Part shown: piece after piece, positions 1-64,000 of the stretch
How positions within the stretch are numbered: position 1 is the stretch's first letter
Layout: each line of letters begins with the position of its first letter
Assembly: GCF_900176885.1 (NCBI RefSeq)
Contig: NZ_LT839648.1
Coordinates: 1,205,049 to 1,269,048, forward strand
Direction of reading: 5' to 3'
DNA length: 64,000 nt
From: Oceanobacillus senegalensis
GTDB lineage: Bacteria > Bacillota > Bacilli > Bacillales > Amphibacillaceae
Notes under the pieces: model-generated
What the model was told of the DNA's origin: nothing
Seen by the model: only the letters and a program-made list of their open reading frames with translations
Databases searched by the model: none
Position numbers and translations under genes: made by a program

Positions 1-1125
1 AATCAAATTAAGGTCTCTAAAAGACAAGTTCAATTTGTCATAACAGCTCCAACTCGGGAATTAGCGACGCAAATTTATGATGAAGTTAGGAAAATCATTA
101 AATTAGCTAATCAAGAAGGAAGCTGGATTGCTAAGTTATTAGTTGGTGGTACAGACAAGCAGAAGATGATCGAAAAGCTAAAAGAACCACCACACATTGT
201 GGTTGGTACTCCTGGTCGTATTTTAGATTTGGTAAAGGAAGACGCTATATGCATTTATTCAGCTGAAGCTTTTGTAATTGATGAAGCAGATTTAATGCTG
301 GATTTAGGTTTTATAAATGATGTGGACCAATTATTGATTCGCTCTAAGAAGGATATTCAATTATTAGTGTTCTCTGCAACGATTCCACAAAGATTGGAGC
401 ACTTTTTCAGAAAATATTTAGAAAACCCGGTTTATGTTAAATTAGCCGATCAAATTTCACCCGAAAAGATGGAACACCGACTTATAGCGGTAAAGCATCG
501 TGAAGAGGCGGATATTATTATCGAGATTTCCAAAGCAATTAATCCATATTTAGCTATTATCTTTACAAATGGGAAGGAACAAGCAAACGAATTATCATCT
601 ATTCTAATTAGTAAGGGATTGGATGTCGGTCTTATTCATGGAGGTTTGACACCAAGGGAAAGAAAACGTGTATTAAAAGATATTCAAAATCTTAAGTTTC
701 AATATGTTGTTGCTACAGACCTTGCTGCAAGAGGGATTAATATAAAAGGGGTTAGCCATGTCATTAATGCGCAAATTCCGAAAGAAGAAGAATTTTATAT
801 CCATCGGGTAGGAAGAACCGCAAGAGCTGGGATGGAAGGGACAGCGATAAGTCTTTATCAAGAGGATGACTTAACATTAATAAAAAAATTAGAAGAAAAA
901 GGACTTCATTTCACATATGTAGATGTGCGAAATGGTGAATGGAAAGAGGCAAAGTCTTGGAATGAACGTCATTTGCGAACAAAAACAACAACAAATATAG
1001 AAAAGGAAGCATGGAAACGAGTTCCAAAAGCCAAAAAAGTCAAACCAGGTTATAAGAAAAAAATGAAACAACAACAAGCTTCAATAAAGAGACAGCTCAC
1101 TAAGAAATCAAAATATAAGAAATAG
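1..1125 (+). CDS. cshB: DEAD-box ATP-dependent RNA helicase (5'-truncated by window edge)
   Basis: ATP-dependent RNA unwinding enzyme of the cold-shock/ribosome-biogenesis type. The reading frame is open from base 1, so the N-terminus with the Q motif and Walker A lies outside the window. Visible motifs in order are PTRELA (motif Ia, near base 50), TPGR (Ib), DEAD (II, near base 280), SAT (III, near 370), then the second RecA domain with HRVGRTARAG (VI, near 800), followed by a basic Lys/Gln-rich tail typical of RNA-binding extensions. The next gene is nfo, as in the B. subtilis cshB(yqfR)-nfo(yqfS) pair, which supports CshB over other helicase paralogues. The first internal ATG (166) is not the real start. 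Confidence 0.93.
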   Translation, partial: NQIKVSKRQVQFVITAPTRELATQIYDEVRKIIKLANQEGSWIAKLLVGGTDKQKMIEKLKEPPHIVVGTPGRILDLVKEDAICIYSAEAFVIDEADLMLDLGFINDVDQLLIRSKKDIQLLVFSATIPQRLEHFFRKYLENPVYVKLADQISPEKMEHRLIAVKHREEADIIIEISKAINPYLAIIFTNGKEQANELSSILISKGLDVGLIHGGLTPRERKRVLKDIQNLKFQYVVATDLAARGINIKGVSHVINAQIPKEEEFYIHRVGRTARAGMEGTAISLYQEDDLTLIKKLEEKGLHFTYVDVRNGEWKEAKSWNERHLRTKTTTNIEKEAWKRVPKAKKVKPGYKKKMKQQQASIKRQLTKKSKYKK

Positions 1126-1190
1126 ACTTGACGGTATGTTTGAATCAATAAGTATTGGAAGTACTGCTGAATAAAGAAGAGGTGTATGAA

Positions 1191-2084
1191 TTGTTAAAAA
1201 TAGGATCTCATGTATCAATGAGTGGGAAAAAAATGCTTTTAGGCTCAAGTGAGGAAGCCTCAGCATATGGTGCAAATACATTCATGATTTACACGGGGGC
1301 ACCACAAAATACGAGACGTAAACCAATTGAAGAATTAAATATAGAAGCGGGCCTAGAACATATGGATAAACATGGCATGTCTGATATAGTAGTACATGCT
1401 CCATATATTATTAATATAGGAAATACAACGAAACCAGCAACATTTGAATTAGGTGTAAATTTCCTTAGGAGTGAAATAGAGCGAACAGAGGCAATCGGTG
1501 CAAAACAAATCGTCTTACACCCAGGCGCACATGTTGGGGCTGGATCGGATGAAGGAATAAAGAAAATAATTGAGGGTTTAAACGAAGTACTTGATAAAGA
1601 TAACAGTGTTCAAATCGCTCTGGAAACTATGGCAGGAAAAGGAACTGAAATTGGGAGATCATTTGACGAGATTGCAAAGATTATTGATGGGGTAGCCTTA
1701 AACGAAAAACTATCTATATGTATGGATACCTGCCATATTCATGATGCAGGGTATGACATTGTAAATGACTTTGATGGGGTACTTCTAGAGTTCGATAAAA
1801 TAATTGGAATAGACCGAATTAAGGTAGTACATGTAAATGATAGTAAAAATGAACGGGGAGCACATAAAGATCGGCATGAAAATATAGGTTTTGGTCATAT
1901 TGGTTTTAAAGCACTACACTATGTCATTCATCATCCCCAATTACAAGAATTACCAAAAATCTTAGAAACTCCATATGTTGGTGAAGATAAAAAAAATAAA
2001 AAAGCTCCGTACAAATTTGAAATTGAAATGATTAGAAATGGACATTTTGAAGAGGATTTAAAAGAGAAAATTTTAAATCAGTAA
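1191..2084 (+). CDS. nfo: Endonuclease IV (AP endonuclease)
   Basis: Cleaves DNA 5' to abasic sites in base excision repair; a TIM-barrel enzyme with a trinuclear zinc centre. Family signatures are visible, including the conserved beginning [13 protein letters not shown], then [29 protein letters not shown] and [25 protein letters not shown], which carry the His/Asp/Glu metal ligands. The TTG start at 1191 is chosen over the upstream TTG at 1155 because AAGAAGAGGTG lies just before it and the resulting 297 residues equal the usual family length. It follows the helicase by 65 bp and ends at a bidirectional terminator. Involvement in spore DNA repair is known for the B. subtilis orthologue. Confidence 0.95.
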
Positions 2085-2092
2085 TAGTCAAT

Positions 2093-2138
2093 AATAAGAA
2101 AGAGGGTAACATTCTGTGATGTTACCCTCTTTCTTATT
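2093..2138. terminator. Bidirectional terminator between nfo and yqfT
   Basis: A long near-perfect hairpin: AATAAGAAAGAGGGTAACAT pairs with its complement across a 6-nt loop. It is T-rich on both sides and serves the convergent genes. It overlaps the last codons of the minus-strand gene. Confidence 0.85.
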
Positions 2139-2418
2139 CAAATAAATGTTGCAATCCATATGATCTAATTATCTCATCCAATAAATTTCTTGCTTCTTTA
2201 GCTGTGTTGATATCTGTAATATGTGCTAATTCCTGAAACATTTTTTCACGATCTTTTAATTTAAATGGATCTAGGGAATTTTGTTTTAAGTATTTGGAAA
2301 TTTGTTGTGCCTGTTGTCTGGAAATTGAGAATCCATACTGTCTTCCGTAAAAAAGTAATTCATCGGAATTAATCTGTTTTAACTTATTCTTTACTAACTC
2401 TTTTATAAAAATGGACAT
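2134..2418 (-). CDS. yqfT: DUF2624 family protein (YqfT-like)
   Basis: Small soluble protein of 94 residues, conserved in Bacillaceae next to nfo; function unknown. The sequence is rich in helix formers and charged residues, with a motif around GFSISRQQAQQISKYLK that looks like a short helical hairpin. Its tail is encoded inside the shared terminator hairpin. The identification rests on position after nfo (as yqfS-yqfT in B. subtilis) and on the recognisable DUF2624-like sequence. No catalytic residues can be proposed. Confidence 0.75.
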   Translation of the reverse strand: MSIFIKELVKNKLKQINSDELLFYGRQYGFSISRQQAQQISKYLKQNSLDPFKLKDREKMFQELAHITDINTAKEARNLLDEIIRSYGLQHLFE

Positions 2419-2605
2419 ATTGAAAAACTCCCCAAAGAATTTTCTTCTATACTATATGCAAACAAAACAAAAAAATAAACTTGTCTTGCCTATATAGTGG
2501 AAAGTTTGCAAGTGTATACAATGCTTCCACAAAATAACATTATTATAAAAGCGAGTACTCCATACACTATAACTGCACCTCATCACAGAAAAGGAGGTCA
2601 AGGAC

Positions 2606-2986
2606 ATGGATGAACAAAAGAACAATCGTGTAGAAGAGGCACCTCGCCATGGAGAGAATCATGGTGAAGAGATAAAAAATCAGGATTTTGTTGGGATTGA
2701 GCCAGATAGCACTAGAAACGAAGAATATGCAGCTGAGTTTACAGCAGATGATTATGATGTTAGAAATAGATCGGAGACAGATGGAGAAGTAAATAGCATG
2801 TGGGGATGGGTTGGGTTAGCTTTATCCATCATTTCATTCTTCATGTGGCCGATAGTTTTAGGAGCTGCAGGAATAATTTTAGGGTTTGTCTCCAGAGCTC
2901 GTGGTGCAGACACCCTTGGTAATATTGCTATTGCAGCAGGGGCAATATCCATATTGATAACAGTCTTTATATTGCCTTTCGTATAG
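2606..2986 (+). CDS. yqfX: DUF4190 domain small membrane protein (YqfX-like)
   Basis: 126-residue protein with an acidic, hydrophilic first 70 residues (many Glu/Asp, likely cytoplasmic) followed by two hydrophobic segments at about 69-93 and 102-126. The Gly/Ala-rich pair, with G-W-x-G near the start of the first segment, is the DUF4190 pattern. The start is supported by AAAGGAGGTCAAGGAC before ATG. In B. subtilis yqfX is followed by ispG and yqfZ; here yqfZ follows directly in opposite orientation and ispG is missing. Function is unknown; spore-associated expression is plausible but not shown by the sequence. Confidence 0.72.
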   Translation: MDEQKNNRVEEAPRHGENHGEEIKNQDFVGIEPDSTRNEEYAAEFTADDYDVRNRSETDGEVNSMWGWVGLALSIISFFMWPIVLGAAGIILGFVSRARGADTLGNIAIAAGAISILITVFILPFV

Positions 2987-2998
2987 CTATATAAAATG

Positions 2999-3361
2999 TT
3001 AAAAGGAGACTGAAGAATTGGCTTCGGTCTCCTTTTTATTGTATAGGGGAAAAAAATAATAATTATGTGATTCCAGTTCGTATGGATTGACTCCAGGATT
3101 AATTTGTTTAAAATCTGTAAGTATTTGCGATGATTCGAAATGTTTTAGGTGCTGTTTATTAATTTCTTCTACAATTGACAACACGGTATCACCAGGAGAT
3201 ACTTTAACTTTCATTATGGTGAAATCAACTTCATTAAAAATATGAACTTGATCCGTTAAAGTTTGATTAGTTCCTGGTATACTTAAAGATAAATCTTTAT
3301 AAATACTTATTAAAAGCAGTATAATAAATATATACATAAAATATCTTTTTAATACATGCAT
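2999..3361 (-). CDS. yqfZ: LysM-like membrane-anchored protein (YqfZ-like)
   Basis: About 120 residues: an N-terminal hydrophobic helix (residues 7-25), then a segment beginning V-S-P-G-D-T-V and ending Q-I-N-P-G-V-N-P-Y-E-L, which is the LysM pattern for binding peptidoglycan. It is therefore probably a cell-surface or forespore-envelope protein. Two adjacent ATG codons are possible; the second (3361) sits 6 nt after AAGGAG and is preferred. B. subtilis has yqfZ in the same neighbourhood. No catalytic domain is present. Confidence 0.7.
   Translation of the reverse strand: MHVLKRYFMYIFIILLLISIYKDLSLSIPGTNQTLTDQVHIFNEVDFTIMKVKVSPGDTVLSIVEEINKQHLKHFESSQILTDFKQINPGVNPYELESHNYYFFPLYNKKETEANSSVSF
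3001..3038. terminator. Bidirectional terminator between yqfX and yqfZ
   Basis: GGAGACTGAAG pairs with CTTCGGTCTCC over a 6-nt loop, flanked by an A-run and a T-run. It serves both convergent genes and overlaps the end of the minus-strand gene. Confidence 0.85.
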
Positions 3362-3426
3362 CATTTTCTCCTTTTTCTGAAACCAATTAAGTCTCGTTTT
3401 CGTATTATAAATGGAGGAGGGATTCT

Positions 3427-4062
3427 TTGGAAATATTTAATTTAGAATGGATTGGAATTATTATAACTGGTCTTGGTACATTATTTATACTTGGTGAAGT
3501 TTTAGTAAATGCTCGCGGTATTTTTGGTATCTTGGGTATTGGCTTCATGACGATATATTTTGGTGCTTATGTGGTAGAAACAAGCTCCTTTGTTATTATG
3601 CTTATTTTATATTTTATTGGTTTATTACTTATAATTATTGATGGAAAAATATTAAATGATGGAACTTTAGCAACGATTGGATTGGTTACGATGTTAGTTG
3701 CCGTAGCAATTGCTGCACCATCTTTTACGGCTGGATTATATTCGGTACTAGGAGTTATTATTGGCGCTTTTAGTTCTCTTTTATTCCTCAAGGTATTTAA
3801 GAAAAGGGAAGTGTGGACTAAGCTTGCCCTAAAGGATCAACTAACAAGTGAAGCAGGTTATAATTCACTTAATAAGGAGTATGAATCATTAAACAATCAA
3901 ATAGGAATAACATTAACCGATTTACGCCCTGTTGGAACGATTCAAATCAAACAAAAAGAATATAGTGCCATTTCCAATGGTCAATGGATAGAAAAAAATA
4001 TAGAAGTCCAGGTGATTCAGGTGGATGGAACGAGAATCCTGGTGGAAAAAGTGGATAAATAA
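3427..4062 (+). CDS. NfeD-family membrane protein
   Basis: 211-residue membrane protein. The first 125 residues hold four to five hydrophobic segments, and the last 65 form a soluble beta-rich domain (L-T-D-L-R-P-V-G-T-I-Q-I ... V-E-V-x-Q-V-D-G-T-R-I-L-V-E-K) that matches the OB-like C-terminal domain of NfeD proteins. NfeD proteins usually partner with flotillin/SPFH-type membrane organisers; no such partner is adjacent, so the role is open. Start is TTG at 3427 after GGAGGAGGG. It is followed by its own terminator, so it appears monocistronic. Confidence 0.72.
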   Translation: MEIFNLEWIGIIITGLGTLFILGEVLVNARGIFGILGIGFMTIYFGAYVVETSSFVIMLILYFIGLLLIIIDGKILNDGTLATIGLVTMLVAVAIAAPSFTAGLYSVLGVIIGAFSSLLFLKVFKKREVWTKLALKDQLTSEAGYNSLNKEYESLNNQIGITLTDLRPVGTIQIKQKEYSAISNGQWIEKNIEVQVIQVDGTRILVEKVDK

Positions 4063-4074
4063 TGAAAAGAATAA

Positions 4075-4119
4075 GCTAACACATTCTCTAAAAAAGTGAA
4101 TGGTGTTAGCTTTTTTTTT
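4075..4119 (+). terminator. Rho-independent terminator after NfeD-like gene
   Basis: GCTAACACATTC pairs with GAATGGTGTTAGC over an 11-nt loop and is followed by a run of nine T. Confidence 0.85.
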
Positions 4120-4306
4120 AAATAAACAGATACAAAATAATCGTATATCTATAGAATATATGGAATGGCTAATCAAATTTTTGGTTTCTTTTTAATTGGA
4201 TCTTAACAATTTATGAAGAATGGTAATAGATGAAATAGGGGAATAACTAAATATAGGAATCAATAAATTCATTTGTTAATTTAATGTAAATTTTTGTCGT
4301 AACGCC

Positions 4307-4333
4307 TTTACAATGTCTTTACGTATATTTACT
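4307..4333 (+). promoter_or_regulatory. Candidate Pho box upstream of phosphate cotransporter
   Basis: Three TTTAC-type hexamers in direct repeat: TTTACA (4307-4312), TTTACG (4318-4323) and TTTACT (4328-4333), 11 and 10 bp apart, matching the PhoP recognition pattern TT(A/T/C)A(C/T)A on one face of the helix. The stretch also reads as a sigma-A promoter, TTTACA - 17 bp - TACTAT. The position relative to the start of transcription is less ideal than for the phoU box at 11.2 kb. Confidence 0.45.
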
Positions 4334-4384
4334 ATGGATTAGGGTAACCGAACAAGACAAACAGAATGAAGGGATGTTTCGAAA

Positions 4385-6013
4385 TTGGATCTAGACATAC
4401 AGAAGTTGATATTCGAATTTGTTGGAGGATTAGGTATTTTCCTCCTAGGGATAAAATTTATGGGAGACGGTCTGCAAAAATCAGCTGGTGATCGATTAAG
4501 AGACATTTTAGATCGATTTACAAGCAACCCATTTCTGGGGGTACTTGCAGGTATGATTGTAACCATTTTAATCCAAAGTAGCTCAGGTACGACAGTTTTG
4601 ACTGTTGGGCTAGTAAATGCTGGATTTATGACATTGAGGCAAGCAATTGGAGTCATTATGGGGGCTAATATTGGTACTACTGTTACCGCATTTATAATTG
4701 GTATTGATTTAGGGGAATATGCATTACCAATAATGGCTGTTGGGGCATTTCTATTATTTTTCTTTAAAAAGCCAATCTTTAATGCTGTGGGTCAAGCTGT
4801 ATTTGGATTTGGATCTTTATTCTTTGGTTTAGAACTAATGAGTAGTGGTATGAAGCCATTACGTTCATTGGAAGCCTTTCATGAATTAACCGTCAGTATG
4901 AGTGATAATCCAATATTAGGGGTAGTTATTGGGACCGTATTTACAGTAGTTGTTCAAAGTTCCAGTGCAACCATTGGTATTCTCCAAGGTTTATTCGCAG
5001 AAGGAGCCATGACCTTAGATGCAGCAATACCAGTACTATTCGGGGATAATATCGGGACAACAATCACTGCTGTTTTGGCCTCCATTGGTGCTAGTATTGC
5101 AGCGAAACGTGCGGCATTAGTCCATGTTACCTTTAATATGATTGGTACAACAATATTTTTACTACTTTTAGGTGTATTTACATCCTATGTATCCTATTTA
5201 CAAGGACAATTTAATCTAAATCCTGAGATGACGATTGCCTTTGCGCACGGAAGCTTTAACATTATGAATACAATCATACAATTTCCATTTATTGCAGGCT
5301 TAGCATGGCTAGTAACAAAAGTGATTCCTGGTGAAGATTCTATTGTTGAATACAAACCACAGCATTTAGATCCTATTTTTATTCAGCGTTCCTCTTCAGT
5401 AGCATTACAACAGGCAAAAAATGAAGTGGTTAGAATGGGAGAATATGCATATAAAGGTTTAGAAGAAACTCATTCATATTTAGCTACAAATTCTAAAAAA
5501 CACTCAGAAACAGCAACGCAAATTGAGGGTGCCATAAACAGTTTAGATAGAAAAATCACAGAATACCTTGTTAATATTTCTTCTGCAGGTTCGATGACGG
5601 AAGCAGAAAGTGAAAAACATACAGCACTTATGGATTCGGTTCGAGATATGGAACGTATTGGTGATCATTTTGAAAATATCATTGAATTAGTTGATTATAA
5701 AATTTCCAATAAAGTTCAAATAACGGATCAAGCAATGGATGATCTAAATAATATGTTCGATTTAACATTAATGACAGTTAAACAATCGGTTCATGCATTA
5801 GAAGAGTCGAACAGAGAAAAAGCTCTTGAAGTTATGCAAAAAGAAGAAGAAATTGATAGAATGGAAAGACAATATCGTAAAAAACACATTATTCGAATGA
5901 ATGAAGGACTTTGCTCAGGATCAGCAGGTATTGTGTTTGTTGATATTATTAGTAACTTAGAGCGTATTGGTGATCATGCGGTAAATATTGCAGAAGATGT
6001 TTTAGGGGAATAA
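4385..6013 (+). CDS. Na+/phosphate cotransporter with C-terminal PhoU-like domain
   Basis: 542-residue transporter of the NptA/YjbB (SLC34-like) family. Residues 1-320 carry two inverted copies of the Na/Pi repeat, with the QSSSGTTVLTVGLVNAG and QSSSATIGILQGL signatures that line the substrate path, each followed by GxNIGTT or GDNIGTT. Residues about 340-540 form two PhoU-like three-helix units, with the repeated E-R-I-G-D-H pattern near residues 425 and 530. Such fusions are thought to couple transport to phosphate signalling. Start is TTG at 4385. The gene stands alone, behind a Pho-box-like promoter and before a terminator. No pst operon occurs in the window, so this may be a main phosphate importer. 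Confidence 0.9.
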   Translation: MDLDIQKLIFEFVGGLGIFLLGIKFMGDGLQKSAGDRLRDILDRFTSNPFLGVLAGMIVTILIQSSSGTTVLTVGLVNAGFMTLRQAIGVIMGANIGTTVTAFIIGIDLGEYALPIMAVGAFLLFFFKKPIFNAVGQAVFGFGSLFFGLELMSSGMKPLRSLEAFHELTVSMSDNPILGVVIGTVFTVVVQSSSATIGILQGLFAEGAMTLDAAIPVLFGDNIGTTITAVLASIGASIAAKRAALVHVTFNMIGTTIFLLLLGVFTSYVSYLQGQFNLNPEMTIAFAHGSFNIMNTIIQFPFIAGLAWLVTKVIPGEDSIVEYKPQHLDPIFIQRSSSVALQQAKNEVVRMGEYAYKGLEETHSYLATNSKKHSETATQIEGAINSLDRKITEYLVNISSAGSMTEAESEKHTALMDSVRDMERIGDHFENIIELVDYKISNKVQITDQAMDDLNNMFDLTLMTVKQSVHALEESNREKALEVMQKEEEIDRMERQYRKKHIIRMNEGLCSGSAGIVFVDIISNLERIGDHAVNIAEDVLGE

Positions 6014-6019
6014 TCTTTA

Positions 6020-6051
6020 GGAAAGAAAGTGTTTTACTTTCTTTCCTTTTT
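6020..6051 (+). terminator. Terminator after Na/Pi cotransporter
   Basis: GGAAAGAAAGT and ACTTTCTTTCC form an 11-bp perfect stem with a 5-nt loop, followed by TTTTT. Confidence 0.85.
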
Positions 6052-6203
6052 CAATTTAAGTTACCTTGTTTCAATATCGGACACTAGTAATTTGCATTAC
6101 AAAAATATCCGTTTTAAGGGAGTTATTTACTATTTATTGAAATTGTTTTTAATAAGTGTTACTATAAACTTTGTTGTTTCTGATAGATGTTTGTCGGAAA
6201 TAG

Positions 6204-6232
6204 TTGACTTTTTTGGAAGAACATGGTATTTT
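6204..6232 (+). promoter_or_regulatory. Promoter of the tRNA cluster
   Basis: TTGACT, 17 bp, TATTTT. The -10 ends 35 bp before the first tRNA. The region between the transporter terminator and this promoter holds nothing else convincing. Confidence 0.55.
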
Positions 6233-6267
6233 ATATATTGTGCTATTTCAATGATACTTATAATTAT

Positions 6268-6342
6268 TCCACAGTAGCTCAGTGGTAGAGCAATCGGCTG
6301 TTAACCGATCGGTCGTAGGTTCGAATCCTACCTGTGGAGCCA
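6268..6342 (+). tRNA. tRNA-Asn (GTT)
   Basis: Complete cloverleaf with 7-bp acceptor stem TCCACAG/CTGTGGA, D stem GCTC/GAGC, anticodon GTT at 6300-6302, T stem GTAGG/CCTAC, discriminator G and encoded CCA. First gene of the six-tRNA cluster. Confidence 0.96.
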
Positions 6343-6346
6343 ACAT

Positions 6347-6420
6347 GGCGGTGTAGCTCAGCTGGCGAGAGCGTACGGTTCATACCCGTGAGGTCGTGGG
6401 TTCGATTCCCTCCGCCGCTA
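6347..6420 (+). tRNA. tRNA-Met (CAT), elongator type
   Basis: Cloverleaf with acceptor GGCGGTG/CGCCGCT, anticodon CAT at 6381-6383 and T loop TTCGATT. It closely resembles the known Bacillus elongator tRNA-Met. The 3' CCA is not encoded (TCA follows the discriminator), and the T stem GTGGG/CCCTC holds a T-T mismatch, so this may be a slightly decayed copy. Confidence 0.85.
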
Positions 6421-6457
6421 TCATACTTTATTGGACAGATTATATCATACAAAATAT

Positions 6458-6534
6458 GGCGGTCGTGGCGAAGTGGTTAACGCACCGGATTGTGGCTCCG
6501 GCATTCGTGGGTTCGATTCCCACCGGTCGCCCCA
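6458..6534 (+). tRNA. tRNA-His (GTG)
   Basis: Cloverleaf with the extra 5' G at position -1 opposite discriminator C, characteristic of tRNA-His. Acceptor GCGGTCG/CGGTCGC, anticodon GTG at 6492-6494 in the loop TTGTGGC, T stem GTGGG/CCCAC, encoded CCA. Confidence 0.96.
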
Positions 6535-6551
6535 TATAAAGAAATAGTAAC

Positions 6552-6628
6552 GGACCCTTAGCTCAGTTGGTTAGAGCTATCGGCTCATAACCGATCGGTC
6601 GCAGGTTCGAGTCCTGCAGGGTCCACCA
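6552..6628 (+). tRNA. tRNA with CAT anticodon, probably tRNA-Ile2 (lysidine-modified)
   Basis: Perfect acceptor GGACCCT/AGGGTCC, anticodon CAT at 6586-6588, T stem GCAGG/CCTGC, discriminator A, encoded CCA. The body resembles the Bacillus isoleucine tRNA whose CAU is converted to lysidine-AU by TilS, and differs from both the elongator tRNA-Met beside it and the initiator. Automated tools may label it tRNA-Met. Confidence 0.85.
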
Positions 6629-6647
6629 TTTTATTTTCATATTTCTT

Positions 6648-6740
6648 GGAGGTATACCCAAGTCTGGCTGAAGGGATCGGTCTTGAAAACCGACAGGCGG
6701 GTCAAACCGCGCGGGGGTTCGAATCCCTCTACCTCCTCCA
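6648..6740 (+). tRNA. tRNA-Ser (TGA)
   Basis: Class II tRNA with a long variable arm (about 6695-6712) and anticodon TGA at 6684-6686. Acceptor GGAGGTA/TACCTCC is perfect and CCA is encoded. The discriminator base reads T where bacterial tRNA-Ser usually has G. Confidence 0.93.
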
Positions 6741-6772
6741 TATATATGAAATACATAAAATATAATAAAATT

Positions 6773-6845
<73 letters not shown>

Positions 6846-6855
6846 TTACTTTCAG

Positions 6856-6879
6856 ACAAGTAGAAATACTTGTTTTTTA
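6856..6879 (+). terminator. Terminator of the tRNA cluster
   Basis: ACAAGTA, loop GAAA, TACTTGT, followed by a run of T. It lies 11 bp after the last tRNA. Confidence 0.8.
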
Positions 6880-6917
6880 TTATTTAAAAATTTAATTTCT
6901 AGTAATTCCCAAGTCTT

Positions 6918-6981
6918 ATGCAAATTATTTGCATGTTCTAGCGAGCAGTGATAACCTTCTAATTAAAGGGTTGATAACCTT
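6918..6981 (+). promoter_or_regulatory. Palindrome and direct repeat upstream of sodA
   Basis: A perfect 17-bp palindrome (ATGCAAAT-T-ATTTGCAT, 6918-6934) is followed by a 10-bp direct repeat TGATAACCTT at 6949-6958 and 6972-6981 (period 23 bp). These look like protein-binding sites controlling sodA. No clean sigma-A promoter is visible, so the regulator and promoter are undetermined. Confidence 0.4.
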
Positions 6982-7010
6982 ATTTTACCATTTTAAGGAG
7001 GAAGAAAATC

Positions 7011-7622
7011 ATGGCAAAATTTGAATTACCAGAATTACCATATGCATATGATGCATTAGAACCAACAATCGACAAAGAGACAATGACAATTCACCATACG
7101 AAACACCATAACACATATGTTACTAAATTAAATGGTGCTCTTGAAGGTGTTTCAGAGTTAGAAGGTAAATCTGTAGAAGAAATTATCAGTAATCTTGATG
7201 CTGTTCCAGAAGCAAAACGTACAGCTGTACGTAACAATGGTGGCGGACATGCTAACCATAGTCTTTTTTGGAAAGTTTTATCCCCAAATGGTGGAGGAGA
7301 GCCAACTGGCGAATTAGCTGATAAAATTAATGAGAAATTTGGAAGCTTTGCTAAATTTAAAGAAGAATTTGAAACTGCAGCTGCAGGCCGTTTCGGTTCA
7401 GGTTGGGCTTGGCTAGCTGTAAATAATGGTGAACTAGAAGTTACCAGCACACCAAACCAAGATTCTCCTTTAATGGAAGGTAAAACTCCTATTTTAGGAG
7501 TAGACGTTTGGGAGCATGCTTACTATTTAAAATATCAAAATAGACGCCCTGAATATTTAGCTGCATTCTGGAATGTAGTTAACTGGGATGAAGTTGCTAA
7601 AAATTTTGATGCAGCTAAATAA
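7011..7622 (+). CDS. sodA: Superoxide dismutase, Mn/Fe family
   Basis: Cytoplasmic enzyme that dismutes superoxide to oxygen and hydrogen peroxide. 203 residues, the normal length. The first metal-ligand His lies in M-T-I-H-H-T-K-H-H (about residue 28), the second in [11 protein letters not shown]. The last two lie in D-V-W-E-H-A-Y (Asp and His, near 164-168). Ribosome binding site AAGGAGG is 8 nt before the ATG. It is monocistronic, with its own terminator. sodA also sits before yqgE and pbpA in B. subtilis. Mn preference is inferred from close similarity to Bacillus SodA. Confidence 0.97.
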
Positions 7623-7633
7623 ATAAATAAACG

Positions 7634-7665
7634 AAACACGTGGGACTTTCCCACGTGTTTTTTTG
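7634..7665 (+). terminator. Terminator after sodA
   Basis: AACACGTGGGA and TCCCACGTGTT form a perfect stem with a 3-nt loop, followed by T7. Confidence 0.9.
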
Positions 7666-7719
7666 CATATCTAACTTCTATTCGACCAAACTAAGAATAG
7701 ACCAAAGGAGTAGTTAGAT

Positions 7720-8991
7720 ATGTTGAAAATACTTCAATCATTTCAAAGTAAAATGGATATTAATCGTGATTTATTATTGTTATTGCTTATCGGTGGATTG
7801 TATTCTCTTGGAATTTTTCTATCCAATACTTTCGTGAATATTTATTTGTGGAGACAATCCGGAGATTACGTAACGATTGCTGTTTATAACCTTGGAATAA
7901 ATATATTTCAAGCAATGACCTTTATATTAGCAGGAAGGCTAGCTAAAAAGGTTGATCGTATTATAGTTTTAAGATTAGGGGTTATATTTTTATCCTTATT
8001 TTTTTTATCTGTCTTAATTATAGGGGAAAAAGCTTCTACATTTAATTTTCTCCTTGGGTGTTTATTAGGTATCGGTTATGGATTTTATTGGCTTGCTTTC
8101 AATGTATTAACCTTTGAAATTACTGAACCGGATACACGTGATTTTTTTAATGGGTTTTTAGGCGTCTTACAATCGTTAGGTGGTATGGTTGGTCCATTGC
8201 TTGCAGGTATTATCATTTCTAAAATGGATGGAAACGTCGGTTATACAACAATCTTTACTATTTCATTTATATTATTTATCTGTGCGGTTGCTGTTAGCTT
8301 CTTTTTAAATCGGAGAAGTGCAAAAGGGAATTTCCATTTTAAACGTATTTTACATGAAAAACAAAATAATAAGAATTGGAGTCGTATTTTAAATGCCCAT
8401 TTTTTTCAGGGGATCCGAGAAGGGGTATTTGTATTTGTAATCTCGATTTGGGTGTTCATTGTAACGAAAAGTGAATTTGCATTAGGTACATTTAATTTAT
8501 TTTTATCTGGTCTATCTGCTGTTTTGTATTTTATTGTTACAAAATTTATCAAGCCATCTATGAGAAAAAAGGCTATATTAGTTGGGGCTTGTCTTCTATA
8601 TTTTTCTATATTTATCATATTATTTGATCTAAGTTATTTCCTTTTAATTGTCTACGCTATCATTATTGGTATTGCTTATCCCATTATCAATGTACCTTAT
8701 GTATCTTTAACTTACGATGTCATTGGGAAAGCATGGAAGGCAGGGGAATTACGGATTGAATACATTGTTGTTCGTGAACTATTTTTGAACAGTGGCCGAA
8801 TTGTGTCAGTTATTTTATTTTTAATTGCAGTTTCTTTGTTTAATGCAGAGAAAGTAATTCCAATAATACTTGTTCTTTTTGGAGCAGGACATGTAATCAT
8901 TTATCTATTTGTAAAAAATATTTATTTAGGAAGTACACCGCATAAGGAAATATTGATGAAGGACCAGATAACAGACGAAAAGAATAGATAG
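7720..8991 (+). CDS. yqgE: Major facilitator superfamily transporter (YqgE-like)
   Basis: 423-residue integral membrane protein with about 12 predicted helices. It has the MFS loop motif region G-R-L-A-K-K-V-D-R after the second helix and a basic central cytoplasmic loop near residues 197-225. It lies between sodA and pbpA as yqgE does in B. subtilis. The substrate is unknown; nothing in the sequence identifies it. The start has AAAGGAG upstream at normal spacing. The next gene, pbpA, starts 41 bp after it with no terminator between, so the two are probably co-transcribed. Confidence 0.82.
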   Translation: MLKILQSFQSKMDINRDLLLLLLIGGLYSLGIFLSNTFVNIYLWRQSGDYVTIAVYNLGINIFQAMTFILAGRLAKKVDRIIVLRLGVIFLSLFFLSVLIIGEKASTFNFLLGCLLGIGYGFYWLAFNVLTFEITEPDTRDFFNGFLGVLQSLGGMVGPLLAGIIISKMDGNVGYTTIFTISFILFICAVAVSFFLNRRSAKGNFHFKRILHEKQNNKNWSRILNAHFFQGIREGVFVFVISIWVFIVTKSEFALGTFNLFLSGLSAVLYFIVTKFIKPSMRKKAILVGACLLYFSIFIILFDLSYFLLIVYAIIIGIAYPIINVPYVSLTYDVIGKAWKAGELRIEYIVVRELFLNSGRIVSVILFLIAVSLFNAEKVIPIILVLFGAGHVIIYLFVKNIYLGSTPHKEILMKDQITDEKNR

Positions 8992-9032
8992 ACGAAATAA
9001 TTAAAGTATATTTAATGGTTGGGGGAAGTAAA

Positions 9033-11108
9033 ATGAGTAAAAATAGAAAGAAAAAAACTCAATTACCCTTTCGTATTAATCTATTGTTCTTCGTTATATT
9101 TCTGCTGTTTTCTGTACTTATACTCCAACTAGGTGTTGTCCAGATCTTAAATGGAGAGAATTTCCAACAAGAAATAAACCGCACGATTAAGGATACAACT
9201 AAAGTTCCCGTACCAAGAGGAAAAATCTATGATCGTGATTTAGATGTAATTGTTGATAATAATCCCATCTATTCTATTACGTATACACCAGAAAAAAGGT
9301 TAGAGGCCAAGGATAGGCTAATTATAGCCGAAAAGTTGGCTGAATTCATTACAATGGTTCCCGAGGAAGAAAAGGACCCTGAAAAATATCTAGATAAAAA
9401 GTTAACGGAACGTAATTTAAAGGAGTACTGGTATCTAAATAATAAAGATGAGGCAAATAATCTCCTGTCAGATGTAGATTTACAAAAATTAAGTCATGCC
9501 GAGGCTTACAATAAAACGTTAGAACTAATACCAGAAGAGGAAATTAGTCAGTTCAGTATGAATGAGAAGGAAGTTATTGCCATTAAGAAGGAGTTGGATA
9601 AAGCACATTCTTTAATACCGCAAATCGTAAAAAATAAAGGGGTTACTGCAGAGGAATATGCTAAGGTTTCAGAACATTTGGATGTATTGCCAGGTATTAA
9701 CGCTACCATAGATTGGAATAGGTCCTATCCGTATGGCGATACAATAAGGAGTTTGTTAGGATCTATTACAACCCAAAGTGAAGGAATACCAGCTGAATAT
9801 GAAAGTTATTATCTGACGAGAGGTTACAATAGAAATGATCGAGTGGGAACCAGTGGTTTGGAGGAATACTATGAAGACGTATTACGGGGAAGAAAAGAAC
9901 AGGTTCAATATACAACAACAAAAAATGGAGTTATTATTGATACAGAAACTATTGTAGAAGGTGAACGTGGGAAGGATATAGTTCTTACGATTGATATGGA
10001 ATTTCAGAAAGCAGTAGATAATATTCTAAAAGAGGAATTACGGAAAGCTATACAAAAGCATCCACATGCCAATCGTTTTTTAAGAGACGCGCTTGCGGTA
10101 GTGATGAACCCACAAACCGGGGAGATATTGGCAATATCTGGGCAACGTTACGATAGAAAGGTGAAGGAATTTAGAAATGAGGCTTTTCGAACGTTATATG
10201 ATGCACACCGTCCAGGATCTGCTATTAAAGGTGCTACTGTTTTAACAGGATATGCGTCTGGTGTTATTCAACCTGGTGAAAGCTTTTTTGATAGAACTAT
10301 CAAAATAGCTGGTACACCGGAAATGTCTTCCTATGCTAATCTTGGTTTAGTAAATGATTATGATGCATTAAAATTATCATCTAATATATACATGTTTTAT
10401 ATTGCATTACGTATGGGGGGAGAGTTTCGATATCCTTTTCCAAATGGAAGTACTGTTTCCATTGATAAAAGTGCGTTTCAGGAATTCCGTAATTATTTTT
10501 CACAGTTTGGACTCGGTGTTAAAACGGGTATTGATTTTCCTTATGAAGCAACAGGTTATGTAGGTCCAGAACCTGTTGCAGGGAATCTATTGCACTTTGC
10601 TATCGGACAATATGACACTTACACAACCATCCAACTAGCCCAATATGTGTCCACCATTGCAAACGGAGGGTATCGTGTTAAACCTCATGTGGTAAAAACA
10701 ATTCACAAGCCAGATGGCAAGGAAGAGCAGTTAGGCTCAATCTATCGTTCAGTGAATACTACTGTTTTAAATTTAATTCAAATGGACCATATAGAAAGGG
10801 TTCAAGAGGGATTTAGAAGGGTATTTCAGGAGGCTAGGGGAACGGCATCCAATTTCTTTGTGAACAAAAATTATAATCCTGCTGGAAAAACAGGTACAGC
10901 ACAAAGTGATTATTTCCATCAAGAAACAGATACTATATATAAAACAGAGAACCGAACTTTAGTGGGCTATGCTCCTTTTGATAATCCAGAGGTCGCTTTT
11001 GCGGTCATTGTACCCAATCTAGGCCCAAATGTAAGGGAACAGCATCCAATAAATAACTTAATCGGCGAAAAAATTTTAGATACCTACTTTAAAATGAAAA
11101 AAGAATAA
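9033..11108 (+). CDS. pbpA: Penicillin-binding protein 2 (class B transpeptidase)
   Basis: Membrane-anchored cell-wall transpeptidase that cross-links peptidoglycan for side-wall elongation. One hydrophobic anchor (about residues 13-37) precedes the pedestal domain (G-K-I-Y-D-R-D at about 65). The transpeptidase domain carries the active-site Ser396 in S-A-I-K, the S-S-N motif at 449-451 and K-T-G-T at 619-622. The ATG at 9033 is preferred to the in-frame ATG at 9015 because GGGGGAAG lies between them at the right spacing, giving 691 residues. In B. subtilis pbpA is followed by the pst operon; here a perfect inverted repeat and then phoU follow. Confidence 0.93.
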   Translation: MSKNRKKKTQLPFRINLLFFVIFLLFSVLILQLGVVQILNGENFQQEINRTIKDTTKVPVPRGKIYDRDLDVIVDNNPIYSITYTPEKRLEAKDRLIIAEKLAEFITMVPEEEKDPEKYLDKKLTERNLKEYWYLNNKDEANNLLSDVDLQKLSHAEAYNKTLELIPEEEISQFSMNEKEVIAIKKELDKAHSLIPQIVKNKGVTAEEYAKVSEHLDVLPGINATIDWNRSYPYGDTIRSLLGSITTQSEGIPAEYESYYLTRGYNRNDRVGTSGLEEYYEDVLRGRKEQVQYTTTKNGVIIDTETIVEGERGKDIVLTIDMEFQKAVDNILKEELRKAIQKHPHANRFLRDALAVVMNPQTGEILAISGQRYDRKVKEFRNEAFRTLYDAHRPGSAIKGATVLTGYASGVIQPGESFFDRTIKIAGTPEMSSYANLGLVNDYDALKLSSNIYMFYIALRMGGEFRYPFPNGSTVSIDKSAFQEFRNYFSQFGLGVKTGIDFPYEATGYVGPEPVAGNLLHFAIGQYDTYTTIQLAQYVSTIANGGYRVKPHVVKTIHKPDGKEEQLGSIYRSVNTTVLNLIQMDHIERVQEGFRRVFQEARGTASNFFVNKNYNPAGKTGTAQSDYFHQETDTIYKTENRTLVGYAPFDNPEVAFAVIVPNLGPNVREQHPINNLIGEKILDTYFKMKKE

Positions 11109-11149
11109 GCATATAAATTCAAAAGAGCAATAATAGTAATAATAGTAAT

Positions 11150-11201
11150 GAATAAACAAGTCAAAATCTCCAAATACATAGGAACTTTGACTTGTTTATT
11201 C
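11150..11201. repeat. Perfect 16-bp inverted repeat between pbpA and phoU
   Basis: GAATAAACAAGTCAAA (11150-11165) is the exact complement of TTTGACTTGTTTATTC (11186-11201), with a 20-nt loop. Unlike other hairpins in the window it is not followed by a T-run, so it is not a standard terminator, though it could still end or stabilise the pbpA transcript. Confidence 0.7.
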
Positions 11202-11227
11202 AGCTTCGGAGTCATCCCTTAGGTTAA

Positions 11228-11270
11228 TTTACACCTAATTTACAGTGAATTAACAATATTAAGCTATAAT
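11228..11270 (+). promoter_or_regulatory. PhoP box and promoter of phoU
   Basis: Three hexamers, TTTACA (11228), TTTACA (11239) and TTAACA (11250), are spaced exactly 11 bp apart, followed by a perfect -10 TATAAT at 11265-11270. No -35 consensus is present, as expected of a PhoP-activated promoter. The repeats would lie at about -49, -38 and -27. This matches the known Bacillus Pho box and predicts induction on phosphate starvation. Confidence 0.8.
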
Positions 11271-11318
11271 AGTGTTAGTAACTGTAATATAATAGAGAAT
11301 GAGGAAGTGAGAATAACA

Positions 11319-11972
11319 ATGGAAACTCGTAACCAATTTCGGAATGAGCTAGAGGAATTAAATAAGTATATAACGAGGCTTGCAACATTATCGCACGAGG
11401 CGTTGGAGAAGGCAATTTCAGCTCTTCATACGCAAAATCTAGATAAAGCAAATCAAGTTGTAGAGGATGATAAACACATCGATCGCGCAGAAATAGAAAT
11501 TAATGATAAAGCTGTACTTTTAATTGCTAAGCAACAGCCGGTTGCAACAGATTTACGTAAAATTATAAATGCTTTGAGAATTGTAACTGATATTGAAAGA
11601 ATGGCTGATAATGCAAAAAATATAGCAAATTCAGCGATAAAATTAGGGAAAAATGAGATCAAAATTCCTGATGGTATAAATAAAATGTATGAAATAATAA
11701 CCGAAATGCATAGAAAAATTATTTTAGCTTTTGAAAACGAAGATATTACTATCGCCAAGGAAATAGGTGTAATGGATGATAAAGTAGATTCATTGTACAA
11801 TGATGTTGTTAGTGAATTACTTGGAGAAACTGCTACAAAACCGGAAAAAGTTCAATATGTTATGCAAATTGCCTTCTCAGCAAGGTATCTGGAAAGGTAT
11901 GCAGACCATATTACTAACATTGGGGAAAGTATTTTATATCTAGTTAGAGGGGAAAATTACAGTCTAAATTAA
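11319..11972 (+). CDS. phoU: Phosphate signalling protein PhoU
   Basis: About 217 residues forming two three-helix PhoU units. Each has the acidic metal-binding pattern: D-I-E-R-M-A-D-N in the first half and Y-L-E-R-Y-A-D-H-I-T-N in the second. PhoU represses phosphate uptake and PhoR signalling under phosphate sufficiency. ATG at 11319 is preferred over the GTG at 11307 because GAGGAAG precedes it. The strong PhoP box upstream indicates control by the Pho regulon. It is unusual in not standing next to pst genes; the Na/Pi transporter 5 kb upstream is the only other phosphate gene here. Confidence 0.92.
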   Translation: METRNQFRNELEELNKYITRLATLSHEALEKAISALHTQNLDKANQVVEDDKHIDRAEIEINDKAVLLIAKQQPVATDLRKIINALRIVTDIERMADNAKNIANSAIKLGKNEIKIPDGINKMYEIITEMHRKIILAFENEDITIAKEIGVMDDKVDSLYNDVVSELLGETATKPEKVQYVMQIAFSARYLERYADHITNIGESILYLVRGENYSLN

Positions 11973-12058
11973 GAAGACGATAACATTATATGGGCGGCTG
12001 CTCAAGGCAAAAATCAACATGCTCTAAAAAAATTCACTAGAAATAGGTTGGATGAATA

Positions 12059-12097
12059 AAAAAGGTTAAGCAGTAAAAAATAACTGCTTAACCTTTT
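12059..12097. terminator. Bidirectional terminator after phoU and the MltG-like gene
   Basis: AAGGTTAAGCAGT pairs with ACTGCTTAACCTT around an A-rich loop, with A and T runs on both sides. It serves phoU (plus) and the convergent minus-strand operon. Confidence 0.85.
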
Positions 12098-12620
12098 AAT
12101 TTGTTAGAGTCTCGGCAAGTTCATAGAAGCTCATGTCACTAGATACTTTAAATTCACCTAATTGAACTTTTAAGCTATAATCATGTTCTTCTAAATAATC
12201 AGTAAAATCTGATGCATTTTTAATAATTTTATTTTTCTCTAAAAGGGAGCTAATTTCTGAGGTAGGCATACCAGATTTAATATTTATAGTATATGTTGAC
12301 TTTTCATCACCTTCATCAGAAGAGGAATTTTTATTTTTATCCTCTGTTGTTTCCCCTTTTTTGGACGTTTTCTTTTGTGATGTTTTGTCTTGAGTATCCT
12401 TATCTTTAGTTTTTTCCTTAGTTTCATCTGAATTTACACTCAGGGAAATGTACTCGGAATTGGATAATACATGATATCCTTCTTTCTCTATAAGTGAAAT
12501 CATTTCATTAGTGGATAATTCTTTTGCTCCTTTGTTATCAAATAAGAAAATGCCAATTAACATAAGTATGCCGGCAGTAAATAAACCTATTGAGAAATAT
12601 CTAACAAGTTGTTTCATCAT
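12096..12620 (-). CDS. MltG LysM-like domain protein lacking a catalytic domain
   Basis: 174 residues: an N-terminal membrane helix (about 8-27), a short folded part, a low-complexity Lys/Glu/Asp/Ser/Thr linker (about 64-108), and a C-terminal domain (110-174) beginning Y-T-I-N-I-K-S-G-M-P-T-S-E-I and ending L-G-E-F-K-V-S-S-D-M-S-F-Y-E-L. That domain resembles the LysM-like N-terminal module of endolytic transglycosylase MltG (YceG). The YceG catalytic domain is absent, so it may bind glycan or regulate rather than cut. It follows a small membrane coiled-coil gene by 21 bp, probably in one operon. Function is inferred. Confidence 0.65.
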   Translation of the reverse strand: MMKQLVRYFSIGLFTAGILMLIGIFLFDNKGAKELSTNEMISLIEKEGYHVLSNSEYISLSVNSDETKEKTKDKDTQDKTSQKKTSKKGETTEDKNKNSSSDEGDEKSTYTINIKSGMPTSEISSLLEKNKIIKNASDFTDYLEEHDYSLKVQLGEFKVSSDMSFYELAETLTN

Positions 12621-12641
12621 TTTCTCCTCTTTACTGTTTAA

Positions 12642-12851
12642 TTATTTTTCTAAATCATTTGTAAGCTCTTCAGGTAAAAGTTCTTCTTCTAAAATTTTTA
12701 TTTTTTTCTTTATTTGATATGTTTCCTGCATACTTGATATGGATAATTGCTCCACTTGATCTTCAAGTTCTTCTATACGGTCATTCATAAAGAATGAAAG
12801 TACAAATAGAACAATTGCAATTATGATCACTGTAATTACTGCATAAATCAT
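12642..12851 (-). CDS. Small membrane protein with cytoplasmic coiled coil
   Basis: 69 residues: one N-terminal membrane helix (2-21), then a strongly charged stretch (25-65) with Leu/Ile heptad spacing that predicts a coiled coil. A ribosome site AAGGAGG precedes the ATG. It has no recognised family. It starts the likely two-gene minus-strand operon ending in the MltG-like protein, so it may act with that protein at the membrane. Confidence 0.6.
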
Positions 12852-13093
12852 GTTGTTTCCTCCTTAATTATGTACATCGAAAAAAGAATATCACCCCAAA
12901 ATGAGGGATTGTACCTCGAATTCTAATAGTTAATTTTTTACACATACTATTTATAACATAGAAATAAGAAGGAGAAAACTTTAAGTTTTTTCCATTTGAT
13001 TCTTGATTGAAAAATAATTCTCTGGTATTATTAATTAAGTCTGAAACGATTTTGTTTTAATTATTGTAGATATTATAGTTTGGAGGGAAAATC

Positions 13094-13243
13094 ATGCGCG
13101 TAAACATTACTCTAGCTTGTACTGAAACAGGTGATCGTAATTATATTACAACAAAAAACAAACGTACAAATCCTGAGCGTATCGAGCTTAAAAAATATTG
13201 TCCACGTCTTAAAAAACACACATTACACCGTGAAACTAAATAA
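13094..13243 (+). CDS. rpmG: 50S ribosomal protein L33
   Basis: 49 residues, start ATG after GGAGGG. It has the conserved body RVNITLAC..., K-N-K-R-T-N-P-E-R and the C-terminal H-T-L-H-R-E-T-K. Zinc-binding L33 has two CxxC pairs; here only the first Cys of each remains (Cys9 in C-T-E-T, Cys36 in C-P-R-L), so it is the zinc-independent form. In B. subtilis rpmGA is followed by the 5-formyl-THF cyclo-ligase gene yqgN, which is absent here. It has its own terminator. Confidence 0.95.
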
Positions 13244-13267
13244 TTTCCCGGAATAAATACCAAAAGT

Positions 13268-13298
13268 CCTCTTATCGATTTCGATAAGGGGATTTTTA
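13268..13298 (+). terminator. Terminator after rpmG
   Basis: CCTCTTATCGA pairs with TCGATAAGGGG with a minimal loop, followed by ATTTTTATTTT. Confidence 0.85.
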
Positions 13299-13385
13299 TT
13301 TTAATAAATAAGGCTATAATACATGTATAATTCGCTAATACCTTCAAAGCATAATGGTAACTAACTTTAAAAGAAGGTGTTATTA

Positions 13386-13586
13386 ATGAAGGTATTTGTT
13401 CAGTTGATTATAGTAGGCTCCTTGAGCTTGTTTGTATATAAGAAGAGATATCGTTTATTAAACTGGATGATGTCTATTGGGTTTCTCCGGAAGTATGCAG
13501 TACGAATTTCAATGAATATACCATCAATGCGAGCAAAAATTCTACCTAGTTTATTTGATAGTGAAGTTGAACAGGAATTATTATAA
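13386..13586 (+). CDS. Uncharacterised small protein, 66 residues
   Basis: One hydrophobic N-terminal segment (residues 2-19), followed by a basic, amphipathic stretch rich in Arg/Lys and an acidic tip. The start at ATG 13386 is supported by AGAAGGTG upstream, and a TATAAT lies about 75 bp before it. It occupies the place of yqgN between rpmG and gluP. I do not recognise a family. It is likely membrane-associated with the basic part in the cytoplasm. Confidence 0.6.
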   Translation: MKVFVQLIIVGSLSLFVYKKRYRLLNWMMSIGFLRKYAVRISMNIPSMRAKILPSLFDSEVEQELL

Positions 13587-13697
13587 TACAGAATGAAGGA
13601 AGTTGTATGTTAAATATGACTTCTTTTTTTATATAGGAATACATATTACTCATTTTAATTTTCTCTATGATATGATGTGGTGAGGGAAGGTGAATCA

Positions 13698-15242
13698 ATG
13701 TACTTAGATGAATTGAATATAATGTACCAACTTGCAGCACATTTTGTAACTGAAGAAGGTTATGAATTAATACACATGAATGAGCAAGAGGTATGGTTAA
13801 AGAATTATGATAAAAAAAATTCAGAAGTCATTAGATTAACAACGAGGGGATTTGATTGGAAAAATCATTTGAAAAAAGATATCGCCATTGTTTTTCAGCA
13901 GGTAAAAGGTTTAAGGAAGGTATTAAAGGGAAAGCGAGTGGAGATACACAATGTCTATGTTTCTACATACCCTCCTGTAGATGATTGGGAAGCTTTGAAA
14001 CGACCCATGAAGTTAAAGGAAAAGAATGCTGTTAAGATGAACGTATATTATTTGAATAGAGAAGATTTTATGGAAGAATTTGTACGATTAAAGGCCTCAC
14101 TCGATTTACAAGATATTGAACTTAAACAAAATTTATCAGAAGAAGATAAAGAATTAGAAGTAAATAAACAACGTACTTTTTTGACTCAAATATTAAATAA
14201 AAAACAGCAAGAAAAAGAAAAAGTTTTTTCATATGGTAAGCCATTTTTTACATACATAATTATGGTAATTAATATTCTTCTATTTATTTTAGTAGAGCAA
14301 ATTGGTGAAAGTAATGCTATTAATACGTTAGTCAAGTTTGGAGCAAAGTATAATCCTGCAATTATTCAAGACGGAGAATGGTGGCGTATTATTACTTCCA
14401 TGTTTTTACATATTGGGTTGCTTCACTTGGTTATGAACATGATAGCTGTTTATTACTTAGGAACGTTAGTTGAAGGAATATATGGAAAATGGCGTTTCTT
14501 AATCATTTATTTCTTAGCAGGAGTTGGTGGAGGAATTGCTAGTTTTGCATTCTCCATAAATGTTTCCGCTGGAGCATCTGGGGCTATTTTTGGTTTGTTT
14601 GGTGCGCTTTTATTCTTTGGACTTAATTATAAGCAAATTTTTTATCAAACAATGGGGTTAAACATACTAATAGTATTAGCAATAAATATTGTCTTCGGTT
14701 TCTCCATTCAGCAAATTGACATGGCAGCACACTTAGGGGGATTAGCTGCTGGTTTTATAGCTTCAAGTATTCTACATCTACCTCATAAAAAAAATTCTCT
14801 TCTACAGCTTTTTTCTTTTATCTTTTACATTGGCTTGTTGTATGGTTTATGTTTGTTTGGAATAACAAATAATGAAAATAATCAAACTTATCATTTAATG
14901 ATATTGGAGGAAGCCATAAAAGAGGAGAATTATGAAGAAACTATAGATGTAGCAACAAATGCATTAACAACAGTAGAAGGGGAAATGGATGCTATTATAC
15001 TTTTTCAGCGATCATTTGCTTATATTAAGGTAGGTGAGATCGATTCGGCTATTGTGGATTTGGAAAAAAGTATATCCATTGACCCTCTTCCTGAGGCTTA
15101 TTATAACTTAGCACTTCTTTACTATAATAAAGGCAAATGGGATAAAGCAGAAGAGAATATAAAAAAAGCTCATGAAGCGAATCCTAATGAAGAAGGTTTC
15201 TTTGATTTATATGAGCAAATAACAGGTGAACCAGTTAATTAA
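13698..15242 (+). CDS. gluP: Rhomboid intramembrane serine protease with TPR tail
   Basis: 514-residue membrane protease that cuts transmembrane substrates. Residues 1-170 form a soluble N-terminal domain. Then comes the six-to-seven-helix rhomboid core, with W-W-R near the entry, the catalytic Ser294 in G-A-S-G and the catalytic His345 in A-A-H-L-G-G. The Ser-His spacing of 51 equals that of B. subtilis GluP. Residues about 410-500 form TPR helices. ATG 13698 is chosen because GAGGGAAGGTGA precedes it; the upstream GTG at 13677 has no such site. B. subtilis GluP sits before yqgQ-glcK, as here, except that spoVAF intervenes. Confidence 0.93.
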   Translation: MYLDELNIMYQLAAHFVTEEGYELIHMNEQEVWLKNYDKKNSEVIRLTTRGFDWKNHLKKDIAIVFQQVKGLRKVLKGKRVEIHNVYVSTYPPVDDWEALKRPMKLKEKNAVKMNVYYLNREDFMEEFVRLKASLDLQDIELKQNLSEEDKELEVNKQRTFLTQILNKKQQEKEKVFSYGKPFFTYIIMVINILLFILVEQIGESNAINTLVKFGAKYNPAIIQDGEWWRIITSMFLHIGLLHLVMNMIAVYYLGTLVEGIYGKWRFLIIYFLAGVGGGIASFAFSINVSAGASGAIFGLFGALLFFGLNYKQIFYQTMGLNILIVLAINIVFGFSIQQIDMAAHLGGLAAGFIASSILHLPHKKNSLLQLFSFIFYIGLLYGLCLFGITNNENNQTYHLMILEEAIKEENYEETIDVATNALTTVEGEMDAIILFQRSFAYIKVGEIDSAIVDLEKSISIDPLPEAYYNLALLYYNKGKWDKAEENIKKAHEANPNEEGFFDLYEQITGEPVN

Positions 15243-15260
15243 GGTTATTGGTTTAATAAA

Positions 15261-15289
15261 GTATAAAATTATTTATTTCGTTCAAACTA
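15261..15289 (+). promoter_or_regulatory. Candidate sigma-G promoter of spoVAF
   Basis: GTATA (15261-15265), 17 bp, CAAACTA (15283-15289). The first part is a perfect sigma-G -35 (gHATR); the second matches 6 of 7 positions of the sigma-G -10 (CATnHTA). It lies 35 bp before the ATG and fits forespore expression of a germination protein. Confidence 0.55.
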
Positions 15290-15323
15290 AGCCTATCATT
15301 CGATTGATGTTAGGTGTGAAACG

Positions 15324-16781
15324 ATGGAAAATGAAAAAAAACCGCTTTATCCTTCTTTTGAGAAAAATGTGAACTACATTAGTGATAGACTGGGTGTGGA
15401 TGACAGTTTTGATTTAATTCGTCTAGACATGGAATATGCAGGACGTAAGATGGCTTTATTCTTAGTTGATGGTTTTGCTAAAGATGAAATATTACATTAT
15501 TTAATGAAATTTTTAGCTGAAATCAGTCCAGAGGATATAGAGCCTAATGCTTTTACAAAGCTTATGAAAACCTATATTCCATACATTGAGCTAGGTCAGG
15601 AGGATGATTTAAATCGAGCTGCGGATCAGGTTTTAGCTGGTCCAACAGTGTTATTTGTTGAGGGCTTGGATAAAGCAATTATTATTGATGCACGTACATA
15701 TCCTGTCCGCTCTCCAGCAGAGCCCGACCTTGAAAGAGTGGTACGGGGTTCGAGGGATGGATATGTAGAAACAATTGTTTTTAATACAGCATTAACCCGA
15801 AGAAGGGTTCGAGACCGTTCTCTCAGAATGGAATATCTACAGATTGGTAGAAGATCGAAAACAGATATTGCGCTCTGTTATTTATCTGATATAGCCGATG
15901 AGAAACGAGTAGAAAAACTGAAAGATACACTAAAACTAATTGATACAGATGGTTTACCTATGGCTGAAAAAACAGTGGAAGAATATCTAAGTGGTAGGCA
16001 TTGGAATCCTTATCCATCTTTACGGTACACGGAAAGGCCAGACACGGCAGCTGCACACCTTTATGAAGGGCACGTGCTTGTCATTATTGACGGCTCTCCT
16101 AGTGTTATGATTACACCTGCAACGTACTGGCATCACTTGCAGCACGCGGAAGAGTATAGACAAAAACCATTAGTGGGGGCTTATTTACGAATCATAAGAT
16201 ATATAGCAGTTTTTCTATCACTTTTTATCTTACCACTTTATTACCTTGTTTCGGTACAACCCGAGTACTTACCAGCGGGGTTGGATTTCATAGGACCTAA
16301 TGAGGAAGGAAATATTCCACTCCTCTTACAGTTTTTACTTGCTGAGCTTGGTATGGATATGCTGAGGATGGCGGCGATCCATAGTCCAGCATCACTTGCT
16401 ACAGCCTTAGGTCTCGTAGCGGCTATATTAATTGGACAAGTATCTGTAGAAGTTGGTTGGTTTTCCAATGAAGTTATACTTTATATTGCACTTGCTGCAA
16501 TTGGATCATATGCCACACCAAGCTATGAGCTAAGTCTATCCAACCATATAGTACGGATTGTGTTTTTAATTATTACCGCTATTTTCGGAGGACCTGGTTT
16601 TGTAATCGGAATTACATTGTGGATTATTTATTTATCACGTATGAAGACATTTCATATACCATATTTTTGGCCATTTATTCCGTTTTCATTTCGGGCATTT
16701 AAACAAATCCTTATAAGGTCACCAATTCCGTTGCAACGGACTAGACCCGAGTTCTTAAATCCGGGAGACCCAGATCGCTAA
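15324..16781 (+). CDS. spoVAF: Spore germination membrane protein SpoVAF (GerA-A-type)
   Basis: 485 residues of the GerAA/SpoVAF family in the spore inner membrane. A soluble N-terminal region (1-285, with the conserved R-K-M-A-L-F-L-V-D-G-F and Y-P-V-R-S-P-A-E-P-D segments) is followed by about five membrane helices (290-460) and a basic tail. SpoVAF is involved in nutrient germination and dipicolinate release. Usually it closes the spoVA operon; here it stands alone between gluP and yqgQ, behind a sigma-G-like promoter and before a terminator. The family is certain; SpoVAF over a GerA-A paralogue is strongly favoured by sequence. Confidence 0.88.
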   Translation: MENEKKPLYPSFEKNVNYISDRLGVDDSFDLIRLDMEYAGRKMALFLVDGFAKDEILHYLMKFLAEISPEDIEPNAFTKLMKTYIPYIELGQEDDLNRAADQVLAGPTVLFVEGLDKAIIIDARTYPVRSPAEPDLERVVRGSRDGYVETIVFNTALTRRRVRDRSLRMEYLQIGRRSKTDIALCYLSDIADEKRVEKLKDTLKLIDTDGLPMAEKTVEEYLSGRHWNPYPSLRYTERPDTAAAHLYEGHVLVIIDGSPSVMITPATYWHHLQHAEEYRQKPLVGAYLRIIRYIAVFLSLFILPLYYLVSVQPEYLPAGLDFIGPNEEGNIPLLLQFLLAELGMDMLRMAAIHSPASLATALGLVAAILIGQVSVEVGWFSNEVILYIALAAIGSYATPSYELSLSNHIVRIVFLIITAIFGGPGFVIGITLWIIYLSRMKTFHIPYFWPFIPFSFRAFKQILIRSPIPLQRTRPEFLNPGDPDR

Positions 16782-16799
16782 TATTCGGTCTGGGTTTTT
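16768..16799 (+). terminator. Terminator after spoVAF
   Basis: ACCCAGATCG pairs with CGGTCTGGGT, followed by TTTTT; the stem includes the final codons of spoVAF. Confidence 0.85.
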
Positions 16800-16886
16800 C
16801 CGTTTTATTGAAAATCGAGTGATGTAATGCAACTGTAATTCATTTCTTTACAGAGATTTGCTATAATAAATAATGGTGATTTTTTA

Positions 16887-17099
16887 ATGAAAACAGTTTA
16901 TGATGTTCAACAATTATTAAAAAGATTCCACACTTTTATTTATACTGGAGATCGTGTTGGTGATCTAGAATTAATGGAAATGGAAGTAGATGACTTATAC
17001 CAGTTTCAATTTATAAGTAATGATGATTATAAACATGCTAAGTTAATTTTAAGAAAAGAAAAAACAAGACTCATGAAACGGAGCGGTATGAATGAATAA
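16887..17099 (+). CDS. yqgQ: DUF910 family protein YqgQ
   Basis: 70-residue soluble helical protein with the conserved start T-V-Y-D-V-Q-Q-L-L, the Y-T-G-D-R-V-G-D-L-E-L-M-E core and a basic C-terminal helix. Its role is unproven; the B. subtilis crystal structure shows a three-helix bundle suggested to bind nucleic acid. The gene overlaps glcK by 8 bp, as in B. subtilis, showing translational coupling. Confidence 0.9.
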   Translation: MKTVYDVQQLLKRFHTFIYTGDRVGDLELMEMEVDDLYQFQFISNDDYKHAKLILRKEKTRLMKRSGMNE

Positions 17100-18051
17100 A
17101 GTTATTATTGGTGCAGATATTGGTGGTACGACAATTAAATTAGGATTTATTAACATGGAAGGTGATATACTTCATAAATGGCAAATACCAACGAAGACTG
17201 CCAATAATGGTGCATCCATAATTACAGATATCTGGGAATCTGTTTTAACCAATTTAAGTGAGCAGAATCTTAGAAAAGAGGCTGTTCTCGGTATTGGAAT
17301 TGGAGCTCCTGGATTTATAAATTCAGAAACTGGATTGGTGTATGAAGCAATAAACATTGGCTGGAAGAACGTTGATTTAGCAAAAGAGTTACAAAATATG
17401 TCAGGGCTTCCTGTCTTCGTTCAGAACGATGCAAATATAGCTGCTTTAGGTGAAAATTGGATAGGAGCGGGGAATCATTCTTTTAACATGATTGCTGTCA
17501 CTCTTGGAACTGGTGTGGGTGGTGGAGTTATCGTAAATGGATCAATTTTAAATGGTGAAAATGGTATGGCTGGTGAAATTGGCCATATAAAAGTGGATCC
17601 AAATGGAATACCTTGTAACTGTGGTGGAATTGGTTGCTTGGAAACGATTTGTTCAGCAACAGGGATTGCTCGTCAAGGTATGGACGCTGTTACGTTAAAT
17701 ACAAGAAGTAATTTAGCTAGTTATTATAATAAAACAGGAAATATATCTGCTAAAGATATTTTAGAATTAGCGAAATCCGGTGATGAAACATGTTTACACA
17801 TCGTCCAGCATACGACCAATATTTTAGGTATGGCTTTAGCAAATATGGCTTCACTAAATAATCCTTCAAAAATAATAATTGGTGGTGGCGTTTCGAAAGC
17901 AGGGACCTTCTTGCTAGATTATATAACCGATTCCTTTAAGAGACATGCAATACCGAAGATAAGTGAAACGTGTGAAATAAAACTTGCCCAATTAGGGAAT
18001 GATGCGGGAATGATTGGTGGAGCATATTTAGTTAAAAAAAATGTTGGTTAA
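17092..18051 (+). CDS. glcK: Glucokinase, ROK family
   Basis: 319-residue enzyme that phosphorylates glucose to glucose-6-phosphate with ATP. It shows the phosphate loop D-I-G-G-T-T near residue 10, the sugar site with N-D-A-N (about 121-124), G-T-G-V-G-G-G-V near 140, E-I-G-H-I and the ROK zinc motif C-N-C-G-G-I-G-C-L-E (about 178-187). Its start overlaps the end of yqgQ, the pairing found in B. subtilis. Free glucose arising from non-PTS sugars is the likely substrate. Confidence 0.95.
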   Translation: MNKVIIGADIGGTTIKLGFINMEGDILHKWQIPTKTANNGASIITDIWESVLTNLSEQNLRKEAVLGIGIGAPGFINSETGLVYEAINIGWKNVDLAKELQNMSGLPVFVQNDANIAALGENWIGAGNHSFNMIAVTLGTGVGGGVIVNGSILNGENGMAGEIGHIKVDPNGIPCNCGGIGCLETICSATGIARQGMDAVTLNTRSNLASYYNKTGNISAKDILELAKSGDETCLHIVQHTTNILGMALANMASLNNPSKIIIGGGVSKAGTFLLDYITDSFKRHAIPKISETCEIKLAQLGNDAGMIGGAYLVKKNVG

Positions 18052-18251
18052 AAACTGTGAAATGATGTTTAATAATTAATTAAATCGAACAGTATAGTAA
18101 ATATTAAGAAATTGTTAACTTAGTGAAACCTTTTTTTCGTATTATTCGTCATATAGTATAGTGGATGCTTCAATAAAAGTAATTCAATTTCTATCATTAT
18201 TTTAAAAATAGATATATAGGATAATGTGGAGATTATTAGGAGGAATATTTG

Positions 18252-20153
18252 ATGAAGCTTAAAAAGCCAAAAATACCGTTATTTATTTTGGCAAGTTTAT
18301 TATTCGGGTTAAAGACGTATTTTGTTTATCGGTTTATGTTCAATGTTGAATTAGATAATAATATGCAGGAGTTTATACTGTTTATCAACCCATTTGTATC
18401 AGCTTTCTTATTATTTTCTTTAGCTGTATGGTTTAATAAATCATCAAGACAGATGAAGTTTTTACGGTATTCCATGTTTATAGCGACGTTTATTATTTTT
18501 GCAAATCTCGTATTCTATCGTCAGTTTACAGATTTTATTACTATTCCACAGCTATTTATGGGAAGTAATATGTCTGACTTGGGGTCTAGCATACTAACCC
18601 TTATTAAACCATATGACATTTTACTTTTTGCCGATGTGATTCTTATTTGGTTTATAAGTAAGAGGAAAGAAGAAGATTTGGCTGTATCTTATCAAAAAAG
18701 AGGAAAAGTATTCGCGCTTGCGATGTCCCTTTTATTATTAGCAGGAAATTTCTTTTTAGCTGAAATGGAAAGACCACAGTTATTTACTCGTGGTTTTGAT
18801 AGAGAATATCTGGTGAAAAACATTGGATTATTTAATTACCATATATATGACATTATTCAGCATTCAAGGGCAGAATCTAAGAGAGTTTTTGCAGATGGCA
18901 ATGAACTAAATGATATTGAAAAGTTCATTAACGAAAATGTAAAGATAGATGACAAAAAATCTTCTATGTTTGGTGCTGCTGAAGGGAAAAATATCATTTG
19001 GATTAATGCGGAATCCCTTCAATCTTTTGTAATTAATAATGATGTAAACGGAGATGAAGTAACACCTTTTTTAAATGATTTGATAGAAGATGAAGATACG
19101 TATTACTTTGAGAATTATTATGAACAAACCGGACAGGGAAATACGTCCGATTCAGAATTCTTAGTGGAAAATTCAATGTATCCTTTATCAAGAGGTGCAG
19201 TATTCTTTACTCACGGTGGAAATGAGTATCATGCTTTTCCAGAAATTATTAAGAAAGAAGGATATACCTCATCTGTTCTACATGCTAATAATGGAAGTTT
19301 CTGGAATAGGTTTCAAATGTATGATAGTTTAGGATTCGATCATTTTTATGATGAGAAAGCATATGAAGTTAACGAAGAAAATTCTGTTGGTTGGGGATTA
19401 AAAGATAAGCCATTTTTTGAGCAATCCATTAAATATTTGCAATCAATGGAAGAACCATTCTATGCAAAATTTATTACACTTACGAATCACTTCCCATTTG
19501 AATTAGAAGAGGAAGATCAATCAATTGAGCCGTATAACTCTAATTCAAACACATTGAATAATTATTTCCCTGCAGTCCGATATATGGATGAGGCGATAGA
19601 AGGATTTTTTGAACAATTAAAAGCTACAGGGATATATGAAGATTCCATTATTGTTATAATGGGAGATCACATTGGGATTAGTGCCAACCATAATAAAGCA
19701 ATGAGTAAGTATTTAGGGAAAGAAGAAATAACTCCGTATGATCAGGTTCAGTTACAACGAGTTCCATTATTTATTCATATCCCAGGTGATGGTAACGGAA
19801 AAACAATTTCAAAAGTATCAGGACAAATTGATATGAAACCAACAATGTTAAGTTTATTGGGAATTGATGTATCTAAAGATATTTATTTTGGAAATGACTT
19901 ATTCGCCGAAAATAGAAAAGGTTACATTGCACTTAGAAATGGTGATTTTGTAAGTGATGAGTATATATCAACTGCAGGTATATGCTATGATAGGGAAACT
20001 GGTGAACCTGTAAAGGCAGCAGAATCTAACACGTCAGACACAAACGATAACTCAAATGCTTGTAGTACAATTAGTGAAAAAGTCCAAACAGAATTACAGC
20101 ATTCTGATGATATAATTTACGGAGATTTACTTCGCTTTTATGATTTTAAATGA
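18252..20153 (+). CDS. yqgS: Lipoteichoic acid synthase family sulfatase (YqgS-like)
   Basis: 633-residue LtaS-type enzyme. Five N-terminal membrane helices (to about 180) precede an extracellular sulfatase-fold domain. The nucleophile Thr lies in G-Q-G-N-T-S-D-S-E-F, with W-I-N-A-E-S at the domain start, H-A-N-N-G-S-F-W-N-R and G-D-H-I-G-I-S holding further metal and phosphate ligands. Such enzymes polymerise glycerol phosphate from phosphatidylglycerol or prime it. In B. subtilis yqgS follows glcK and is one of four LtaS paralogues. ATG 18252 after AGGAGGAATATTTG is the start. An Asn/Ser/Thr-rich tail ends the protein. Confidence 0.92.
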   Translation: MKLKKPKIPLFILASLLFGLKTYFVYRFMFNVELDNNMQEFILFINPFVSAFLLFSLAVWFNKSSRQMKFLRYSMFIATFIIFANLVFYRQFTDFITIPQLFMGSNMSDLGSSILTLIKPYDILLFADVILIWFISKRKEEDLAVSYQKRGKVFALAMSLLLLAGNFFLAEMERPQLFTRGFDREYLVKNIGLFNYHIYDIIQHSRAESKRVFADGNELNDIEKFINENVKIDDKKSSMFGAAEGKNIIWINAESLQSFVINNDVNGDEVTPFLNDLIEDEDTYYFENYYEQTGQGNTSDSEFLVENSMYPLSRGAVFFTHGGNEYHAFPEIIKKEGYTSSVLHANNGSFWNRFQMYDSLGFDHFYDEKAYEVNEENSVGWGLKDKPFFEQSIKYLQSMEEPFYAKFITLTNHFPFELEEEDQSIEPYNSNSNTLNNYFPAVRYMDEAIEGFFEQLKATGIYEDSIIVIMGDHIGISANHNKAMSKYLGKEEITPYDQVQLQRVPLFIHIPGDGNGKTISKVSGQIDMKPTMLSLLGIDVSKDIYFGNDLFAENRKGYIALRNGDFVSDEYISTAGICYDRETGEPVKAAESNTSDTNDNSNACSTISEKVQTELQHSDDIIYGDLLRFYDFK

Positions 20154-20200
20154 CAAAAGCGTAAGTGCCCAACTATAGAAAAAGTTCTTGATAAACATTA

Positions 20201-20240
20201 AAAAAACTGCTTAGGATTTAAAGCCTAAGCAGTTTTTTTA
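20201..20240. terminator. Bidirectional terminator between yqgS and yqgW
   Basis: AAAAAACTGCTTAGG pairs with CCTAAGCAGTTTTTT with an 8-nt loop; A-run and T-run on both sides serve the convergent genes. Confidence 0.9.
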
Positions 20241-20256
20241 TAAACAATCTCAAAGG

Positions 20257-20427
20257 TTAGCCGCTAATCTCAGATATAATGGTCGCGATGGAAAAGAATC
20301 CAAAGACAACAGCAGTAGCAGCCGAAAATAGTAGCGCAAAAATGTTCTTATACTTTAATTGACGAACTACTGATACTACAGCTAAAATAGCGACCAAAAG
20401 GAAAACAATACCTAGTACAATATGCAT
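20257..20427 (-). CDS. yqgW: DUF2759 small membrane protein (YqgW-like)
   Basis: A 56-residue reading frame from the ATG at 20427 with AAGGAGG nine bases upstream. The translation starts M-H-I-V-L-G-I-V-F-L-L-V-A and has two hydrophobic helices (about 2-20 and 29-49) joined by a short basic loop V-R-Q-L-K-Y-K-N. This is the DUF2759 pattern; B. subtilis yqgW lies in the same place before yqgX. Function is unknown. Confidence 0.82.
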   Translation of the reverse strand: MHIVLGIVFLLVAILAVVSVVRQLKYKNIFALLFSAATAVVFGFFSIATIISEISG

Positions 20428-20599
20428 TGATTTTAACCTCCTTGTGCTCTTTCTCCCGAATAGTTAAATTTTGCTTTGGGAAGTATTTTTATATTATTAT
20501 GTAATTAATCAATACAATATCATTTTATAGTAATATATGGGTTTTGTCGAGATATATACAAAGTAGATTTTCATAAAATATGTTATTTGGAGGAATTAT

Positions 20600-21223
20600 A
20601 TGAATATTATAGGTTTATCTGTAGGTCCACTAGGTACTAATTGTTATATACTTTTCAATGATAGTGAAGCAATCATTATAGACCCTGGTGGAGAGCCAAA
20701 TAAGATAATAGAAGTTATCAATAAAAAGGAGGCTGAAGTTAAGGCAATTCTCTTAACTCATGCACATTTTGATCATATTGGGGCAGTAGGGTATTTGAGA
20801 GATTTTTATCAGGTGGATGTGTATGTACATAAAGAAGAACAATCATGGTTAGGGGATTCTCAATTAAATGGATCGTCCGCCTTTATTGGACAAGAGATTG
20901 TAACCAATAAGGCAGAACATGAATTAACTCCAGGCAAGTTGGAAATATCTTCATTTTCTTTGAAAGTTATACATACACCTGGACATTCTCCGGGAAGTGT
21001 AAGTTTTGTAATTGCTGAGGAGTCCATCGTGGTTGGAGGTGATGTGCTATTCCGGGAAGGGATTGGACGTACTGATTTGCCAGGTGGGAGCATGTCTCAA
21101 TTGGAAAACAGTATAAGAAAATATTTTTATACGCTAGATGATGATTTTATTGTCTATCCCGGACACGGACCAGAAACATTAATAGGATATGAAAAAAGAA
21201 ATAACCCATTTATTAGAGGCTAG
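20600..21223 (+). CDS. yqgX: Metallo-beta-lactamase-fold hydrolase (YqgX, glyoxalase II-like)
   Basis: 207-residue hydrolase with the binuclear metal motif T-H-A-H-F-D-H-I-G (about 52-60), a later ligand His in H-T-P-G-H-S-P-G-S (about 131), Asp in V-G-G-D-V-L-F and final His in Y-P-G-H-G-P-E-T. It belongs to the glyoxalase II-related group and may hydrolyse a thiol ester, for example S-lactoyl-bacillithiol, which is inferred from the family. Start ATG after TTTGGAGG. It keeps its B. subtilis position beside yqgW and yqgY. Confidence 0.9.
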   Translation: MNIIGLSVGPLGTNCYILFNDSEAIIIDPGGEPNKIIEVINKKEAEVKAILLTHAHFDHIGAVGYLRDFYQVDVYVHKEEQSWLGDSQLNGSSAFIGQEIVTNKAEHELTPGKLEISSFSLKVIHTPGHSPGSVSFVIAEESIVVGGDVLFREGIGRTDLPGGSMSQLENSIRKYFYTLDDDFIVYPGHGPETLIGYEKRNNPFIRG

Positions 21224-21280
21224 GTCCTTAAGGTTTGCCATGTAATATAAATGAATTGGAAAATCTGAGTTAAGTTTAAC

Positions 21281-21322
21281 AAAAAAGCTCTGCACATAAC
21301 TTTAAATGTGCAGAGCTTTTTT
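21281..21322. terminator. Bidirectional terminator between yqgX and yqgY
   Basis: AAAAAAGCTCTGCACAT pairs with ATGTGCAGAGCTTTTTT with an 8-nt loop. Confidence 0.9.
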
Positions 21323-21326
21323 GTCT

Positions 21327-21569
21327 TTAATGTCCAAAACCTGGTACAAGTATAAATTCTGAATACCATGTAAAACCAATCATGAATACTGTGCAATATG
21401 CACCGAATAAATACATATACATTCTTTCAGATAATTTCAAATAACCCAATGTAAGGAAAAACACCGTTTGAACAAGGAATAATAGCGCTGTTCCAATCAT
21501 ATCACCAACGTAGAACATTACTGTAAATATACCTGTCCAAAAGGCAAGAACACGAAACATACGATCCAT
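21327..21569 (-). CDS. yqgY: DUF2626 small membrane protein (YqgY-like)
   Basis: 80 residues with three hydrophobic helices and aromatic-rich ends (M-D-R-M-F-R-V-L-A-F-W-T-G). Recognised as DUF2626, conserved in Bacillaceae beside yqgX. A strong AAAAGGGGGGG ribosome site precedes the ATG. Function is unknown. Confidence 0.82.
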   Translation of the reverse strand: MDRMFRVLAFWTGIFTVMFYVGDMIGTALLFLVQTVFFLTLGYLKLSERMYMYLFGAYCTVFMIGFTWYSEFILVPGFGH

Positions 21570-21640
21570 GTGAGTCCCCCCCTTTTAGATAACGTTATCA
21601 TTGATATTATAAACAAGAAATGCCTTCTTGTAAACGAATG

Positions 21641-22345
21641 TTAATTGTTAGCTTGTAAATTTGCTCTATAAGAGCAATTTTCACAGCCATTAACAAAAAT
21701 ATTATTCTCTTCGATTAGATCAATACTTTCAAAAAGGACCTCAAACATTCCTTTTAAAAAGGCATGATGCATCTTACAAATCATTTCAGGATTATTTGTA
21801 GCAATTTCTTTAAATGGACAGTTATTTACATCAAATTTTACACAGTTTTCTTCCTCAACGTAAATGAAATTAGAATACATTCCTAACATGGTGGAAGCGT
21901 CTTCTAGAATTCGTATTTTGTCATTGATTGTGAGATTATTTACTTGTTGATAATTATTGATGATTTGTCTACCATATTTTTCCCCTGTTGCATACAATGC
22001 TTGTTTTCCAGTTTCTCCCATTTCAGCTAAAGATTCAATCACGATGGATGAAAGTAATTTATAATCACGGTGAGGAAAATTCAGCTCTATCACTTTATCT
22101 GATAATCGGTATAGTCGACTAGGGCGTCCACCTCTTCCTGTTTTTTCAGAGTAGGAGACAATCATGGATACGTCTTCTAATTTAGAAAGGTGCAGCCTAG
22201 CCACATTGGGATGTATCTTAAATTGTTTAGCGATTTCAGAGACATTCACTACTTTATGATGTTCAATCATATATTGATAAATATGGTACCTTGTTGGATC
22301 ACTTAATACGTTTGTAACCTTTAATGTTTGTTCCACACTGAACAC
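21641..22345 (-). CDS. Winged-helix regulator with C-terminal cysteine cluster
   Basis: 234 residues. The N-terminal 80 form an ArsR/DeoR-like winged helix (L-S-D-P-T-R-Y-H-I-Y, V-S-E-I-A-K-Q-F, V-A-R-L-H-L-S-K-L, wing R-G-G-R-P-S-R-L-Y). The rest is a sensor domain with Cys168, Cys176 in N-C-P-F, Cys190, and Cys221-x-x-Cys224. The N-C-P-F ... C ... C-x-x-C layout recalls SufR-type iron-sulphur regulators, so it may sense iron-sulphur status or redox. It is monocistronic and sits between yqgY and the end of comG. Targets are unknown; the Fe-S proposal is inference. Confidence 0.7.
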   Translation of the reverse strand: MFSVEQTLKVTNVLSDPTRYHIYQYMIEHHKVVNVSEIAKQFKIHPNVARLHLSKLEDVSMIVSYSEKTGRGGRPSRLYRLSDKVIELNFPHRDYKLLSSIVIESLAEMGETGKQALYATGEKYGRQIINNYQQVNNLTINDKIRILEDASTMLGMYSNFIYVEEENCVKFDVNNCPFKEIATNNPEMICKMHHAFLKGMFEVLFESIDLIEENNIFVNGCENCSYRANLQANN

Positions 22346-22435
22346 CTCATCACATAGTTTGTTACTATTATTATAATAGAAAGCATAGTAAAAAAGGCTG
22401 AGATCATTCGATTGTTAAAATTTATTCATATTTAG

Positions 22436-22816
22436 TTAGAGGTTATTCACTTTTTGTATATTGTGTGGAAATGTATATTTAAATTTTAATTGATTTGTGG
22501 TAATGGTAAACAACAACCTATATTGCTGTTCATCTTCTGTAACATGTATTTTTACATTGCCGTCATTGAAACGATAGGTTAATTCACTAGGAGTAATTAA
22601 TGACGATGTATTCATTTCTTCTATGAGCTTCGTTCTTCCTCTTTGAAAAAGTGTTTCTACACGTATATGTTCCAGGTATTGATTAGTTAGTTCGATTTCA
22701 TTCCGGTAAACGCTTATCATTGATGTAACGATAATTATGACGATTGTCGATACAAATAAAACATATGGCAATATAAACCCTTGTTGTCTAGTGATAATAG
22801 ACAATATTTTTTTCAT
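22436..22816 (-). CDS. comGG: Competence pseudopilus protein ComGG
   Basis: 126 residues, last gene of the comG operon. A basic N-terminus is followed by a Q-Q-G-F-I-L-P-Y-V-L-F-V hydrophobic segment, a divergent prepilin-like start, and then a hydrophilic domain. ComGG is a minor pseudopilin required for DNA binding in transformation. AAAAGGAGAAACTT precedes the ATG, and the gene overlaps comGF by 29 bp. Assignment rests mainly on position; ComGG sequences are poorly conserved. Confidence 0.8.
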   Translation of the reverse strand: MKKILSIITRQQGFILPYVLFVSTIVIIIVTSMISVYRNEIELTNQYLEHIRVETLFQRGRTKLIEEMNTSSLITPSELTYRFNDGNVKIHVTEDEQQYRLLFTITTNQLKFKYTFPHNIQKVNNL

Positions 22817-23243
22817 AAGTTTCTCCTTTTGAACTTGTTATATGGAGTCGTACACCAATAGAATTTGCTTCAAATTCTATTTTTTTAACCCCACGTAACA
22901 GTATTTCATGACCAGTACCATTCACTTGTCTTCGGACAGTATTACCATATTGTTCAAAAGTAACTTTTGAATCACTTTGGTATAGAACTAGTTTGTCTTT
23001 AAGCACATGATTTTCCTCTGAATTAATCATTTCATCACGCATAAATTGAAAGAACTGTTGGATAGATAATTCGTTATCATTCGCTGAAAGGTGATTAGTT
23101 GCTTGAAATAAATAACCAACTAAGGGTAAAGTTAATACTATAATCGAAATGGCAAATAGTAAGGAAACGAAAGAAAATGCTTTCTCATCTTTGAGGTAGG
23201 CCATAAAAGCAAATGGTCTCGTCAGTATGTCTCCCATTTTCAT
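22788..23243 (-). CDS. comGF: Competence pseudopilus protein ComGF
   Basis: About 151 residues with one hydrophobic segment after E-K-A-F-S-F-V-S-L-L-F-A, a degenerate class III signal, then a soluble domain ending K-K-I-E-F-E-A-N. ComGF is a minor pseudopilin of the DNA-uptake machine. The ATG at 23243 is preferred because AAAGGATG lies 8 nt before it; a GTG at 23252 and an ATG at 23204 are alternatives. It overlaps comGE and comGG, as typical for this operon. Confidence 0.8.
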   Translation of the reverse strand: MKMGDILTRPFAFMAYLKDEKAFSFVSLLFAISIIVLTLPLVGYLFQATNHLSANDNELSIQQFFQFMRDEMINSEENHVLKDKLVLYQSDSKVTFEQYGNTVRRQVNGTGHEILLRGVKKIEFEANSIGVRLHITSSKGETYEKNIVYYH

Positions 23244-23526
23244 AAGCCGCACATCCTTTTATAAATCCTCTTTCTCTTGTAAATGAAAAAGTAACCGTTC
23301 TACCGGTGATTTCATCGGTATAGTGATTCGGTACGGGTTTGTTTTCCCACAAAAAGGGTTGTAATTCATCATGAAGATGATACGAAATATTCCGCCTATC
23401 CTTGAGAATTCCTTGTTCTTTGGAAAGAAGGGTTATCATTGGAATAAAGGTTGAAACTAGGGTAAAGAATATACTTGTTGCTACAATAACTTCTATCAAT
23501 GTAAATCCATTACCGCTCTTCAACAT
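23185..23526 (-). CDS. comGE: Competence prepilin-like protein ComGE
   Basis: 113 residues with the type IV prepilin motif G-N-G-F-T-L-I-E-V-I-V-A at the N-terminus, cleaved before Phe by prepilin peptidase ComC, then a single hydrophobic helix. ATG 23526 follows AAAGGGGGATTCT; the longer frame from 23574 has no ribosome site and would bury the leader. The start overlaps the end of comGD. Confidence 0.85.
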   Translation of the reverse strand: MLKSGNGFTLIEVIVATSIFFTLVSTFIPMITLLSKEQGILKDRRNISYHLHDELQPFLWENKPVPNHYTDEITGRTVTFSFTRERGFIKGCAAYENGRHTDETICFYGLPQR

Positions 23527-23941
23527 AGAATCCCCCTTTACCAAGTGGAAAAACAATAAGATAGACTGCATCATTTAACTTAATTTGTATCTTTTTACGA
23601 TTAACAATTGTTCCTGAATTTTTAAATAAAATCTCATGTCCTTGTCGATTGTCTATATCAATTCCTTTAGGAAATGTTCTTCTGATAAGTACTTTTGCGC
23701 CATTTCTTATTTTGTATCCATCAGAATAAAAGGTTAGACGAACATAACTCTCTGTTGTAGTTGAAAGGTTTTGTGTGTATAAGACATCTGACTTAAGGAC
23801 ATTTATGAATTGTTGAAATCGTATCTTTTCTATTTTGTCTATTGATATTGGTGGATAAAGTAGTACAAATATAGACAATATACTTAAAGCTATTAGAACT
23901 TCAAGAAGTGTAAATCCGTTTTTATTTAATTTCTTCATCAT
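23510..23941 (-). CDS. comGD: Competence prepilin-like protein ComGD
   Basis: 143 residues with leader M-M-K-K-L-N-K-N-G and prepilin motif G-F-T-L-L-E-V-L-I-A-L-S, followed by a beta-rich soluble domain. A minor pseudopilin of the transformation pseudopilus. The start lies inside the last codons of comGC (overlap 20 bp), indicating translational coupling. Confidence 0.9.
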   Translation of the reverse strand: MMKKLNKNGFTLLEVLIALSILSIFVLLYPPISIDKIEKIRFQQFINVLKSDVLYTQNLSTTTESYVRLTFYSDGYKIRNGAKVLIRRTFPKGIDIDNRQGHEILFKNSGTIVNRKKIQIKLNDAVYLIVFPLGKGGFYVEER

Positions 23942-24263
23942 CTAAATCCATCTCGGTAGTATATGGATTAACAACGGTACCCTCATTTAAGGTTAATGGT
24001 TGGTCGTTAGGACAAGATTTTTGTTCTTCTGTGATATATCCATCTTCAACTAAAATATCAATGCTTGTTGGACTTTTGTGATTTTCAATATAATAGGCAT
24101 CAGCCTGTGCTTGGACTAATGACACAAGAGCATCACATCCTTTTTCATTGATTTCCGCACTTCTTCCACTAAGGTTTGGAAGGATAAGGATAATAAGAAC
24201 AGTAATTACCATTAGAACGATCAGCATTTCTATTAATGTAAACCCTTTATTATTTTTAAACAT
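23922..24263 (-). CDS. comGC: Major competence pseudopilin ComGC
   Basis: 113 residues with leader M-F-K-N-N-K-G and cleavage motif G-F-T-L-I-E-M-L-I-V-L-M, then the hydrophobic helix and a C-terminal domain holding two Cys (about residues 44 and 79) that can form the disulphide known for ComGC. It is the main subunit of the pseudopilus that draws DNA through the wall. AAAGGAGCG lies upstream of the ATG. Confidence 0.94.
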   Translation of the reverse strand: MFKNNKGFTLIEMLIVLMVITVLIILILPNLSGRSAEINEKGCDALVSLVQAQADAYYIENHKSPTSIDILVEDGYITEEQKSCPNDQPLTLNEGTVVNPYTTEMDLDDEEIK

Positions 24264-24277
24264 TTATATTCGCTCCT

Positions 24278-25336
24278 TTATATTGTTTTAATGATTTGAA
24301 ACATTGGCCACATCAATGTCACATAAATAAAAATGATAAAAGCCCCTAAAATAATGAAGAAAACTGGTTGTAATAATGTAATTATTTTTACAGTTTTATT
24401 TTCGATTTCCTCTAATAGCATTTCTGAATAAATGGACAAATCTTTTTCAAGCATTTCTATATCCGTTTCTTTCTGAAATATGGATTGGAGCTGTTTTTGT
24501 AGAAATTGAAACTTTGATAATACATGTTCAAGATGTACACCATTCGATAACTCACTTATTAAAATAGTTGTGTAATAGGAAATAATCGGTAATTTTTGTT
24601 GCTCTGACATATTTTTAAGGATTTCTTTGAAAGACATTCCTGTTTTAAGAAGTGAACTAAAGTGAGTAGCAAAGAAATAAGAGGTTTGTGTCTTGATGTA
24701 TAATCTAAAAATGGGAATCCGTTCGTATATTTGAAGTCTATTTTGAATGGGGATTTTTGGTTTTATCCATATCCATAGAATACTTAGTAATATAGCTAAA
24801 GATATTGTGGTTAGAAGAAGGGAACCTAAAAAATCAATAATCTTTATAGAGAATATGACTGTCCATGTTGAATCCGTTTCATTAGGAATAATATTTGCGA
24901 AAGAGGGGAGAACAAATTGTTTCATAAAATACAGTAACAACGAAAAAATAACGAACAGAATAAGAGGATACCTTAAAATTTGTTTGAATTTTTTCTCATT
25001 GTGTATTCGTTGCTGGAAAATATAGGCACATTTCTCAATACTCCCCACTAAATCATTGTTGGTACGAACGAAATACAGGTAAGAAGTGATAAAGTGGTGG
25101 AAATGAGCTTCTTCAAATGCACGATCAATTGTTTTCCCACTTTTTAAAGAATAAGTAATAATCGTCGTGGATTCTGTCATATCCTTATCCCATTTGAGAA
25201 CTTCTAATGCCTGGATAATTGGATACCCATTTTGTAGCAACCTAGTTAAGCGTTTAAGAAATCTAAGCTGTTTTTCTTTTGACATTTTATTTTTGTGGAC
25301 TAACCAAACCTTCTTTTTGAATGAAACCATACGCAT
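24278..25336 (-). CDS. comGB: Competence pseudopilus membrane platform protein ComGB
   Basis: 352-residue type II secretion GspF/PilC-family membrane protein with three main hydrophobic helices (about 121-141, 170-190, 325-345) and two repeated cytoplasmic helical domains (L-L-Q-N-G-Y-P-I near 40, L-L-K-T-G-M-S-F near 235). It anchors the ComGA ATPase and the assembling pilus. The start has AAGGAAGGC just upstream and overlaps comGA by 50 bp; a shorter start at residue 18 is possible. Confidence 0.9.
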   Translation of the reverse strand: MRMVSFKKKVWLVHKNKMSKEKQLRFLKRLTRLLQNGYPIIQALEVLKWDKDMTESTTIITYSLKSGKTIDRAFEEAHFHHFITSYLYFVRTNNDLVGSIEKCAYIFQQRIHNEKKFKQILRYPLILFVIFSLLLYFMKQFVLPSFANIIPNETDSTWTVIFSIKIIDFLGSLLLTTISLAILLSILWIWIKPKIPIQNRLQIYERIPIFRLYIKTQTSYFFATHFSSLLKTGMSFKEILKNMSEQQKLPIISYYTTILISELSNGVHLEHVLSKFQFLQKQLQSIFQKETDIEMLEKDLSIYSEMLLEEIENKTVKIITLLQPVFFIILGAFIIFIYVTLMWPMFQIIKTI

Positions 25337-26303
25337 ATGCCTTCCTTCTTAATTGTTGAAATGAGGAGAAACCTTGTGTGTTTGCTATATCACCTCCCCA
25401 AATGCACTCTTCTAGTAATTTGCCGTCTAAAAGTTCTAAGATTGCTGCACGTCTCTTAATTTTTGTTTTATATTGTATGGGCAAAAGCTCCATTGCAGCA
25501 ACAGCAATAAGCGTTTGATGTAAATCAGTTTGATTTATTCCCATTTCTAAGAGCCTTTGTATTGTTCCAATCGCATTTTTAGCATGTAATGTACTCATAA
25601 CAAGATGACCAGTTAAAGCAGCTTCAAAGGCAAAACGTGCCGTATATTTATCACGGATTTCACCAATCATAATAATATCCGGATCATGTCGTAATGCTGC
25701 TTTAAGACCAGTTTGATAAGTAATTCCTGCTTTTTCGTTAACTTGTACCTGAATTATATCTTGGATATCTTTTTCAATGGGATCTTCCAGTGATATGGTT
25801 TGATAGGAGTCTTCTTGAAGGATGGCTTTGAGTAGTGCATACAATGTTGTGGTTTTACCACTTCCTGTTGGACCTGTGAAAAGAATTAGTCCGGAGCGAT
25901 TAGTAATCCAATTTCTAATTTTTTGGTATTGATAAGGGAAAAGGAAAAGATTGTTTAAAGTGTAGCTTTCATGTTGTGGAAGGATACGAATAGCCAAGCT
26001 CTCTAATTGATTAATTGGGAGCGTTGATAGTCGAAGTGAGTAATTCATTTGTCTTTCTAAATGGTCAATGGTTCCATCCTGTGGTTTTCTTGTTTCTCCA
26101 ATATCCATTCCTGATGTGAATTTGTAATAGGTAAGTAACAATTGATATTGATTGGTCGAAATCTTTTTATATAAAATACGTTTACCAAGAATTCGAAAGT
26201 AAACATCGGTTTCGCTGGAGAAGGGGTAGAAGTGGATATCAGATGCTTGCTGCTCGATGGCGGCTTTGAGTAGTGTAGAAGAAAGTATTGAAGTAGAACT
26301 CAA
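25287..26303 (-). CDS. comGA: Competence traffic ATPase ComGA
   Basis: 338-residue type II/IV secretion ATPase driving pseudopilus assembly. Walker A G-P-T-G-S-G-K-T-T (about residues 143-151), Asp box L-E-D-P-I-E and Walker B/His box with I-M-I-G-E-I-R-D and L-V-M-S-T-L-H-A-K are all present. The four-Cys zinc motif of the larger PilB enzymes is absent, normal for ComGA. First gene of the comGA-GG operon (seven genes, all intact and overlapping). A/T-rich repeats upstream fit ComK control. Confidence 0.95.
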   Translation of the reverse strand: MSSTSILSSTLLKAAIEQQASDIHFYPFSSETDVYFRILGKRILYKKISTNQYQLLLTYYKFTSGMDIGETRKPQDGTIDHLERQMNYSLRLSTLPINQLESLAIRILPQHESYTLNNLFLFPYQYQKIRNWITNRSGLILFTGPTGSGKTTTLYALLKAILQEDSYQTISLEDPIEKDIQDIIQVQVNEKAGITYQTGLKAALRHDPDIIMIGEIRDKYTARFAFEAALTGHLVMSTLHAKNAIGTIQRLLEMGINQTDLHQTLIAVAAMELLPIQYKTKIKRRAAILELLDGKLLEECIWGGDIANTQGFSSFQQLRRKAYAYGFIQKEGLVSPQK

Positions 26304-26375
26304 TTATTTTCAACTCCTTAAGATATTCGGTTAGATACATTATTCGACAAGCTTCTGCTAAATCCTTCTTTTTTG

Positions 26376-26424
26376 GAAAAAATTTTTGAAAAAAATTTTT
26401 GTTTATTCGAATAAACCTTTTTTA
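26376..26424 (-). promoter_or_regulatory. Candidate ComK (K-box) region upstream of comGA
   Basis: Adjacent A6T5 (26377-26387) and A7T5 (26389-26400) blocks, plus a third A/T block TAAA-N5-TTTA (26412-26424). ComK binds paired AAAA-N5-TTTT boxes; the best match (from 26389) has one mismatch, and the spacing is not the classic one. It lies 75-120 bp upstream of comGA. Confidence 0.45.
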
Positions 26425-26468
26425 TTCAGTTTATCCTAAGTATATAGATAATCAATGAGGTGAAGAGA

Positions 26469-26645
26469 ATGTCTGGTAATGATTATATAAAATTTGTTAC
26501 TGAGCAAGTAGTATCTTATTTGGATTTACCAGTAGAAGAAAGAAAAAAGCGCAAATCCCAGCAAAAAGAGGAGACAAGCATATCCAATCGTTGGTTTGGG
26601 GTATTACCCTTTGTATTAAAATCTTTAAGAAAGAAGGCAGAGTAG
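26469..26645 (+). CDS. yqzE: YqzE family protein
   Basis: 58 residues: N-terminal helix (N-D-Y-I-K-F-V-T-E-Q-V-V-S-Y-L), a highly basic E-E-R-K-K-R-K stretch, and the conserved R-W-F-G-V-L-P-F-V-L-K end. Recognised as YqzE, which in B. subtilis lies after comGG; here it is divergent from comGA. ATG 26469 follows GAGGTGA. It ends in a terminator hairpin. Function is unknown; linkage to comG suggests a competence-related or neutral passenger role. Confidence 0.78.
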   Translation: MSGNDYIKFVTEQVVSYLDLPVEERKKRKSQQKEETSISNRWFGVLPFVLKSLRKKAE

Positions 26646-26671
26646 TAGTCGCTATTCTGCCTTCTTTGTTC
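26631..26671. terminator. Terminator between yqzE and yqhG
   Basis: GAAGGCAGAGTAG pairs with CTATTCTGCCTTC, followed by TTTGTTCTTTC; convergent genes share it. Confidence 0.75.
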
Positions 26672-26687
26672 TTTCTTTATCATGTAG

Positions 26688-27458
26688 TTATTCGGTTAAA
26701 TAAAATATACCTCCGTTGATCACTTCAAATGTGATGATAGGCTTATATCGCTCGGAAATCTCCTCTAGTTCTTTTTCCATTTGTTCGTTATCTTTATCAT
26801 TGTTATAAAAGTGCTTTAATGTCTCCTTCTCTTCCTCTAATGTCTGAATGGAGTCCTCAGCCCAATCGTGCGTCTGATTTTCGATGTAGTTGGAAATAAC
26901 CGCTTCAATTCGTTTGAAACCACTTTTCAATCGAATAATAGGTGAAATAGTGTAGCAATAGTCGCATATAGAGGTTTGTAATGGTAGAATATTTAGATAT
27001 TCCATCATCTCTAAGCGCATATTTCCGTTTACTAACTGAAGACCAATTGAGATTATCTCATCTTTCTTGTATTTTCCCTTATAGCTAATTTTCATATTTA
27101 TTACAAGCCAAGGATATAATGGAGTATTTTGATTTGGGTTCACTTGTTGAAATAGCTTTGTAAATTTTTCATTATTCTTAAGATGATTTAAAATTTGCTG
27201 TAGTCTTGGACTGCCAAAATGAACCCATTCTCCTTTTTCATCTCTTTTATCGGGGCTAGTGATAAGCGTTAATTGCATTGGCTCTCCTTTTTGTCCGATT
27301 TTTTTTATATAATGCCAGTAAAAAGGGCGGTTCATTAGGGAGCGATCCATTTCTTCCGTTAGTTGAATTCGTAATAAACCATCCTGCTTTTCTTCTATCC
27401 TACATTGATGAAATGAAAAATAATCCTGCAAAAACTGATCTAAATTAGTTATAGCCAT
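26688..27458 (-). CDS. yqhG: YqhG family protein
   Basis: 256-residue soluble protein, start overlapping the end of yqhH by 14 bp. It is mixed alpha/beta, with an N-terminal L-D-Q-F-L-Q-D-Y-F motif and a Glu-rich helical part near 200-235. It is conserved in Bacillaceae only as partner of the SNF2 helicase YqhH. The pair suggests a chromatin- or RNA-remodelling complex, but no function is established. Confidence 0.85.
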   Translation of the reverse strand: MAITNLDQFLQDYFSFHQCRIEEKQDGLLRIQLTEEMDRSLMNRPFYWHYIKKIGQKGEPMQLTLITSPDKRDEKGEWVHFGSPRLQQILNHLKNNEKFTKLFQQVNPNQNTPLYPWLVINMKISYKGKYKKDEIISIGLQLVNGNMRLEMMEYLNILPLQTSICDYCYTISPIIRLKSGFKRIEAVISNYIENQTHDWAEDSIQTLEEEKETLKHFYNNDKDNEQMEKELEEISERYKPIITFEVINGGIFYLTE

Positions 27459-29103
27459 AGTTTTGCTCCTCCTGATTATTTTCTTTTAACGAATGTTGAA
27501 TAATACTAGTTAAATTATCTAGTTTAATTTTTACTTCACCAACAGAGGTTGATTCATTATAAATAGTTTCTAATTCTGATTCCATACTTGAGATATTTAG
27601 CTCTGCTAAAATATTATCTAAATTTCCAATAACTTGTTCAAATAAATTTATTTTTTCATATAGCAGTGTCATAATATGCTCTTCTATCGTTTCTCGAACA
27701 GCAAAGTTATAAATGTTAACATCATGTTTTTGACCAAAACGATGAATTCTACCAATTCTCTGTTCCAGTCGCATTGGATTCCAAGGAAGATCATAATTAA
27801 TTAAATGATGACAAAATTGTAGGTTTATACCTTCACCACCGGCTTCTGTTGCTATAAGAACTTGGGCGTGGTTTTGGAATAGTTGTTTCATCCAATCTTT
27901 TTTTCCACGCTTAAACCCTCCTCGGAAGGGTACAGAGGAAATTCCGTGCTGTTGCAGGTACCATTGTAGGTAAATCTGTGTGGCACGATATTCTGTAAAA
28001 ACAATTACCTTTTCGTCCCCGATTTGTTTAATGAGTTCTACAAGCTTTTCTGCTTTAGAGTGATGTGGAAGTTGCTCAATTTTAGATACCACTGGCTGGA
28101 TATACGACTCCGTATTGTTTTCATTCATTAGTTTCTTTAGGGAGAGATAGCATGCCTCACGAGAGGAACATATTTCTCTTAAAAAGGTAATCTTTGAAAA
28201 GGTAGAAAAGACAGAAGTGACGGATTCTAAATCTTGATATACATCAATTTCTTCCTGTTTGAAGTCAATCCAGACTGTTTCAATATTTCTTTTGGTTTGA
28301 TTGAGGCTTGTGTTTCTTCTTGTATTTCTAACCATAACTTTTTGAATGAGTTGTTTTAGATAGGCATCTTGATTAATTTTGTTTCTTCCTCTTCCGTATT
28401 TTTCTAGGAAGGAATCGTAATTTCCAAGATGACCAGGTTTTAAGATAGATATTAGGTTAAATATCTCAATTAATCTATTCTGTACTGGTGTTGCTGTTAA
28501 GAGCAAACAATAATTTTTCTTTAAAGCTCGTACAAACTCATAATTCTTCGTTCTATGATTTTTTAATTTATGCGCTTCATCAATCAATATGAAATCATAT
28601 TCAATATCTAATATTTTCTCTCGGTGTGGGGGGCGTTTAGCTGTATCTAATGATGAAATAATAATATTTTGATCCCAATGATAATTTTTTCGATGTGCAA
28701 TTGCCGGAATATAGAATTTTTCATTTAACTCCTTAACCCATTGATTTACTAAGGAAGCAGGAACAAGAATAAGAGCATTTTTAACTAATCCACGAATCAT
28801 ATATTCTTTCAGAATGAGCCCTGCCTCGATGGTTTTTCCTAATCCTACCTCATCTGCTAATATAGCTCTTCCATTCATAGACTCAATAACCTGTTCTGCT
28901 GCTTGTATTTGGTGATCGAGAAAATTTACATGTGGTAAGTATTCTAAAGCACGTAACCCCTTGAATTCAGGAGTCATGGTTGTAAGTTCAGCATGATATG
29001 CCATAGAGAATAATTCCCAGCTAGAAAATGGCCCATCTGCTTCAAGTCTTGATTCTAATTCTGTAATAAATTTTAAATCTTTTTTCATCTGAATAGAATC
29101 CAT
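27445..29103 (-). CDS. yqhH: SNF2-family helicase (YqhH)
   Basis: 552-residue SWI2/SNF2 ATPase. Motifs seen: D-E-V-G-L-G-K-T-I-E-A-G (motif I, about 88-99), L-V-P-A-S-L-V-x-Q-W (Ia), D-E-A-H-K-L-K-N (II, about 175-182), L-L-L-T-A-T-P-V-Q-N (III) and E-Q-R-I-G-R-I-H-R-F-G-Q (VI, about 458). No DNA-binding or nuclease domain is added. It translocates on nucleic acid using ATP. It is divergent from the glycine-cleavage operon and co-transcribed with yqhG. Confidence 0.93.
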   Translation of the reverse strand: MDSIQMKKDLKFITELESRLEADGPFSSWELFSMAYHAELTTMTPEFKGLRALEYLPHVNFLDHQIQAAEQVIESMNGRAILADEVGLGKTIEAGLILKEYMIRGLVKNALILVPASLVNQWVKELNEKFYIPAIAHRKNYHWDQNIIISSLDTAKRPPHREKILDIEYDFILIDEAHKLKNHRTKNYEFVRALKKNYCLLLTATPVQNRLIEIFNLISILKPGHLGNYDSFLEKYGRGRNKINQDAYLKQLIQKVMVRNTRRNTSLNQTKRNIETVWIDFKQEEIDVYQDLESVTSVFSTFSKITFLREICSSREACYLSLKKLMNENNTESYIQPVVSKIEQLPHHSKAEKLVELIKQIGDEKVIVFTEYRATQIYLQWYLQQHGISSVPFRGGFKRGKKDWMKQLFQNHAQVLIATEAGGEGINLQFCHHLINYDLPWNPMRLEQRIGRIHRFGQKHDVNIYNFAVRETIEEHIMTLLYEKINLFEQVIGNLDNILAELNISSMESELETIYNESTSVGEVKIKLDNLTSIIQHSLKENNQEEQNYGYN

Positions 29104-29226
29104 ATAATACTTCCTTTTTTATTTAATAAAATTTGGATTTAGCTATATTTTTCTAAAATTGTATGATATAATCGTAACTAAATTAAGGATTTATCGATTT
29201 TGATAATTAGTATAACCAAGTTTTCG

Positions 29227-29232
29227 TATAAT
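29227..29232 (+). promoter_or_regulatory. -10 element of the gcv operon
   Basis: Perfect TATAAT 20 bp before the riboswitch aptamer. A TTGATA lies 21 bp further upstream, longer than the normal spacing, so the -35 is uncertain. Confidence 0.5.
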
Positions 29233-29251
29233 ATGATGCGGATGATTACAA

Positions 29252-29470
29252 GGGGAGAGCTTACTTTCAGACAGTAACGCCGAAGGAGCAAGCAACTATG
29301 TGAATCTCTCAGGCAAAAAGACTCTTGTAGGACGCAACTCTGGAGAGTGTTTACAAAGTAAACCGCCTACGAAGCAAGTATTTTTATTCAGGTTAACTCC
29401 TAGTAAAGATACGCAACTTTCTGGTTGAAGGACAGAGATTTCTCATTCATGGAGAAATTCTGTCCTTTTA
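29252..29470 (+). ncRNA. Glycine riboswitch (tandem aptamers) controlling gcvT
   Basis: Aptamer 1 (about 29252-29347) has the hallmark stretches GGGGAGAGC, GCCGAAGGAGCAAGC, CTCTCAGGCAAAAAGAC and CTCTGGAGAG. Aptamer 2 (about 29348-29425) is more divergent: CCGCCTACGAAGCAAG, then TTCAGGTTAACTCC and ending ACTTTCTGG. An expression-platform hairpin follows (GGACAGAGATTTCTC with GAGAAATTCTGTCC, 29430-29465) and then TTTTATAG. Glycine binding is known to switch the Bacillus version on, so the hairpin is the default terminator. The leader ends 39 bp before gcvT. Confidence 0.92.
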
Positions 29471-29508
29471 TAGTGTTTTAGGTGGATAGAAGTAGAGGGG
29501 GAGGATGA

Positions 29509-30621
29509 ATGAGCGAATTAAAAAAAACACCAATCTACCCTGAATATGAAGCACAGGGTGCTAAAACGATTGATTTTGGTGGATGGGATTTGCCTGTTCA
29601 ATTTTCTAGTATTAAGGATGAGCATGAAGCAACTAGAACGAGGGCAGGGTTGTTTGATGTTTCCCATATGGGTGAAATAACGGTTAAAGGTCCCAAAAGC
29701 CTTGATTTCTTGCAACAGTTAACCACTAACGATGTATCCACTTTATCACCTCAACGTGCCCAATATACGTTAATGTGTAATGAAAATGGGGGAACAGTGG
29801 ACGATTTTATCATCTATATGCTTGCTGATGAGGATTATTTATTGGTTGTAAATGCGGCAAATACGATGAAAGACTTTGAATGGTTGAATAAGAATAACAC
29901 ATATAGTAAAGAAGAAGTGGAAATCCGTAATATTTCTAGTAATATTGTCCAGTTAGCTCTTCAAGGTCCAAAAGCGGAAGTGATTTTACAAACGATTACC
30001 AAGACCAATTTAAAGGAAATAAAATTCTTTCATTTTAACAAAGAGGTTTATTTTTCAGGTATAGGAAAAGCTGCCATTGTATCACGAACTGGATACACTG
30101 GGGAGGACGGTTTTGAAATATATATTGACCAATCAGAAGGACGTAATCTATGGAATGTAATTTTAGATGCTGGAAGGGATTATGGTGTGCAACCAATCGG
30201 TCTTGGAGCAAGGGACACTTTACGTTTTGAAGCTAATTTAGCACTTTACGGACAAGAACTTTCTGAGAATATTTCACCGATTGAAGCAGGTCTTGGCTTT
30301 GCGGTTAAAGTAAATAAAACAAGTGACTTTATTGGTAAATCCATATTAAAAGAACAGGTGTCAAAAGGTCCTAATAGAAGGCTTGTAGGGATTGAAATGG
30401 TGGATAAAGGAATCCCGCGTCATGGTTATGAGGTTTATAAAAATGAACAAAAAATTGGTTTCGTAACATCAGGTACACAATCACCAACATTGAATAAAAA
30501 TTTAGGTATAGTACTTATAGATTCAGAATGTTCTGAGGTTGGCACTGAATTGTTCGTTCAGGTTCGGAAACGGACGTTAAAGGCAAAAGTAATACCAACA
30601 CCATTCTACAAACGAGGATAA
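29509..30621 (+). CDS. gcvT: Glycine cleavage system T protein (aminomethyltransferase)
   Basis: 370 residues. Transfers the aminomethyl methylene carbon to tetrahydrofolate, releasing ammonia. Conserved [16 protein letters not shown] start, D-V-S-H-M-G (catalytic Asp region, about 46-51 holding folate contacts), [11 protein letters not shown] and G-L-G-A-R-D-T-L-R. First gene of gcvT-gcvPA-gcvPB, under the glycine riboswitch. GAGGGGGAGG lies before the ATG. Confidence 0.97.
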
Positions 30622-30638
30622 ATTTAGGGGGCGACATT

Positions 30639-31991
30639 ATGGAGTTTCGTTATTTACCTATGACAGAAACAGATAAAAAGGAAATGTTAGATACAATAGG
30701 TGTAACATCTACGGATGACTTGTTTTCAGATATTCCCGAAGCGGTTCGGCTTAAAAGAGGATTGAATCTTAAAAAGCCGGCGAATGAATATCAATTAAAA
30801 AAAGAATTAAGTGAAATGGCAGGGAAGAATTTAAACCTAAAGGAATACACTTCATTCCTTGGTGCAGGTGTTTACGATCATTTCATTCCTTCCGTTGTCG
30901 ATCATGTTATTTCACGTTCAGAATTTTATACGGCTTATACACCATACCAGCCAGAAGTATCACAAGGTGAATTACAAGCCATTTTTGAATTTCAAACGAT
31001 GATCTCAGAGTTAACGGGAATGCCGATTGCTAATTCATCCATGTATGACGGTGGTACAGCATTAGCAGAAGCAGTGAACTTGAGTGCAGCACAAACCAAA
31101 CGCAAAAAAGTTCTAGTGTCGAAAACGGTTCACCCTGAATCAAGAGAGGTAATCGAAACATACGCTCTGGGACAAAATTTAGAAATCGTTGAAATCGGTA
31201 TCGCAAAAGATGGTAAAACAGACTTAGCAGAATTAGAAAAGCATTTAGATGAGAATACGGCAAGTGTAGTTATTCAATATCCAAATTTCCTTGGACAAAT
31301 TGAACCCTTAGAAGAAATAAATAAGCAGATTAAGAATCAAAAGAAAACCATGTTTCTTGTTTCAAGTAACCCACTTGCTTTAGGGTATTTAACACCTCCT
31401 GGTGAGTTTGGTGCTGATATTGTTGTTGGAGACACACAGGTATTTGGAATTCCAGCTCAATTTGGTGGCCCGCATTGTGGATATTTTGCTACGACAAAGA
31501 AATTGATGCGTAAAGTCCCAGGGCGTTTAGTCGGTCAGACAACAGATGAGAATGGTGAACGAGGCTTTGTACTGACATTACAGGCAAGAGAACAGCATAT
31601 TAGAAGGGAAAAGGCTACTTCCAACATTTGTTCCAACCAAGCATTAAATGCACTTGCAAGCTCTGTTGCAATGAGCTCCATTGGAAAACAGGGATTAAAA
31701 GAAATGGCTGCTCTAAATATGAAAAAGGCTAGATATGCAAAGCAAAAATTAGAGGAAGAAAATATCGAAGTGGTATTCCAGGGTTCATTTTTCAATGAAT
31801 TTGTTATTAAACTTTCTCAACCCGTTTCTGAAATAAATGCCACGCTACGCTCGAAAGGGTTTATTGGAGGCTATGACTTAGGTCAAGTTTATCCGGAACT
31901 TTCTAATCATATGCTGTTAGCTGTAACAGAAATACGTACAAAAGATGAAATTGATACATTTGCAAGAGAATTGGGGGATATACATGGCTAA
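30639..31991 (+). CDS. gcvPA: Glycine dehydrogenase (decarboxylating) subunit 1
   Basis: 450 residues, the N-terminal half of split P protein. Together with gcvPB it decarboxylates glycine with PLP and passes the aminomethyl group to lipoyl-GcvH. Motifs include [20 protein letters not shown] and [11 protein letters not shown]. The PLP lysine is on the partner subunit. It starts 17 bp after gcvT and overlaps gcvPB by 8 bp. Confidence 0.96.
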
Positions 31992-33441
31992 TCAAGATTT
32001 TCCATTAATTTTTGAACGCAGTAAGGAAGGTAGAACAGGTTACAGCTTACCAGATTTAGAAGTTCCTGAAATAGATTTGGACAGTGAATTAGATGATGCT
32101 TATATTCGAAAAAATGCTCCAGAATTACCTGAAGTTAGTGAATTAGAAGTAATGAGACATTATACTGGTTTATCAAATCGAAATTATGGTGTGGATTCAG
32201 GTTTTTATCCACTTGGATCTTGTACAATGAAGTATAATCCCAAGATAAATGAGGATGTAGCAAGATTAGATGGATTTAGTCACATACACCCATACCAGGA
32301 TCCGGAAACGATTCAAGGGGCTTTAGAAATGATGTATGATCTTCAGTCCGCCTTAAAAGAAATTACTGGGATGCATGAAATTTCTCTTCAATCAGCTGCA
32401 GGTGCACAAGGTGAGTGGACTGCGTTAATGATGATTAGAAAGTTTCATGAAGCAAATGGTGATTATCAACGTACAAAAGTAATTGTGCCAGACTCTGCCC
32501 ACGGAACAAATCCTGCTTCTGCAGCAGTTGCCGGCTTTGATGCGGTGACCGTTAAATCAAATGAGGACGGACTAGTAGATTTGCAGGATTTAAAGCGAGT
32601 TGTTGGAGAAGATACAGCTGCACTAATGTTGACTAATCCGAATACATTAGGTCTGTTCGAAAAAGACATTTTGGAAATGGCAGATATTGTTCATAAAGCG
32701 GGAGGAAAGCTTTATTACGATGGAGCTAACTTAAACGCTATTATGGGGTATGCTAGACCAGCTGATATGGGCTTTGATGCTGTACACTTAAATCTTCACA
32801 AAACATTTACTGGACCTCATGGCGGTGGTGGACCTGGTTCTGGTCCTGTTGGAGTTACAAAAGAACTAGAGCCATTCTTGCCAAAACCTGTTCTTATTAA
32901 AAGAGATGGTCAGTATATGTTTGATCATGATCGTCCACAATCTATTGGAAGAATAAAACCATATTACGGTAACTTTGCTATAAACCTACGTGCTTACACC
33001 TATATCCGTACGATGGGAGCAGAAGGGCTTAAAAAGGTAAGTGAATATGCTGTTTTAAATGCAAATTATATGATGCGGAAATTGGAAAAAGCGTATGATT
33101 TACCTTACAACCAACATTGTAAACATGAGTTTGTTTTATCTGGAAAAAAACAGAAAAAATTGGGTGTACGTACATTGGATATCGCTAAACGCCTGCTTGA
33201 TTTTGGCTATCACCCGCCCACTATTTATTTCCCACTTAATGTGGAAGAAGGCATGATGGTAGAGCCGACAGAAACCGAATCAAAAGAAACATTGGATGGC
33301 TTTATTGATACCATGCTTACAATTGCTAAAGAGGTGGAGGATAACCCTGAAATCGTTCAGGAGGCACCCCATAATACGGTAGTGAAACGAATGGATGAAA
33401 CAACAGCTGCTAGAAACCCAATATTACGTTATACTAAATAA
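31984..33441 (+). CDS. gcvPB: Glycine dehydrogenase (decarboxylating) subunit 2
   Basis: 485 residues, C-terminal half of split P protein, carrying the PLP-binding Lys in N-L-H-K-T-F (about residue 272) with the glycine-rich loop [12 protein letters not shown] next to it. ATG 31984 with GGGGGATATAC upstream is the start; the longer frame from 31945 runs into gcvPA coding sequence without a ribosome site. Last gene of the operon; GcvH is not in the window, and the lipoate ligase gene lipM that often follows yqhL is absent here. Confidence 0.96.
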
Positions 33442-33448
33442 TAAATGA

Positions 33449-33480
33449 AAGACCCAAGGTTTACGTAAACCTTGGGTCTT
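33449..33480. terminator. Bidirectional terminator between gcvPB and yqhL
   Basis: A perfect 32-bp palindrome: AAGACCCAAGGTTTAC followed directly by its complement. It ends the gcv operon and the convergent rhodanese gene. Confidence 0.8.
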
Positions 33481-33506
33481 GATATTGGGTAAAATTATCT
33501 TTTAAA

Positions 33507-33881
33507 TTAAAGTCCAGTTTTAATTTTACCTGTCCATTTTTTAAAGCCACCTTTTAACTGGTAAATATCTTGGTAACCTTTCTTATGGAGAAGCTGTGCC
33601 GCTCTAGCGGATCTGGAACCACCTTGGCAGTATAGGTATACTGGCTTATCTTTACGTAATTCCACCAGTCGCTGTTTTAATTGGGTAACAGGGATGTTTC
33701 TTGCACCTAAAATGTGACCGCGTTGGAATTCTTGTGGTTCACGAACATCAATCAGTTGAGCCTTTCTGTATCCTTTTACGAATTCATTCTCCGTAAGGGT
33801 TTTTAAATAAGCGCGCTGTCTAAAATAACGAAATATACCAACAGCTAAAATAACTAGTAGTAGAATAATTAAAATTTCCAT
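33507..33881 (-). CDS. yqhL: Membrane-anchored rhodanese-like protein (YqhL)
   Basis: 124 residues: one membrane helix (2-20) and a single rhodanese domain with active-site loop Y-L-Y-C-Q-G-G-S-R-S-A (Cys near residue 86), plus the D-V-R-E-P-Q-E-F start. It may carry sulphane sulphur between acceptors at the membrane. ATG 33881 with GGGGGAAAACC upstream is chosen; an upstream ATG at 33911 lacks a ribosome site. In B. subtilis yqhL lies beside gcv too, then lipM-mntR; here nrdJ follows. Confidence 0.9.
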   Translation of the reverse strand: MEILIILLLVILAVGIFRYFRQRAYLKTLTENEFVKGYRKAQLIDVREPQEFQRGHILGARNIPVTQLKQRLVELRKDKPVYLYCQGGSRSARAAQLLHKKGYQDIYQLKGGFKKWTGKIKTGL

Positions 33882-34076
33882 GGTTTTCCCCCATTTATTA
33901 TCAATGTACATTACATATTATATGGTTAATTGTATATTTTTTAAAGCCTTTTCTATTATGAAAGGACTTTTGGTAAAACAAAGTATGCAAGTTCAAAAAA
34001 AATCAAAAATAGTAGATTATCTAGATTTTATCTTCTAATATCTTCCAATTATAGATATTTTCATCGTATTGCTAAG

Positions 34077-34106
34077 TTGACAAAATCATTCTTATTTCAT
34101 TCTAAT
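34077..34106 (+). promoter_or_regulatory. Sigma-A promoter of nrdJ
   Basis: TTGACA (34077-34082), 18 bp, TCTAAT (34101-34106). Transcription would begin near 34113, inside the first NrdR box. The stretch between yqhL (33881) and this promoter holds no gene. Confidence 0.65.
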
Positions 34107-34152
34107 TCAATATATAGTGTAAAAAATAAAAAGTTAACACAATATGTTGTGT
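34105..34152 (+). promoter_or_regulatory. Tandem NrdR boxes upstream of nrdJ
   Basis: Box 1 ATTCAATATATAGTGT (34105-34120) matches 14 of 16 and box 2 ACACAATATGTTGTGT (34137-34152) matches 15 of 16 positions of the NrdR consensus ACACwATATmTwGTGT. Their starts are 32 bp apart, about three helical turns, the spacing known for paired NrdR boxes. Box 1 overlaps the -10. A third, weaker match (34195-34210, 13 of 16) lies just before the start codon. Confidence 0.78.
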
Positions 34153-34229
34153 TAGTTCTATTTAAATGATATTGTAATAGTATCATATATTTATACACTA
34201 TGTATATTTTTTGTTAAAGGAGCGATTTA

Positions 34230-36788
34230 ATGTCCATTGTTGTCGAAGAAGCAAATCAAATTAACATAGAAGCACTCAACAATGATATCAAAGAATTTAA
34301 TGCTGTGCATCCAATTACAAATGAGATGAAGCTAACACATAAAGGGGTATCCCGCCTAGTAATGTTAGACCGGTATTCATATAAAGATACAACCAAGAAA
34401 ACCCTCAAAGTGGGGGATTTTGTTGTGTTAACGGTAAAAGCAGACCCAAAATTTCCGGCAAGGGGCTTAGGATTTGTACAATCCATTGATTGGGAAAATA
34501 AAACAGTGGAAGTGAAAGTAGAACCAGAATATGTTTCAGTAATTGATGATGAAAAAGAGGCTGAGACAGGGGTTGTAAAACGTACATTAGATACTATTGA
34601 TAAACCTTTAGAAATTTATTATGAACAAATTGCTAAACGAAATGCAACTGGACTATCAGAGGTAGAAGCAACAGAAGAAAAGCAAAAAGAATGGAATAGA
34701 AAATTCTATGATGAGCTTTCAAGTTTGAATTTTATTCCTGCTGGTCGCGTTTTATATGGTGCTGGTGCAGAAACAGAGGTAACCTATTTTAACTGCTATG
34801 TAATGCCATACGTAAAGGATTCCCGAGAAGGTATTTCTGACCACCGCAAAAAAGTAATGGAAATTATGAGTAGAGGTGGTGGGGTAGGAACAAATGGTTC
34901 TACTTTACGACCAAGAAATACCCTTGCAAGAGGGGTAAATGGTAAATCTTCTGGGTCTGTTTCATGGTTAGATGATATTGCAAAATTGACTCATTTAGTT
35001 GAGCAGGGTGGATCAAGACGTGGAGCGCAAATGATAATGTTAGTTGATTCACACCCTGACATTATTGAATTTATTATATCTAAAATGCAAAATCCTAGAA
35101 TTCTTCGCTTCTTAATTGAAAATACAGAAGATGAGCAAATTAGAAAGCTTGCTGAAGAGAAATTAAAATTCACCCCACTAACGGAGACGGAGGAGGACTT
35201 GTACCAAGGGATCCTCAATTATAGAAACATCCCAGGACAAGGTGGATTTACAGATGCAGTGATTCGTGAAGCAGAAGAAAAATTAAGTACTGGTGGCACA
35301 TATGAAGTTCATAACCCGGAGTTTTTAACTGGTGCTAATATCTCAGTTTGTATTACAAAAGATTTCATGAAAGCTGTTGAAAATGATGATTATTATCAAC
35401 TGCGCTTTCCAGACGTAGAAAATTATACAGAAGAGGAAATGAAGGAATATAACGAAAAATGGCATGAAGTTGGCGATGTTCGTAAATGGGAAGAACTGGG
35501 CTATGGTGTTAGAACCTATCGTAATATAAAAGCGAAAGAATTATGGAAATTAATCAATATTTGTGCAACATATTCAGCAGAGCCTGGTATCTTCTTTATA
35601 GATAATGCGAATGACATGACTAACGCGAAAAGCTATGGACAACAAGTAGTTGCAACAAATCCGTGTGGTGAACAACCTCTCGCTCCATACTCTGTTTGTA
35701 ACTTAGCCGCTGTTAATTTAGCTGAAATGGCGAATAAGGATACAAAGACCGTTAACTTTAAAAAGTTAACGGATACGGTAGAAATTGGCGTAAGAATGCA
35801 AGATAATGTTATTGATGCAACTCCATACTTCCTAAAAGAAAATGAAAGCCAAGCATTAGGTGAGAGACGAATTGGCTTAGGGGTTATGGGTCTACATGAC
35901 TTATTAATTTATTGTGAATCAAAATATGGTTCAAAGGAAGGAAATGGACTTGTTGATAAAATTTTCGAAACGATTGCTGTAACGGCATATAGAACTTCCA
36001 TTGAATTAGCCAAAGAAAAAGGTAGTTTCCCGTTCTTAGTAGGAGAAACAGAAAGTGAAACCCAACAATTGCGAGAGGCTTTCATTAATACGGGTTATAT
36101 GAAGAAAATGCCCGAAGATATTCGTCAAGATATCTTAAAATATGGTATCCGAAACTCTCACTTGTTGACAGTTGCTCCTACTGGATCCACTGGGACAATG
36201 GTTGGTGTGAGTACAGGACTTGAACCATACTATTCCTTCTCTTATTTTAGAAGTGGACGCCTTGGTAAATTTATCGAAGTAAAAGCAGATATCGTTCAAG
36301 AATACTTGGATCATCATCCAGAAGCAAATCCAAAACAATTGCCAGATTGGTTTGTAACAGCAATGGATCTACCGCCTGAAGCACATGCTGATACGCAATG
36401 TGTTATTCAACGCTGGGTAGATAGCTCTATATCTAAAACTGTAAACGCTCCTAAAGGTTATTCAGTTGAGCAGGTAGAAAGTGTTTATGAACGACTGTAT
36501 CAGGGTGGAGCTAAAGGTGGTACTGTGTATGTTGATGGAAGTCGAGATACGCAAGTTCTTACTTTAAAAGCAGAGGATAATTCGTTTGAACAAACGGAGC
36601 TATTCCCTGAGGAAGAGAAACCAAAAGTAGTCCTTTTAGATACAGTTCAAGAACTGGGTAAAACGAGTGTTACAATTGGTTCAGAGGTTGGAAATACTTG
36701 TCCGGTATGCCGGGAAGGTACTGTTGAAGATATAGGTGGTTGTAATACATGTACGAGCTGTGGTGCTCAGTTAAAATGTGGTTTATAA
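34230..36788 (+). CDS. nrdJ: Class II (adenosylcobalamin-dependent) ribonucleotide reductase
   Basis: 852 residues. Reduces ribonucleotides to deoxyribonucleotides using adenosylcobalamin, without oxygen dependence. Visible: active-site strand F-N-C-Y-V-M-P with the first redox Cys (about residue 188), N-P-C-G-E-Q motif with the thiyl-radical Cys (about 477), A-P-T-G-S-T-G-T-M near 650, and a C-terminal zinc-ribbon/redox tail with C-P-V-C, C-N-T-C-T-S-C and C-G-L. AAAGGAGCG precedes the ATG. Its insertion between yqhL and yqhO replaces lipM and mntR of B. subtilis. No cobalamin riboswitch is visible. Confidence 0.93.
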   Translation: MSIVVEEANQINIEALNNDIKEFNAVHPITNEMKLTHKGVSRLVMLDRYSYKDTTKKTLKVGDFVVLTVKADPKFPARGLGFVQSIDWENKTVEVKVEPEYVSVIDDEKEAETGVVKRTLDTIDKPLEIYYEQIAKRNATGLSEVEATEEKQKEWNRKFYDELSSLNFIPAGRVLYGAGAETEVTYFNCYVMPYVKDSREGISDHRKKVMEIMSRGGGVGTNGSTLRPRNTLARGVNGKSSGSVSWLDDIAKLTHLVEQGGSRRGAQMIMLVDSHPDIIEFIISKMQNPRILRFLIENTEDEQIRKLAEEKLKFTPLTETEEDLYQGILNYRNIPGQGGFTDAVIREAEEKLSTGGTYEVHNPEFLTGANISVCITKDFMKAVENDDYYQLRFPDVENYTEEEMKEYNEKWHEVGDVRKWEELGYGVRTYRNIKAKELWKLINICATYSAEPGIFFIDNANDMTNAKSYGQQVVATNPCGEQPLAPYSVCNLAAVNLAEMANKDTKTVNFKKLTDTVEIGVRMQDNVIDATPYFLKENESQALGERRIGLGVMGLHDLLIYCESKYGSKEGNGLVDKIFETIAVTAYRTSIELAKEKGSFPFLVGETESETQQLREAFINTGYMKKMPEDIRQDILKYGIRNSHLLTVAPTGSTGTMVGVSTGLEPYYSFSYFRSGRLGKFIEVKADIVQEYLDHHPEANPKQLPDWFVTAMDLPPEAHADTQCVIQRWVDSSISKTVNAPKGYSVEQVESVYERLYQGGAKGGTVYVDGSRDTQVLTLKAEDNSFEQTELFPEEEKPKVVLLDTVQELGKTSVTIGSEVGNTCPVCREGTVEDIGGCNTCTSCGAQLKCGL

Positions 36789-36804
36789 AGTAAAAGTAAT
36801 AGAT

Positions 36805-36836
36805 AAGGGCTAGCCTCAATGGTTGGCTCTTTTTTC
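36805..36836 (+). terminator. Terminator after nrdJ
   Basis: AGGGCTAGCC pairs (with G-T pairs) to GGTTGGCTCT over a 5-nt loop, followed by TTTTT. Confidence 0.75.
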
Positions 36837-37084
36837 TGCTTTAGAAAAATTTTTGTCCCAGAAAATAGATAGTTTGGTGCAGCACATTTTCTTTCATCAA
36901 CAAAGAGAGATAGTAAACTAAAATAAACCATTAGAACTTTTATTTATTTCATATATTTTGATACCTTTGTCCTTTGTTGCTCGAATTGTTCTAATCGGTT
37001 TTCCTTAGGATTAAGAATAAACTAACTACATTTTGTATTTAGTGCTCGAAACAAATGTAGGAACATTGAAAAAGGGGAGAGGGA

Positions 37085-37978
37085 ATGAATATTGATGCCG
37101 TATTCTCAGGTGGCGGTGTAAAAGGTCTTGCCTATAGTGGAGTTCTTGAAAGCATCGAGGAAAATCAGCTAAAAATACAAAGGGTGGCCGGCACTTCTGC
37201 TGGGGCTATTATTGCAGCATTCTTGGCATCAAATTATAAAGTGAACGAAATTAAACAATTAATCGATAAACTTAATCTTGAGGAATTTTTGGATCCACCC
37301 AAAATAACAAATTATATACCAATCAGTAAATGGCTGTTTTTTTATTTTCAATTAGGTATTAATAAGGGAAATAAATTAGAAAAATGGTTGTATGAACAGC
37401 TTGCAAAGAAAAACGTTTATACATTTAGTGATATTAAGGATGGATATTTAAAGGTGGTTGCAAGTGACTTATCTTTAGGAAAGCTCGTTGTTATTCCGGA
37501 TGATTTGGAAAGAATATATGGAATAGAACCAAAATATTTTCCCGTATCCAAGGCTGTCAGAATGAGTGCTGGATTTCCCTATTTTTTCATGCCAAAGAAA
37601 TTACCCGGAAAGACGGACAAAAAGAGCATTATTGTAGACGGTGGGTTATTAAGTAATTTTCCACTTTGGATATTTAGTAACGGTCGGACGAGGGAGGAAA
37701 GACCTGTACTTGGTGTAAAATTCACAGGAGCTTTGAAAAATCAAAATCAAACGAGAGAAATTAACAATGCTTTCGATATGTTTACTGCGTTATTTGCTAC
37801 CATGAAAGAGGCGCACGACGCTAGATATATTTCTAAAACAGATAAGAATAATATCATTTTCATTCCAGTGGAGAATATTGATACAGTTAATTTTCATATA
37901 ACGGATGAAACAAAGCAATATTTATTTAATCTTGGGAAAAAACACGCCGACCAATTTTTAAAACATTGGCCCAGGTAA
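37085..37978 (+). CDS. yqhO: Patatin-like phospholipase (YqhO)
   Basis: 297-residue acyl hydrolase of the patatin/RssA group with oxyanion loop G-G-G-V-K-G (9-14), nucleophile Ser41 in G-T-S-A-G and Asp in the D-G-G motif (about residues 186-188), the Ser-Asp dyad. It probably deacylates membrane lipids; the substrate is unknown. GGGGAGAGGG precedes the ATG. The upstream 200 bp holds no other gene. It keeps the yqhO-yqhP order of B. subtilis, with yqhP convergent. Confidence 0.9.
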   Translation: MNIDAVFSGGGVKGLAYSGVLESIEENQLKIQRVAGTSAGAIIAAFLASNYKVNEIKQLIDKLNLEEFLDPPKITNYIPISKWLFFYFQLGINKGNKLEKWLYEQLAKKNVYTFSDIKDGYLKVVASDLSLGKLVVIPDDLERIYGIEPKYFPVSKAVRMSAGFPYFFMPKKLPGKTDKKSIIVDGGLLSNFPLWIFSNGRTREERPVLGVKFTGALKNQNQTREINNAFDMFTALFATMKEAHDARYISKTDKNNIIFIPVENIDTVNFHITDETKQYLFNLGKKHADQFLKHWPR

Positions 37979-37983
37979 AGTAA

Positions 37984-38026
37984 AAAAAAGACCATGCTTC
38001 TTTTAAAATGAAGCACGGTCTTTTCT
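37984..38026. terminator. Bidirectional terminator between yqhO and yqhP
   Basis: AAAAGACC-A-TGCTTC pairs with GAAGCA-C-GGTCTTTT with one mismatch, A-run before and T-run after; it overlaps the end of yqhP. Confidence 0.85.
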
Positions 38027-38389
38027 TTTAGTTTTATTGCCTTCAATTACTTTGAGATGTCCAGCTGTACGTTTATTTCGTTTTTTCTTGATAAGATTTG
38101 ATTGTTTTTTCTGGTTGTGTTTAGGGGTAGCATTGTGTGTCTGTGTATTTTTATTATATTTTGCTTTTGATTGTCGAACTGCTTTTTTATATTTTTTCAT
38201 ATCGTTAGAAGGAGCCCTATTTCTTAAAAATACAAAATAGATTACCGCAAAAATAGCTATCCCAATACCAATCGTTGTAAAAATACTTGCAAAAAAACTA
38301 CCAGGTTGTGTAAAAATTTGTGAAAGCAACCCAATAATCCCAAAACCAATAATCAAATAGAACAAGATGGACCACTTATTACGAGCCAT
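38003..38389 (-). CDS. yqhP: SA1362-family membrane protein (YqhP)
   Basis: 128 residues: two membrane helices (about 8-26 and 35-55), then a very basic, Lys/Asn/Gln-rich cytoplasmic tail (60-128) without predicted fold. Recognised as the SA1362/YqhP family; function unknown. The basic tail could contact nucleic acid or anionic lipid. AAGGGAGGAG lies upstream of the ATG. Confidence 0.75.
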   Translation of the reverse strand: MARNKWSILFYLIIGFGIIGLLSQIFTQPGSFFASIFTTIGIGIAIFAVIYFVFLRNRAPSNDMKKYKKAVRQSKAKYNKNTQTHNATPKHNQKKQSNLIKKKRNKRTAGHLKVIEGNKTKRKDRASF

Positions 38390-38755
38390 TATGAATCTCC
38401 TCCCTTTTTAAAGGTTTTCTGGAATCTGGTAGCGGATATCGAATAGGAATCTGTCTTATAGTGCATTTTAGATAAAAGATTTCCAGATTATGTATTTACA
38501 TTTTTTTCAATGTATATTTATATTTTCCCCTGATTTGTATAAATTATTCAATATTATATTCAATAATAAATATAGGATTAAATGATTTTTATTATTTACT
38601 TATATAGAAAAGGTTTATCTTAATTTTACTAAATAAAATGGCAGATAACTAGTATTTCCCCTTTTTTATTTCGAAATTATCAAAAAATTACCCCTACATT
38701 ACATTATGATTGGTTTTAACTTAATTGGCAATAATATTTAAATGAGGTGATTTAT
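38390..38755. other. Intergenic region without recognised gene
   Basis: 366 bp, very AT-rich, between the divergent yqhP and yqhR. It must hold both promoters but I cannot choose convincing -35/-10 pairs. A short inverted repeat (AATCTGG near 38413, CCAGATT near 38484) is visible. B. subtilis yqhQ, found here in that species, is absent. Confidence 0.6.
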
Positions 38756-39256
38756 ATGGCAGAAGATAACAAAAAGCTGGAACAGAATAAGCGAAATGAA
38801 GAACAAATGTCTATCCTGGCACGATCTCTTTTAACTGGTTTTATAGGGGGGATTTTTTGGAGTACCGTAGGAGTATTTTTATATTACTTTAATTTTTCAG
38901 AGTTATCCCCTAAAGCATTTTTATTGCGTTCATGGTTGAGAACTGACTGGACAAGTGGATGGTTAGGAGATCTTGTTTCTATTATATTGGTCGGATTATT
39001 ATCTTTAGCCACAGCTTTAATATACTATGGAACGCTAAGAAAAGTGAATTCGATGTGGGTTGGAGCCTTGTATGGTATTGTTTTATGGGGGATTATCTTT
39101 TACTTATTTCAACCAATATTTACTAATGTTCCTGGGGTATTTGACTTGAAAACAGATACAATAGTTACAACCCTTTGTATATATATATTATATGGGACAT
39201 TTATCGGATATTCGATTTCTTACGATTATCATGATATGAAAATGCAAGAATCCTAA
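38756..39256 (+). CDS. yqhR: YqhR family membrane protein
   Basis: 166 residues with a charged N-terminal 22 residues and four hydrophobic helices (about 28-50, 75-95, 105-122, 138-158). Conserved Bacillaceae membrane protein of unknown function, found beside the yqhT peptidase and efp as in B. subtilis. ATG 38756 follows GAGGTGA; an in-frame start nine bases upstream lacks a ribosome site. Confidence 0.8.
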   Translation: MAEDNKKLEQNKRNEEQMSILARSLLTGFIGGIFWSTVGVFLYYFNFSELSPKAFLLRSWLRTDWTSGWLGDLVSIILVGLLSLATALIYYGTLRKVNSMWVGALYGIVLWGIIFYLFQPIFTNVPGVFDLKTDTIVTTLCIYILYGTFIGYSISYDYHDMKMQES

Positions 39257-39357
39257 GAAAAAGGGTTCCAAACCAAGCTATTTATGATAAACTAAAAAAT
39301 AGTTAATTTTTAACAATTACTTAAGGAATTGGTTTGTATTTAGAAAGGGATGAACGT

Positions 39358-40419
39358 ATGGAGAAATTATCTAAACTAAGGCAGGCATTAGAAAAAAATG
39401 CGTTGGATGGAATCTTAGTTACAAGTCCCTATAACAGAAGGTATATAACTAATTTTACGGGGACAGCTGGTGTAGCACTTATCTCTAAAAATGAATCTCG
39501 GTTTATCACCGATTTTAGATACACGGAACAAGCTACAGAACAAGCTACGGATTTTAAAGTTATCGAACATAAACAACCAATTGAAAAAGAAATTAAAGAA
39601 CAGATAAAGGAAATGGACATTAAGAGACTTGGTTTTGAAAAAGATCATGTAACATATGGAGTTTATCAAACCTATAATAAGCTTTTTGATACAGAGCTAG
39701 TTCCAGTTAGTGGATTAATTGAAAATTTACGCTTAATTAAGTCGGAAGAAGAATTGAATATTTTAAAACAAGCAGCAAAAATCGTGGATGATGCTTTTGA
39801 ACATATTCAATCATATATTAAGCCAGGTGTTAAAGAGATAGACATATCAAATGAACTTGAGTTTTTCATGAGACGTCAGGGCGCCACAGCTTCTAGTTTT
39901 GATACAATTGTAGCATCTGGATATCGCTCGGCCCTTCCACATGGTGTTGCATCGGAAAAGAAAATTCAATTAGGTGAATTGGTAACCTTGGATTACGGTG
40001 CACTTTTTAAAGGATATTGTTCGGACACAACTAGAACGGTTGCAGTTGGAGAAATTTCTGATGAATTAAAGGACATATACCAAACGGTACTCGAGGCGAA
40101 TAAACGTGGAATTCAGGGAATTAAACCTGGTTTGACAGGAAAACAGGCAGATGCTTTAACAAGAGACTATATCAAAGAAAAAGGATACGGAGAATATTTT
40201 GGTCATTCTACTGGCCATGGTATAGGTTTAGAGGTGCATGAAGGACCTGGTCTATCGACTAGATCAGAAACCGAATTAAAACCTGGAATGGTCGTTACGG
40301 TTGAGCCGGGAATTTATATTGCCGGAAAAGGTGGATGTAGAATAGAAGATGATATTGTGATTACCGAACAAGGGAATGAGCGTTTAACGTTTGCACCGAA
40401 AGAACTCATACAATTATAA
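39358..40419 (+). CDS. yqhT: M24 metallopeptidase, Xaa-Pro aminopeptidase type (YqhT)
   Basis: 353 residues: an N-terminal creatinase-like domain (1-125) and a pita-bread catalytic domain. The five dinuclear metal ligands are visible: Asp in T-L-D-Y-G, Asp in C-S-D-T-T-R, His in G-H-S-T-G-H-G-I-G, Glu in T-V-E-P-G-I-Y and Glu in R-I-E-D-D. It removes N-terminal residues before proline. The gene sits 23 bp before efp; EF-P acts on polyproline stalling, but the pairing is only suggestive. ATG 39358 follows AAAGGGATG; the frame's earlier TTG lacks support. Confidence 0.92.
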   Translation: MEKLSKLRQALEKNALDGILVTSPYNRRYITNFTGTAGVALISKNESRFITDFRYTEQATEQATDFKVIEHKQPIEKEIKEQIKEMDIKRLGFEKDHVTYGVYQTYNKLFDTELVPVSGLIENLRLIKSEEELNILKQAAKIVDDAFEHIQSYIKPGVKEIDISNELEFFMRRQGATASSFDTIVASGYRSALPHGVASEKKIQLGELVTLDYGALFKGYCSDTTRTVAVGEISDELKDIYQTVLEANKRGIQGIKPGLTGKQADALTRDYIKEKGYGEYFGHSTGHGIGLEVHEGPGLSTRSETELKPGMVVTVEPGIYIAGKGGCRIEDDIVITEQGNERLTFAPKELIQL

Positions 40420-40442
40420 GCGATGAAACGGAGGAATTATAA

Positions 40443-41000
40443 ATGATTTCAGTAAACGATTTTAAAACGGGATTAACAGTTGAAGTAGATAATGATATTT
40501 GGCAAGTAATTGAATTCCAGCATGTAAAACCTGGTAAAGGAGCAGCCTTTGTACGTTCAAAACTAAGAAATCTTAGGTCTGGTGCCATTCAAGAAAAAAC
40601 ATTTCGAGCGGGAGAAAAAGTAGGTAAAGCACATATTGATAACAATAAAATGCAATATTTATATGCAACAGGGGATACTCATGCATTTATGGATATGAAT
40701 ACGTACGAACAAATAGAAATTCCTGGTGAGCAAATTGAATATCAATTGAAATTCATGAAGGAAAACATGGAAGTAAATGTCATTAGTTATGAAGGTGAAG
40801 TTCTAGGAGTAGACCTTCCAAATAACGTTGAACTTGAAGTTACGGAAACAGAACCAGGTATCAAAGGGGATACAGCAAGTGGTGGTTCAAAACCAGCAAC
40901 ATTAGAAACAGGTCATGTCGTTCAAGTACCATTCTTCATTAACAAAGGTGATGTATTGGTGATTAATACTTCTGACGGAAAATATGTATCTAGAGCGTAG
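40443..41000 (+). CDS. efp: Translation elongation factor P
   Basis: 185 residues, three beta-barrel domains. It relieves ribosome stalling at polyproline. The modification loop near residue 32 reads K-P-G-K-G-A-A, so the target Lys is present; Bacillus EF-P carries 5-aminopentanol at this site. The domain III signature with [15 protein letters not shown] is intact. GGAGG lies upstream; a terminator follows. Confidence 0.97.
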
Positions 41001-41032
41001 GTATTAAGAAATAGTTAATAGAAAATCAATAG

Positions 41033-41062
41033 AGAAGACACTATATTGGTGTCTTCTTTTTC
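41033..41062 (+). terminator. Terminator after efp
   Basis: AGAAGACAC pairs with GTGTCTTCT over a 7-nt loop, followed by T-rich sequence. Confidence 0.9.
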
Positions 41063-41091
41063 TATGTGTTTTAGTATAACATTAACTTTGC

Positions 41092-41126
41092 AAAAAATGT
41101 CCTAGTCCATTGTCTAGGACTTTTTT
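41092..41126. terminator. Second, symmetrical hairpin after efp
   Basis: GTCCTAG (41099-41105) and CTAGGAC (41114-41120) with an A6 run before and T6 run after. It works as a terminator in either direction and borders the GC-richer island that follows; it could equally be an end hairpin of a decayed mobile element. Confidence 0.65.
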
Positions 41127-41134
41127 CATTCCCT

Positions 41135-41345
41135 TTTGATGGATTGCGCGGTAATTTAGTACTCGTGGGTTTTCCGTTCCGGTACGGGCAGTTGCTTTCC
41201 GTCGGCATAGCTTTAGGCTTCGTAACGGAAAGCCATCGTTACCACAAGGATTCAGAACCAAACTGTTCCCACGGCACAAGGAAAGTTTGTCAGCAACTCT
41301 CTTCGTGAGAAAAAGTGATATTTCTTTTCAACGAGTTGACTGCCC
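41135..41345. other. GC-richer structured non-coding island between efp and spoIIIAA
   Basis: About 210 bp with visibly higher GC than the surroundings and nested complementary segments: CGTGGG (41164-41169) with CCCACG (41268-41273), enclosing GCTTTCCGT (41194-41202) with ACGGAAAGC (41225-41233); also AGTTGC (41190) with GCAACT (41293). A minus-strand frame contains N-P-C-G-N-D-G, vaguely like the C-terminus of IS200/IS605 TnpB, with stops in neighbouring frames. It may be the relic end of such an element with its structured guide-RNA region, or an unknown RNA. The rest of the 41.0-41.5 kb gap holds only the sigma-E promoter. yqhV, usual here, is absent. Confidence 0.45.
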
Positions 41346-41468
41346 CACTCCAATCAAATAACTATCTCTTAGTGTACAGTATTTGAAATAAACCAAGGGC
41401 TGATTTTAGATTTCGATAAAATAAAAAACAAATATGGAAAGGATATCTATTTGGTAATTTTTCAGTAG

Positions 41469-41496
41469 TCATAATTTATTCTATTAGACATACATT
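41469..41496 (+). promoter_or_regulatory. Sigma-E promoter of the spoIIIA operon
   Basis: TCATAAT (41469-41475), 13 bp, CATACATT (41489-41496), close to the mother-cell sigma-E consensus (kmATATT, CATACAnT). It lies 37 bp before spoIIIAA, as expected. Confidence 0.75.
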
Positions 41497-41532
41497 TTAC
41501 TATATAACTTTTCACAAAAGAGAGGGTCCACT

Positions 41533-42459
41533 ATGGATGAAATTATGCGATTATTTCCAGATGAAATAAGACAAGCTATTCTAATTACGATTGGAAATAG
41601 ATGGGACTTTCTACAGGAAATAAGAATACGGCTAAATCAACCGATTGAACTTATTTTTGATAGAAATACGGAATGGCTTGGACACATAAAGCCAACTAAA
41701 AAAGATGGAATATATATTGTAAATCAGATTAGTGAATTTTCCTTATATCGTTTGACAGATGAATTAAGAGATGGATATATCACAATTGAAGGTGGACATC
41801 GTGTTGGAATAGCTGGAAGAGTTAATACAATGGAAGGTTCTGTGAAGGCCTTGCAGTATATCACTTTTTTTAACATTCGCATTGCAAAACAGAGAATTGG
41901 AGCAGCTCGAATCATTCTTCCTTATATTTATGACAAGAAGTATATGAATACACTAATTGTCGGTGCGCCTCAGACTGGTAAAACAACTTTGATCCGAGAC
42001 GCTACTCGATTAATATCATCGGGTTGGAAAAATGTTGGTGCACGAAAAGTAGGGGTCATCGATGAGAGATCAGAAATTGGTGCATCGATTAATGGGATAC
42101 CGCAGCACGATTTAGGGCACCGAACAGATGTTATGGATGCTTGTCCGAAGGCTGATGGTATGATGATGATGATTAGATCTATGTCACCAGAAATATTGGT
42201 TGTAGATGAAATCGGAGGATCAGATGATATAGCTGCTCTGATGGAGGCGATGAATGCAGGAGTAACTGTTATTTGTACGATACATGGACAAGACTTAGAT
42301 CAACTGAAGAAAAGACCATCTTTACAACCATTATTTCGGCAGAACGTATTTGAACGAATCATTATTTTGGAGAAATCTAAAGAACCGGCAAAGATAAAAA
42401 TGGTTTATGATCAACATCATAATGAGATTCTAGAGAAAACGAGGTATGTCTACTTATGA
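41533..42459 (+). CDS. spoIIIAA: Stage III sporulation ATPase SpoIIIAA
   Basis: 308-residue secretion-type ATPase of the SpoIIIA-SpoIIQ channel linking mother cell and forespore. Walker A G-A-P-Q-T-G-K-T-T (about 141-149), Walker B I-L-V-V-D-E-I-G and the H-G motif in V-I-C-T-I-H-G-Q are visible. First of eight genes (spoIIIAA-AH), complete and in the standard order. GAGAGGG lies before the ATG; it overlaps spoIIIAB by 4 bp. Confidence 0.95.
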   Translation: MDEIMRLFPDEIRQAILITIGNRWDFLQEIRIRLNQPIELIFDRNTEWLGHIKPTKKDGIYIVNQISEFSLYRLTDELRDGYITIEGGHRVGIAGRVNTMEGSVKALQYITFFNIRIAKQRIGAARIILPYIYDKKYMNTLIVGAPQTGKTTLIRDATRLISSGWKNVGARKVGVIDERSEIGASINGIPQHDLGHRTDVMDACPKADGMMMMIRSMSPEILVVDEIGGSDDIAALMEAMNAGVTVICTIHGQDLDQLKKRPSLQPLFRQNVFERIIILEKSKEPAKIKMVYDQHHNEILEKTRYVYL

Positions 42460-42968
42460 AGTGGATAGGTGCACTAATACTTATAGGGGCGACCACATGG
42501 CTTGGAATCGAATGGAGCAATCGATTAGCAAACCGTCCAAAACAAATACGACAATTGAAAAATGCTCTTCAAATATTAGAAGCGGAAATTGTTTATAGCC
42601 AGCTACCTCTTAGAGATGCATTTTTTAGTATAGCAAAACAAATTCCACAACCGACAAAATCGTTTTTTGAGCAAATGGGAGAGAGCTTACAAGATAAGGA
42701 TAACGATTTATATCATAATTGGAAGAAAAACATAAATTCCTTTGTTCAGGATTCTAGTTTAGGAGTAAATGAAAAAGAGATTCTTAATCAATTCGGTCGA
42801 ACATTAGGACAACATGACTTTTATCAGCAACAAAAGCATATACAATTAGCACTTTCTCATCTCCAAAGAGAACTCGAGGATGCAAGAGAAGAGCAATATA
42901 AATACAGTAAGATGGCTAAAAGTTTAGGAGTATTAGCTGGTATATTTATCGTACTTTTGCTTATTTAG
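42456..42968 (+). CDS. spoIIIAB: Stage III sporulation protein AB
   Basis: 170 residues: N-terminal membrane helix (2-17), a long helical middle (20-150, with R-Q-L-K-N-A-L-Q-I-L-E-A-E) and a C-terminal hydrophobic helix (152-170). It resembles GspF-like platform proteins. Component of the feeding-tube complex in the mother-cell membrane. ATGA overlap with spoIIIAA. Confidence 0.94.
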   Translation: MKWIGALILIGATTWLGIEWSNRLANRPKQIRQLKNALQILEAEIVYSQLPLRDAFFSIAKQIPQPTKSFFEQMGESLQDKDNDLYHNWKKNINSFVQDSSLGVNEKEILNQFGRTLGQHDFYQQQKHIQLALSHLQRELEDAREEQYKYSKMAKSLGVLAGIFIVLLLI

Positions 42969-42989
42969 TTGGAAAGGAGATGGTTGTCC

Positions 42990-43190
42990 ATGTTTACTGA
43001 TGCACAGATTTTATTCCAAATTGCTGGAATTGGAATTATTGTCGCACTGATCCATACCATTTTAAAACAAATGGGAAAAGAAGAAATAGCACAATTTGCA
43101 ACGCTTATCGGATTTATTATCGTTCTTGTTATTGTTATTAATGGACTTTCTGATTTATTTAATCAAATTAAATCAGTATTTCTTTTCTAG
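42990..43190 (+). CDS. spoIIIAC: Stage III sporulation protein AC
   Basis: 66-residue membrane protein with two hydrophobic helices (about 7-25 and 35-55). ATG 42990 follows AAAGGAGATGG; the upstream in-frame start at 42969 would include that ribosome site. Part of the SpoIIIA channel. Confidence 0.93.
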   Translation: MFTDAQILFQIAGIGIIVALIHTILKQMGKEEIAQFATLIGFIIVLVIVINGLSDLFNQIKSVFLF

Positions 43191-43202
43191 GGGCAGGTAA
43201 TC

Positions 43203-43595
43203 ATGGATATTTTACAAATTGTGCTACTTGGAATCATAGCAAGTATTTTATATATCGTTTTGAAGGATGTTAGTGGTTCGTTTGCTTTTTACATCATTAT
43301 TGTAACTGGAATCATTATCTTCTTAGCCATTATACACCAAATTAGTATTATATTTGACCTTATTCAAAACCTTGGGCGGAACGCAAATATTGATGGATTG
43401 TATATGGAAACCATATTAAAAATCATTGGTATTGCGTATATCGCGGAATTAGGTGCTAGTTTAACGAAAGAAGCTGGATTGGCAGCTGTCGCAAAAAATA
43501 TTGAACTGGCAGGTAAAATTTTTATTATATTGCTGGCTGTGCCAATTATTACCGCTGTCATTGAGGCTATTGTGAATTTTTTACCCTCCGTCTAA
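43203..43595 (+). CDS. spoIIIAD: Stage III sporulation protein AD
   Basis: 130-residue polytopic membrane protein with about four helices, starting D-I-L-Q-I-V-L-L-G-I and ending with a hydrophobic A-V-I-E-A-I-V-N-F-L. Related to SpoIIIAC in its second half. AGGGGCAGG precedes the ATG. Confidence 0.93.
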   Translation: MDILQIVLLGIIASILYIVLKDVSGSFAFYIIIVTGIIIFLAIIHQISIIFDLIQNLGRNANIDGLYMETILKIIGIAYIAELGASLTKEAGLAAVAKNIELAGKIFIILLAVPIITAVIEAIVNFLPSV

Positions 43596-43627
43596 AGAAC
43601 AATTTATGAAGGGAGAAATTAATGTGA

Positions 43628-44806
43628 ATGAATGGCTTTAATCAAATAAAACGAATAATTTGCTTCACACTTTTTTTTCTCTTTATTGGACATGCACCTG
43701 TTTTAGCGGAGACAGAGCCAATTGATGTGACAGCTACACTCTTAGATGAAATATCTTTAGAGGAAGTGCAAAATTACTGGGATGATTTGGTAGGAGAATA
43801 TGGTGGGTATATTCCTGAACTAGAAAAAACTAGTATTTATCAATTTATTAAAAGTCAAGAAAACTTTTCAATTAAGGATATTATTACTGGCTTTGTTGAG
43901 TATTTTTTTCATGAAATTATTATAAATGGAAAATTACTAGGAACTCTAATGATGCTTACTTTATTTTCTATTTTATTGCAAACGATGCATTCTGCTTTTG
44001 AAAAGTCTACAGTAAGTAAAATCGCCTATTTTGTAGTTTATATTGTTCTTATATTTTTAGCGCTTAATAGTTTTTATATAGCCGTATCCTATGCAGAAGA
44101 TGCAATTAATACAATGAGTAGTTTTATGATTGCACTTCTTCCACTCGTTCTTGGGCTAATGGCTACCTTTGGTAATGTTGTATCAGTATCCTTCTTTCAT
44201 CCAATAATCATATTTCTTATAAATGTAAGTGGAGTTCTTATTTCAACTTTTATTTTACCACTACTTTTTCTTTCGGCTATTTTAAAAATTGTGAGCAGTT
44301 TAAGCGAGAATTATAAAGTTACTCATCTTGCTAATTTGTTTAGAACTGTGAGTATGGGCACGCTAGGTGTATTTTTAACCATTTTTCTAGGTGTTATCTC
44401 TGTACAAGGATCGGTTAGTGCGATCCAAGATGGTGTAGCAATGAAAACTGCAAAATTTATTACAGGTAATTTCATACCAGTGGTTGGAAGAACATTTACT
44501 GATGCTACGGATACTATCTTAAGTGCATCACTTCTTTTAAAAAATGCTGTAGGGGTAGTTGGATTGATTATTGTTCTCTTTATTTCCTTGTTCCCCGCTT
44601 TAAAAATAGCAGCGATAGCAATTATTTATAAAATAGCCGCTGCGGTCTTGCAACCGATTGGAGATGGACCAGTCATTAGTACATTAAACACAATTAGTAA
44701 TTATATCTTGTTTATTCTAGCATGTCTTTTAGCAGTTTCAATAATGTTCTTTCTTGCTATTGTCATTATTGTTGTGGCTAGTAATCTCACAATGCTATTA
44801 CGTTAG
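43628..44806 (+). CDS. spoIIIAE: Stage III sporulation protein AE
   Basis: 392-residue membrane protein: signal-like N-terminal segment (about 8-26), an extracytoplasmic helical stretch, then around eight hydrophobic helices. The conserved block with Q-D-G-V-A-M-K-T-A-K-F and the G-D-G-P-V-I-S-T-L-N stretch is present. Proposed to form the permease part of the SpoIIIA channel. The ribosome site GGGAGA lies 12 nt from the ATG, slightly far. Confidence 0.94.
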   Translation: MNGFNQIKRIICFTLFFLFIGHAPVLAETEPIDVTATLLDEISLEEVQNYWDDLVGEYGGYIPELEKTSIYQFIKSQENFSIKDIITGFVEYFFHEIIINGKLLGTLMMLTLFSILLQTMHSAFEKSTVSKIAYFVVYIVLIFLALNSFYIAVSYAEDAINTMSSFMIALLPLVLGLMATFGNVVSVSFFHPIIIFLINVSGVLISTFILPLLFLSAILKIVSSLSENYKVTHLANLFRTVSMGTLGVFLTIFLGVISVQGSVSAIQDGVAMKTAKFITGNFIPVVGRTFTDATDTILSASLLLKNAVGVVGLIIVLFISLFPALKIAAIAIIYKIAAAVLQPIGDGPVISTLNTISNYILFILACLLAVSIMFFLAIVIIVVASNLTMLLR

Positions 44807-44817
44807 GATGATTAAAA

Positions 44818-45438
44818 ATGGAGCTAATCATTCAATGGGTGACACAAATTATTTTATTTATTATTTTGGCAACAATCATCGATCTTTTGATTCCACAGAC
44901 AGCTATGAAAAAGTATATTAAATTGGTTGTGGGTTTAATATTAATCCTAATTTTACTAAAACCCGTTTTCTATGTATTAAGTATAGATATAGAAAAGGCG
45001 CTCTCTTCCTCATTTCAACAGATAAGTGAAACAACTAATCAAAATAATTCAGTAGAAAATTTAATTGAATTTCAAAAAAATGAAATAGAAAACACACAAG
45101 ATGCATATATTTTAGAACAAATGGCTGTCCAATTAATAGATATAGCTGGGGATCCTTTAAAGGAAGAGTTTCAATTGGAAATAACTGATGTTCAATTCAC
45201 ATTTAACGATGCAAAAGACAAAACCTATGAGGATCTAAAAGAGGTCATTGTTTACTTAAAAGATTTTGAAGAAGGGGAGGGAGAAGATAGCCTAGTTGAA
45301 GATGTTGTAATTAACACAGATGAACCTGTACCAAAAAAAGAGGACAGACATGATGAGAAGATTAAAAATTTATTAAAAGAAGTTTGGGAACTGCATGACA
45401 AACAAATAACAATATATTGGGAGGGAGGGTCATCTTGA
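44818..45438 (+). CDS. spoIIIAF: Stage III sporulation protein AF
   Basis: 206 residues: two N-terminal membrane helices (about 7-25 and 35-54), then an acidic soluble domain with ring-building-motif character. Its stop codon TGA overlaps the TTG start of spoIIIAG, showing tight coupling. Confidence 0.92.
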   Translation: MELIIQWVTQIILFIILATIIDLLIPQTAMKKYIKLVVGLILILILLKPVFYVLSIDIEKALSSSFQQISETTNQNNSVENLIEFQKNEIENTQDAYILEQMAVQLIDIAGDPLKEEFQLEITDVQFTFNDAKDKTYEDLKEVIVYLKDFEEGEGEDSLVEDVVINTDEPVPKKEDRHDEKIKNLLKEVWELHDKQITIYWEGGSS

Positions 45439-46076
45439 GGAAATTCTTCGAGAAATTACTTCAACCAAAAAACTCTGAATCTGGTAAACGCACATCAAGC
45501 AAGGTTGGGTATGTAATCATTCTTGGGCTAATCGGGATTTTATTAATCTTCTTAAGTAATATATTTTCATCATCACAAGTAGAAAATGAGGCCAACTATG
45601 CGAAGCAATTGGAAAACCGGCCTAACCAGGATGTAGAAGCTACTCACACAGAAGATAATAGCAGTAGTTCAGAAGTAGAAGAACTGGAGAAAAGTTATGA
45701 GGCTGATTTACAAGAAATGCTAAATAAGATAAAAGGTGTATCCGAAGCGGAAGTAATGGTTAATTTAGCCTCAACAAATGTAAATATTTATGAAAAAAAT
45801 ATTATAAAAGGTCAACAAACAACCGATGAAACGGATCAAAACGGTGGGACTAGAAAAGTGGAGGATCATTCAGAAGAGACACAAGTGGTTTTTGTAAGAC
45901 AAGGTGACAGAGAGGTCCCACTTTTGGTGAAAACAGCAAGGCCTGAAGTAAGTGGTGTGTTTGTTGTAGCTAAGGGGGCGGATCATGCAACGGTAAAAAA
46001 ATGGATTGTTGAATCTGTATCAAGGGTTTTAAATGTCCCTACACATAGGGTCTCTGTAATGCCGAAAAGTAATTAA
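45435..46076 (+). CDS. spoIIIAG: Stage III sporulation protein AG
   Basis: 213 residues: one membrane helix (about 26-45), acidic linker, then a ring-building-motif domain (E-E-L-E-K-S-Y-E ... K-G-V-S-E-A-E-V-M-V-N-L-A-S) as in the SpoIIIAG ring that spans the intermembrane space. TTG 45435 follows GGGAGGGAGGGTCATC; the frame's earlier GTG at 45417 lies within the ribosome-site region. Confidence 0.93.
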   Translation: MRKFFEKLLQPKNSESGKRTSSKVGYVIILGLIGILLIFLSNIFSSSQVENEANYAKQLENRPNQDVEATHTEDNSSSSEVEELEKSYEADLQEMLNKIKGVSEAEVMVNLASTNVNIYEKNIIKGQQTTDETDQNGGTRKVEDHSEETQVVFVRQGDREVPLLVKTARPEVSGVFVVAKGADHATVKKWIVESVSRVLNVPTHRVSVMPKSN

Positions 46077-46090
46077 AGGGAGGAAATAAA

Positions 46091-46699
46091 ATGTTAAAAA
46101 AGCAAACTGTTTGGTTATTGACAATGTTAAGTTTAATGATTGTGTTAAGTGTTTACTACATGATTTCTCCAGATAATGATGATTTAGCTTATATTGATAA
46201 TGGACAGTCAGATGCTGAAGGGCCTGTAGCCACAAAAGCAAATGGATCAGCTGAAGGTTTAGAAACAGAAGTTGATGAAATTTCAAATATGAGTGGAGAT
46301 GAACTGTTTACAACAATCCGAATGGAAGTTCAGGATGATAGAAGCGTGTCTAAAGAAAGATTAGAAGCTGTAGTAGCGTCTAGCAGTGCATCTGCCAAGG
46401 AAAAAGATCAAGCTATGAAAGAAATCGATCAACTTGAGGATGCAGCTAAAAAAGAAAGAATTTTAGAAGAATCCATTTTATCTGCTGGTGAGTATCAAGA
46501 TGTCTTAGTAAGATCTGAAGATAGTAAAGTACATGTACATGTCAAAGCAGAAGAACTTTCTGATACGGAAGCGAATAATATTATGAGAATGGTTCACGAT
46601 GAATTTGGAGAAATAACGGTGGATGTAATTGTTCAACCATCAGATAATGCGGGTGATTCGGAGGATACTGAAGATACAGGAAGTACAGAAAGCGAATAA
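46091..46699 (+). CDS. spoIIIAH: Stage III sporulation protein AH
   Basis: 202 residues: membrane helix (about 6-24), acidic linker, and the YscJ/FliF-like ring domain (E-E-S-I-L-S-A-G-E-Y-Q-D-V-L-V-R ... V-D-V-I-V-Q-P) that binds SpoIIQ from the forespore. An acidic Glu/Asp/Ser-rich tail ends the protein. Last gene of the operon, before a terminator. Confidence 0.94.
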   Translation: MLKKQTVWLLTMLSLMIVLSVYYMISPDNDDLAYIDNGQSDAEGPVATKANGSAEGLETEVDEISNMSGDELFTTIRMEVQDDRSVSKERLEAVVASSSASAKEKDQAMKEIDQLEDAAKKERILEESILSAGEYQDVLVRSEDSKVHVHVKAEELSDTEANNIMRMVHDEFGEITVDVIVQPSDNAGDSEDTEDTGSTESE

Positions 46700-46706
46700 A
46701 TTGAAG

Positions 46707-46746
46707 GGATCCAGAATACTGATAAAAAGGTATCTGGGTCCTTTTA
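46707..46746 (+). terminator. Terminator of the spoIIIA operon
   Basis: GGATCCAGAATAC pairs with GTATCTGGGTCC (one bulge, one G-T), followed by TTTTATTTC. Confidence 0.75.
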
Positions 46747-46886
46747 TTTCTAAAGAAAATTGAAGCTAAATGAGAAAATAAGTATTCCTGATGGTATTTA
46801 TAGTGAAATATTGGTATAATTTCACTGAAATCTTATTAATAGTCCAAACTGTAATACCATTCTGAATTTTAAAATGGATTTTCAAC

Positions 46887-46916
46887 TTGATGAATGTATG
46901 TATCATATCGTAAAAT
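46887..46916 (+). promoter_or_regulatory. Candidate sigma-A promoter of accBC
   Basis: TTGATG, 18 bp, TAAAAT, giving a leader of about 70 nt before accB. Nothing else is recognised in the 295-bp gap after the spoIIIA terminator. Confidence 0.45.
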
Positions 46917-46994
46917 GATAAAAGGAGTTCATAGTACCTAATATTAAAACTAATAAACTATCTTGGATCTTAAATTTATAAAAGGGGTGCCATT

Positions 46995-47507
46995 ATGTTA
47001 AAAGTACAAGAAATAAGAGAACTAATTAAACTTATTGATCAATCAGATATTAATGAATTTACATATGAAACGGATGGAACTACTGTATCAATGAAAAAAT
47101 CTAATAATGAATCAACCGTTGTTAGGGAGGTAGTGTCTGAAACACCTAAACAAGTAATCGCAGAAGCGGAACCTGCTTCAAAAGAGCCAATTAAAGAAGC
47201 TTCTGTTAACGAAGAGCCTCAAGTAGTAACCAAAGAAGAGCCGAAAAAAGAAACAGGATCGGAAGCTGATTACGAGATTGTATCACCTATGGTTGGAACC
47301 TTCTATTCATCACCTTCTCCTGATAGTGACCCATTTGTATCTAAAGGGAGTGAGTTGCAAAACGATACAGTAGTTTGTATTGTTGAAGCAATGAAATTGT
47401 TTAATGAAATTGAAGCGGAAGTTACTGGTGAAATTGTAGAGGTATTAGTTGAAAATGGTGAACTCGTTGAATATGGACAGCCACTGTTTAAAGTGAAGAA
47501 AAAGTAA
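46995..47507 (+). CDS. accB: Biotin carboxyl carrier protein of acetyl-CoA carboxylase
   Basis: 170 residues: helical N-terminus, a Glu/Lys/Pro-rich flexible linker (about 50-92), and a biotinyl domain with the biotin-accepting Lys in E-A-M-K-L (about residue 135). Carries CO2 between AccC and the carboxyltransferase in fatty acid synthesis. It starts the accB-accC-yqhY cluster; AAAAGGGGTG precedes the ATG. Confidence 0.97.
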   Translation: MLKVQEIRELIKLIDQSDINEFTYETDGTTVSMKKSNNESTVVREVVSETPKQVIAEAEPASKEPIKEASVNEEPQVVTKEEPKKETGSEADYEIVSPMVGTFYSSPSPDSDPFVSKGSELQNDTVVCIVEAMKLFNEIEAEVTGEIVEVLVENGELVEYGQPLFKVKKK

Positions 47508-47519
47508 GGGGTTGAGAAA

Positions 47520-48878
47520 GTGATTAAAAAACTTCTAATTGCAAATCGAGGAGAGATAGCTGTCCGGATTATACGTGCATGTAAAGAACTAGGAATTGAA
47601 ACGGTAGCTGTTTATTCAGAAGCAGATAGAGATTCATTACATGTACAGTTGGCTGATGAGGCTTATTGTATCGGTCCAAAATTAAGCAAAGATAGCTACC
47701 TTAATTTTACCAATATAATGAGCGTAGCAACATTGACTGAAGTTGACGCCATTCACCCAGGTTATGGCTTTTTAGCAGAGAATGCTGACTTCGCAGAAAT
47801 ATGCCGCGCGTGCAATATTGAATTTGTTGGTCCAACACCGGATGCTATTCAAAAAATGGGTATAAAAGATGTTGCTAGGGAAACGATGAAAAATGCCAAT
47901 GTCCCTATTGTTCCAGGTTCAGACGGAATAATTGAGAATGAGGAAGAAGGATTGAAAATTGCTAATGAAATTGGATTTCCTGTAATTATTAAAGCAACCG
48001 CTGGCGGAGGCGGAAAAGGGATACGTGTAGCAAGAAATGAAGAGGACCTAATGAAGGGGATTCGCGTGACTCAAAAGGAAGCAGAAACAGCCTTTGGGAA
48101 CCCTGGTGTATATATTGAGAAATTTATTGAAGATTTTCGTCATGTCGAAATACAAATATTAGCCGATAAATATGGGAATGTAGTACATTTAGGGGAAAGG
48201 GATTGTTCCATTCAAAGGAGATTACAAAAGCTTGTTGAAGAAACACCTTCACCAGCTGTAACACAGGAGATTAGGAAGAAAATGGGAGATGCCTCTGTAA
48301 AAGCTGCAAAAGCAGTGGATTATGTGGGGGCAGGAACCATTGAATATATTTTTGATAGAAAATCAAATGAATTTTACTTTATGGAAATGAATACAAGGAT
48401 ACAGGTGGAGCATCCAGTAACAGAAATGGTTACCGGAGTGGATTTAATTAAAGAACAAATAAAGATAGCAAACAATGAGAAACTATCTTTAAGCCAGGAC
48501 GATATCTCATTAGAGGGTCATGCTATTGAGTGCCGAATTAATGCAGAGGATCCGTTTAAAAACTTTATGCCGTCAGCTGGAAATATCAATATGTACTTAG
48601 CACCTGGTGGTTTAGGGGTTAGGGTAGATTCAGCTGCCTATTCAGGTTATTCTATTCCACCTTACTATGATTCCATGATTGCCAAGCTGATTACTTATGC
48701 CCCAACAAGGGAAGAAGCAATCAATCGTATGAAGCGGGCATTGGACGAATTTGTTGTAGAGGGAATACATACAACCATTCCATTTCACCGTTTGATAATG
48801 GAAAATGGTGTATTTATCGACGGGGATTTCAATACTAACTTCCTAGAAGAGAACCCAATCATAGAGCAATCTAAATAG
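47520..48878 (+). CDS. accC: Biotin carboxylase subunit of acetyl-CoA carboxylase
   Basis: 452-residue ATP-grasp enzyme that carboxylates biotin on AccB. Glycine-rich ATP loop G-G-G-G-K-G-I-R-V (about 163-171), [20 protein letters not shown]-x-Q-K and [13 protein letters not shown] are all intact. GTG start at 47520 after GGGGTTGAG, 12 bp downstream of accB. Confidence 0.97.
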
Positions 48879-48907
48879 CGCATATTTTAACCAATAGGAG
48901 TGATGTC

Positions 48908-49300
48908 ATGAGTGAACAACAGCTATTAAAAGTAAGTGATGATTCAACATTAGGAAAAGTTGAAATTGCTCCAGAAGTTATCGAGGTAATAGCAGGTATT
49001 GCAGCTACAGAAGTAGAAGAACTATACGCTATGAGAGGGAATTTTGCATCTGGTGTTGCTGAACGATTAGGAAAAAAAGCGCATAGCAAAGGTGTGAAAG
49101 TAGAACTTACAGATACGGGTATTGCCATTGATTTATACGTTATTCTAAATTATGGTGTGTCCATTCCAAAAGTTGCACAAAAAATCCAAGGAACCATTCG
49201 GGATTCATTAAAATATATGACAGCACTCGAAATTGATGAAGTAAATGTTCACGTTGTCGGTATTAATATGGATGGAAACGATAACGATGAAGAAGAATAA
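48908..49300 (+). CDS. yqhY: Asp23/YqhY family protein
   Basis: 130 residues of the Asp23/Gls24 (DUF322) family: G-K-V-E-I-A-P-E-V-I-E-V-I-A-G-I-A-A near the start and V-N-V-H-V-V-G-I at the end. Linked to accBC in many Firmicutes; B. subtilis YqhY is tied to acetyl-CoA carboxylase activity control by genetic evidence. AGGAGTG precedes the ATG; a terminator follows. Confidence 0.92.
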   Translation: MSEQQLLKVSDDSTLGKVEIAPEVIEVIAGIAATEVEELYAMRGNFASGVAERLGKKAHSKGVKVELTDTGIAIDLYVILNYGVSIPKVAQKIQGTIRDSLKYMTALEIDEVNVHVVGINMDGNDNDEEE

Positions 49301-49341
49301 AAAACGAAGGTCAAAAGATCGTATCTTTTGACCTTCGTTTT
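49301..49341 (+). terminator. Terminator after yqhY
   Basis: A 19-bp stem, AAAACGAAGGTCAAAAGAT with its complement ATCTTTTGACCTTCGTTTT, with a tiny loop. Confidence 0.9.
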
Positions 49342-49575
49342 GATATTTAGGGATGATAATATAGTATTACTGGATATTGATTGTTTAAGGTAGAGCCACG
49401 TTTGGTTCATAACGAAAATTCCTTCTCTTTTGTGTAAAAAGGGTTGATAATGTTAAATGGAAAGATTTATTCCGTACGTCACTAAATGATTCTTACATTT
49501 TTGTTCTGATTTCTAGCTTTGATTTCTTAATCATGTTATTATTTTGTAGAGATGAAATAAAAGGAGTTTAGGCGG

Positions 49576-49953
49576 ATGAATCGACATACAGCTAGGGAAA
49601 AAGCATTTCAGATTCTATTTCAAATGGATATTAATGAAAAAGATCCAAAAGATGCAATTGAGTCATTTTTGGAGGGTAATGATAGAAATGAATTTTTAAA
49701 CTCCGTGGTTATTGGTGTTTCAGAAAATAAAGAAGAAATTGATTCAATTATTGCAGAAAATCTTGAAAAATGGTCATTAGCCCGATTAGCCTCCGTGGAA
49801 CGTAGTATTTTACGTATTGCAACCTATGAATTAAAGTTTACGGATATACCAACCAATGTATCCATTAATGAGGCAATTGAACTTGCAAATAAATTCGGTG
49901 ATGAAAAATCCGGTAAATTTATTAATGGCGTTTTGTCAAAAATTATTTCATGA
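49576..49953 (+). CDS. nusB: Transcription antitermination factor NusB
   Basis: 125-residue all-helical RNA-binding protein acting with NusE (S10) at boxA of rRNA operons. The start [14 protein letters not shown] and the later [14 protein letters not shown] and [10 protein letters not shown] blocks are typical. First gene of the nusB-folD-xseA-xseB-ispA cluster; AAAAGGAG before the ATG. Confidence 0.96.
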
Positions 49954-49967
49954 AGGGGAATTTTTAA

Positions 49968-50825
49968 ATGACAGCAGAAATTATCAATGGAAAAGACTTA
50001 GCACAAGAAATTAGAATGGGAATGAAAGAAGAAGTAACTCAATTAAAAGAACGAGGGATTTCACCGCATTTAACAGTGGTTTTAGTGGGTGACAATCCAG
50101 CATCAAGATCCTATGTTAAGGGTAAAGAAAAAGCTGCTGCAGAAGTTGGGATTTCCTCATCCGTGATAGAGCTTCCAGCAGATACTTCTGAGAAAGCATT
50201 GTTAGATCGAATACATACATTAAATGAAGATGAGAATGTGGACGGAATCCTAGTCCAGCTTCCACTACCAAAACATATTAGTGAACAAAAGGTTATCGAG
50301 ACCATTAATCCTGCAAAAGATGTGGATGGATTTCATCCAGTAAATATCGGGAGGATGATGATTGGAGAAGATACTTTTCTTCCATGTACACCATATGGAA
50401 TCTTAACCATGCTTCAATCAAGAGATATCACTATCGAAGGGAAGCATGCGGTTGTTATCGGAAGGAGTAATATTGTAGGAAAGCCAGTTGGACAACTGTT
50501 ACTAAATGAGAATGCTACGGTTACATATTGCCATTCTCGCACACCTGATTTAAGAGAAGTAACTTCAAAGGCAGATATATTAGTTGTTGCAATCGGAAAA
50601 CCCAATGTAATTACTGCTGAGGATATTAAAGATGGGGCTGTAGTCATTGATGTAGGAATTAATCGTTTGGAAACAGGGAAGTTGACAGGAGATGTTGATT
50701 TCGATGGGACTAAAGAAAAGGCTTCCTTTATAACTCCAGTTCCAAAAGGTGTTGGTCCTATGACCATTGCTATGCTATTAAAAAATACAATTAAAGCTGC
50801 TAGAGGGTTAGAGCCACTTGAATAA
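49968..50825 (+). CDS. folD: Methylenetetrahydrofolate dehydrogenase/cyclohydrolase
   Basis: 285-residue bifunctional enzyme converting 5,10-methylene-THF to 10-formyl-THF. The Y-V-K-G-K-E-K-A segment with catalytic Lys (about residue 54), [16 protein letters not shown] and the NADP loop G-R-S-N-I-V-G-K-P are visible, as is [10 protein letters not shown] near the end. It uses the one-carbon units from the upstream glycine cleavage operon. It overlaps xseA by 8 bp. Confidence 0.97.
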
Positions 50826-52164
50826 ATACCTAACTGTAACAGCAGTTACAAAGTACATTAAACGTAAAATGGATACAGACCCCCACTTAAAAGGTATATT
50901 ACTTAAAGGTGAAATCTCTAACTTTAAACATCATTCCCGTGGACATATGTATATGACAATTAAGGATAATCAATCAAAAATTCAAGCAGTAATGTTTGCT
51001 GGAAATAATCGTTTTTTAAGATTTCGACCAGAAAATGGGATGAATGTCCTGATTAAAGGTGAAATAAGTGTTTACGAGGCATATGGGCAATACCAGATAT
51101 ATATTCAACAAATGGAACCAGACGGTATTGGCTCTCTTTACCTTGCCTTTGAGCAGTTAAAGGAAAAATTACATAAAAAGGGTTACTTTGACAAAGAGCG
51201 TAAGAAAGAAATTCCGCTCTTTCCCAAGCATATTGGAGTAATTACCTCTCCAACAGGGGCAGCAGTACGTGATATTATAACGACTATTAAACGAAGATAT
51301 CCTATTGTAACGATTACTGTTATACCAGTTCTTGTTCAAGGACCAAATTCTCCCAGTTCCATTAAACATGCTATTGAAAAAGCAAATAAAAGAGGAGAAT
51401 TCGATACCTTAATAGTTGGTCGAGGTGGAGGCTCCATTGAAGAATTATGGAGTTTCAACGAGGAAATCGTTGCTGAAGCAATCTTCCATTCAAAAATACC
51501 CGTGATTTCAGCTGTTGGACATGAGACAGATATAACCATTAGTGATTATGTAGCAGACCTAAGGGCCCCAACTCCTACTGGTGCTGCTGAGCTTGCGGTT
51601 CAATCCCAACTGGAACTAAGTGACAAATTAATGAAACTAAAACAAAGTTTAAACAGAGAAATGGGTAGAGGTCTTCATAACTATTGGACACGTCTTACCC
51701 AATTAACCGAATCATATGCATTTCGTTATCCCGAACAATTAATAAAACAAAGGGAACAAGAATTAGATATATCAATGGAGAGACTGAACCGTTCAATAGT
51801 TAATATAGAAAAGGACCAACAGAAAACATTGGAAAGCTTGATTACACGACTCTTTTCACAACATCCGAAAAAACAAATAGAGCAGGCGAAAAATGATTTA
51901 CAAGAAAAAATGAAAAAACAGAATGATTATATGTCTAAGTTAATGGAAACAAAATCTGTTCATTTAACAAATGTAATAGATAAGCTTAGCCTTCTAAATC
52001 CTTTAGAAATTATGAAACGAGGATTTGCACTCCCTTACACATCAAATGGGGACATGGTTAAATCAACAGGGCAAGTACAAAAAGATGATAACATTTCAAT
52101 TCAATTACATGACGGAAACATAAATTGTCAGGTTTTAGAGGTAGAGGAGAGTTTAAATGAGTAA
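50818..52164 (+). CDS. xseA: Exodeoxyribonuclease VII large subunit
   Basis: 448 residues: N-terminal OB domain (1-105), nuclease domain with the [13 protein letters not shown] motif (about 140-152) and [11 protein letters not shown] (about 200-210) and G-H-E-T-D, then a long coiled-coil. Degrades single-stranded DNA together with XseB. TTG start, since the overlap with folD reads CTTGAATAA; the overlap ensures coupling. Confidence 0.95.
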
Positions 52165-52390
52165 AAAGGAAGAGATTTCTTTTGAAGAAGCAATGAAAAA
52201 ATTAGAAGAAATTGTTCAAAAGCTTGAGAAAGGCGATGTGCCATTAGAAAAGGCTATTGCTTATTATCAGGAAGGAATGAACTTTTCCAAAATATGCAGT
52301 GATAAGTTAAATAACGTACAAGAGAAAATGACACAAATTATGAATGAACAAGGAGAATTTGAGTCATTTGAGATACAGGAGGAAGAATAA
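52157..52390 (+). CDS. xseB: Exodeoxyribonuclease VII small subunit
   Basis: 77 residues with the E-E-A-M-K-K-L-E-E-I-V-Q-K-L-E motif and P-L-E-K-A-I-A-Y-Y-Q-E-G-M, the helical hairpin that binds the XseA stalk. Overlaps xseA by 8 bp and is followed after 2 bp by ispA. Confidence 0.95.
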   Translation: MSKKEEISFEEAMKKLEEIVQKLEKGDVPLEKAIAYYQEGMNFSKICSDKLNNVQEKMTQIMNEQGEFESFEIQEEE

Positions 52391-52392
52391 AC

Positions 52393-53277
52393 GTGTCTGA
52401 AAAGATTCAAGATTATATTACAGAGTATCGAGGGTTAATTGAAAAAGAGTTAACTGAAAGCCTTCGTAAATTATCTATTCCGAGTCAATTGAAAGAATCC
52501 ATGTTATATTCTGTGCAAGCAGGTGGTAAAAGGCTGCGTCCAATCCTCCTTCTATCAAGCTATCAAGTGTATGATGGTAATTACAACAAAGCAATGTCTT
52601 CAAGTATAGCACTGGAAATGATACATACCTATTCCCTAATACATGATGATCTTCCAGCAATGGATGATGACGACTATCGTAGAGGAAAGCTGACGAACCA
52701 TAAGCAGTTTGATGAAGCAACTGCTATTTTAGCTGGTGATGCTTTATTAACCTATAGTTTTGAGGTTGTTGCAGATGACCCAAACTTAACAGAACAGCAA
52801 AAAGTAGAAATTATGAAAATGTTGTCGATTTGCAGTGGCCCTAAAGGTATGGTAGCTGGACAATTTCTGGACATGGAAGCAGAAGACCGTGAGATTACTT
52901 TAGAAGAACTGGAACAAATTCATGTTCAAAAGACGGGTCAGTTACTGGAATTTGCTATCTATGCAGGAGCATTCCTTGGAGGAGCAAGTAGAGAACAATT
53001 GGAACATCTAAAAGACTTTGCATATTATTTAGGATTAATTTTCCAAGTCCAAGATGATATTCTTGACGTCACTGGTGACGAACAGAAGCTTGGTAAACCT
53101 GTTGGAAGTGATGAAGGAAACGAAAAGGGAACCTATCCAAAATTACTTGGTCTTAAAGGCGCTATGAAACAAAAGGAAAAATATGTAGAAAAAGCCTATC
53201 AAGCATTACGTAAAGCAGAGGCTGATCATTCCTATTTAATGGAATTGACGGATTACTTTAGCAATCGTGATTACTAG
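52393..53277 (+). CDS. ispA: Farnesyl diphosphate synthase (polyprenyl synthetase)
   Basis: 294-residue isoprenoid chain elongation enzyme. First Asp-rich motif D-D-L-P-A-M-D-D-D-D-Y-R-R-G (about 83-96) and second D-D-I-L-D (about 222-226) bind Mg-diphosphate; G-K-R-L-R-P (about 45-50) binds IPP. GTG start with GAGGAAG upstream. In B. subtilis dxs follows; here the OLE RNA gene and oapA follow and dxs is absent. Confidence 0.95.
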   Translation: MSEKIQDYITEYRGLIEKELTESLRKLSIPSQLKESMLYSVQAGGKRLRPILLLSSYQVYDGNYNKAMSSSIALEMIHTYSLIHDDLPAMDDDDYRRGKLTNHKQFDEATAILAGDALLTYSFEVVADDPNLTEQQKVEIMKMLSICSGPKGMVAGQFLDMEAEDREITLEELEQIHVQKTGQLLEFAIYAGAFLGGASREQLEHLKDFAYYLGLIFQVQDDILDVTGDEQKLGKPVGSDEGNEKGTYPKLLGLKGAMKQKEKYVEKAYQALRKAEADHSYLMELTDYFSNRDY

Positions 53278-53305
53278 TTTTATTCTAGATGAATAAATAA
53301 ATTTT

Positions 53306-53314
53306 TGTTATAAT
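53306..53314 (+). promoter_or_regulatory. Extended -10 promoter in front of OLE RNA
   Basis: TGTTATAAT: a perfect TATAAT with a TG one base upstream, ending 12 bp before the predicted 5' stem of OLE RNA. A weak -35 (TAGATG, 53286-53291) lies 17 bp upstream. This suggests OLE is transcribed on its own in addition to read-through from ispA. Confidence 0.6.
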
Positions 53315-53326
53315 AGACCTATATAA

Positions 53327-53923
53327 GGAATGGTGCAGTATTCTAGTCAGTCCTCCTATCTTGAAGGCGGGCCTAAAAATCCGCTAAAGGGCACATCGAT
53401 GAAGTTCCTTGTGTTGGCTTGAGGCGCCCAGCCTTGGGTCAGTGCTGGGAGTTAAGGATTTCGGGCGATCCACAAAGGCATGTGGGCGTTGACCCGATTT
53501 CCGCGGAGGCCCATCTCTGTGGGGATAGCTAAGCCTAGTTATCTTTATGGAATGGGGTATGAACCTGCAAAGTTTGGTAAGGGACACCTTATATGCAGCG
53601 TAGCCTGTCTTGAGTGGTGCTGAGGGGATTAGATGATCAGCACTAGATTTAGATGGCCACTGGATCTAGTGCTAATGTCTATGAAATCAGTACTGCAAAA
53701 GAGACTAGGGATAGGTTAAAGGCTGTGGAGGAAATCTCCTAGACTGTTCATTTTGACTTTTAAAAGGGATTATAGTGCGGACTAAGTGGTAATCTAGTCT
53801 AGCTTTTGGCGACAAAGCTAAGATGGATTTAAAAGGGAACTGCCTTCATGGCGACATGGGGTATCTATCTGGGAAAACCTACTAGACCTAAGCCGCAGTC
53901 TTAACCTTTTAAAAGACCATTCC
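53327..53923 (+). ncRNA. ole: OLE RNA (ornate, large, extremophilic)
   Basis: About 600 nt without a usable reading frame, GC-richer than its surroundings, between ispA and oapA, the diagnostic place of OLE RNA in Bacilli. The ends pair: GGAATGGT (53327-53334) with ACCATTCC (53916-53923). Internal stems include AGCACTAGAT (53639-53648) with ATCTAGTGCT (53664-53673) and CGGG (near 53462) with CCCG. OLE RNA forms a membrane-bound complex with OapA and is linked in B. halodurans to tolerance of cold, alcohols and to magnesium/energy stress. Identification comes from locus, length and structure; I could not run the Rfam model RF01071. Confidence 0.9.
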
Positions 53924-53952
53924 ATTTACATAATGTATGATTGAGGTATTGT

Positions 53953-54528
53953 ATGAACTCACAATTAAAACGTTCTCTTAAGTTTAGCTTTTCTATCGCC
54001 GTTATCACATTTGTGTTAGCGGCTATTTTTTCAGTTGTTTCATCTTCTATTTTGAGTGGTGTAGTATGGATAACAGGGCTTCTAATCGTATTCTTAATAG
54101 TGCTAGTAGGAGTGGTCTTTGACATGCTAGGAATAGCCGCTACTGCTGCAGATGAGACACCATTCCATGCAATGGCTGCCGAAAAAATACCAGGAGCAAA
54201 AGAAGCTGTTTATCTTGTCAGAAACGCAGACCGGTTTGCCAGCTTTTGTAACGATGTGATTGGAGATATTTCAGGTATTGTAAGTGGAACAGCATCTGGA
54301 ATGGTTGTATTACAAATTGCAACACTCTTAAATCAGAGTGAGGGATCTCCAGGACAACTGATTTTATCAACGTTTTTAACGAGTGTTGTAGCTGCAGTCA
54401 CAGTGGGTGGAAAAGCTGTTGGAAAAACCATGGCAATTAATAGTTCCACTAAAATTATATATTTTGCAGGAAAAATTCTTTTTATATTGCAAAATAAGTT
54501 GAAACTAAAAATTATAAAAAAAAATTAA
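53953..54528 (+). CDS. oapA: OLE-associated membrane protein OapA
   Basis: 191 residues with four membrane helices (about 12-32, 36-57, 118-133, 138-155) and the conserved soluble stretch between helices 2 and 3 (D-E-T-P-F-H-A-M-A-A-E-K-I-P-G-A-K-E-A). The C-terminus is very basic (K-L-K-L-K-I-I-K-K-N), suited to RNA. OapA is the known protein partner holding OLE RNA at the membrane; it resembles DUF21 magnesium transporters. ATG 53953 with GAGGT upstream is preferred over a TTG at 53941. dxs, which usually comes next, is absent. Confidence 0.88.
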   Translation: MNSQLKRSLKFSFSIAVITFVLAAIFSVVSSSILSGVVWITGLLIVFLIVLVGVVFDMLGIAATAADETPFHAMAAEKIPGAKEAVYLVRNADRFASFCNDVIGDISGIVSGTASGMVVLQIATLLNQSEGSPGQLILSTFLTSVVAAVTVGGKAVGKTMAINSSTKIIYFAGKILFILQNKLKLKIIKKN

Positions 54529-54549
54529 ATGTTAAAAAGGATAGGCTAA

Positions 54550-55359
54550 ATGAGCAAAAAACGACTTGATGAATTATTGGTAGAAAGAAATCTTGCTCAA
54601 ACAGTTGAAAAAGCAAAGCGTCTAATAATGGCAGGACTTGTTTTTTCGGAGCAGGAAAGATTAGATAAAGCTGGTATGCAAGTGAAATCGGATATCCCGT
54701 TAAACGTAAAAGGCAAACAAAATCCTTATGTAGGGCGTGGTGGATTAAAACTAGAAAAGGCTCTTACTTTTTTCTCAGTGGGTGCTAAAGATAAAATATT
54801 AATTGATATTGGCTCTTCTACAGGAGGTTTTACAGATTGCGCATTACAGCATGGAGCTAAACTAAGTTATGCGATTGATGTGGGATATAATCAACTAGAT
54901 TGGAAACTAAGAAATGATGTCCGCGTAGTTGTAATGGAACGAACGAATTTTAAACACGTTACAGCTGATATGCTACATAAAGGTAAGCCCAATTTGGCAA
55001 CAATCGATGTTTCCTTCATTTCTCTAAGACAGATTCTTCCTGTTCTAAAGCATTTATTACTAGAAAATAGTGATATTATAGCATTAATAAAGCCACAGTT
55101 TGAAGCAAAAAGAGAAGAAGTGGGAGAAAATGGAATTGTTCGTGACAAAATTGTTCACTTAGAGGTATTAAATAAAATTATTGATTTTGCTAAGAATGAG
55201 TCATATGAGTTATTAAATTTAACATTTTCACCGATAACAGGTGGAGAGGGAAATATTGAATTTCTTGCTCATTTCGGTTGGGATAAAAAAGGGAGAACGA
55301 AAAATCAATTAGATATCGAAAAAATAGTAAAAGAGGCGCACGTTCAATTAATGAAATAG
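54550..55359 (+). CDS. yqxC: TlyA-family rRNA methyltransferase (YqxC)
   Basis: 269 residues: N-terminal S4 RNA-binding domain (1-60, R-L-D-E-L-L-V-E-R) and an FtsJ/RrmJ-like methyltransferase domain with the SAM loop [11 protein letters not shown] (about 82-92). The family 2'-O-methylates rRNA; in Bacillus it is linked to ahrC and recN as here. It was also called a haemolysin in older annotation. It starts 21 bp after oapA, so OLE/oapA may be co-transcribed with it. Confidence 0.93.
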
Positions 55360-55387
55360 AGATAGTACGAATTGTAGGAGTTGGAAA

Positions 55388-55837
55388 ATGAGTAAAATTC
55401 AACGTCATCTAAAAATACGAGAACTTATAACAGAAGATGAAATAGAAACGCAAGACGATCTAGTGGATCGATTGAAATCACTTGGATATAATGTAACACA
55501 AGCTACTGTTTCTAGGGATATTAAGGAACTGCAGCTTGTGAAAGTTCCAGCAAGTGATGGGAGATATAAGTATAGCTTACCCGCTGATAATCGCTATAAC
55601 CCACTTGAAAAATTAAAGAGACTAATTGTAGATGTCTTTGTTAAGATAGATTCTGCTAGCCATTTTGTCGTTTTGCATACTCTTCCGGGTAATGCAAATG
55701 CCATAGGGGTTTTAATTGATAACTTGGATTGGGATGAGATAATGGGAACCATTTGTGGTGATGACACGTGTCTAATCATTTGTCGAACAGTTGAAGAATC
55801 AGAAAAAATAAAGAATCGTTTCATTAATATGTTATAA
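55388..55837 (+). CDS. ahrC: Arginine repressor/activator AhrC (ArgR)
   Basis: 149 residues: winged helix N-terminal DNA-binding domain ([10 protein letters not shown] ... [12 protein letters not shown]) and a C-terminal hexamerisation/arginine-binding domain with L-P-G-N-A-N-A-I-G and G-D-D-T-C-L-I-I-C. Represses arginine synthesis and activates catabolism. TAGGAGTTGG precedes the ATG. Confidence 0.96.
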
Positions 55838-55862
55838 ACATATATCTCTTGAGGTGATGACT

Positions 55863-57569
55863 GTGTTAACAGAATTATCTATTCATGACTTTGCGATTAT
55901 AGATAAGGTAGCGATTACATTTAATGAAGGGTTAACCGTTTTGACAGGGGAAACAGGGGCAGGTAAATCAATTATTATTGATGCTATCCAATTACTTGCA
56001 GGTGGTAGGGGGTCTGTTGAATATGTTAGACATGGCGCCAAACGATGCGAAATTGAAGGTCTATTTACAATTAATAATTCTACACACCGCATTTATGATG
56101 TGGCGAAGCAATTTGGGGTAGAAATTCAAGACGGACAAGTTGTATTGGAACGATCCATAACCTCCTCTGGAAAAAGTATATGTAGGGTGAATAGGAAGTT
56201 AGTCACTTTAGCAATTTTAAGGGAATTTGGTAGAACACTCATTGATATACACAGTCAACATGAGACACAGGTTTTAATGAATCCAGATAATCATTTGGAT
56301 TTTTTAGATATGTATGAACCACAACAAATCATGAAAGCAAAAAAAGAATACCAAATTCTTTACGAAAGACTTTCTACCTTAAAACGCCGATATAAACAGT
56401 TGAATGATAATGAACAAGAAATGGCACATCGTTTAGATTTATTAGAATTTCAAAAAAATGAAATAGAACAAGCTAAGTTAACTCCAAATGAAGATGAGGT
56501 TCTGGAAGAGGAAAGAAATTCGCTCGTTAACTTTGAACGAATTTATACCTCACTCACTGATGCTTATCAAGCTTTGTATGGTGAAAGTAAAGGTTTAGAA
56601 TGGTTAAACAAAGCACAAGTATCCATGGAGGAAAATTCCAAATATGATTCCTTTATTGAAGAAAAAGCACAGGAACTAGCCAACCATTATTATGCACTTG
56701 AAGACTTAACGTATGAATTAAGGAATCAAGTAGATAGCCTTCATTTTAATCCGAACCGTTTAAATGAAATTGAATCACGCTTAAATGAAATAAATCGACT
56801 AAAAAAGAAATACGGAGTTACGGTCAATGAGGTTCTTGAATATTTAGCAAAAGTTGAAGAGGAAATAGAGGAAATTACAAATAAAGACTCTCACTTAGCC
56901 TCTTTAGCAGAGCAGATTCAAGAAATGGAGAAGGACGCAATACTTGAAGCACAACAATTACATGATATTCGGAAGCAAGCATCTGAAAAGCTAACGAAAG
57001 CAATTCAAAAAGAGTTTAAAGATTTATATCTCGAAAAAGCTACATTTTCCATATCCTTTCATCTCGATAATCATGACCACAACTTAAAACTACATAAAAA
57101 TGGATTTGATCATGTTCAATTTTTAATATCCACTAACCCTGGTGAACCATTGAAAGTTCTAAATAAGGTTGCATCTGGTGGAGAGTTATCACGTATCATG
57201 CTCGCTCTAAAAAAAATTTTTGCGAAACACCAAGGAGTTACAAGTGTAATTTTTGATGAAGTAGATACTGGTGTAAGTGGAAGAGTCGCACAAGCTATTG
57301 CTGAGAAAATTGATCAGATTTCAAAGGATTCACAGGTACTATGTATTACCCATTTACCACAGGTTGCTGCAATGGCAGACACGCATAAATTTATACAAAA
57401 GCTTGAAAAAGAAAAACGTACTGTTACCAAGGTATCTGAATTGACTAAGGATGATCAAATTGAAGAATTAAGCCGGATGATAACAGGCACAAAACTTACG
57501 GAGACAGCAAAAGAACATGCTAAAGAACTACTCGATTTGGCATCCACCTTTAAATCAACAGGTAGTTGA
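55863..57569 (+). CDS. recN: DNA repair protein RecN
   Basis: 568-residue SMC-like ATPase acting early in double-strand break repair. Walker A G-E-T-G-A-G-K-S (about 30-37), long coiled-coil arms (about 160-370), ABC signature A-S-G-G-E-L-S-R-I-M (about 440) and Walker B S-V-I-F-D-E-V-D-T-G. The GTG at 55863 is chosen because the protein then starts M-L-T-E-L-S-I like known RecN and GAGGTGA lies just upstream; longer starts at 55854/55857 overlap that site. Confidence 0.95.
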   Translation: MLTELSIHDFAIIDKVAITFNEGLTVLTGETGAGKSIIIDAIQLLAGGRGSVEYVRHGAKRCEIEGLFTINNSTHRIYDVAKQFGVEIQDGQVVLERSITSSGKSICRVNRKLVTLAILREFGRTLIDIHSQHETQVLMNPDNHLDFLDMYEPQQIMKAKKEYQILYERLSTLKRRYKQLNDNEQEMAHRLDLLEFQKNEIEQAKLTPNEDEVLEEERNSLVNFERIYTSLTDAYQALYGESKGLEWLNKAQVSMEENSKYDSFIEEKAQELANHYYALEDLTYELRNQVDSLHFNPNRLNEIESRLNEINRLKKKYGVTVNEVLEYLAKVEEEIEEITNKDSHLASLAEQIQEMEKDAILEAQQLHDIRKQASEKLTKAIQKEFKDLYLEKATFSISFHLDNHDHNLKLHKNGFDHVQFLISTNPGEPLKVLNKVASGGELSRIMLALKKIFAKHQGVTSVIFDEVDTGVSGRVAQAIAEKIDQISKDSQVLCITHLPQVAAMADTHKFIQKLEKEKRTVTKVSELTKDDQIEELSRMITGTKLTETAKEHAKELLDLASTFKSTGS

Positions 57570-57580
57570 ATAATTTTACG

Positions 57581-57616
57581 AAAAAAGTCAGAAACTAAAG
57601 CAACTGGCTTTTTTTT
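57581..57616 (+). terminator. Terminator after recN
   Basis: AAAAAAGTCAG pairs with CTGGCTTTTTT (one G-T), 12-nt loop, followed by T. Confidence 0.8.
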
Positions 57617-57722
57617 AATGTAAAAAATATAATAAAAAGGTCAATAACTAAAAGATGTTTTTTATTCCATATTTAAGGATTTTTCGATAGGAAAAGTTAA
57701 ACATTTTTCTTATGATTCTCCA

Positions 57723-57752
57723 GTTTAAAACATCCTCTATGAGGTCAAATTA
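57723..57752 (+). promoter_or_regulatory. Sigma-F promoter of spoIVB
   Basis: GTTTA (57723-57727), 15 bp, GGTCAAATTA (57743-57752); both fit the sigma-F consensus (GYWTA and GGnnAnAHTR) with normal spacing. The -10 also partly fits sigma-G. This agrees with forespore expression of spoIVB. Confidence 0.65.
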
Positions 57753-57804
57753 GAAATACAGATAAATAAATGGTGTGGGTTAAAGAACAAGGAGAGTGAA
57801 CCAG

Positions 57805-59091
57805 TTGAAAATACCGCAGTTAAATATAGTTAGGCGTTTTATAGGTGTTATGCTCCTTATTGCAGTAATTGCAGTTCCTATGTTAACCCCAATCAATAAG
57901 TATCTCTCTATTCCGAGTCAAATCATTACTACAAACAAAGATACTCCTATAGAGGTACCTTATTTAGGAGAACATATAACCGTTGATACTACAAGTGAAC
58001 ATGTACAAGCCATTGATTCTTCAACCTTTCATGCTACAGAGCCGGGAAAAAGTGAATTGGTATATGAGGTAAGTGGTTTTCCAATTAAAAAAGTTAACTT
58101 ATCTGTTTTGGAAGACTTGAAAGTAATTCCAGGTGGACAGTCTATTGGTGTTCAGTTACAAACATTAGGTGTATTGGTAGTAGGGCATCACCTAGTAAAT
58201 ACAGAAGATGGTACGGTATCGCCTGGCGAAGAGGCTGAAATTGCTGTAGGAGATGTTATTGTTAAGATTAATGATAAACCAGTAAAGGAAATGAAGGAAA
58301 TTAAAGACTATGTTATTAAGGCTGGCGAAAATAAAAAAGCATTAGATATAACAATAAAAAGGGATAAAGAATTAATTGAAACAACATTAGAACCGGTACT
58401 TGATAATAAGGATGATGAATACAAAATAGGTTTATATATTAGGGATTCAGCGGCAGGTATAGGTACGATGACTTTTTATGAACCAGAATCCAAAAAATAT
58501 GGAGCATTAGGTCATGTCATATCTGATGTGGATACTAAAAAACCAGTTCAGATTAATGATGGTACCATTGTCCGTTCTTCTGTTACCTCAATTGATAAAG
58601 GAAATAATGGTGTACCAGGGGAAAAACAAGCTAAATTTTCTATAAAGGAAAATAAGATAGGGAATATCACTAAAAATAGTCCATTTGGTATTTTTGGTGA
58701 ATTGAATACGACCATCAAGAATGGGAAATACGATAAACCGATGCCAATTGCATTATCACATGAGGTAAAAGAAGGTCCCGCGAAAATTTTAACCGTTGTT
58801 GAGGGGGAAAAAGTGGAAGAGTACGAAGTTGAGATAATTAGTAGCGTACCACAAAAATACCCAGCAACTAAAGGGATGGTTGTTCAAATTACGGATGAAG
58901 AATTATTAGATAAGACAGGTGGAATTGTTCAAGGTATGAGTGGAAGTCCAATTATACAAGACAATAAGATAGTAGGTGCAATTACACACGTTTTTGTTAA
59001 TGATCCAACTTCTGGATATGGTGTTCATATAGAGTGGATGCTTCAAGATGCCGGGATTAATGTTTACAAAGACAAAAAACAAGCAAGTTAA
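57805..59091 (+). CDS. spoIVB: SpoIVB serine peptidase (stage IV sporulation signal)
   Basis: 428 residues: N-terminal membrane anchor (about 10-30), PDZ domain (about 100-200, G-G-Q-S-I-G-V-Q-L), and an S55 chymotrypsin-like peptidase with His in L-G-H-V-I-S-D and Ser in G-M-S-G-S-P-I. Secreted from the forespore, it triggers pro-sigma-K processing by cutting SpoIVFA. TTG 57805 with AAGGAGAG eight bases upstream is preferred to a GTG at 57796. Confidence 0.95.
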
Positions 59092-59141
59092 AAAAGTGAT
59101 TTGTTGTGGGACAGTGATTCCATAACAAATCACTTTTTTTT
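59091..59141 (+). terminator. Terminator after spoIVB
   Basis: AAAAAGTGATTTGTT pairs with AACAAATCACTTTTT over an 18-nt loop, followed by T. Confidence 0.88.
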
Positions 59142-59213
59142 CATTTATAATTACAGTTGAAGGCTTATGTGCAGTAACTTGTTTAGTTTATCGTAGGTTA
59201 AAGAGAAGTAATA

Positions 59214-59262
59214 CCCCCACCTTAAAAATGGAGGAAACATGAATCATTTTAGTGTGGGAGGG
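59214..59262. repeat. Imperfect inverted repeat upstream of spo0A
   Basis: CCCCCAC followed by TTAAAAATG (59214-59230) faces CATTTTAGTGTGGGAGGG (59245-59262), giving a hairpin of about 16 pairs with bulges. It has no T-run. It may be a relic of a small element or a regulatory structure. The remaining gap between spoIVB and spo0A carries the 0A box and the sigma-H promoter. Confidence 0.45.
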
Positions 59263-59305
59263 CCTTGTGTTATTTGGTGTATTTGTTTTTTCACCCACAT
59301 ACTTT

Positions 59306-59312
59306 TTCGACA
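59306..59312 (-). promoter_or_regulatory. 0A box upstream of spo0A
   Basis: TTCGACA, the exact complement of the Spo0A-binding heptamer TGTCGAA. A second imperfect match, TGTCGTA, lies at 59328-59334. Autoregulation of spo0A through such boxes is known in B. subtilis. Confidence 0.6.
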
Positions 59313-59407
59313 AACGGGTACTATTCATGTCGTATTTTATCGTAAATTAAAGGAAAATAGAGAAAACAATAGAAAATATAAAAAAATACAATCTTTTTGA
59401 ATAAAAA

Positions 59408-59434
59408 AAAGGATAATTAGAATTTTTGTAGAAT
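59408..59434 (+). promoter_or_regulatory. Sigma-H promoter of spo0A
   Basis: AAAGGATAA (59408-59416), 11 bp, GTAGAAT (59428-59434), a full match to RnAGGAwWW-N11-RnnGAAT. It corresponds to the sporulation promoter Ps of B. subtilis spo0A. Confidence 0.8.
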
Positions 59435-59499
59435 ATCTTTAAAGGGATAGGTAATCGCATTTGTGAAGAGTTAGTGAAGATTAAAAGGAGGAGCTTTTT

Positions 59500-60270
59500 T
59501 TGAAGAATATAACGATTGGAATAGTGGATGACAACAAAGAACTAGTTCAAATGATGGAGGATTATTTTGATGAACAAGATGATATCGAAGTAATTGGAAC
59601 AGCATTTAATGGGAAAGACTGTTTGAGCATGCTAGAAGATTTAGAACCAGATGTATTAGTTTTAGATATCATCATGCCTCATATAGATGGATTAGCCGTT
59701 TTGAATACAATAAGGGAGAAGGGCATGAACTCGAATGTTATTATGCTTACAGCTTTTGGTCAAGAAGAGGTTATGAAAAAAGCTGTTGATTTAGGAGCTT
59801 CATACTTTATATTAAAGCCCTTTGATCTTGACCATTTAGCAGATCAGATCCGACAAGTGGAAGGAAAACAAGTTATCCAATCCAGTATTAAAAAATCGAG
59901 TAAAAAGGAGAAAAAACAAGATCTTGAAGCAAGTATTACTAATATCATACATGAAATTGGTGTTCCAGCACATATTAAGGGTTACATGTACTTAAGAGAA
60001 GCAATCACCATGGTGTATAATGATATAGAATTATTAGGTTCCATTACGAAGGTATTATATCCTGCAATTGCTAAAAAGTTTAATACAACATCTTCACGTG
60101 TAGAGAGGGCTATTCGTCATGCAATTGAAGTAGCATGGAGCCGTGGTAACATTGATTCTATTTCACAGTTGTTTGGGTATACAATCAATATTTCTAAGGC
60201 TAAGCCAACCAATTCCGAATTTATTGCCATGGTTGCCGACCGCCTTCGATTAGAACATAAAGCAAGTTAA
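59500..60270 (+). CDS. spo0A: Master sporulation response regulator Spo0A
   Basis: 256 residues: receiver domain with acidic Asp10-Asp11, phospho-acceptor Asp56 and Lys near 108 (L-K-P-F-D), then a Ser/Lys-rich linker and the C-terminal DNA-binding domain with the recognition helix around [16 protein letters not shown]. It switches growth to sporulation. TTG 59500 follows AGGAGGAGC. The last residues R-L-R-L-E-H-K-A-S match Bacillus Spo0A. Confidence 0.98.
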
Positions 60271-60280
60271 TTATAAAATA

Positions 60281-60320
60281 AAAAATATTACTGTACCATT
60301 TCGGTACAGTAATATTTTTT
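60281..60320. terminator. Bidirectional terminator between spo0A and the aspartokinase gene
   Basis: AAAAATATTACTGTACC pairs with GGTACAGTAATATTTTT around a small loop. Confidence 0.9.
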
Positions 60321-60330
60321 AAACTCATTT

Positions 60331-61677
60331 TTATTCAAAAAATGCACGATATAATGATTGTATAGCTTTTTCAATCTCTGTTTCTTGGATTCCAAACATC
60401 ATGGAAACTTCTGAAGAGCCCTGATTAATCATGTCAATGTTTATGTTTGCAGATGAAAAGGCGGATACCGCTTGTTGGGCAACACCAATTGTATTCACAA
60501 GACCTTCCCCAACTACCATAATAATAGCTATCCCACGTTGAAGGCTAACTGTATCAGGATGTAGTTCATCATTTATTCGTTGAATAATAAGTTCCTCTTT
60601 TTCTGGTGTAAGGTTACTCTCTTTAATAATAACAGATATATCATCAATACCTGACGGAGCATGTTCAAAGGAAATATCTTCGTCTTCGAGAATATTCAAT
60701 AGCTTACGTCCAAAACCAATCTCTCTGTTCATTAAGTATTTACTTACGTACAAACTACAGAATCCATTATCACTCGCTATTCCAGAGACGCATCGGTCGT
60801 TTATTTCTCTTTCAGCTAGTATCAATGTCCCTTTTGCTTCTGGATTATTTGTATTTTTTATACATACTGGAACCTTTGCCCGGATAGCTGGTATTAATGC
60901 TTCATCATGAAATACAGAGAAACCGGCATAGGATAATTCACGCATTTCCTTATACGTTAACTCGGTTATTTCTTTTGGATTTTCTACAATTGTTGGATTA
61001 ACAGTATATACAGAATTAACATCAGTAAAGTTCTCGTATAAACTCGCTTGTACCCCGGCAGCGACAATCGATCCTGTTATGTCCGAGCCTCCACGAGAAA
61101 ATGTTACTAAAGTTCCTTCCTCCGAATATCCAAAAAATCCAGGAATGACAAGAATCCCGTCTTCCTCTCTTAGGTTATACATCTTCGCAAGGCTATCTGG
61201 TAATATTTGTGCATTTCCTGGCTCATCGCTAACAATAATACCCGCTTCTTTAGGATTTATGTAACGGGCAGATAAGCCAATTTCCGATAAATATGCACCG
61301 ATAATTTTGGCGTTATTATTTTCACCAATTGCCTTAATTGAGTCCATCTTTGTATCGTTACTTACATCCATTGCTAATGTGGATTTAATACTTTTTTCAA
61401 TTTCCATCATTAAAGATGAAGATAATTCTAGTTCATCAATAATTTCCTTAAATCTTTCAATTACTAACGAATAGTATTCCTCATAGGGCTCATCATTAAT
61501 ATAAGCGTTCCCCATGTTTATTAGCATATCTGTCATTTTAAAATCGTCGCTACTACGTTTACCTGGAGCGGATACAACAATAAATTTTCGTTCTTGATCA
61601 CTTTTGATAATGTCCGCCACTTTTTTGATTTGTGTAGCATTTGCTACAGAACTTCCACCGAATTTTGCTACTTTCAT
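60331..61677 (-). CDS. Aspartate kinase (aspartokinase III type, YclM/ThrD-like)
   Basis: 448 residues. Phosphorylates aspartate, the first step to lysine, threonine, methionine and dipicolinate. Kinase domain start V-A-K-F-G-G-S-S-V, S-A-P-G-K-R, R-G-G-S-D-I-T-G, and two ACT domains at the C-terminus (about 300-448, with V-G-E-G-L-V-N-T-I-G-V and I-N-I-D-M-I-N-Q-G-S-S-E-V). The monofunctional form resembles B. subtilis YclM. It stands where B. subtilis has yqiG and others, so it is a relocated gene. No lysine riboswitch is seen upstream. Likely monocistronic. Confidence 0.9.
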   Translation of the reverse strand: MKVAKFGGSSVANATQIKKVADIIKSDQERKFIVVSAPGKRSSDDFKMTDMLINMGNAYINDEPYEEYYSLVIERFKEIIDELELSSSLMMEIEKSIKSTLAMDVSNDTKMDSIKAIGENNNAKIIGAYLSEIGLSARYINPKEAGIIVSDEPGNAQILPDSLAKMYNLREEDGILVIPGFFGYSEEGTLVTFSRGGSDITGSIVAAGVQASLYENFTDVNSVYTVNPTIVENPKEITELTYKEMRELSYAGFSVFHDEALIPAIRAKVPVCIKNTNNPEAKGTLILAEREINDRCVSGIASDNGFCSLYVSKYLMNREIGFGRKLLNILEDEDISFEHAPSGIDDISVIIKESNLTPEKEELIIQRINDELHPDTVSLQRGIAIIMVVGEGLVNTIGVAQQAVSAFSSANINIDMINQGSSEVSMMFGIQETEIEKAIQSLYRAFFE

Positions 61678-61751
61678 TTTTCTCCCCCTGATTTGGTTGA
61701 TTATTTTTTATAATAACATAATTACTCTAATAATCTATTAAAAAAGGAAAA

Positions 61752-61776
61752 AAAGATGGAATTTTTCCCATCCTTT
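61752..61776 (-). terminator. Terminator after yqzF
   Basis: Read on the minus strand: GATGGG, short loop, CCATC, followed by a run of seven T. It starts at the stop codon of yqzF. Confidence 0.75.
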
Positions 61777-62039
61777 CAGTCTCTTGTCGTATGATTAGAA
61801 GGTTTTTGTTCTTTATCTGGTATTGCCTGATAATTGTTTTTGCGATCACGATAAACAATAAACCCTCCAATAAAAATAAGTCCAAAAATAAATAATAATA
61901 ATCCCACAAAAAACTGAAATCCTGCATTTAATAAGATAGCATGATAATCCGCAAATATAGAGTCTCTCATCAATTTAATGCCATAAACGGCAACAAGTCC
62001 AGGAATAAGTAGTACCGATAAAGCAATAATCCTTCCCAT
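61776..62039 (-). CDS. yqzF: DUF2627 membrane protein (YqzF)
   Basis: 87 residues with two hydrophobic helices (about 4-20 and 37-62) joined by a loop with M-R-D-S-I-F, and a basic, hydrophilic tail. Recognised as DUF2627, which precedes bkdR in Bacillus as here. Function unknown. GAGAGG lies upstream of the ATG. Confidence 0.82.
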   Translation of the reverse strand: MGRIIALSVLLIPGLVAVYGIKLMRDSIFADYHAILLNAGFQFFVGLLLFIFGLIFIGGFIVYRDRKNNYQAIPDKEQKPSNHTTRD

Positions 62040-62173
62040 GATTTAAATACCTCTCCTATGTATGGTGTCTACAATTATATCAAAAATATAATGAAAATAG
62101 AAATAATAGCTTTGCCAAATTGAATGAGATAACATATGATAAAACTATGCAAGAGTTTGCAAGGGGGGGTTGG

Positions 62174-64000
62174 ATGAAACGAATTCTTATCGTTGGGGCG
62201 GGAAAAGGAGGAAGTGCGCTTTTTACTTTATTACACAACACAAAACGAATGAATGTAGTAGCGATGATTGACAACGATAAAGATGCTAAAGGATTTCAAT
62301 TGGCCAAAAAACATCGTATACCAACCGATACTTCTTGGGAAAATTGGATTAATAAGGATATTGATATTATAGTCGAAGCAACTGGAGATGAAAATGTCCT
62401 TAGGGAGCTGATGGAGAAGAGTTTACGTGAAACAGTTGTTATTCCGGGTTCTGTTGCTTACATAATCTCTGAATTATTTAATGAAAAAGAAATATTATTG
62501 GAGAAAATTAAGCAGCAAAGCAAAAATCAAGAATTAATATTAACCCATATTCGTGATGGTATGATCATTGTGGATTATAAAGGGAAAGTGCAGTTTGTCA
62601 ATAATAGCGCTGAAGAAATTATAGGATATGCTAGGGATAAATTTATAGGAAAGTCAATTGATGATATTATTCGACACTCCAGATTAGTAGAAGTTTTAAA
62701 ATCAAAAAAGAAAGAAGTCAACCAAAAATTCCTACTTGAAAATGGGAAACAGATCATCACTACTAGAATTCCTGTTATTAATGCAGAAAAAGAATTAATC
62801 GGAGCGTTTGCCGTATTTAAAGATATAACAGAAGTCATTAAATTAGCAGAAGAAAATACCGATTTAACTGAAATTAAAACAATGCTTGAAGCAATTATTA
62901 AATCATCCAATGAAGCTATTAGTGTTGTTGATCAGGATGGAAATGGATTAATGATTAATCCAGCTTATACGCGTATTACTGGTTTAACAGAAAAGGATGT
63001 TATTGGTAAACCGGCAACTACGGATATCTCTGAGGGAGAAAGTATGCACATGAAAGTACTGAAAACAAAGAAAACAGTACGGGGTGTACGAATGAAAGTA
63101 GGCCCAAAAAAGAAGGATGTCGTTGTTAATGTTGCACCAATTATAGTGAAAGGCATTCTAAAAGGAAGTGTGGGAGTACTTCATGATGTAACTGAAATAA
63201 AATCCCTAACAAGCGAACTAAAGCGTGCGCGACAGATCATCCGAAATCTAGAAGCTAGGTATACCTTTGATGATATCATAGGAAATTCATCAGAAATGAA
63301 ATTGGCACTTGAACAAGCAAGGGTTGGAGCAAAGACTCCTGCAACTGTTTTACTAAGAGGAGACTCCGGTACCGGTAAGGAGTTATTTGCACACGCGATT
63401 CATAATGAAAGTAATAGGAAAAGTGGAAAATTTATACGTGTCAATTGTGCTGCTATTGCAGAGTCTTTATTAGAAAGTGAATTATTCGGTTATGAGGAGG
63501 GAGCGTTCTCGGGAGCAAGAAGTGGTGGGAAAAAGGGATTATTTGAAGAAGCTAATCATGGAAGTATATTTTTAGATGAAATAGGCGAACTATCGTTAAA
63601 TATGCAAGCTAAATTATTAAGGGTGTTACAAGAAAAGGAAATTGTACGTGTAGGTGGTACAAAGCCAATAATCATTGATGTCCGTGTGATTGCTGCAACA
63701 AATATTAATCTAGAAAAAGCAATTACGAATAAAACCTTTCGTGAAGATTTGTATTATCGATTAACAAGATTACCTATATACATTCCTTCTCTAAAAGATA
63801 GAATATCCGATTTAAAGGACCTTGTTTATTTTATTATTCAGAAAATCAATCAAGACTATGGTAGGAACGTACAGGTCATTGATGAAGAGGCGTTAAACAA
63901 GCTGAAACAATATGATTGGCCAGGAAATGTTCGAGAATTGGAAAATGTCATTGGACGTGCAATGATTTATATTGATATGAGTGAAGAAATCCTAAGAAAA
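62174..64000 (+). CDS. bkdR: Sigma-54-dependent regulator BkdR (3'-truncated by window edge)
   Basis: 609 residues visible, open at the window end. Order: Rossmann-like N-terminal domain (1-118, [11 protein letters not shown]), a first PAS domain (about 125-230), a second PAS (about 240-350), then the AAA+ domain with Walker A G-D-S-G-T-G-K-E (about 397-404), Walker B region [10 protein letters not shown] and W-P-G-N-V-R-E-L. The sigma-54 contact loop reads G-A-F-S-G-A rather than G-A-F-T-G-A. BkdR activates SigL-dependent branched-chain amino acid catabolism genes, which would follow beyond the window. GGGGGGTTGG precedes the ATG. Confidence 0.88.

Follow-up and report, generated by a model that had tools for sequence, protein, structure and literature searches.

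OLE is among the largest structured RNAs of bacteria, its task is unsolved, and the protein OapA is its obligatory partner. The question raised by a stretch of the Oceanobacillus senegalensis genome (GCF_900176885.1, contig NZ_LT839648.1, positions 1,205,049-1,269,048, forward strand; 64,000 nt, hereafter the window) is whether a genuine OLE locus with its partner gene lies behind ispA. A cmscan of the locus against all of Rfam returned a full-length match to RF01071, 623 nt long and at 533.6 bits far above the gathering score of 50, and a search of the source genome gave this single OLE match, which bears out the OLE assignment of the original prediction. On the plus strand, no gene was called in the interval from the ispA stop at 53277 to oapA, the GC content of this interval is 0.456 against 0.344 in the whole window, and the 8-nt arms GGAATGGT and ACCATTCC are exactly complementary and enclose 597 nt; the GC-richer non-coding stretch with pairing ends that had been described between ispA and the next gene is therefore present. 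The proposed extent, 53327-54528, is right for the 597 nt bounded by the terminal arms, but the RNA match itself runs to 623 nt, and what ends at 54528 is oapA with its stop codon. The copy is genuine, complete and ordinary, one among thousands (2,822 hits in Bacillota by the published tally; PMC11332333), and the remark that it adds a natural variant is true in the sense in which it is true of any copy and in no further one.

Several details of the RNA agree with previous descriptions of OLE. The TGGCCA at 53654 has the self-complementarity of the P9 loop, the kissing contact of the OLE dimer being described in PMC12265935, and a dimer is here predicted from sequence alone. In addition, the palindrome CATCGATG may belong to the palindromic site for OapA located near P4a in the OLE literature, an assignment made by this analysis. 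In its full-length model match, its place after ispA and before oapA, its kissing-loop sequence and its single copy per genome, the locus resembles OLE RNA with OapA as known elsewhere, whereas it differs in that the interval from oapA to tlyA in the window's genus (53953-54550 in the window) is without dxs; among 30 loci of relatives (L148-L177), oapA is followed by dxs in 25 and by tlyA in the other five. Transcription probably begins at the promoter candidate listed in Table 1. Among relatives, a -10-like box precedes the conserved 5' end of OLE in 92 of 100 loci, compared with 41% of shuffles, the 100 being those of 109 loci in which the OLE 5' end was found. A generic promoter scan did not list the candidate because its -35 box matches at only three of six positions.

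Table 1. Features of the OLE locus, in window coordinates.
Feature	Position	Strand	Basis
ispA (farnesyl diphosphate synthase), 5' neighbour of OLE	52393..53277	+	PF00348 E 2e-61; NF045485, 412 bits over cut-off
Probable OLE promoter: TAGATG (53286-53291), 17 nt, TATAAT (53309-53314)	53286..53314	+	inferred
OLE RNA (RF01071), full length	53314..53936	+	533.6 bits, E 1.1e-153, model 1-616/616
Terminal helix, 5' arm, GGAATGGT	53327..53334	+	complement of 53916-53923
Palindrome CATCGATG, conserved segment 3' of first hairpin	53394..53401	+	RF01071 alignment, sequence
UGGCCA, self-complementary loop of long hairpin; matches kissing-loop (P9) dimer contact	53654..53659	+	sequence alone
Terminal helix, 3' arm, ACCATTCC	53916..53923	+	complement of 53327-53334
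GAGG, probable oapA ribosome-binding site	53943..53946	+	sequence; inferred
oapA, 191 aa, CNNM/CorB-like membrane protein	53953..54528	+	alignment, fold model, position
Conserved hairpin, oapA codons 16-24, GCCGTTATCAC-ATTT-GTGTTAGCGGC	53998..54023	+	folding, synonymous invariance, persistence without oapA
T-run TTTTTT 3' of hairpin, oapA codons 25-27	54026..54031	+	codon test
tlyA/yqxC (23S rRNA methyltransferase family), directly 3' of oapA	54550..55359	+	TIGR00478, 281 bits

The next gene had been taken for oapA, and position, alignment and fold agree with this. Its best start is the ATG at 53953, 17 nt past the end of the OLE model (the list of open reading frames has a TTG at 53941), and the protein aligns over its whole length with the reading frames of 27 other OLE loci at 44-84% identity, the nearest named ones belonging to Oceanobacillus (O. 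halophilus, 84%). The predicted fold has long helices at residues 3-34, 39-65, 92-125 and 133-163 with short helices in between, and the model superposes on MtCorB and CorC, a tentative likeness to their membrane-domain fold. OapA differs from the CNNM/CorB/CorC domain (PF01595) in that it scores 21 bits, under the curated cut-off of 28.4, carries an extra N-terminal helix, is without CBS or CorC domains, and has no acidic residue in its last transmembrane helix: where an equivalent of the Mg2+-coordinating Glu111 of MtCorB was sought, residues 135-165 hold no Asp or Glu, and the corresponding position is K154 by hhalign and T150 by hand alignment, the register being uncertain. The published proposal that OapA is a CNNM-type Mg2+ exporter, with OLE RNA in place of the CBS/CorC regulatory domains, is one that we treat as a serious candidate while standing somewhat on the side of doubt.

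OLE-bearing species reportedly have, as a rule, at most one CNNM-CBS-CorC protein, yet three full proteins of this type (L030, L031 and L032; G000 C4) share a genome with OLE and OapA. An anticorrelation of MpfA with OLE was considered inside the genus, and the CNNM counts gave no clear contrast: by hand count of matches above the Pfam cut-off in genomes of the window's genus, the six with intact OLE have 3, 2, 1, 2, 2 and 3 (mean 2.2), the one with decayed OLE has 3, and the 21 without OLE have a mean of 2.5. Regarding the other partner proteins, the search for oapC that had been suggested found a YbxF orthologue between an rpoC-like reading frame and rpsL, which reaches 89.8 bits where the NCBIfam cut-off is 113, and whose best PDB chains are YbxF. 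The search for oapB by KOW motif gave seven hits in the genome but did not identify the gene: the small proteins among the hits are one of the DUF2187 family (L309) and the spore protein SspH (L310), and no OapB chain was among the PDB hits of L309.

Beyond the original prediction, the coding sequence of oapA contains a conserved hairpin. It starts 45 nt into the gene and is made of seven pairs, one U.U mismatch, three pairs and a 4-nt loop; the hairpin and the T-run behind it occupy 53998-54031 (codons 16-27) and together have the consensus GCCGTTATCAC-NTTY-GTGYTAGCGGC-TATTTTTT. The copy in the window has a minimum free energy of -14.3 kcal/mol (z -5.4), and such a stable hairpin followed by a run of U (TTTTTT at 54026-54031) has the form of an intrinsic terminator. 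A generic terminator scan of 53200-54600 returned no site and so no match to its consensus, since its rule forbids an internal mismatch. When 53930-54120 was compared with Rfam at an E threshold of 10, six matches at chance level were returned, none near its own gathering score. No mention of the oapA hairpin was found in the parts of the OLE literature covered, and some earlier OLE papers may mention it.

Among relatives, 108 oapA genes were found, 107 of them with the motif; 99 distinct sequences were used, the one gene missing the motif (L027) being dropped. Synonymous variation in the codons of the stem and T-run is little or none, while the loop and most flanking codons are variable. In the stem, GCC is used in 98 of 99 genes, GTT, GTG and GCG in all 99, and ATC for all 97 Ile; in the T-run, ATT encodes all 89 Ile and TTT all 99 Phe; the Thr codon ACN, with its third base in the loop, appears in all four forms (47, 26, 21 and 5). 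Of 73 conserved columns, twelve have a codon entropy H/Hexp below 0.3, namely ten that fall in the hairpin or T-run and two at serine positions, and the median outside the element is 0.95. Moreover, the mean minimum free energy over the 99 genes is -14.4 kcal/mol, compared with -6.8 for synonymous shuffles that keep the protein fixed (mean z -2.39, z below -2 in 85 of 99), whereas five control stretches of oapA give mean z values from -0.43 to +0.23, with z below -2 in 2 to 12 of 99 genes. In 40 distinct rows, 91.4% of the cells of the stem pair, whereas sliding the arms lowers this to 28-64%. Covariation is weak, a single pair being altered on both sides, which happens in three of the 40 rows; in 34 of them, pair 10/23 does not form. 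The evidence for the hairpin is therefore synonymous invariance, the shuffles and the T-run, and the stem sequence itself is constrained. Selection on the nucleotides of the hairpin and T-run is well supported.

The distribution of the element was followed with the 26-nt pattern, of which the T-run is not part. At no more than one mismatch, the pattern is present in 266 of the 397 genomes of the window's order, one copy each, and the reversed pattern used as control in none of the 397. OLE is present in 225 of them, and the two together divide the order into 212 genomes with OLE and hairpin, 13 with OLE only, 54 with the hairpin only and 118 with neither. The 13 OLE genomes and the oapA of L027 that are without the motif indicate that the hairpin is dispensable.

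The window's genus is losing OLE: an OLE match was found in seven of its 28 genomes and is full length in six. The seventh (G004, Oceanobacillus; L029) retains 394 nt at 133.8 bits with a large internal deletion, and its oapA is broken into two pieces with stops and frame changes, while the hairpin is intact. In the 21 genomes of the genus that are without OLE, tlyA begins 4 to 290 nt after ispA; one of the genomes lacking both OLE and oapA (G011) has retained GCCGTTATCACGTTAGTGTTAGCGGCTTTTTT, which equals the window's oapA from codon 16 onward (53998-54031). On a tree of IspA with 147 rows, a single-gene, unrooted FastTree reconstruction, the OLE label changes 15 times, or 10 times if the count is confined to hairpin carriers and the relic.

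Loci from genomes of the order without OLE were inspected in 39 of the 54 pattern-bearing cases and in 50 of the 118 pattern-lacking ones (48, plus G023 and G007). One of the 39 (L257) lies at a contig edge and still has oapA. No oapA match was found in the other 38, where the hairpin lies 72 to 415 nt 5' of a dxs match, with ispA seen 5' of the hairpin in 37. A T-run, taken as four or more T among the 10 nt that follow the stem, is present in all 36 distinct OLE-less loci. In 19 diverse ones aligned on the hairpin, identity is 0.28-0.32 and 0.30 in the flanks and 0.82 in the 8 nt past the stem; the identity of the stem itself is biased in these loci by the pattern search. The hairpin and T-run thus persist where oapA is gone. 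Among the 48 OLE-less loci that fail the pattern, 19 carry a variant hairpin with a loop of 3, 5 or 6 nt or an altered stem, such as GCTGTTAGCAC-GTGTTGACAGC. A promoter score of at least 9 of 12 was obtained in 34 of the 36 loci, but also in 49% of shuffles. A forward reading frame of at least 50 codons crosses the hairpin in eight of the 38 loci, so that the hairpin may not be non-coding in all OLE-less loci. In three of the OLE-less loci (L241-L243), oapA-like codons remain before the hairpin and are the scar of a deletion. The 669-codon frame of L241 (G595) crosses the hairpin into dxs, and the scar may there encode the start of a longer Dxs.

The hairpin and T-run are most likely, and in our assessment probably, an intrinsic terminator or attenuator of the OLE transcription unit. 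RNA polymerase would start 5' of OLE and produce the OLE RNA of about 620 nt together with the beginning of oapA; some of the polymerase would halt at the T-run and leave a primary OLE transcript of about 700 nt, and oapA (with dxs, where present) would be reached by read-through only, for example where the onset of oapA translation places a ribosome over the hairpin. Upon deletion of OLE and oapA, the hairpin would be retained as a leader hairpin before dxs. The element is like intrinsic (Rho-independent) terminators and leader attenuators in combining a hairpin of about -14 kcal/mol with a T-run behind it, and unlike them in that it sits within a coding sequence, retains an internal mismatch, and has a stem that is near-fixed across families and outside the coding context. 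Plain terminators usually drift in sequence, and the near-fixed stem therefore suggests that something reads its sequence. Also weighing against a terminator are the 13 OLE-bearing genomes of the order without the pattern, its near-absence alongside OapA outside the order, the weak covariation, the weak promoter statistic of the OLE-less loci and the negative terminator scan.

A wider reading, possible but rather doubtful in our judgement, would make the hairpin an RNA switch, sequence-specific and with a trans-acting reader of its own, that serves the ispA-dxs isoprenoid locus in this order. Since OLE and oapA would then lie between the promoter and the terminator of the switch, OLE would act as a giant leader whose state bears on whether polymerase reads through into oapA and dxs, and OLE-less species would have kept a short version, made of promoter, short leader and hairpin, before dxs. 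Near-invariance, an almost palindromic sequence and one copy per genome would also suit a DNA operator, that is, a two-fold symmetric repressor or activator site for the ispA-dxs region that falls by chance in oapA. This we consider unlikely, because the spacer between the half-sites varies from 3 to 6 nt; it is further opposed by the T-run that follows and by pair 7/26, which varies in RNA-compatible fashion (U.G, U-A or C-G), a restriction needless for an operator.

About as improbable is that OLE truly ends in this hairpin as its 3' domain, with a structural or protein-binding role in the ribonucleoprotein, and that the ole gene overlaps oapA. The hairpin does lie directly behind OLE, is conserved in sequence as OLE is, and occurs in 212 of the 225 OLE-bearing genomes of the order, but it is also kept by genomes that have neither OLE nor oapA, and the complementarity of its arms to OLE is not above chance, as 256 and 71 of 300 shuffles attain the arm energies. 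Nor is it found with OapA outside the order: in a set of 398 genomes of the phylum, OapA is present in 289, and OapA together with the pattern, at no more than two mismatches, in the window's genome only. That search found the pattern in three genomes, all with no mismatch, and its reversed control in five (G110, G155, G269, G327 and G428), so that matches at two mismatches carry no meaning. In 40 distant oapA loci viewed by eye, no such stem was seen and the first helix has other residues. This near-absence with OapA outside the order indicates that the element belongs to the window's order and not to OLE generally. Finally, a protein-only account, in which AVIT(F/L)VLAAIFS is a fixed membrane-helix motif, the hairpin its by-product and the OLE-less copies decaying relics, is very improbable, for although these OapA proteins hardly vary at the residues concerned and L241-L243 retain their oapA-like codons, third positions are frozen in the stem and T-run only, by which the codon test largely refutes it, distant OapA proteins are without the motif, and the flanks of OLE-less copies have identities of 0.28-0.47 against 0.82-0.93 for the T-run.

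A conserved hairpin resembling a stop signal within oapA offers a concrete idea, open to experiment, of what might set the proportion of OLE RNA to OapA, and the terminator reading predicts a definite 3' end of the primary OLE transcript. As the hairpin has outlived OLE and oapA in front of dxs, it may link the OLE locus to the control of isoprenoid synthesis genes, and the OLE-less species that carry it can serve as controls. In addition, recoding the first part of oapA in rescue constructs may have effects of its own.

Some further observations were made in the same genomes. Many genomes of the window's genus contain long open frames that match IspA. The product of L314 (G000 C4 2103200-2107400) has 798 residues, with no Pfam match in its first 500 and a polyprenyl synthetase domain at the C-terminal end (537-769). 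Elsewhere in the window, six tRNA genes are clustered at 6268-6845, and a glycine riboswitch aptamer is located at 29242-29334 (73 bits).
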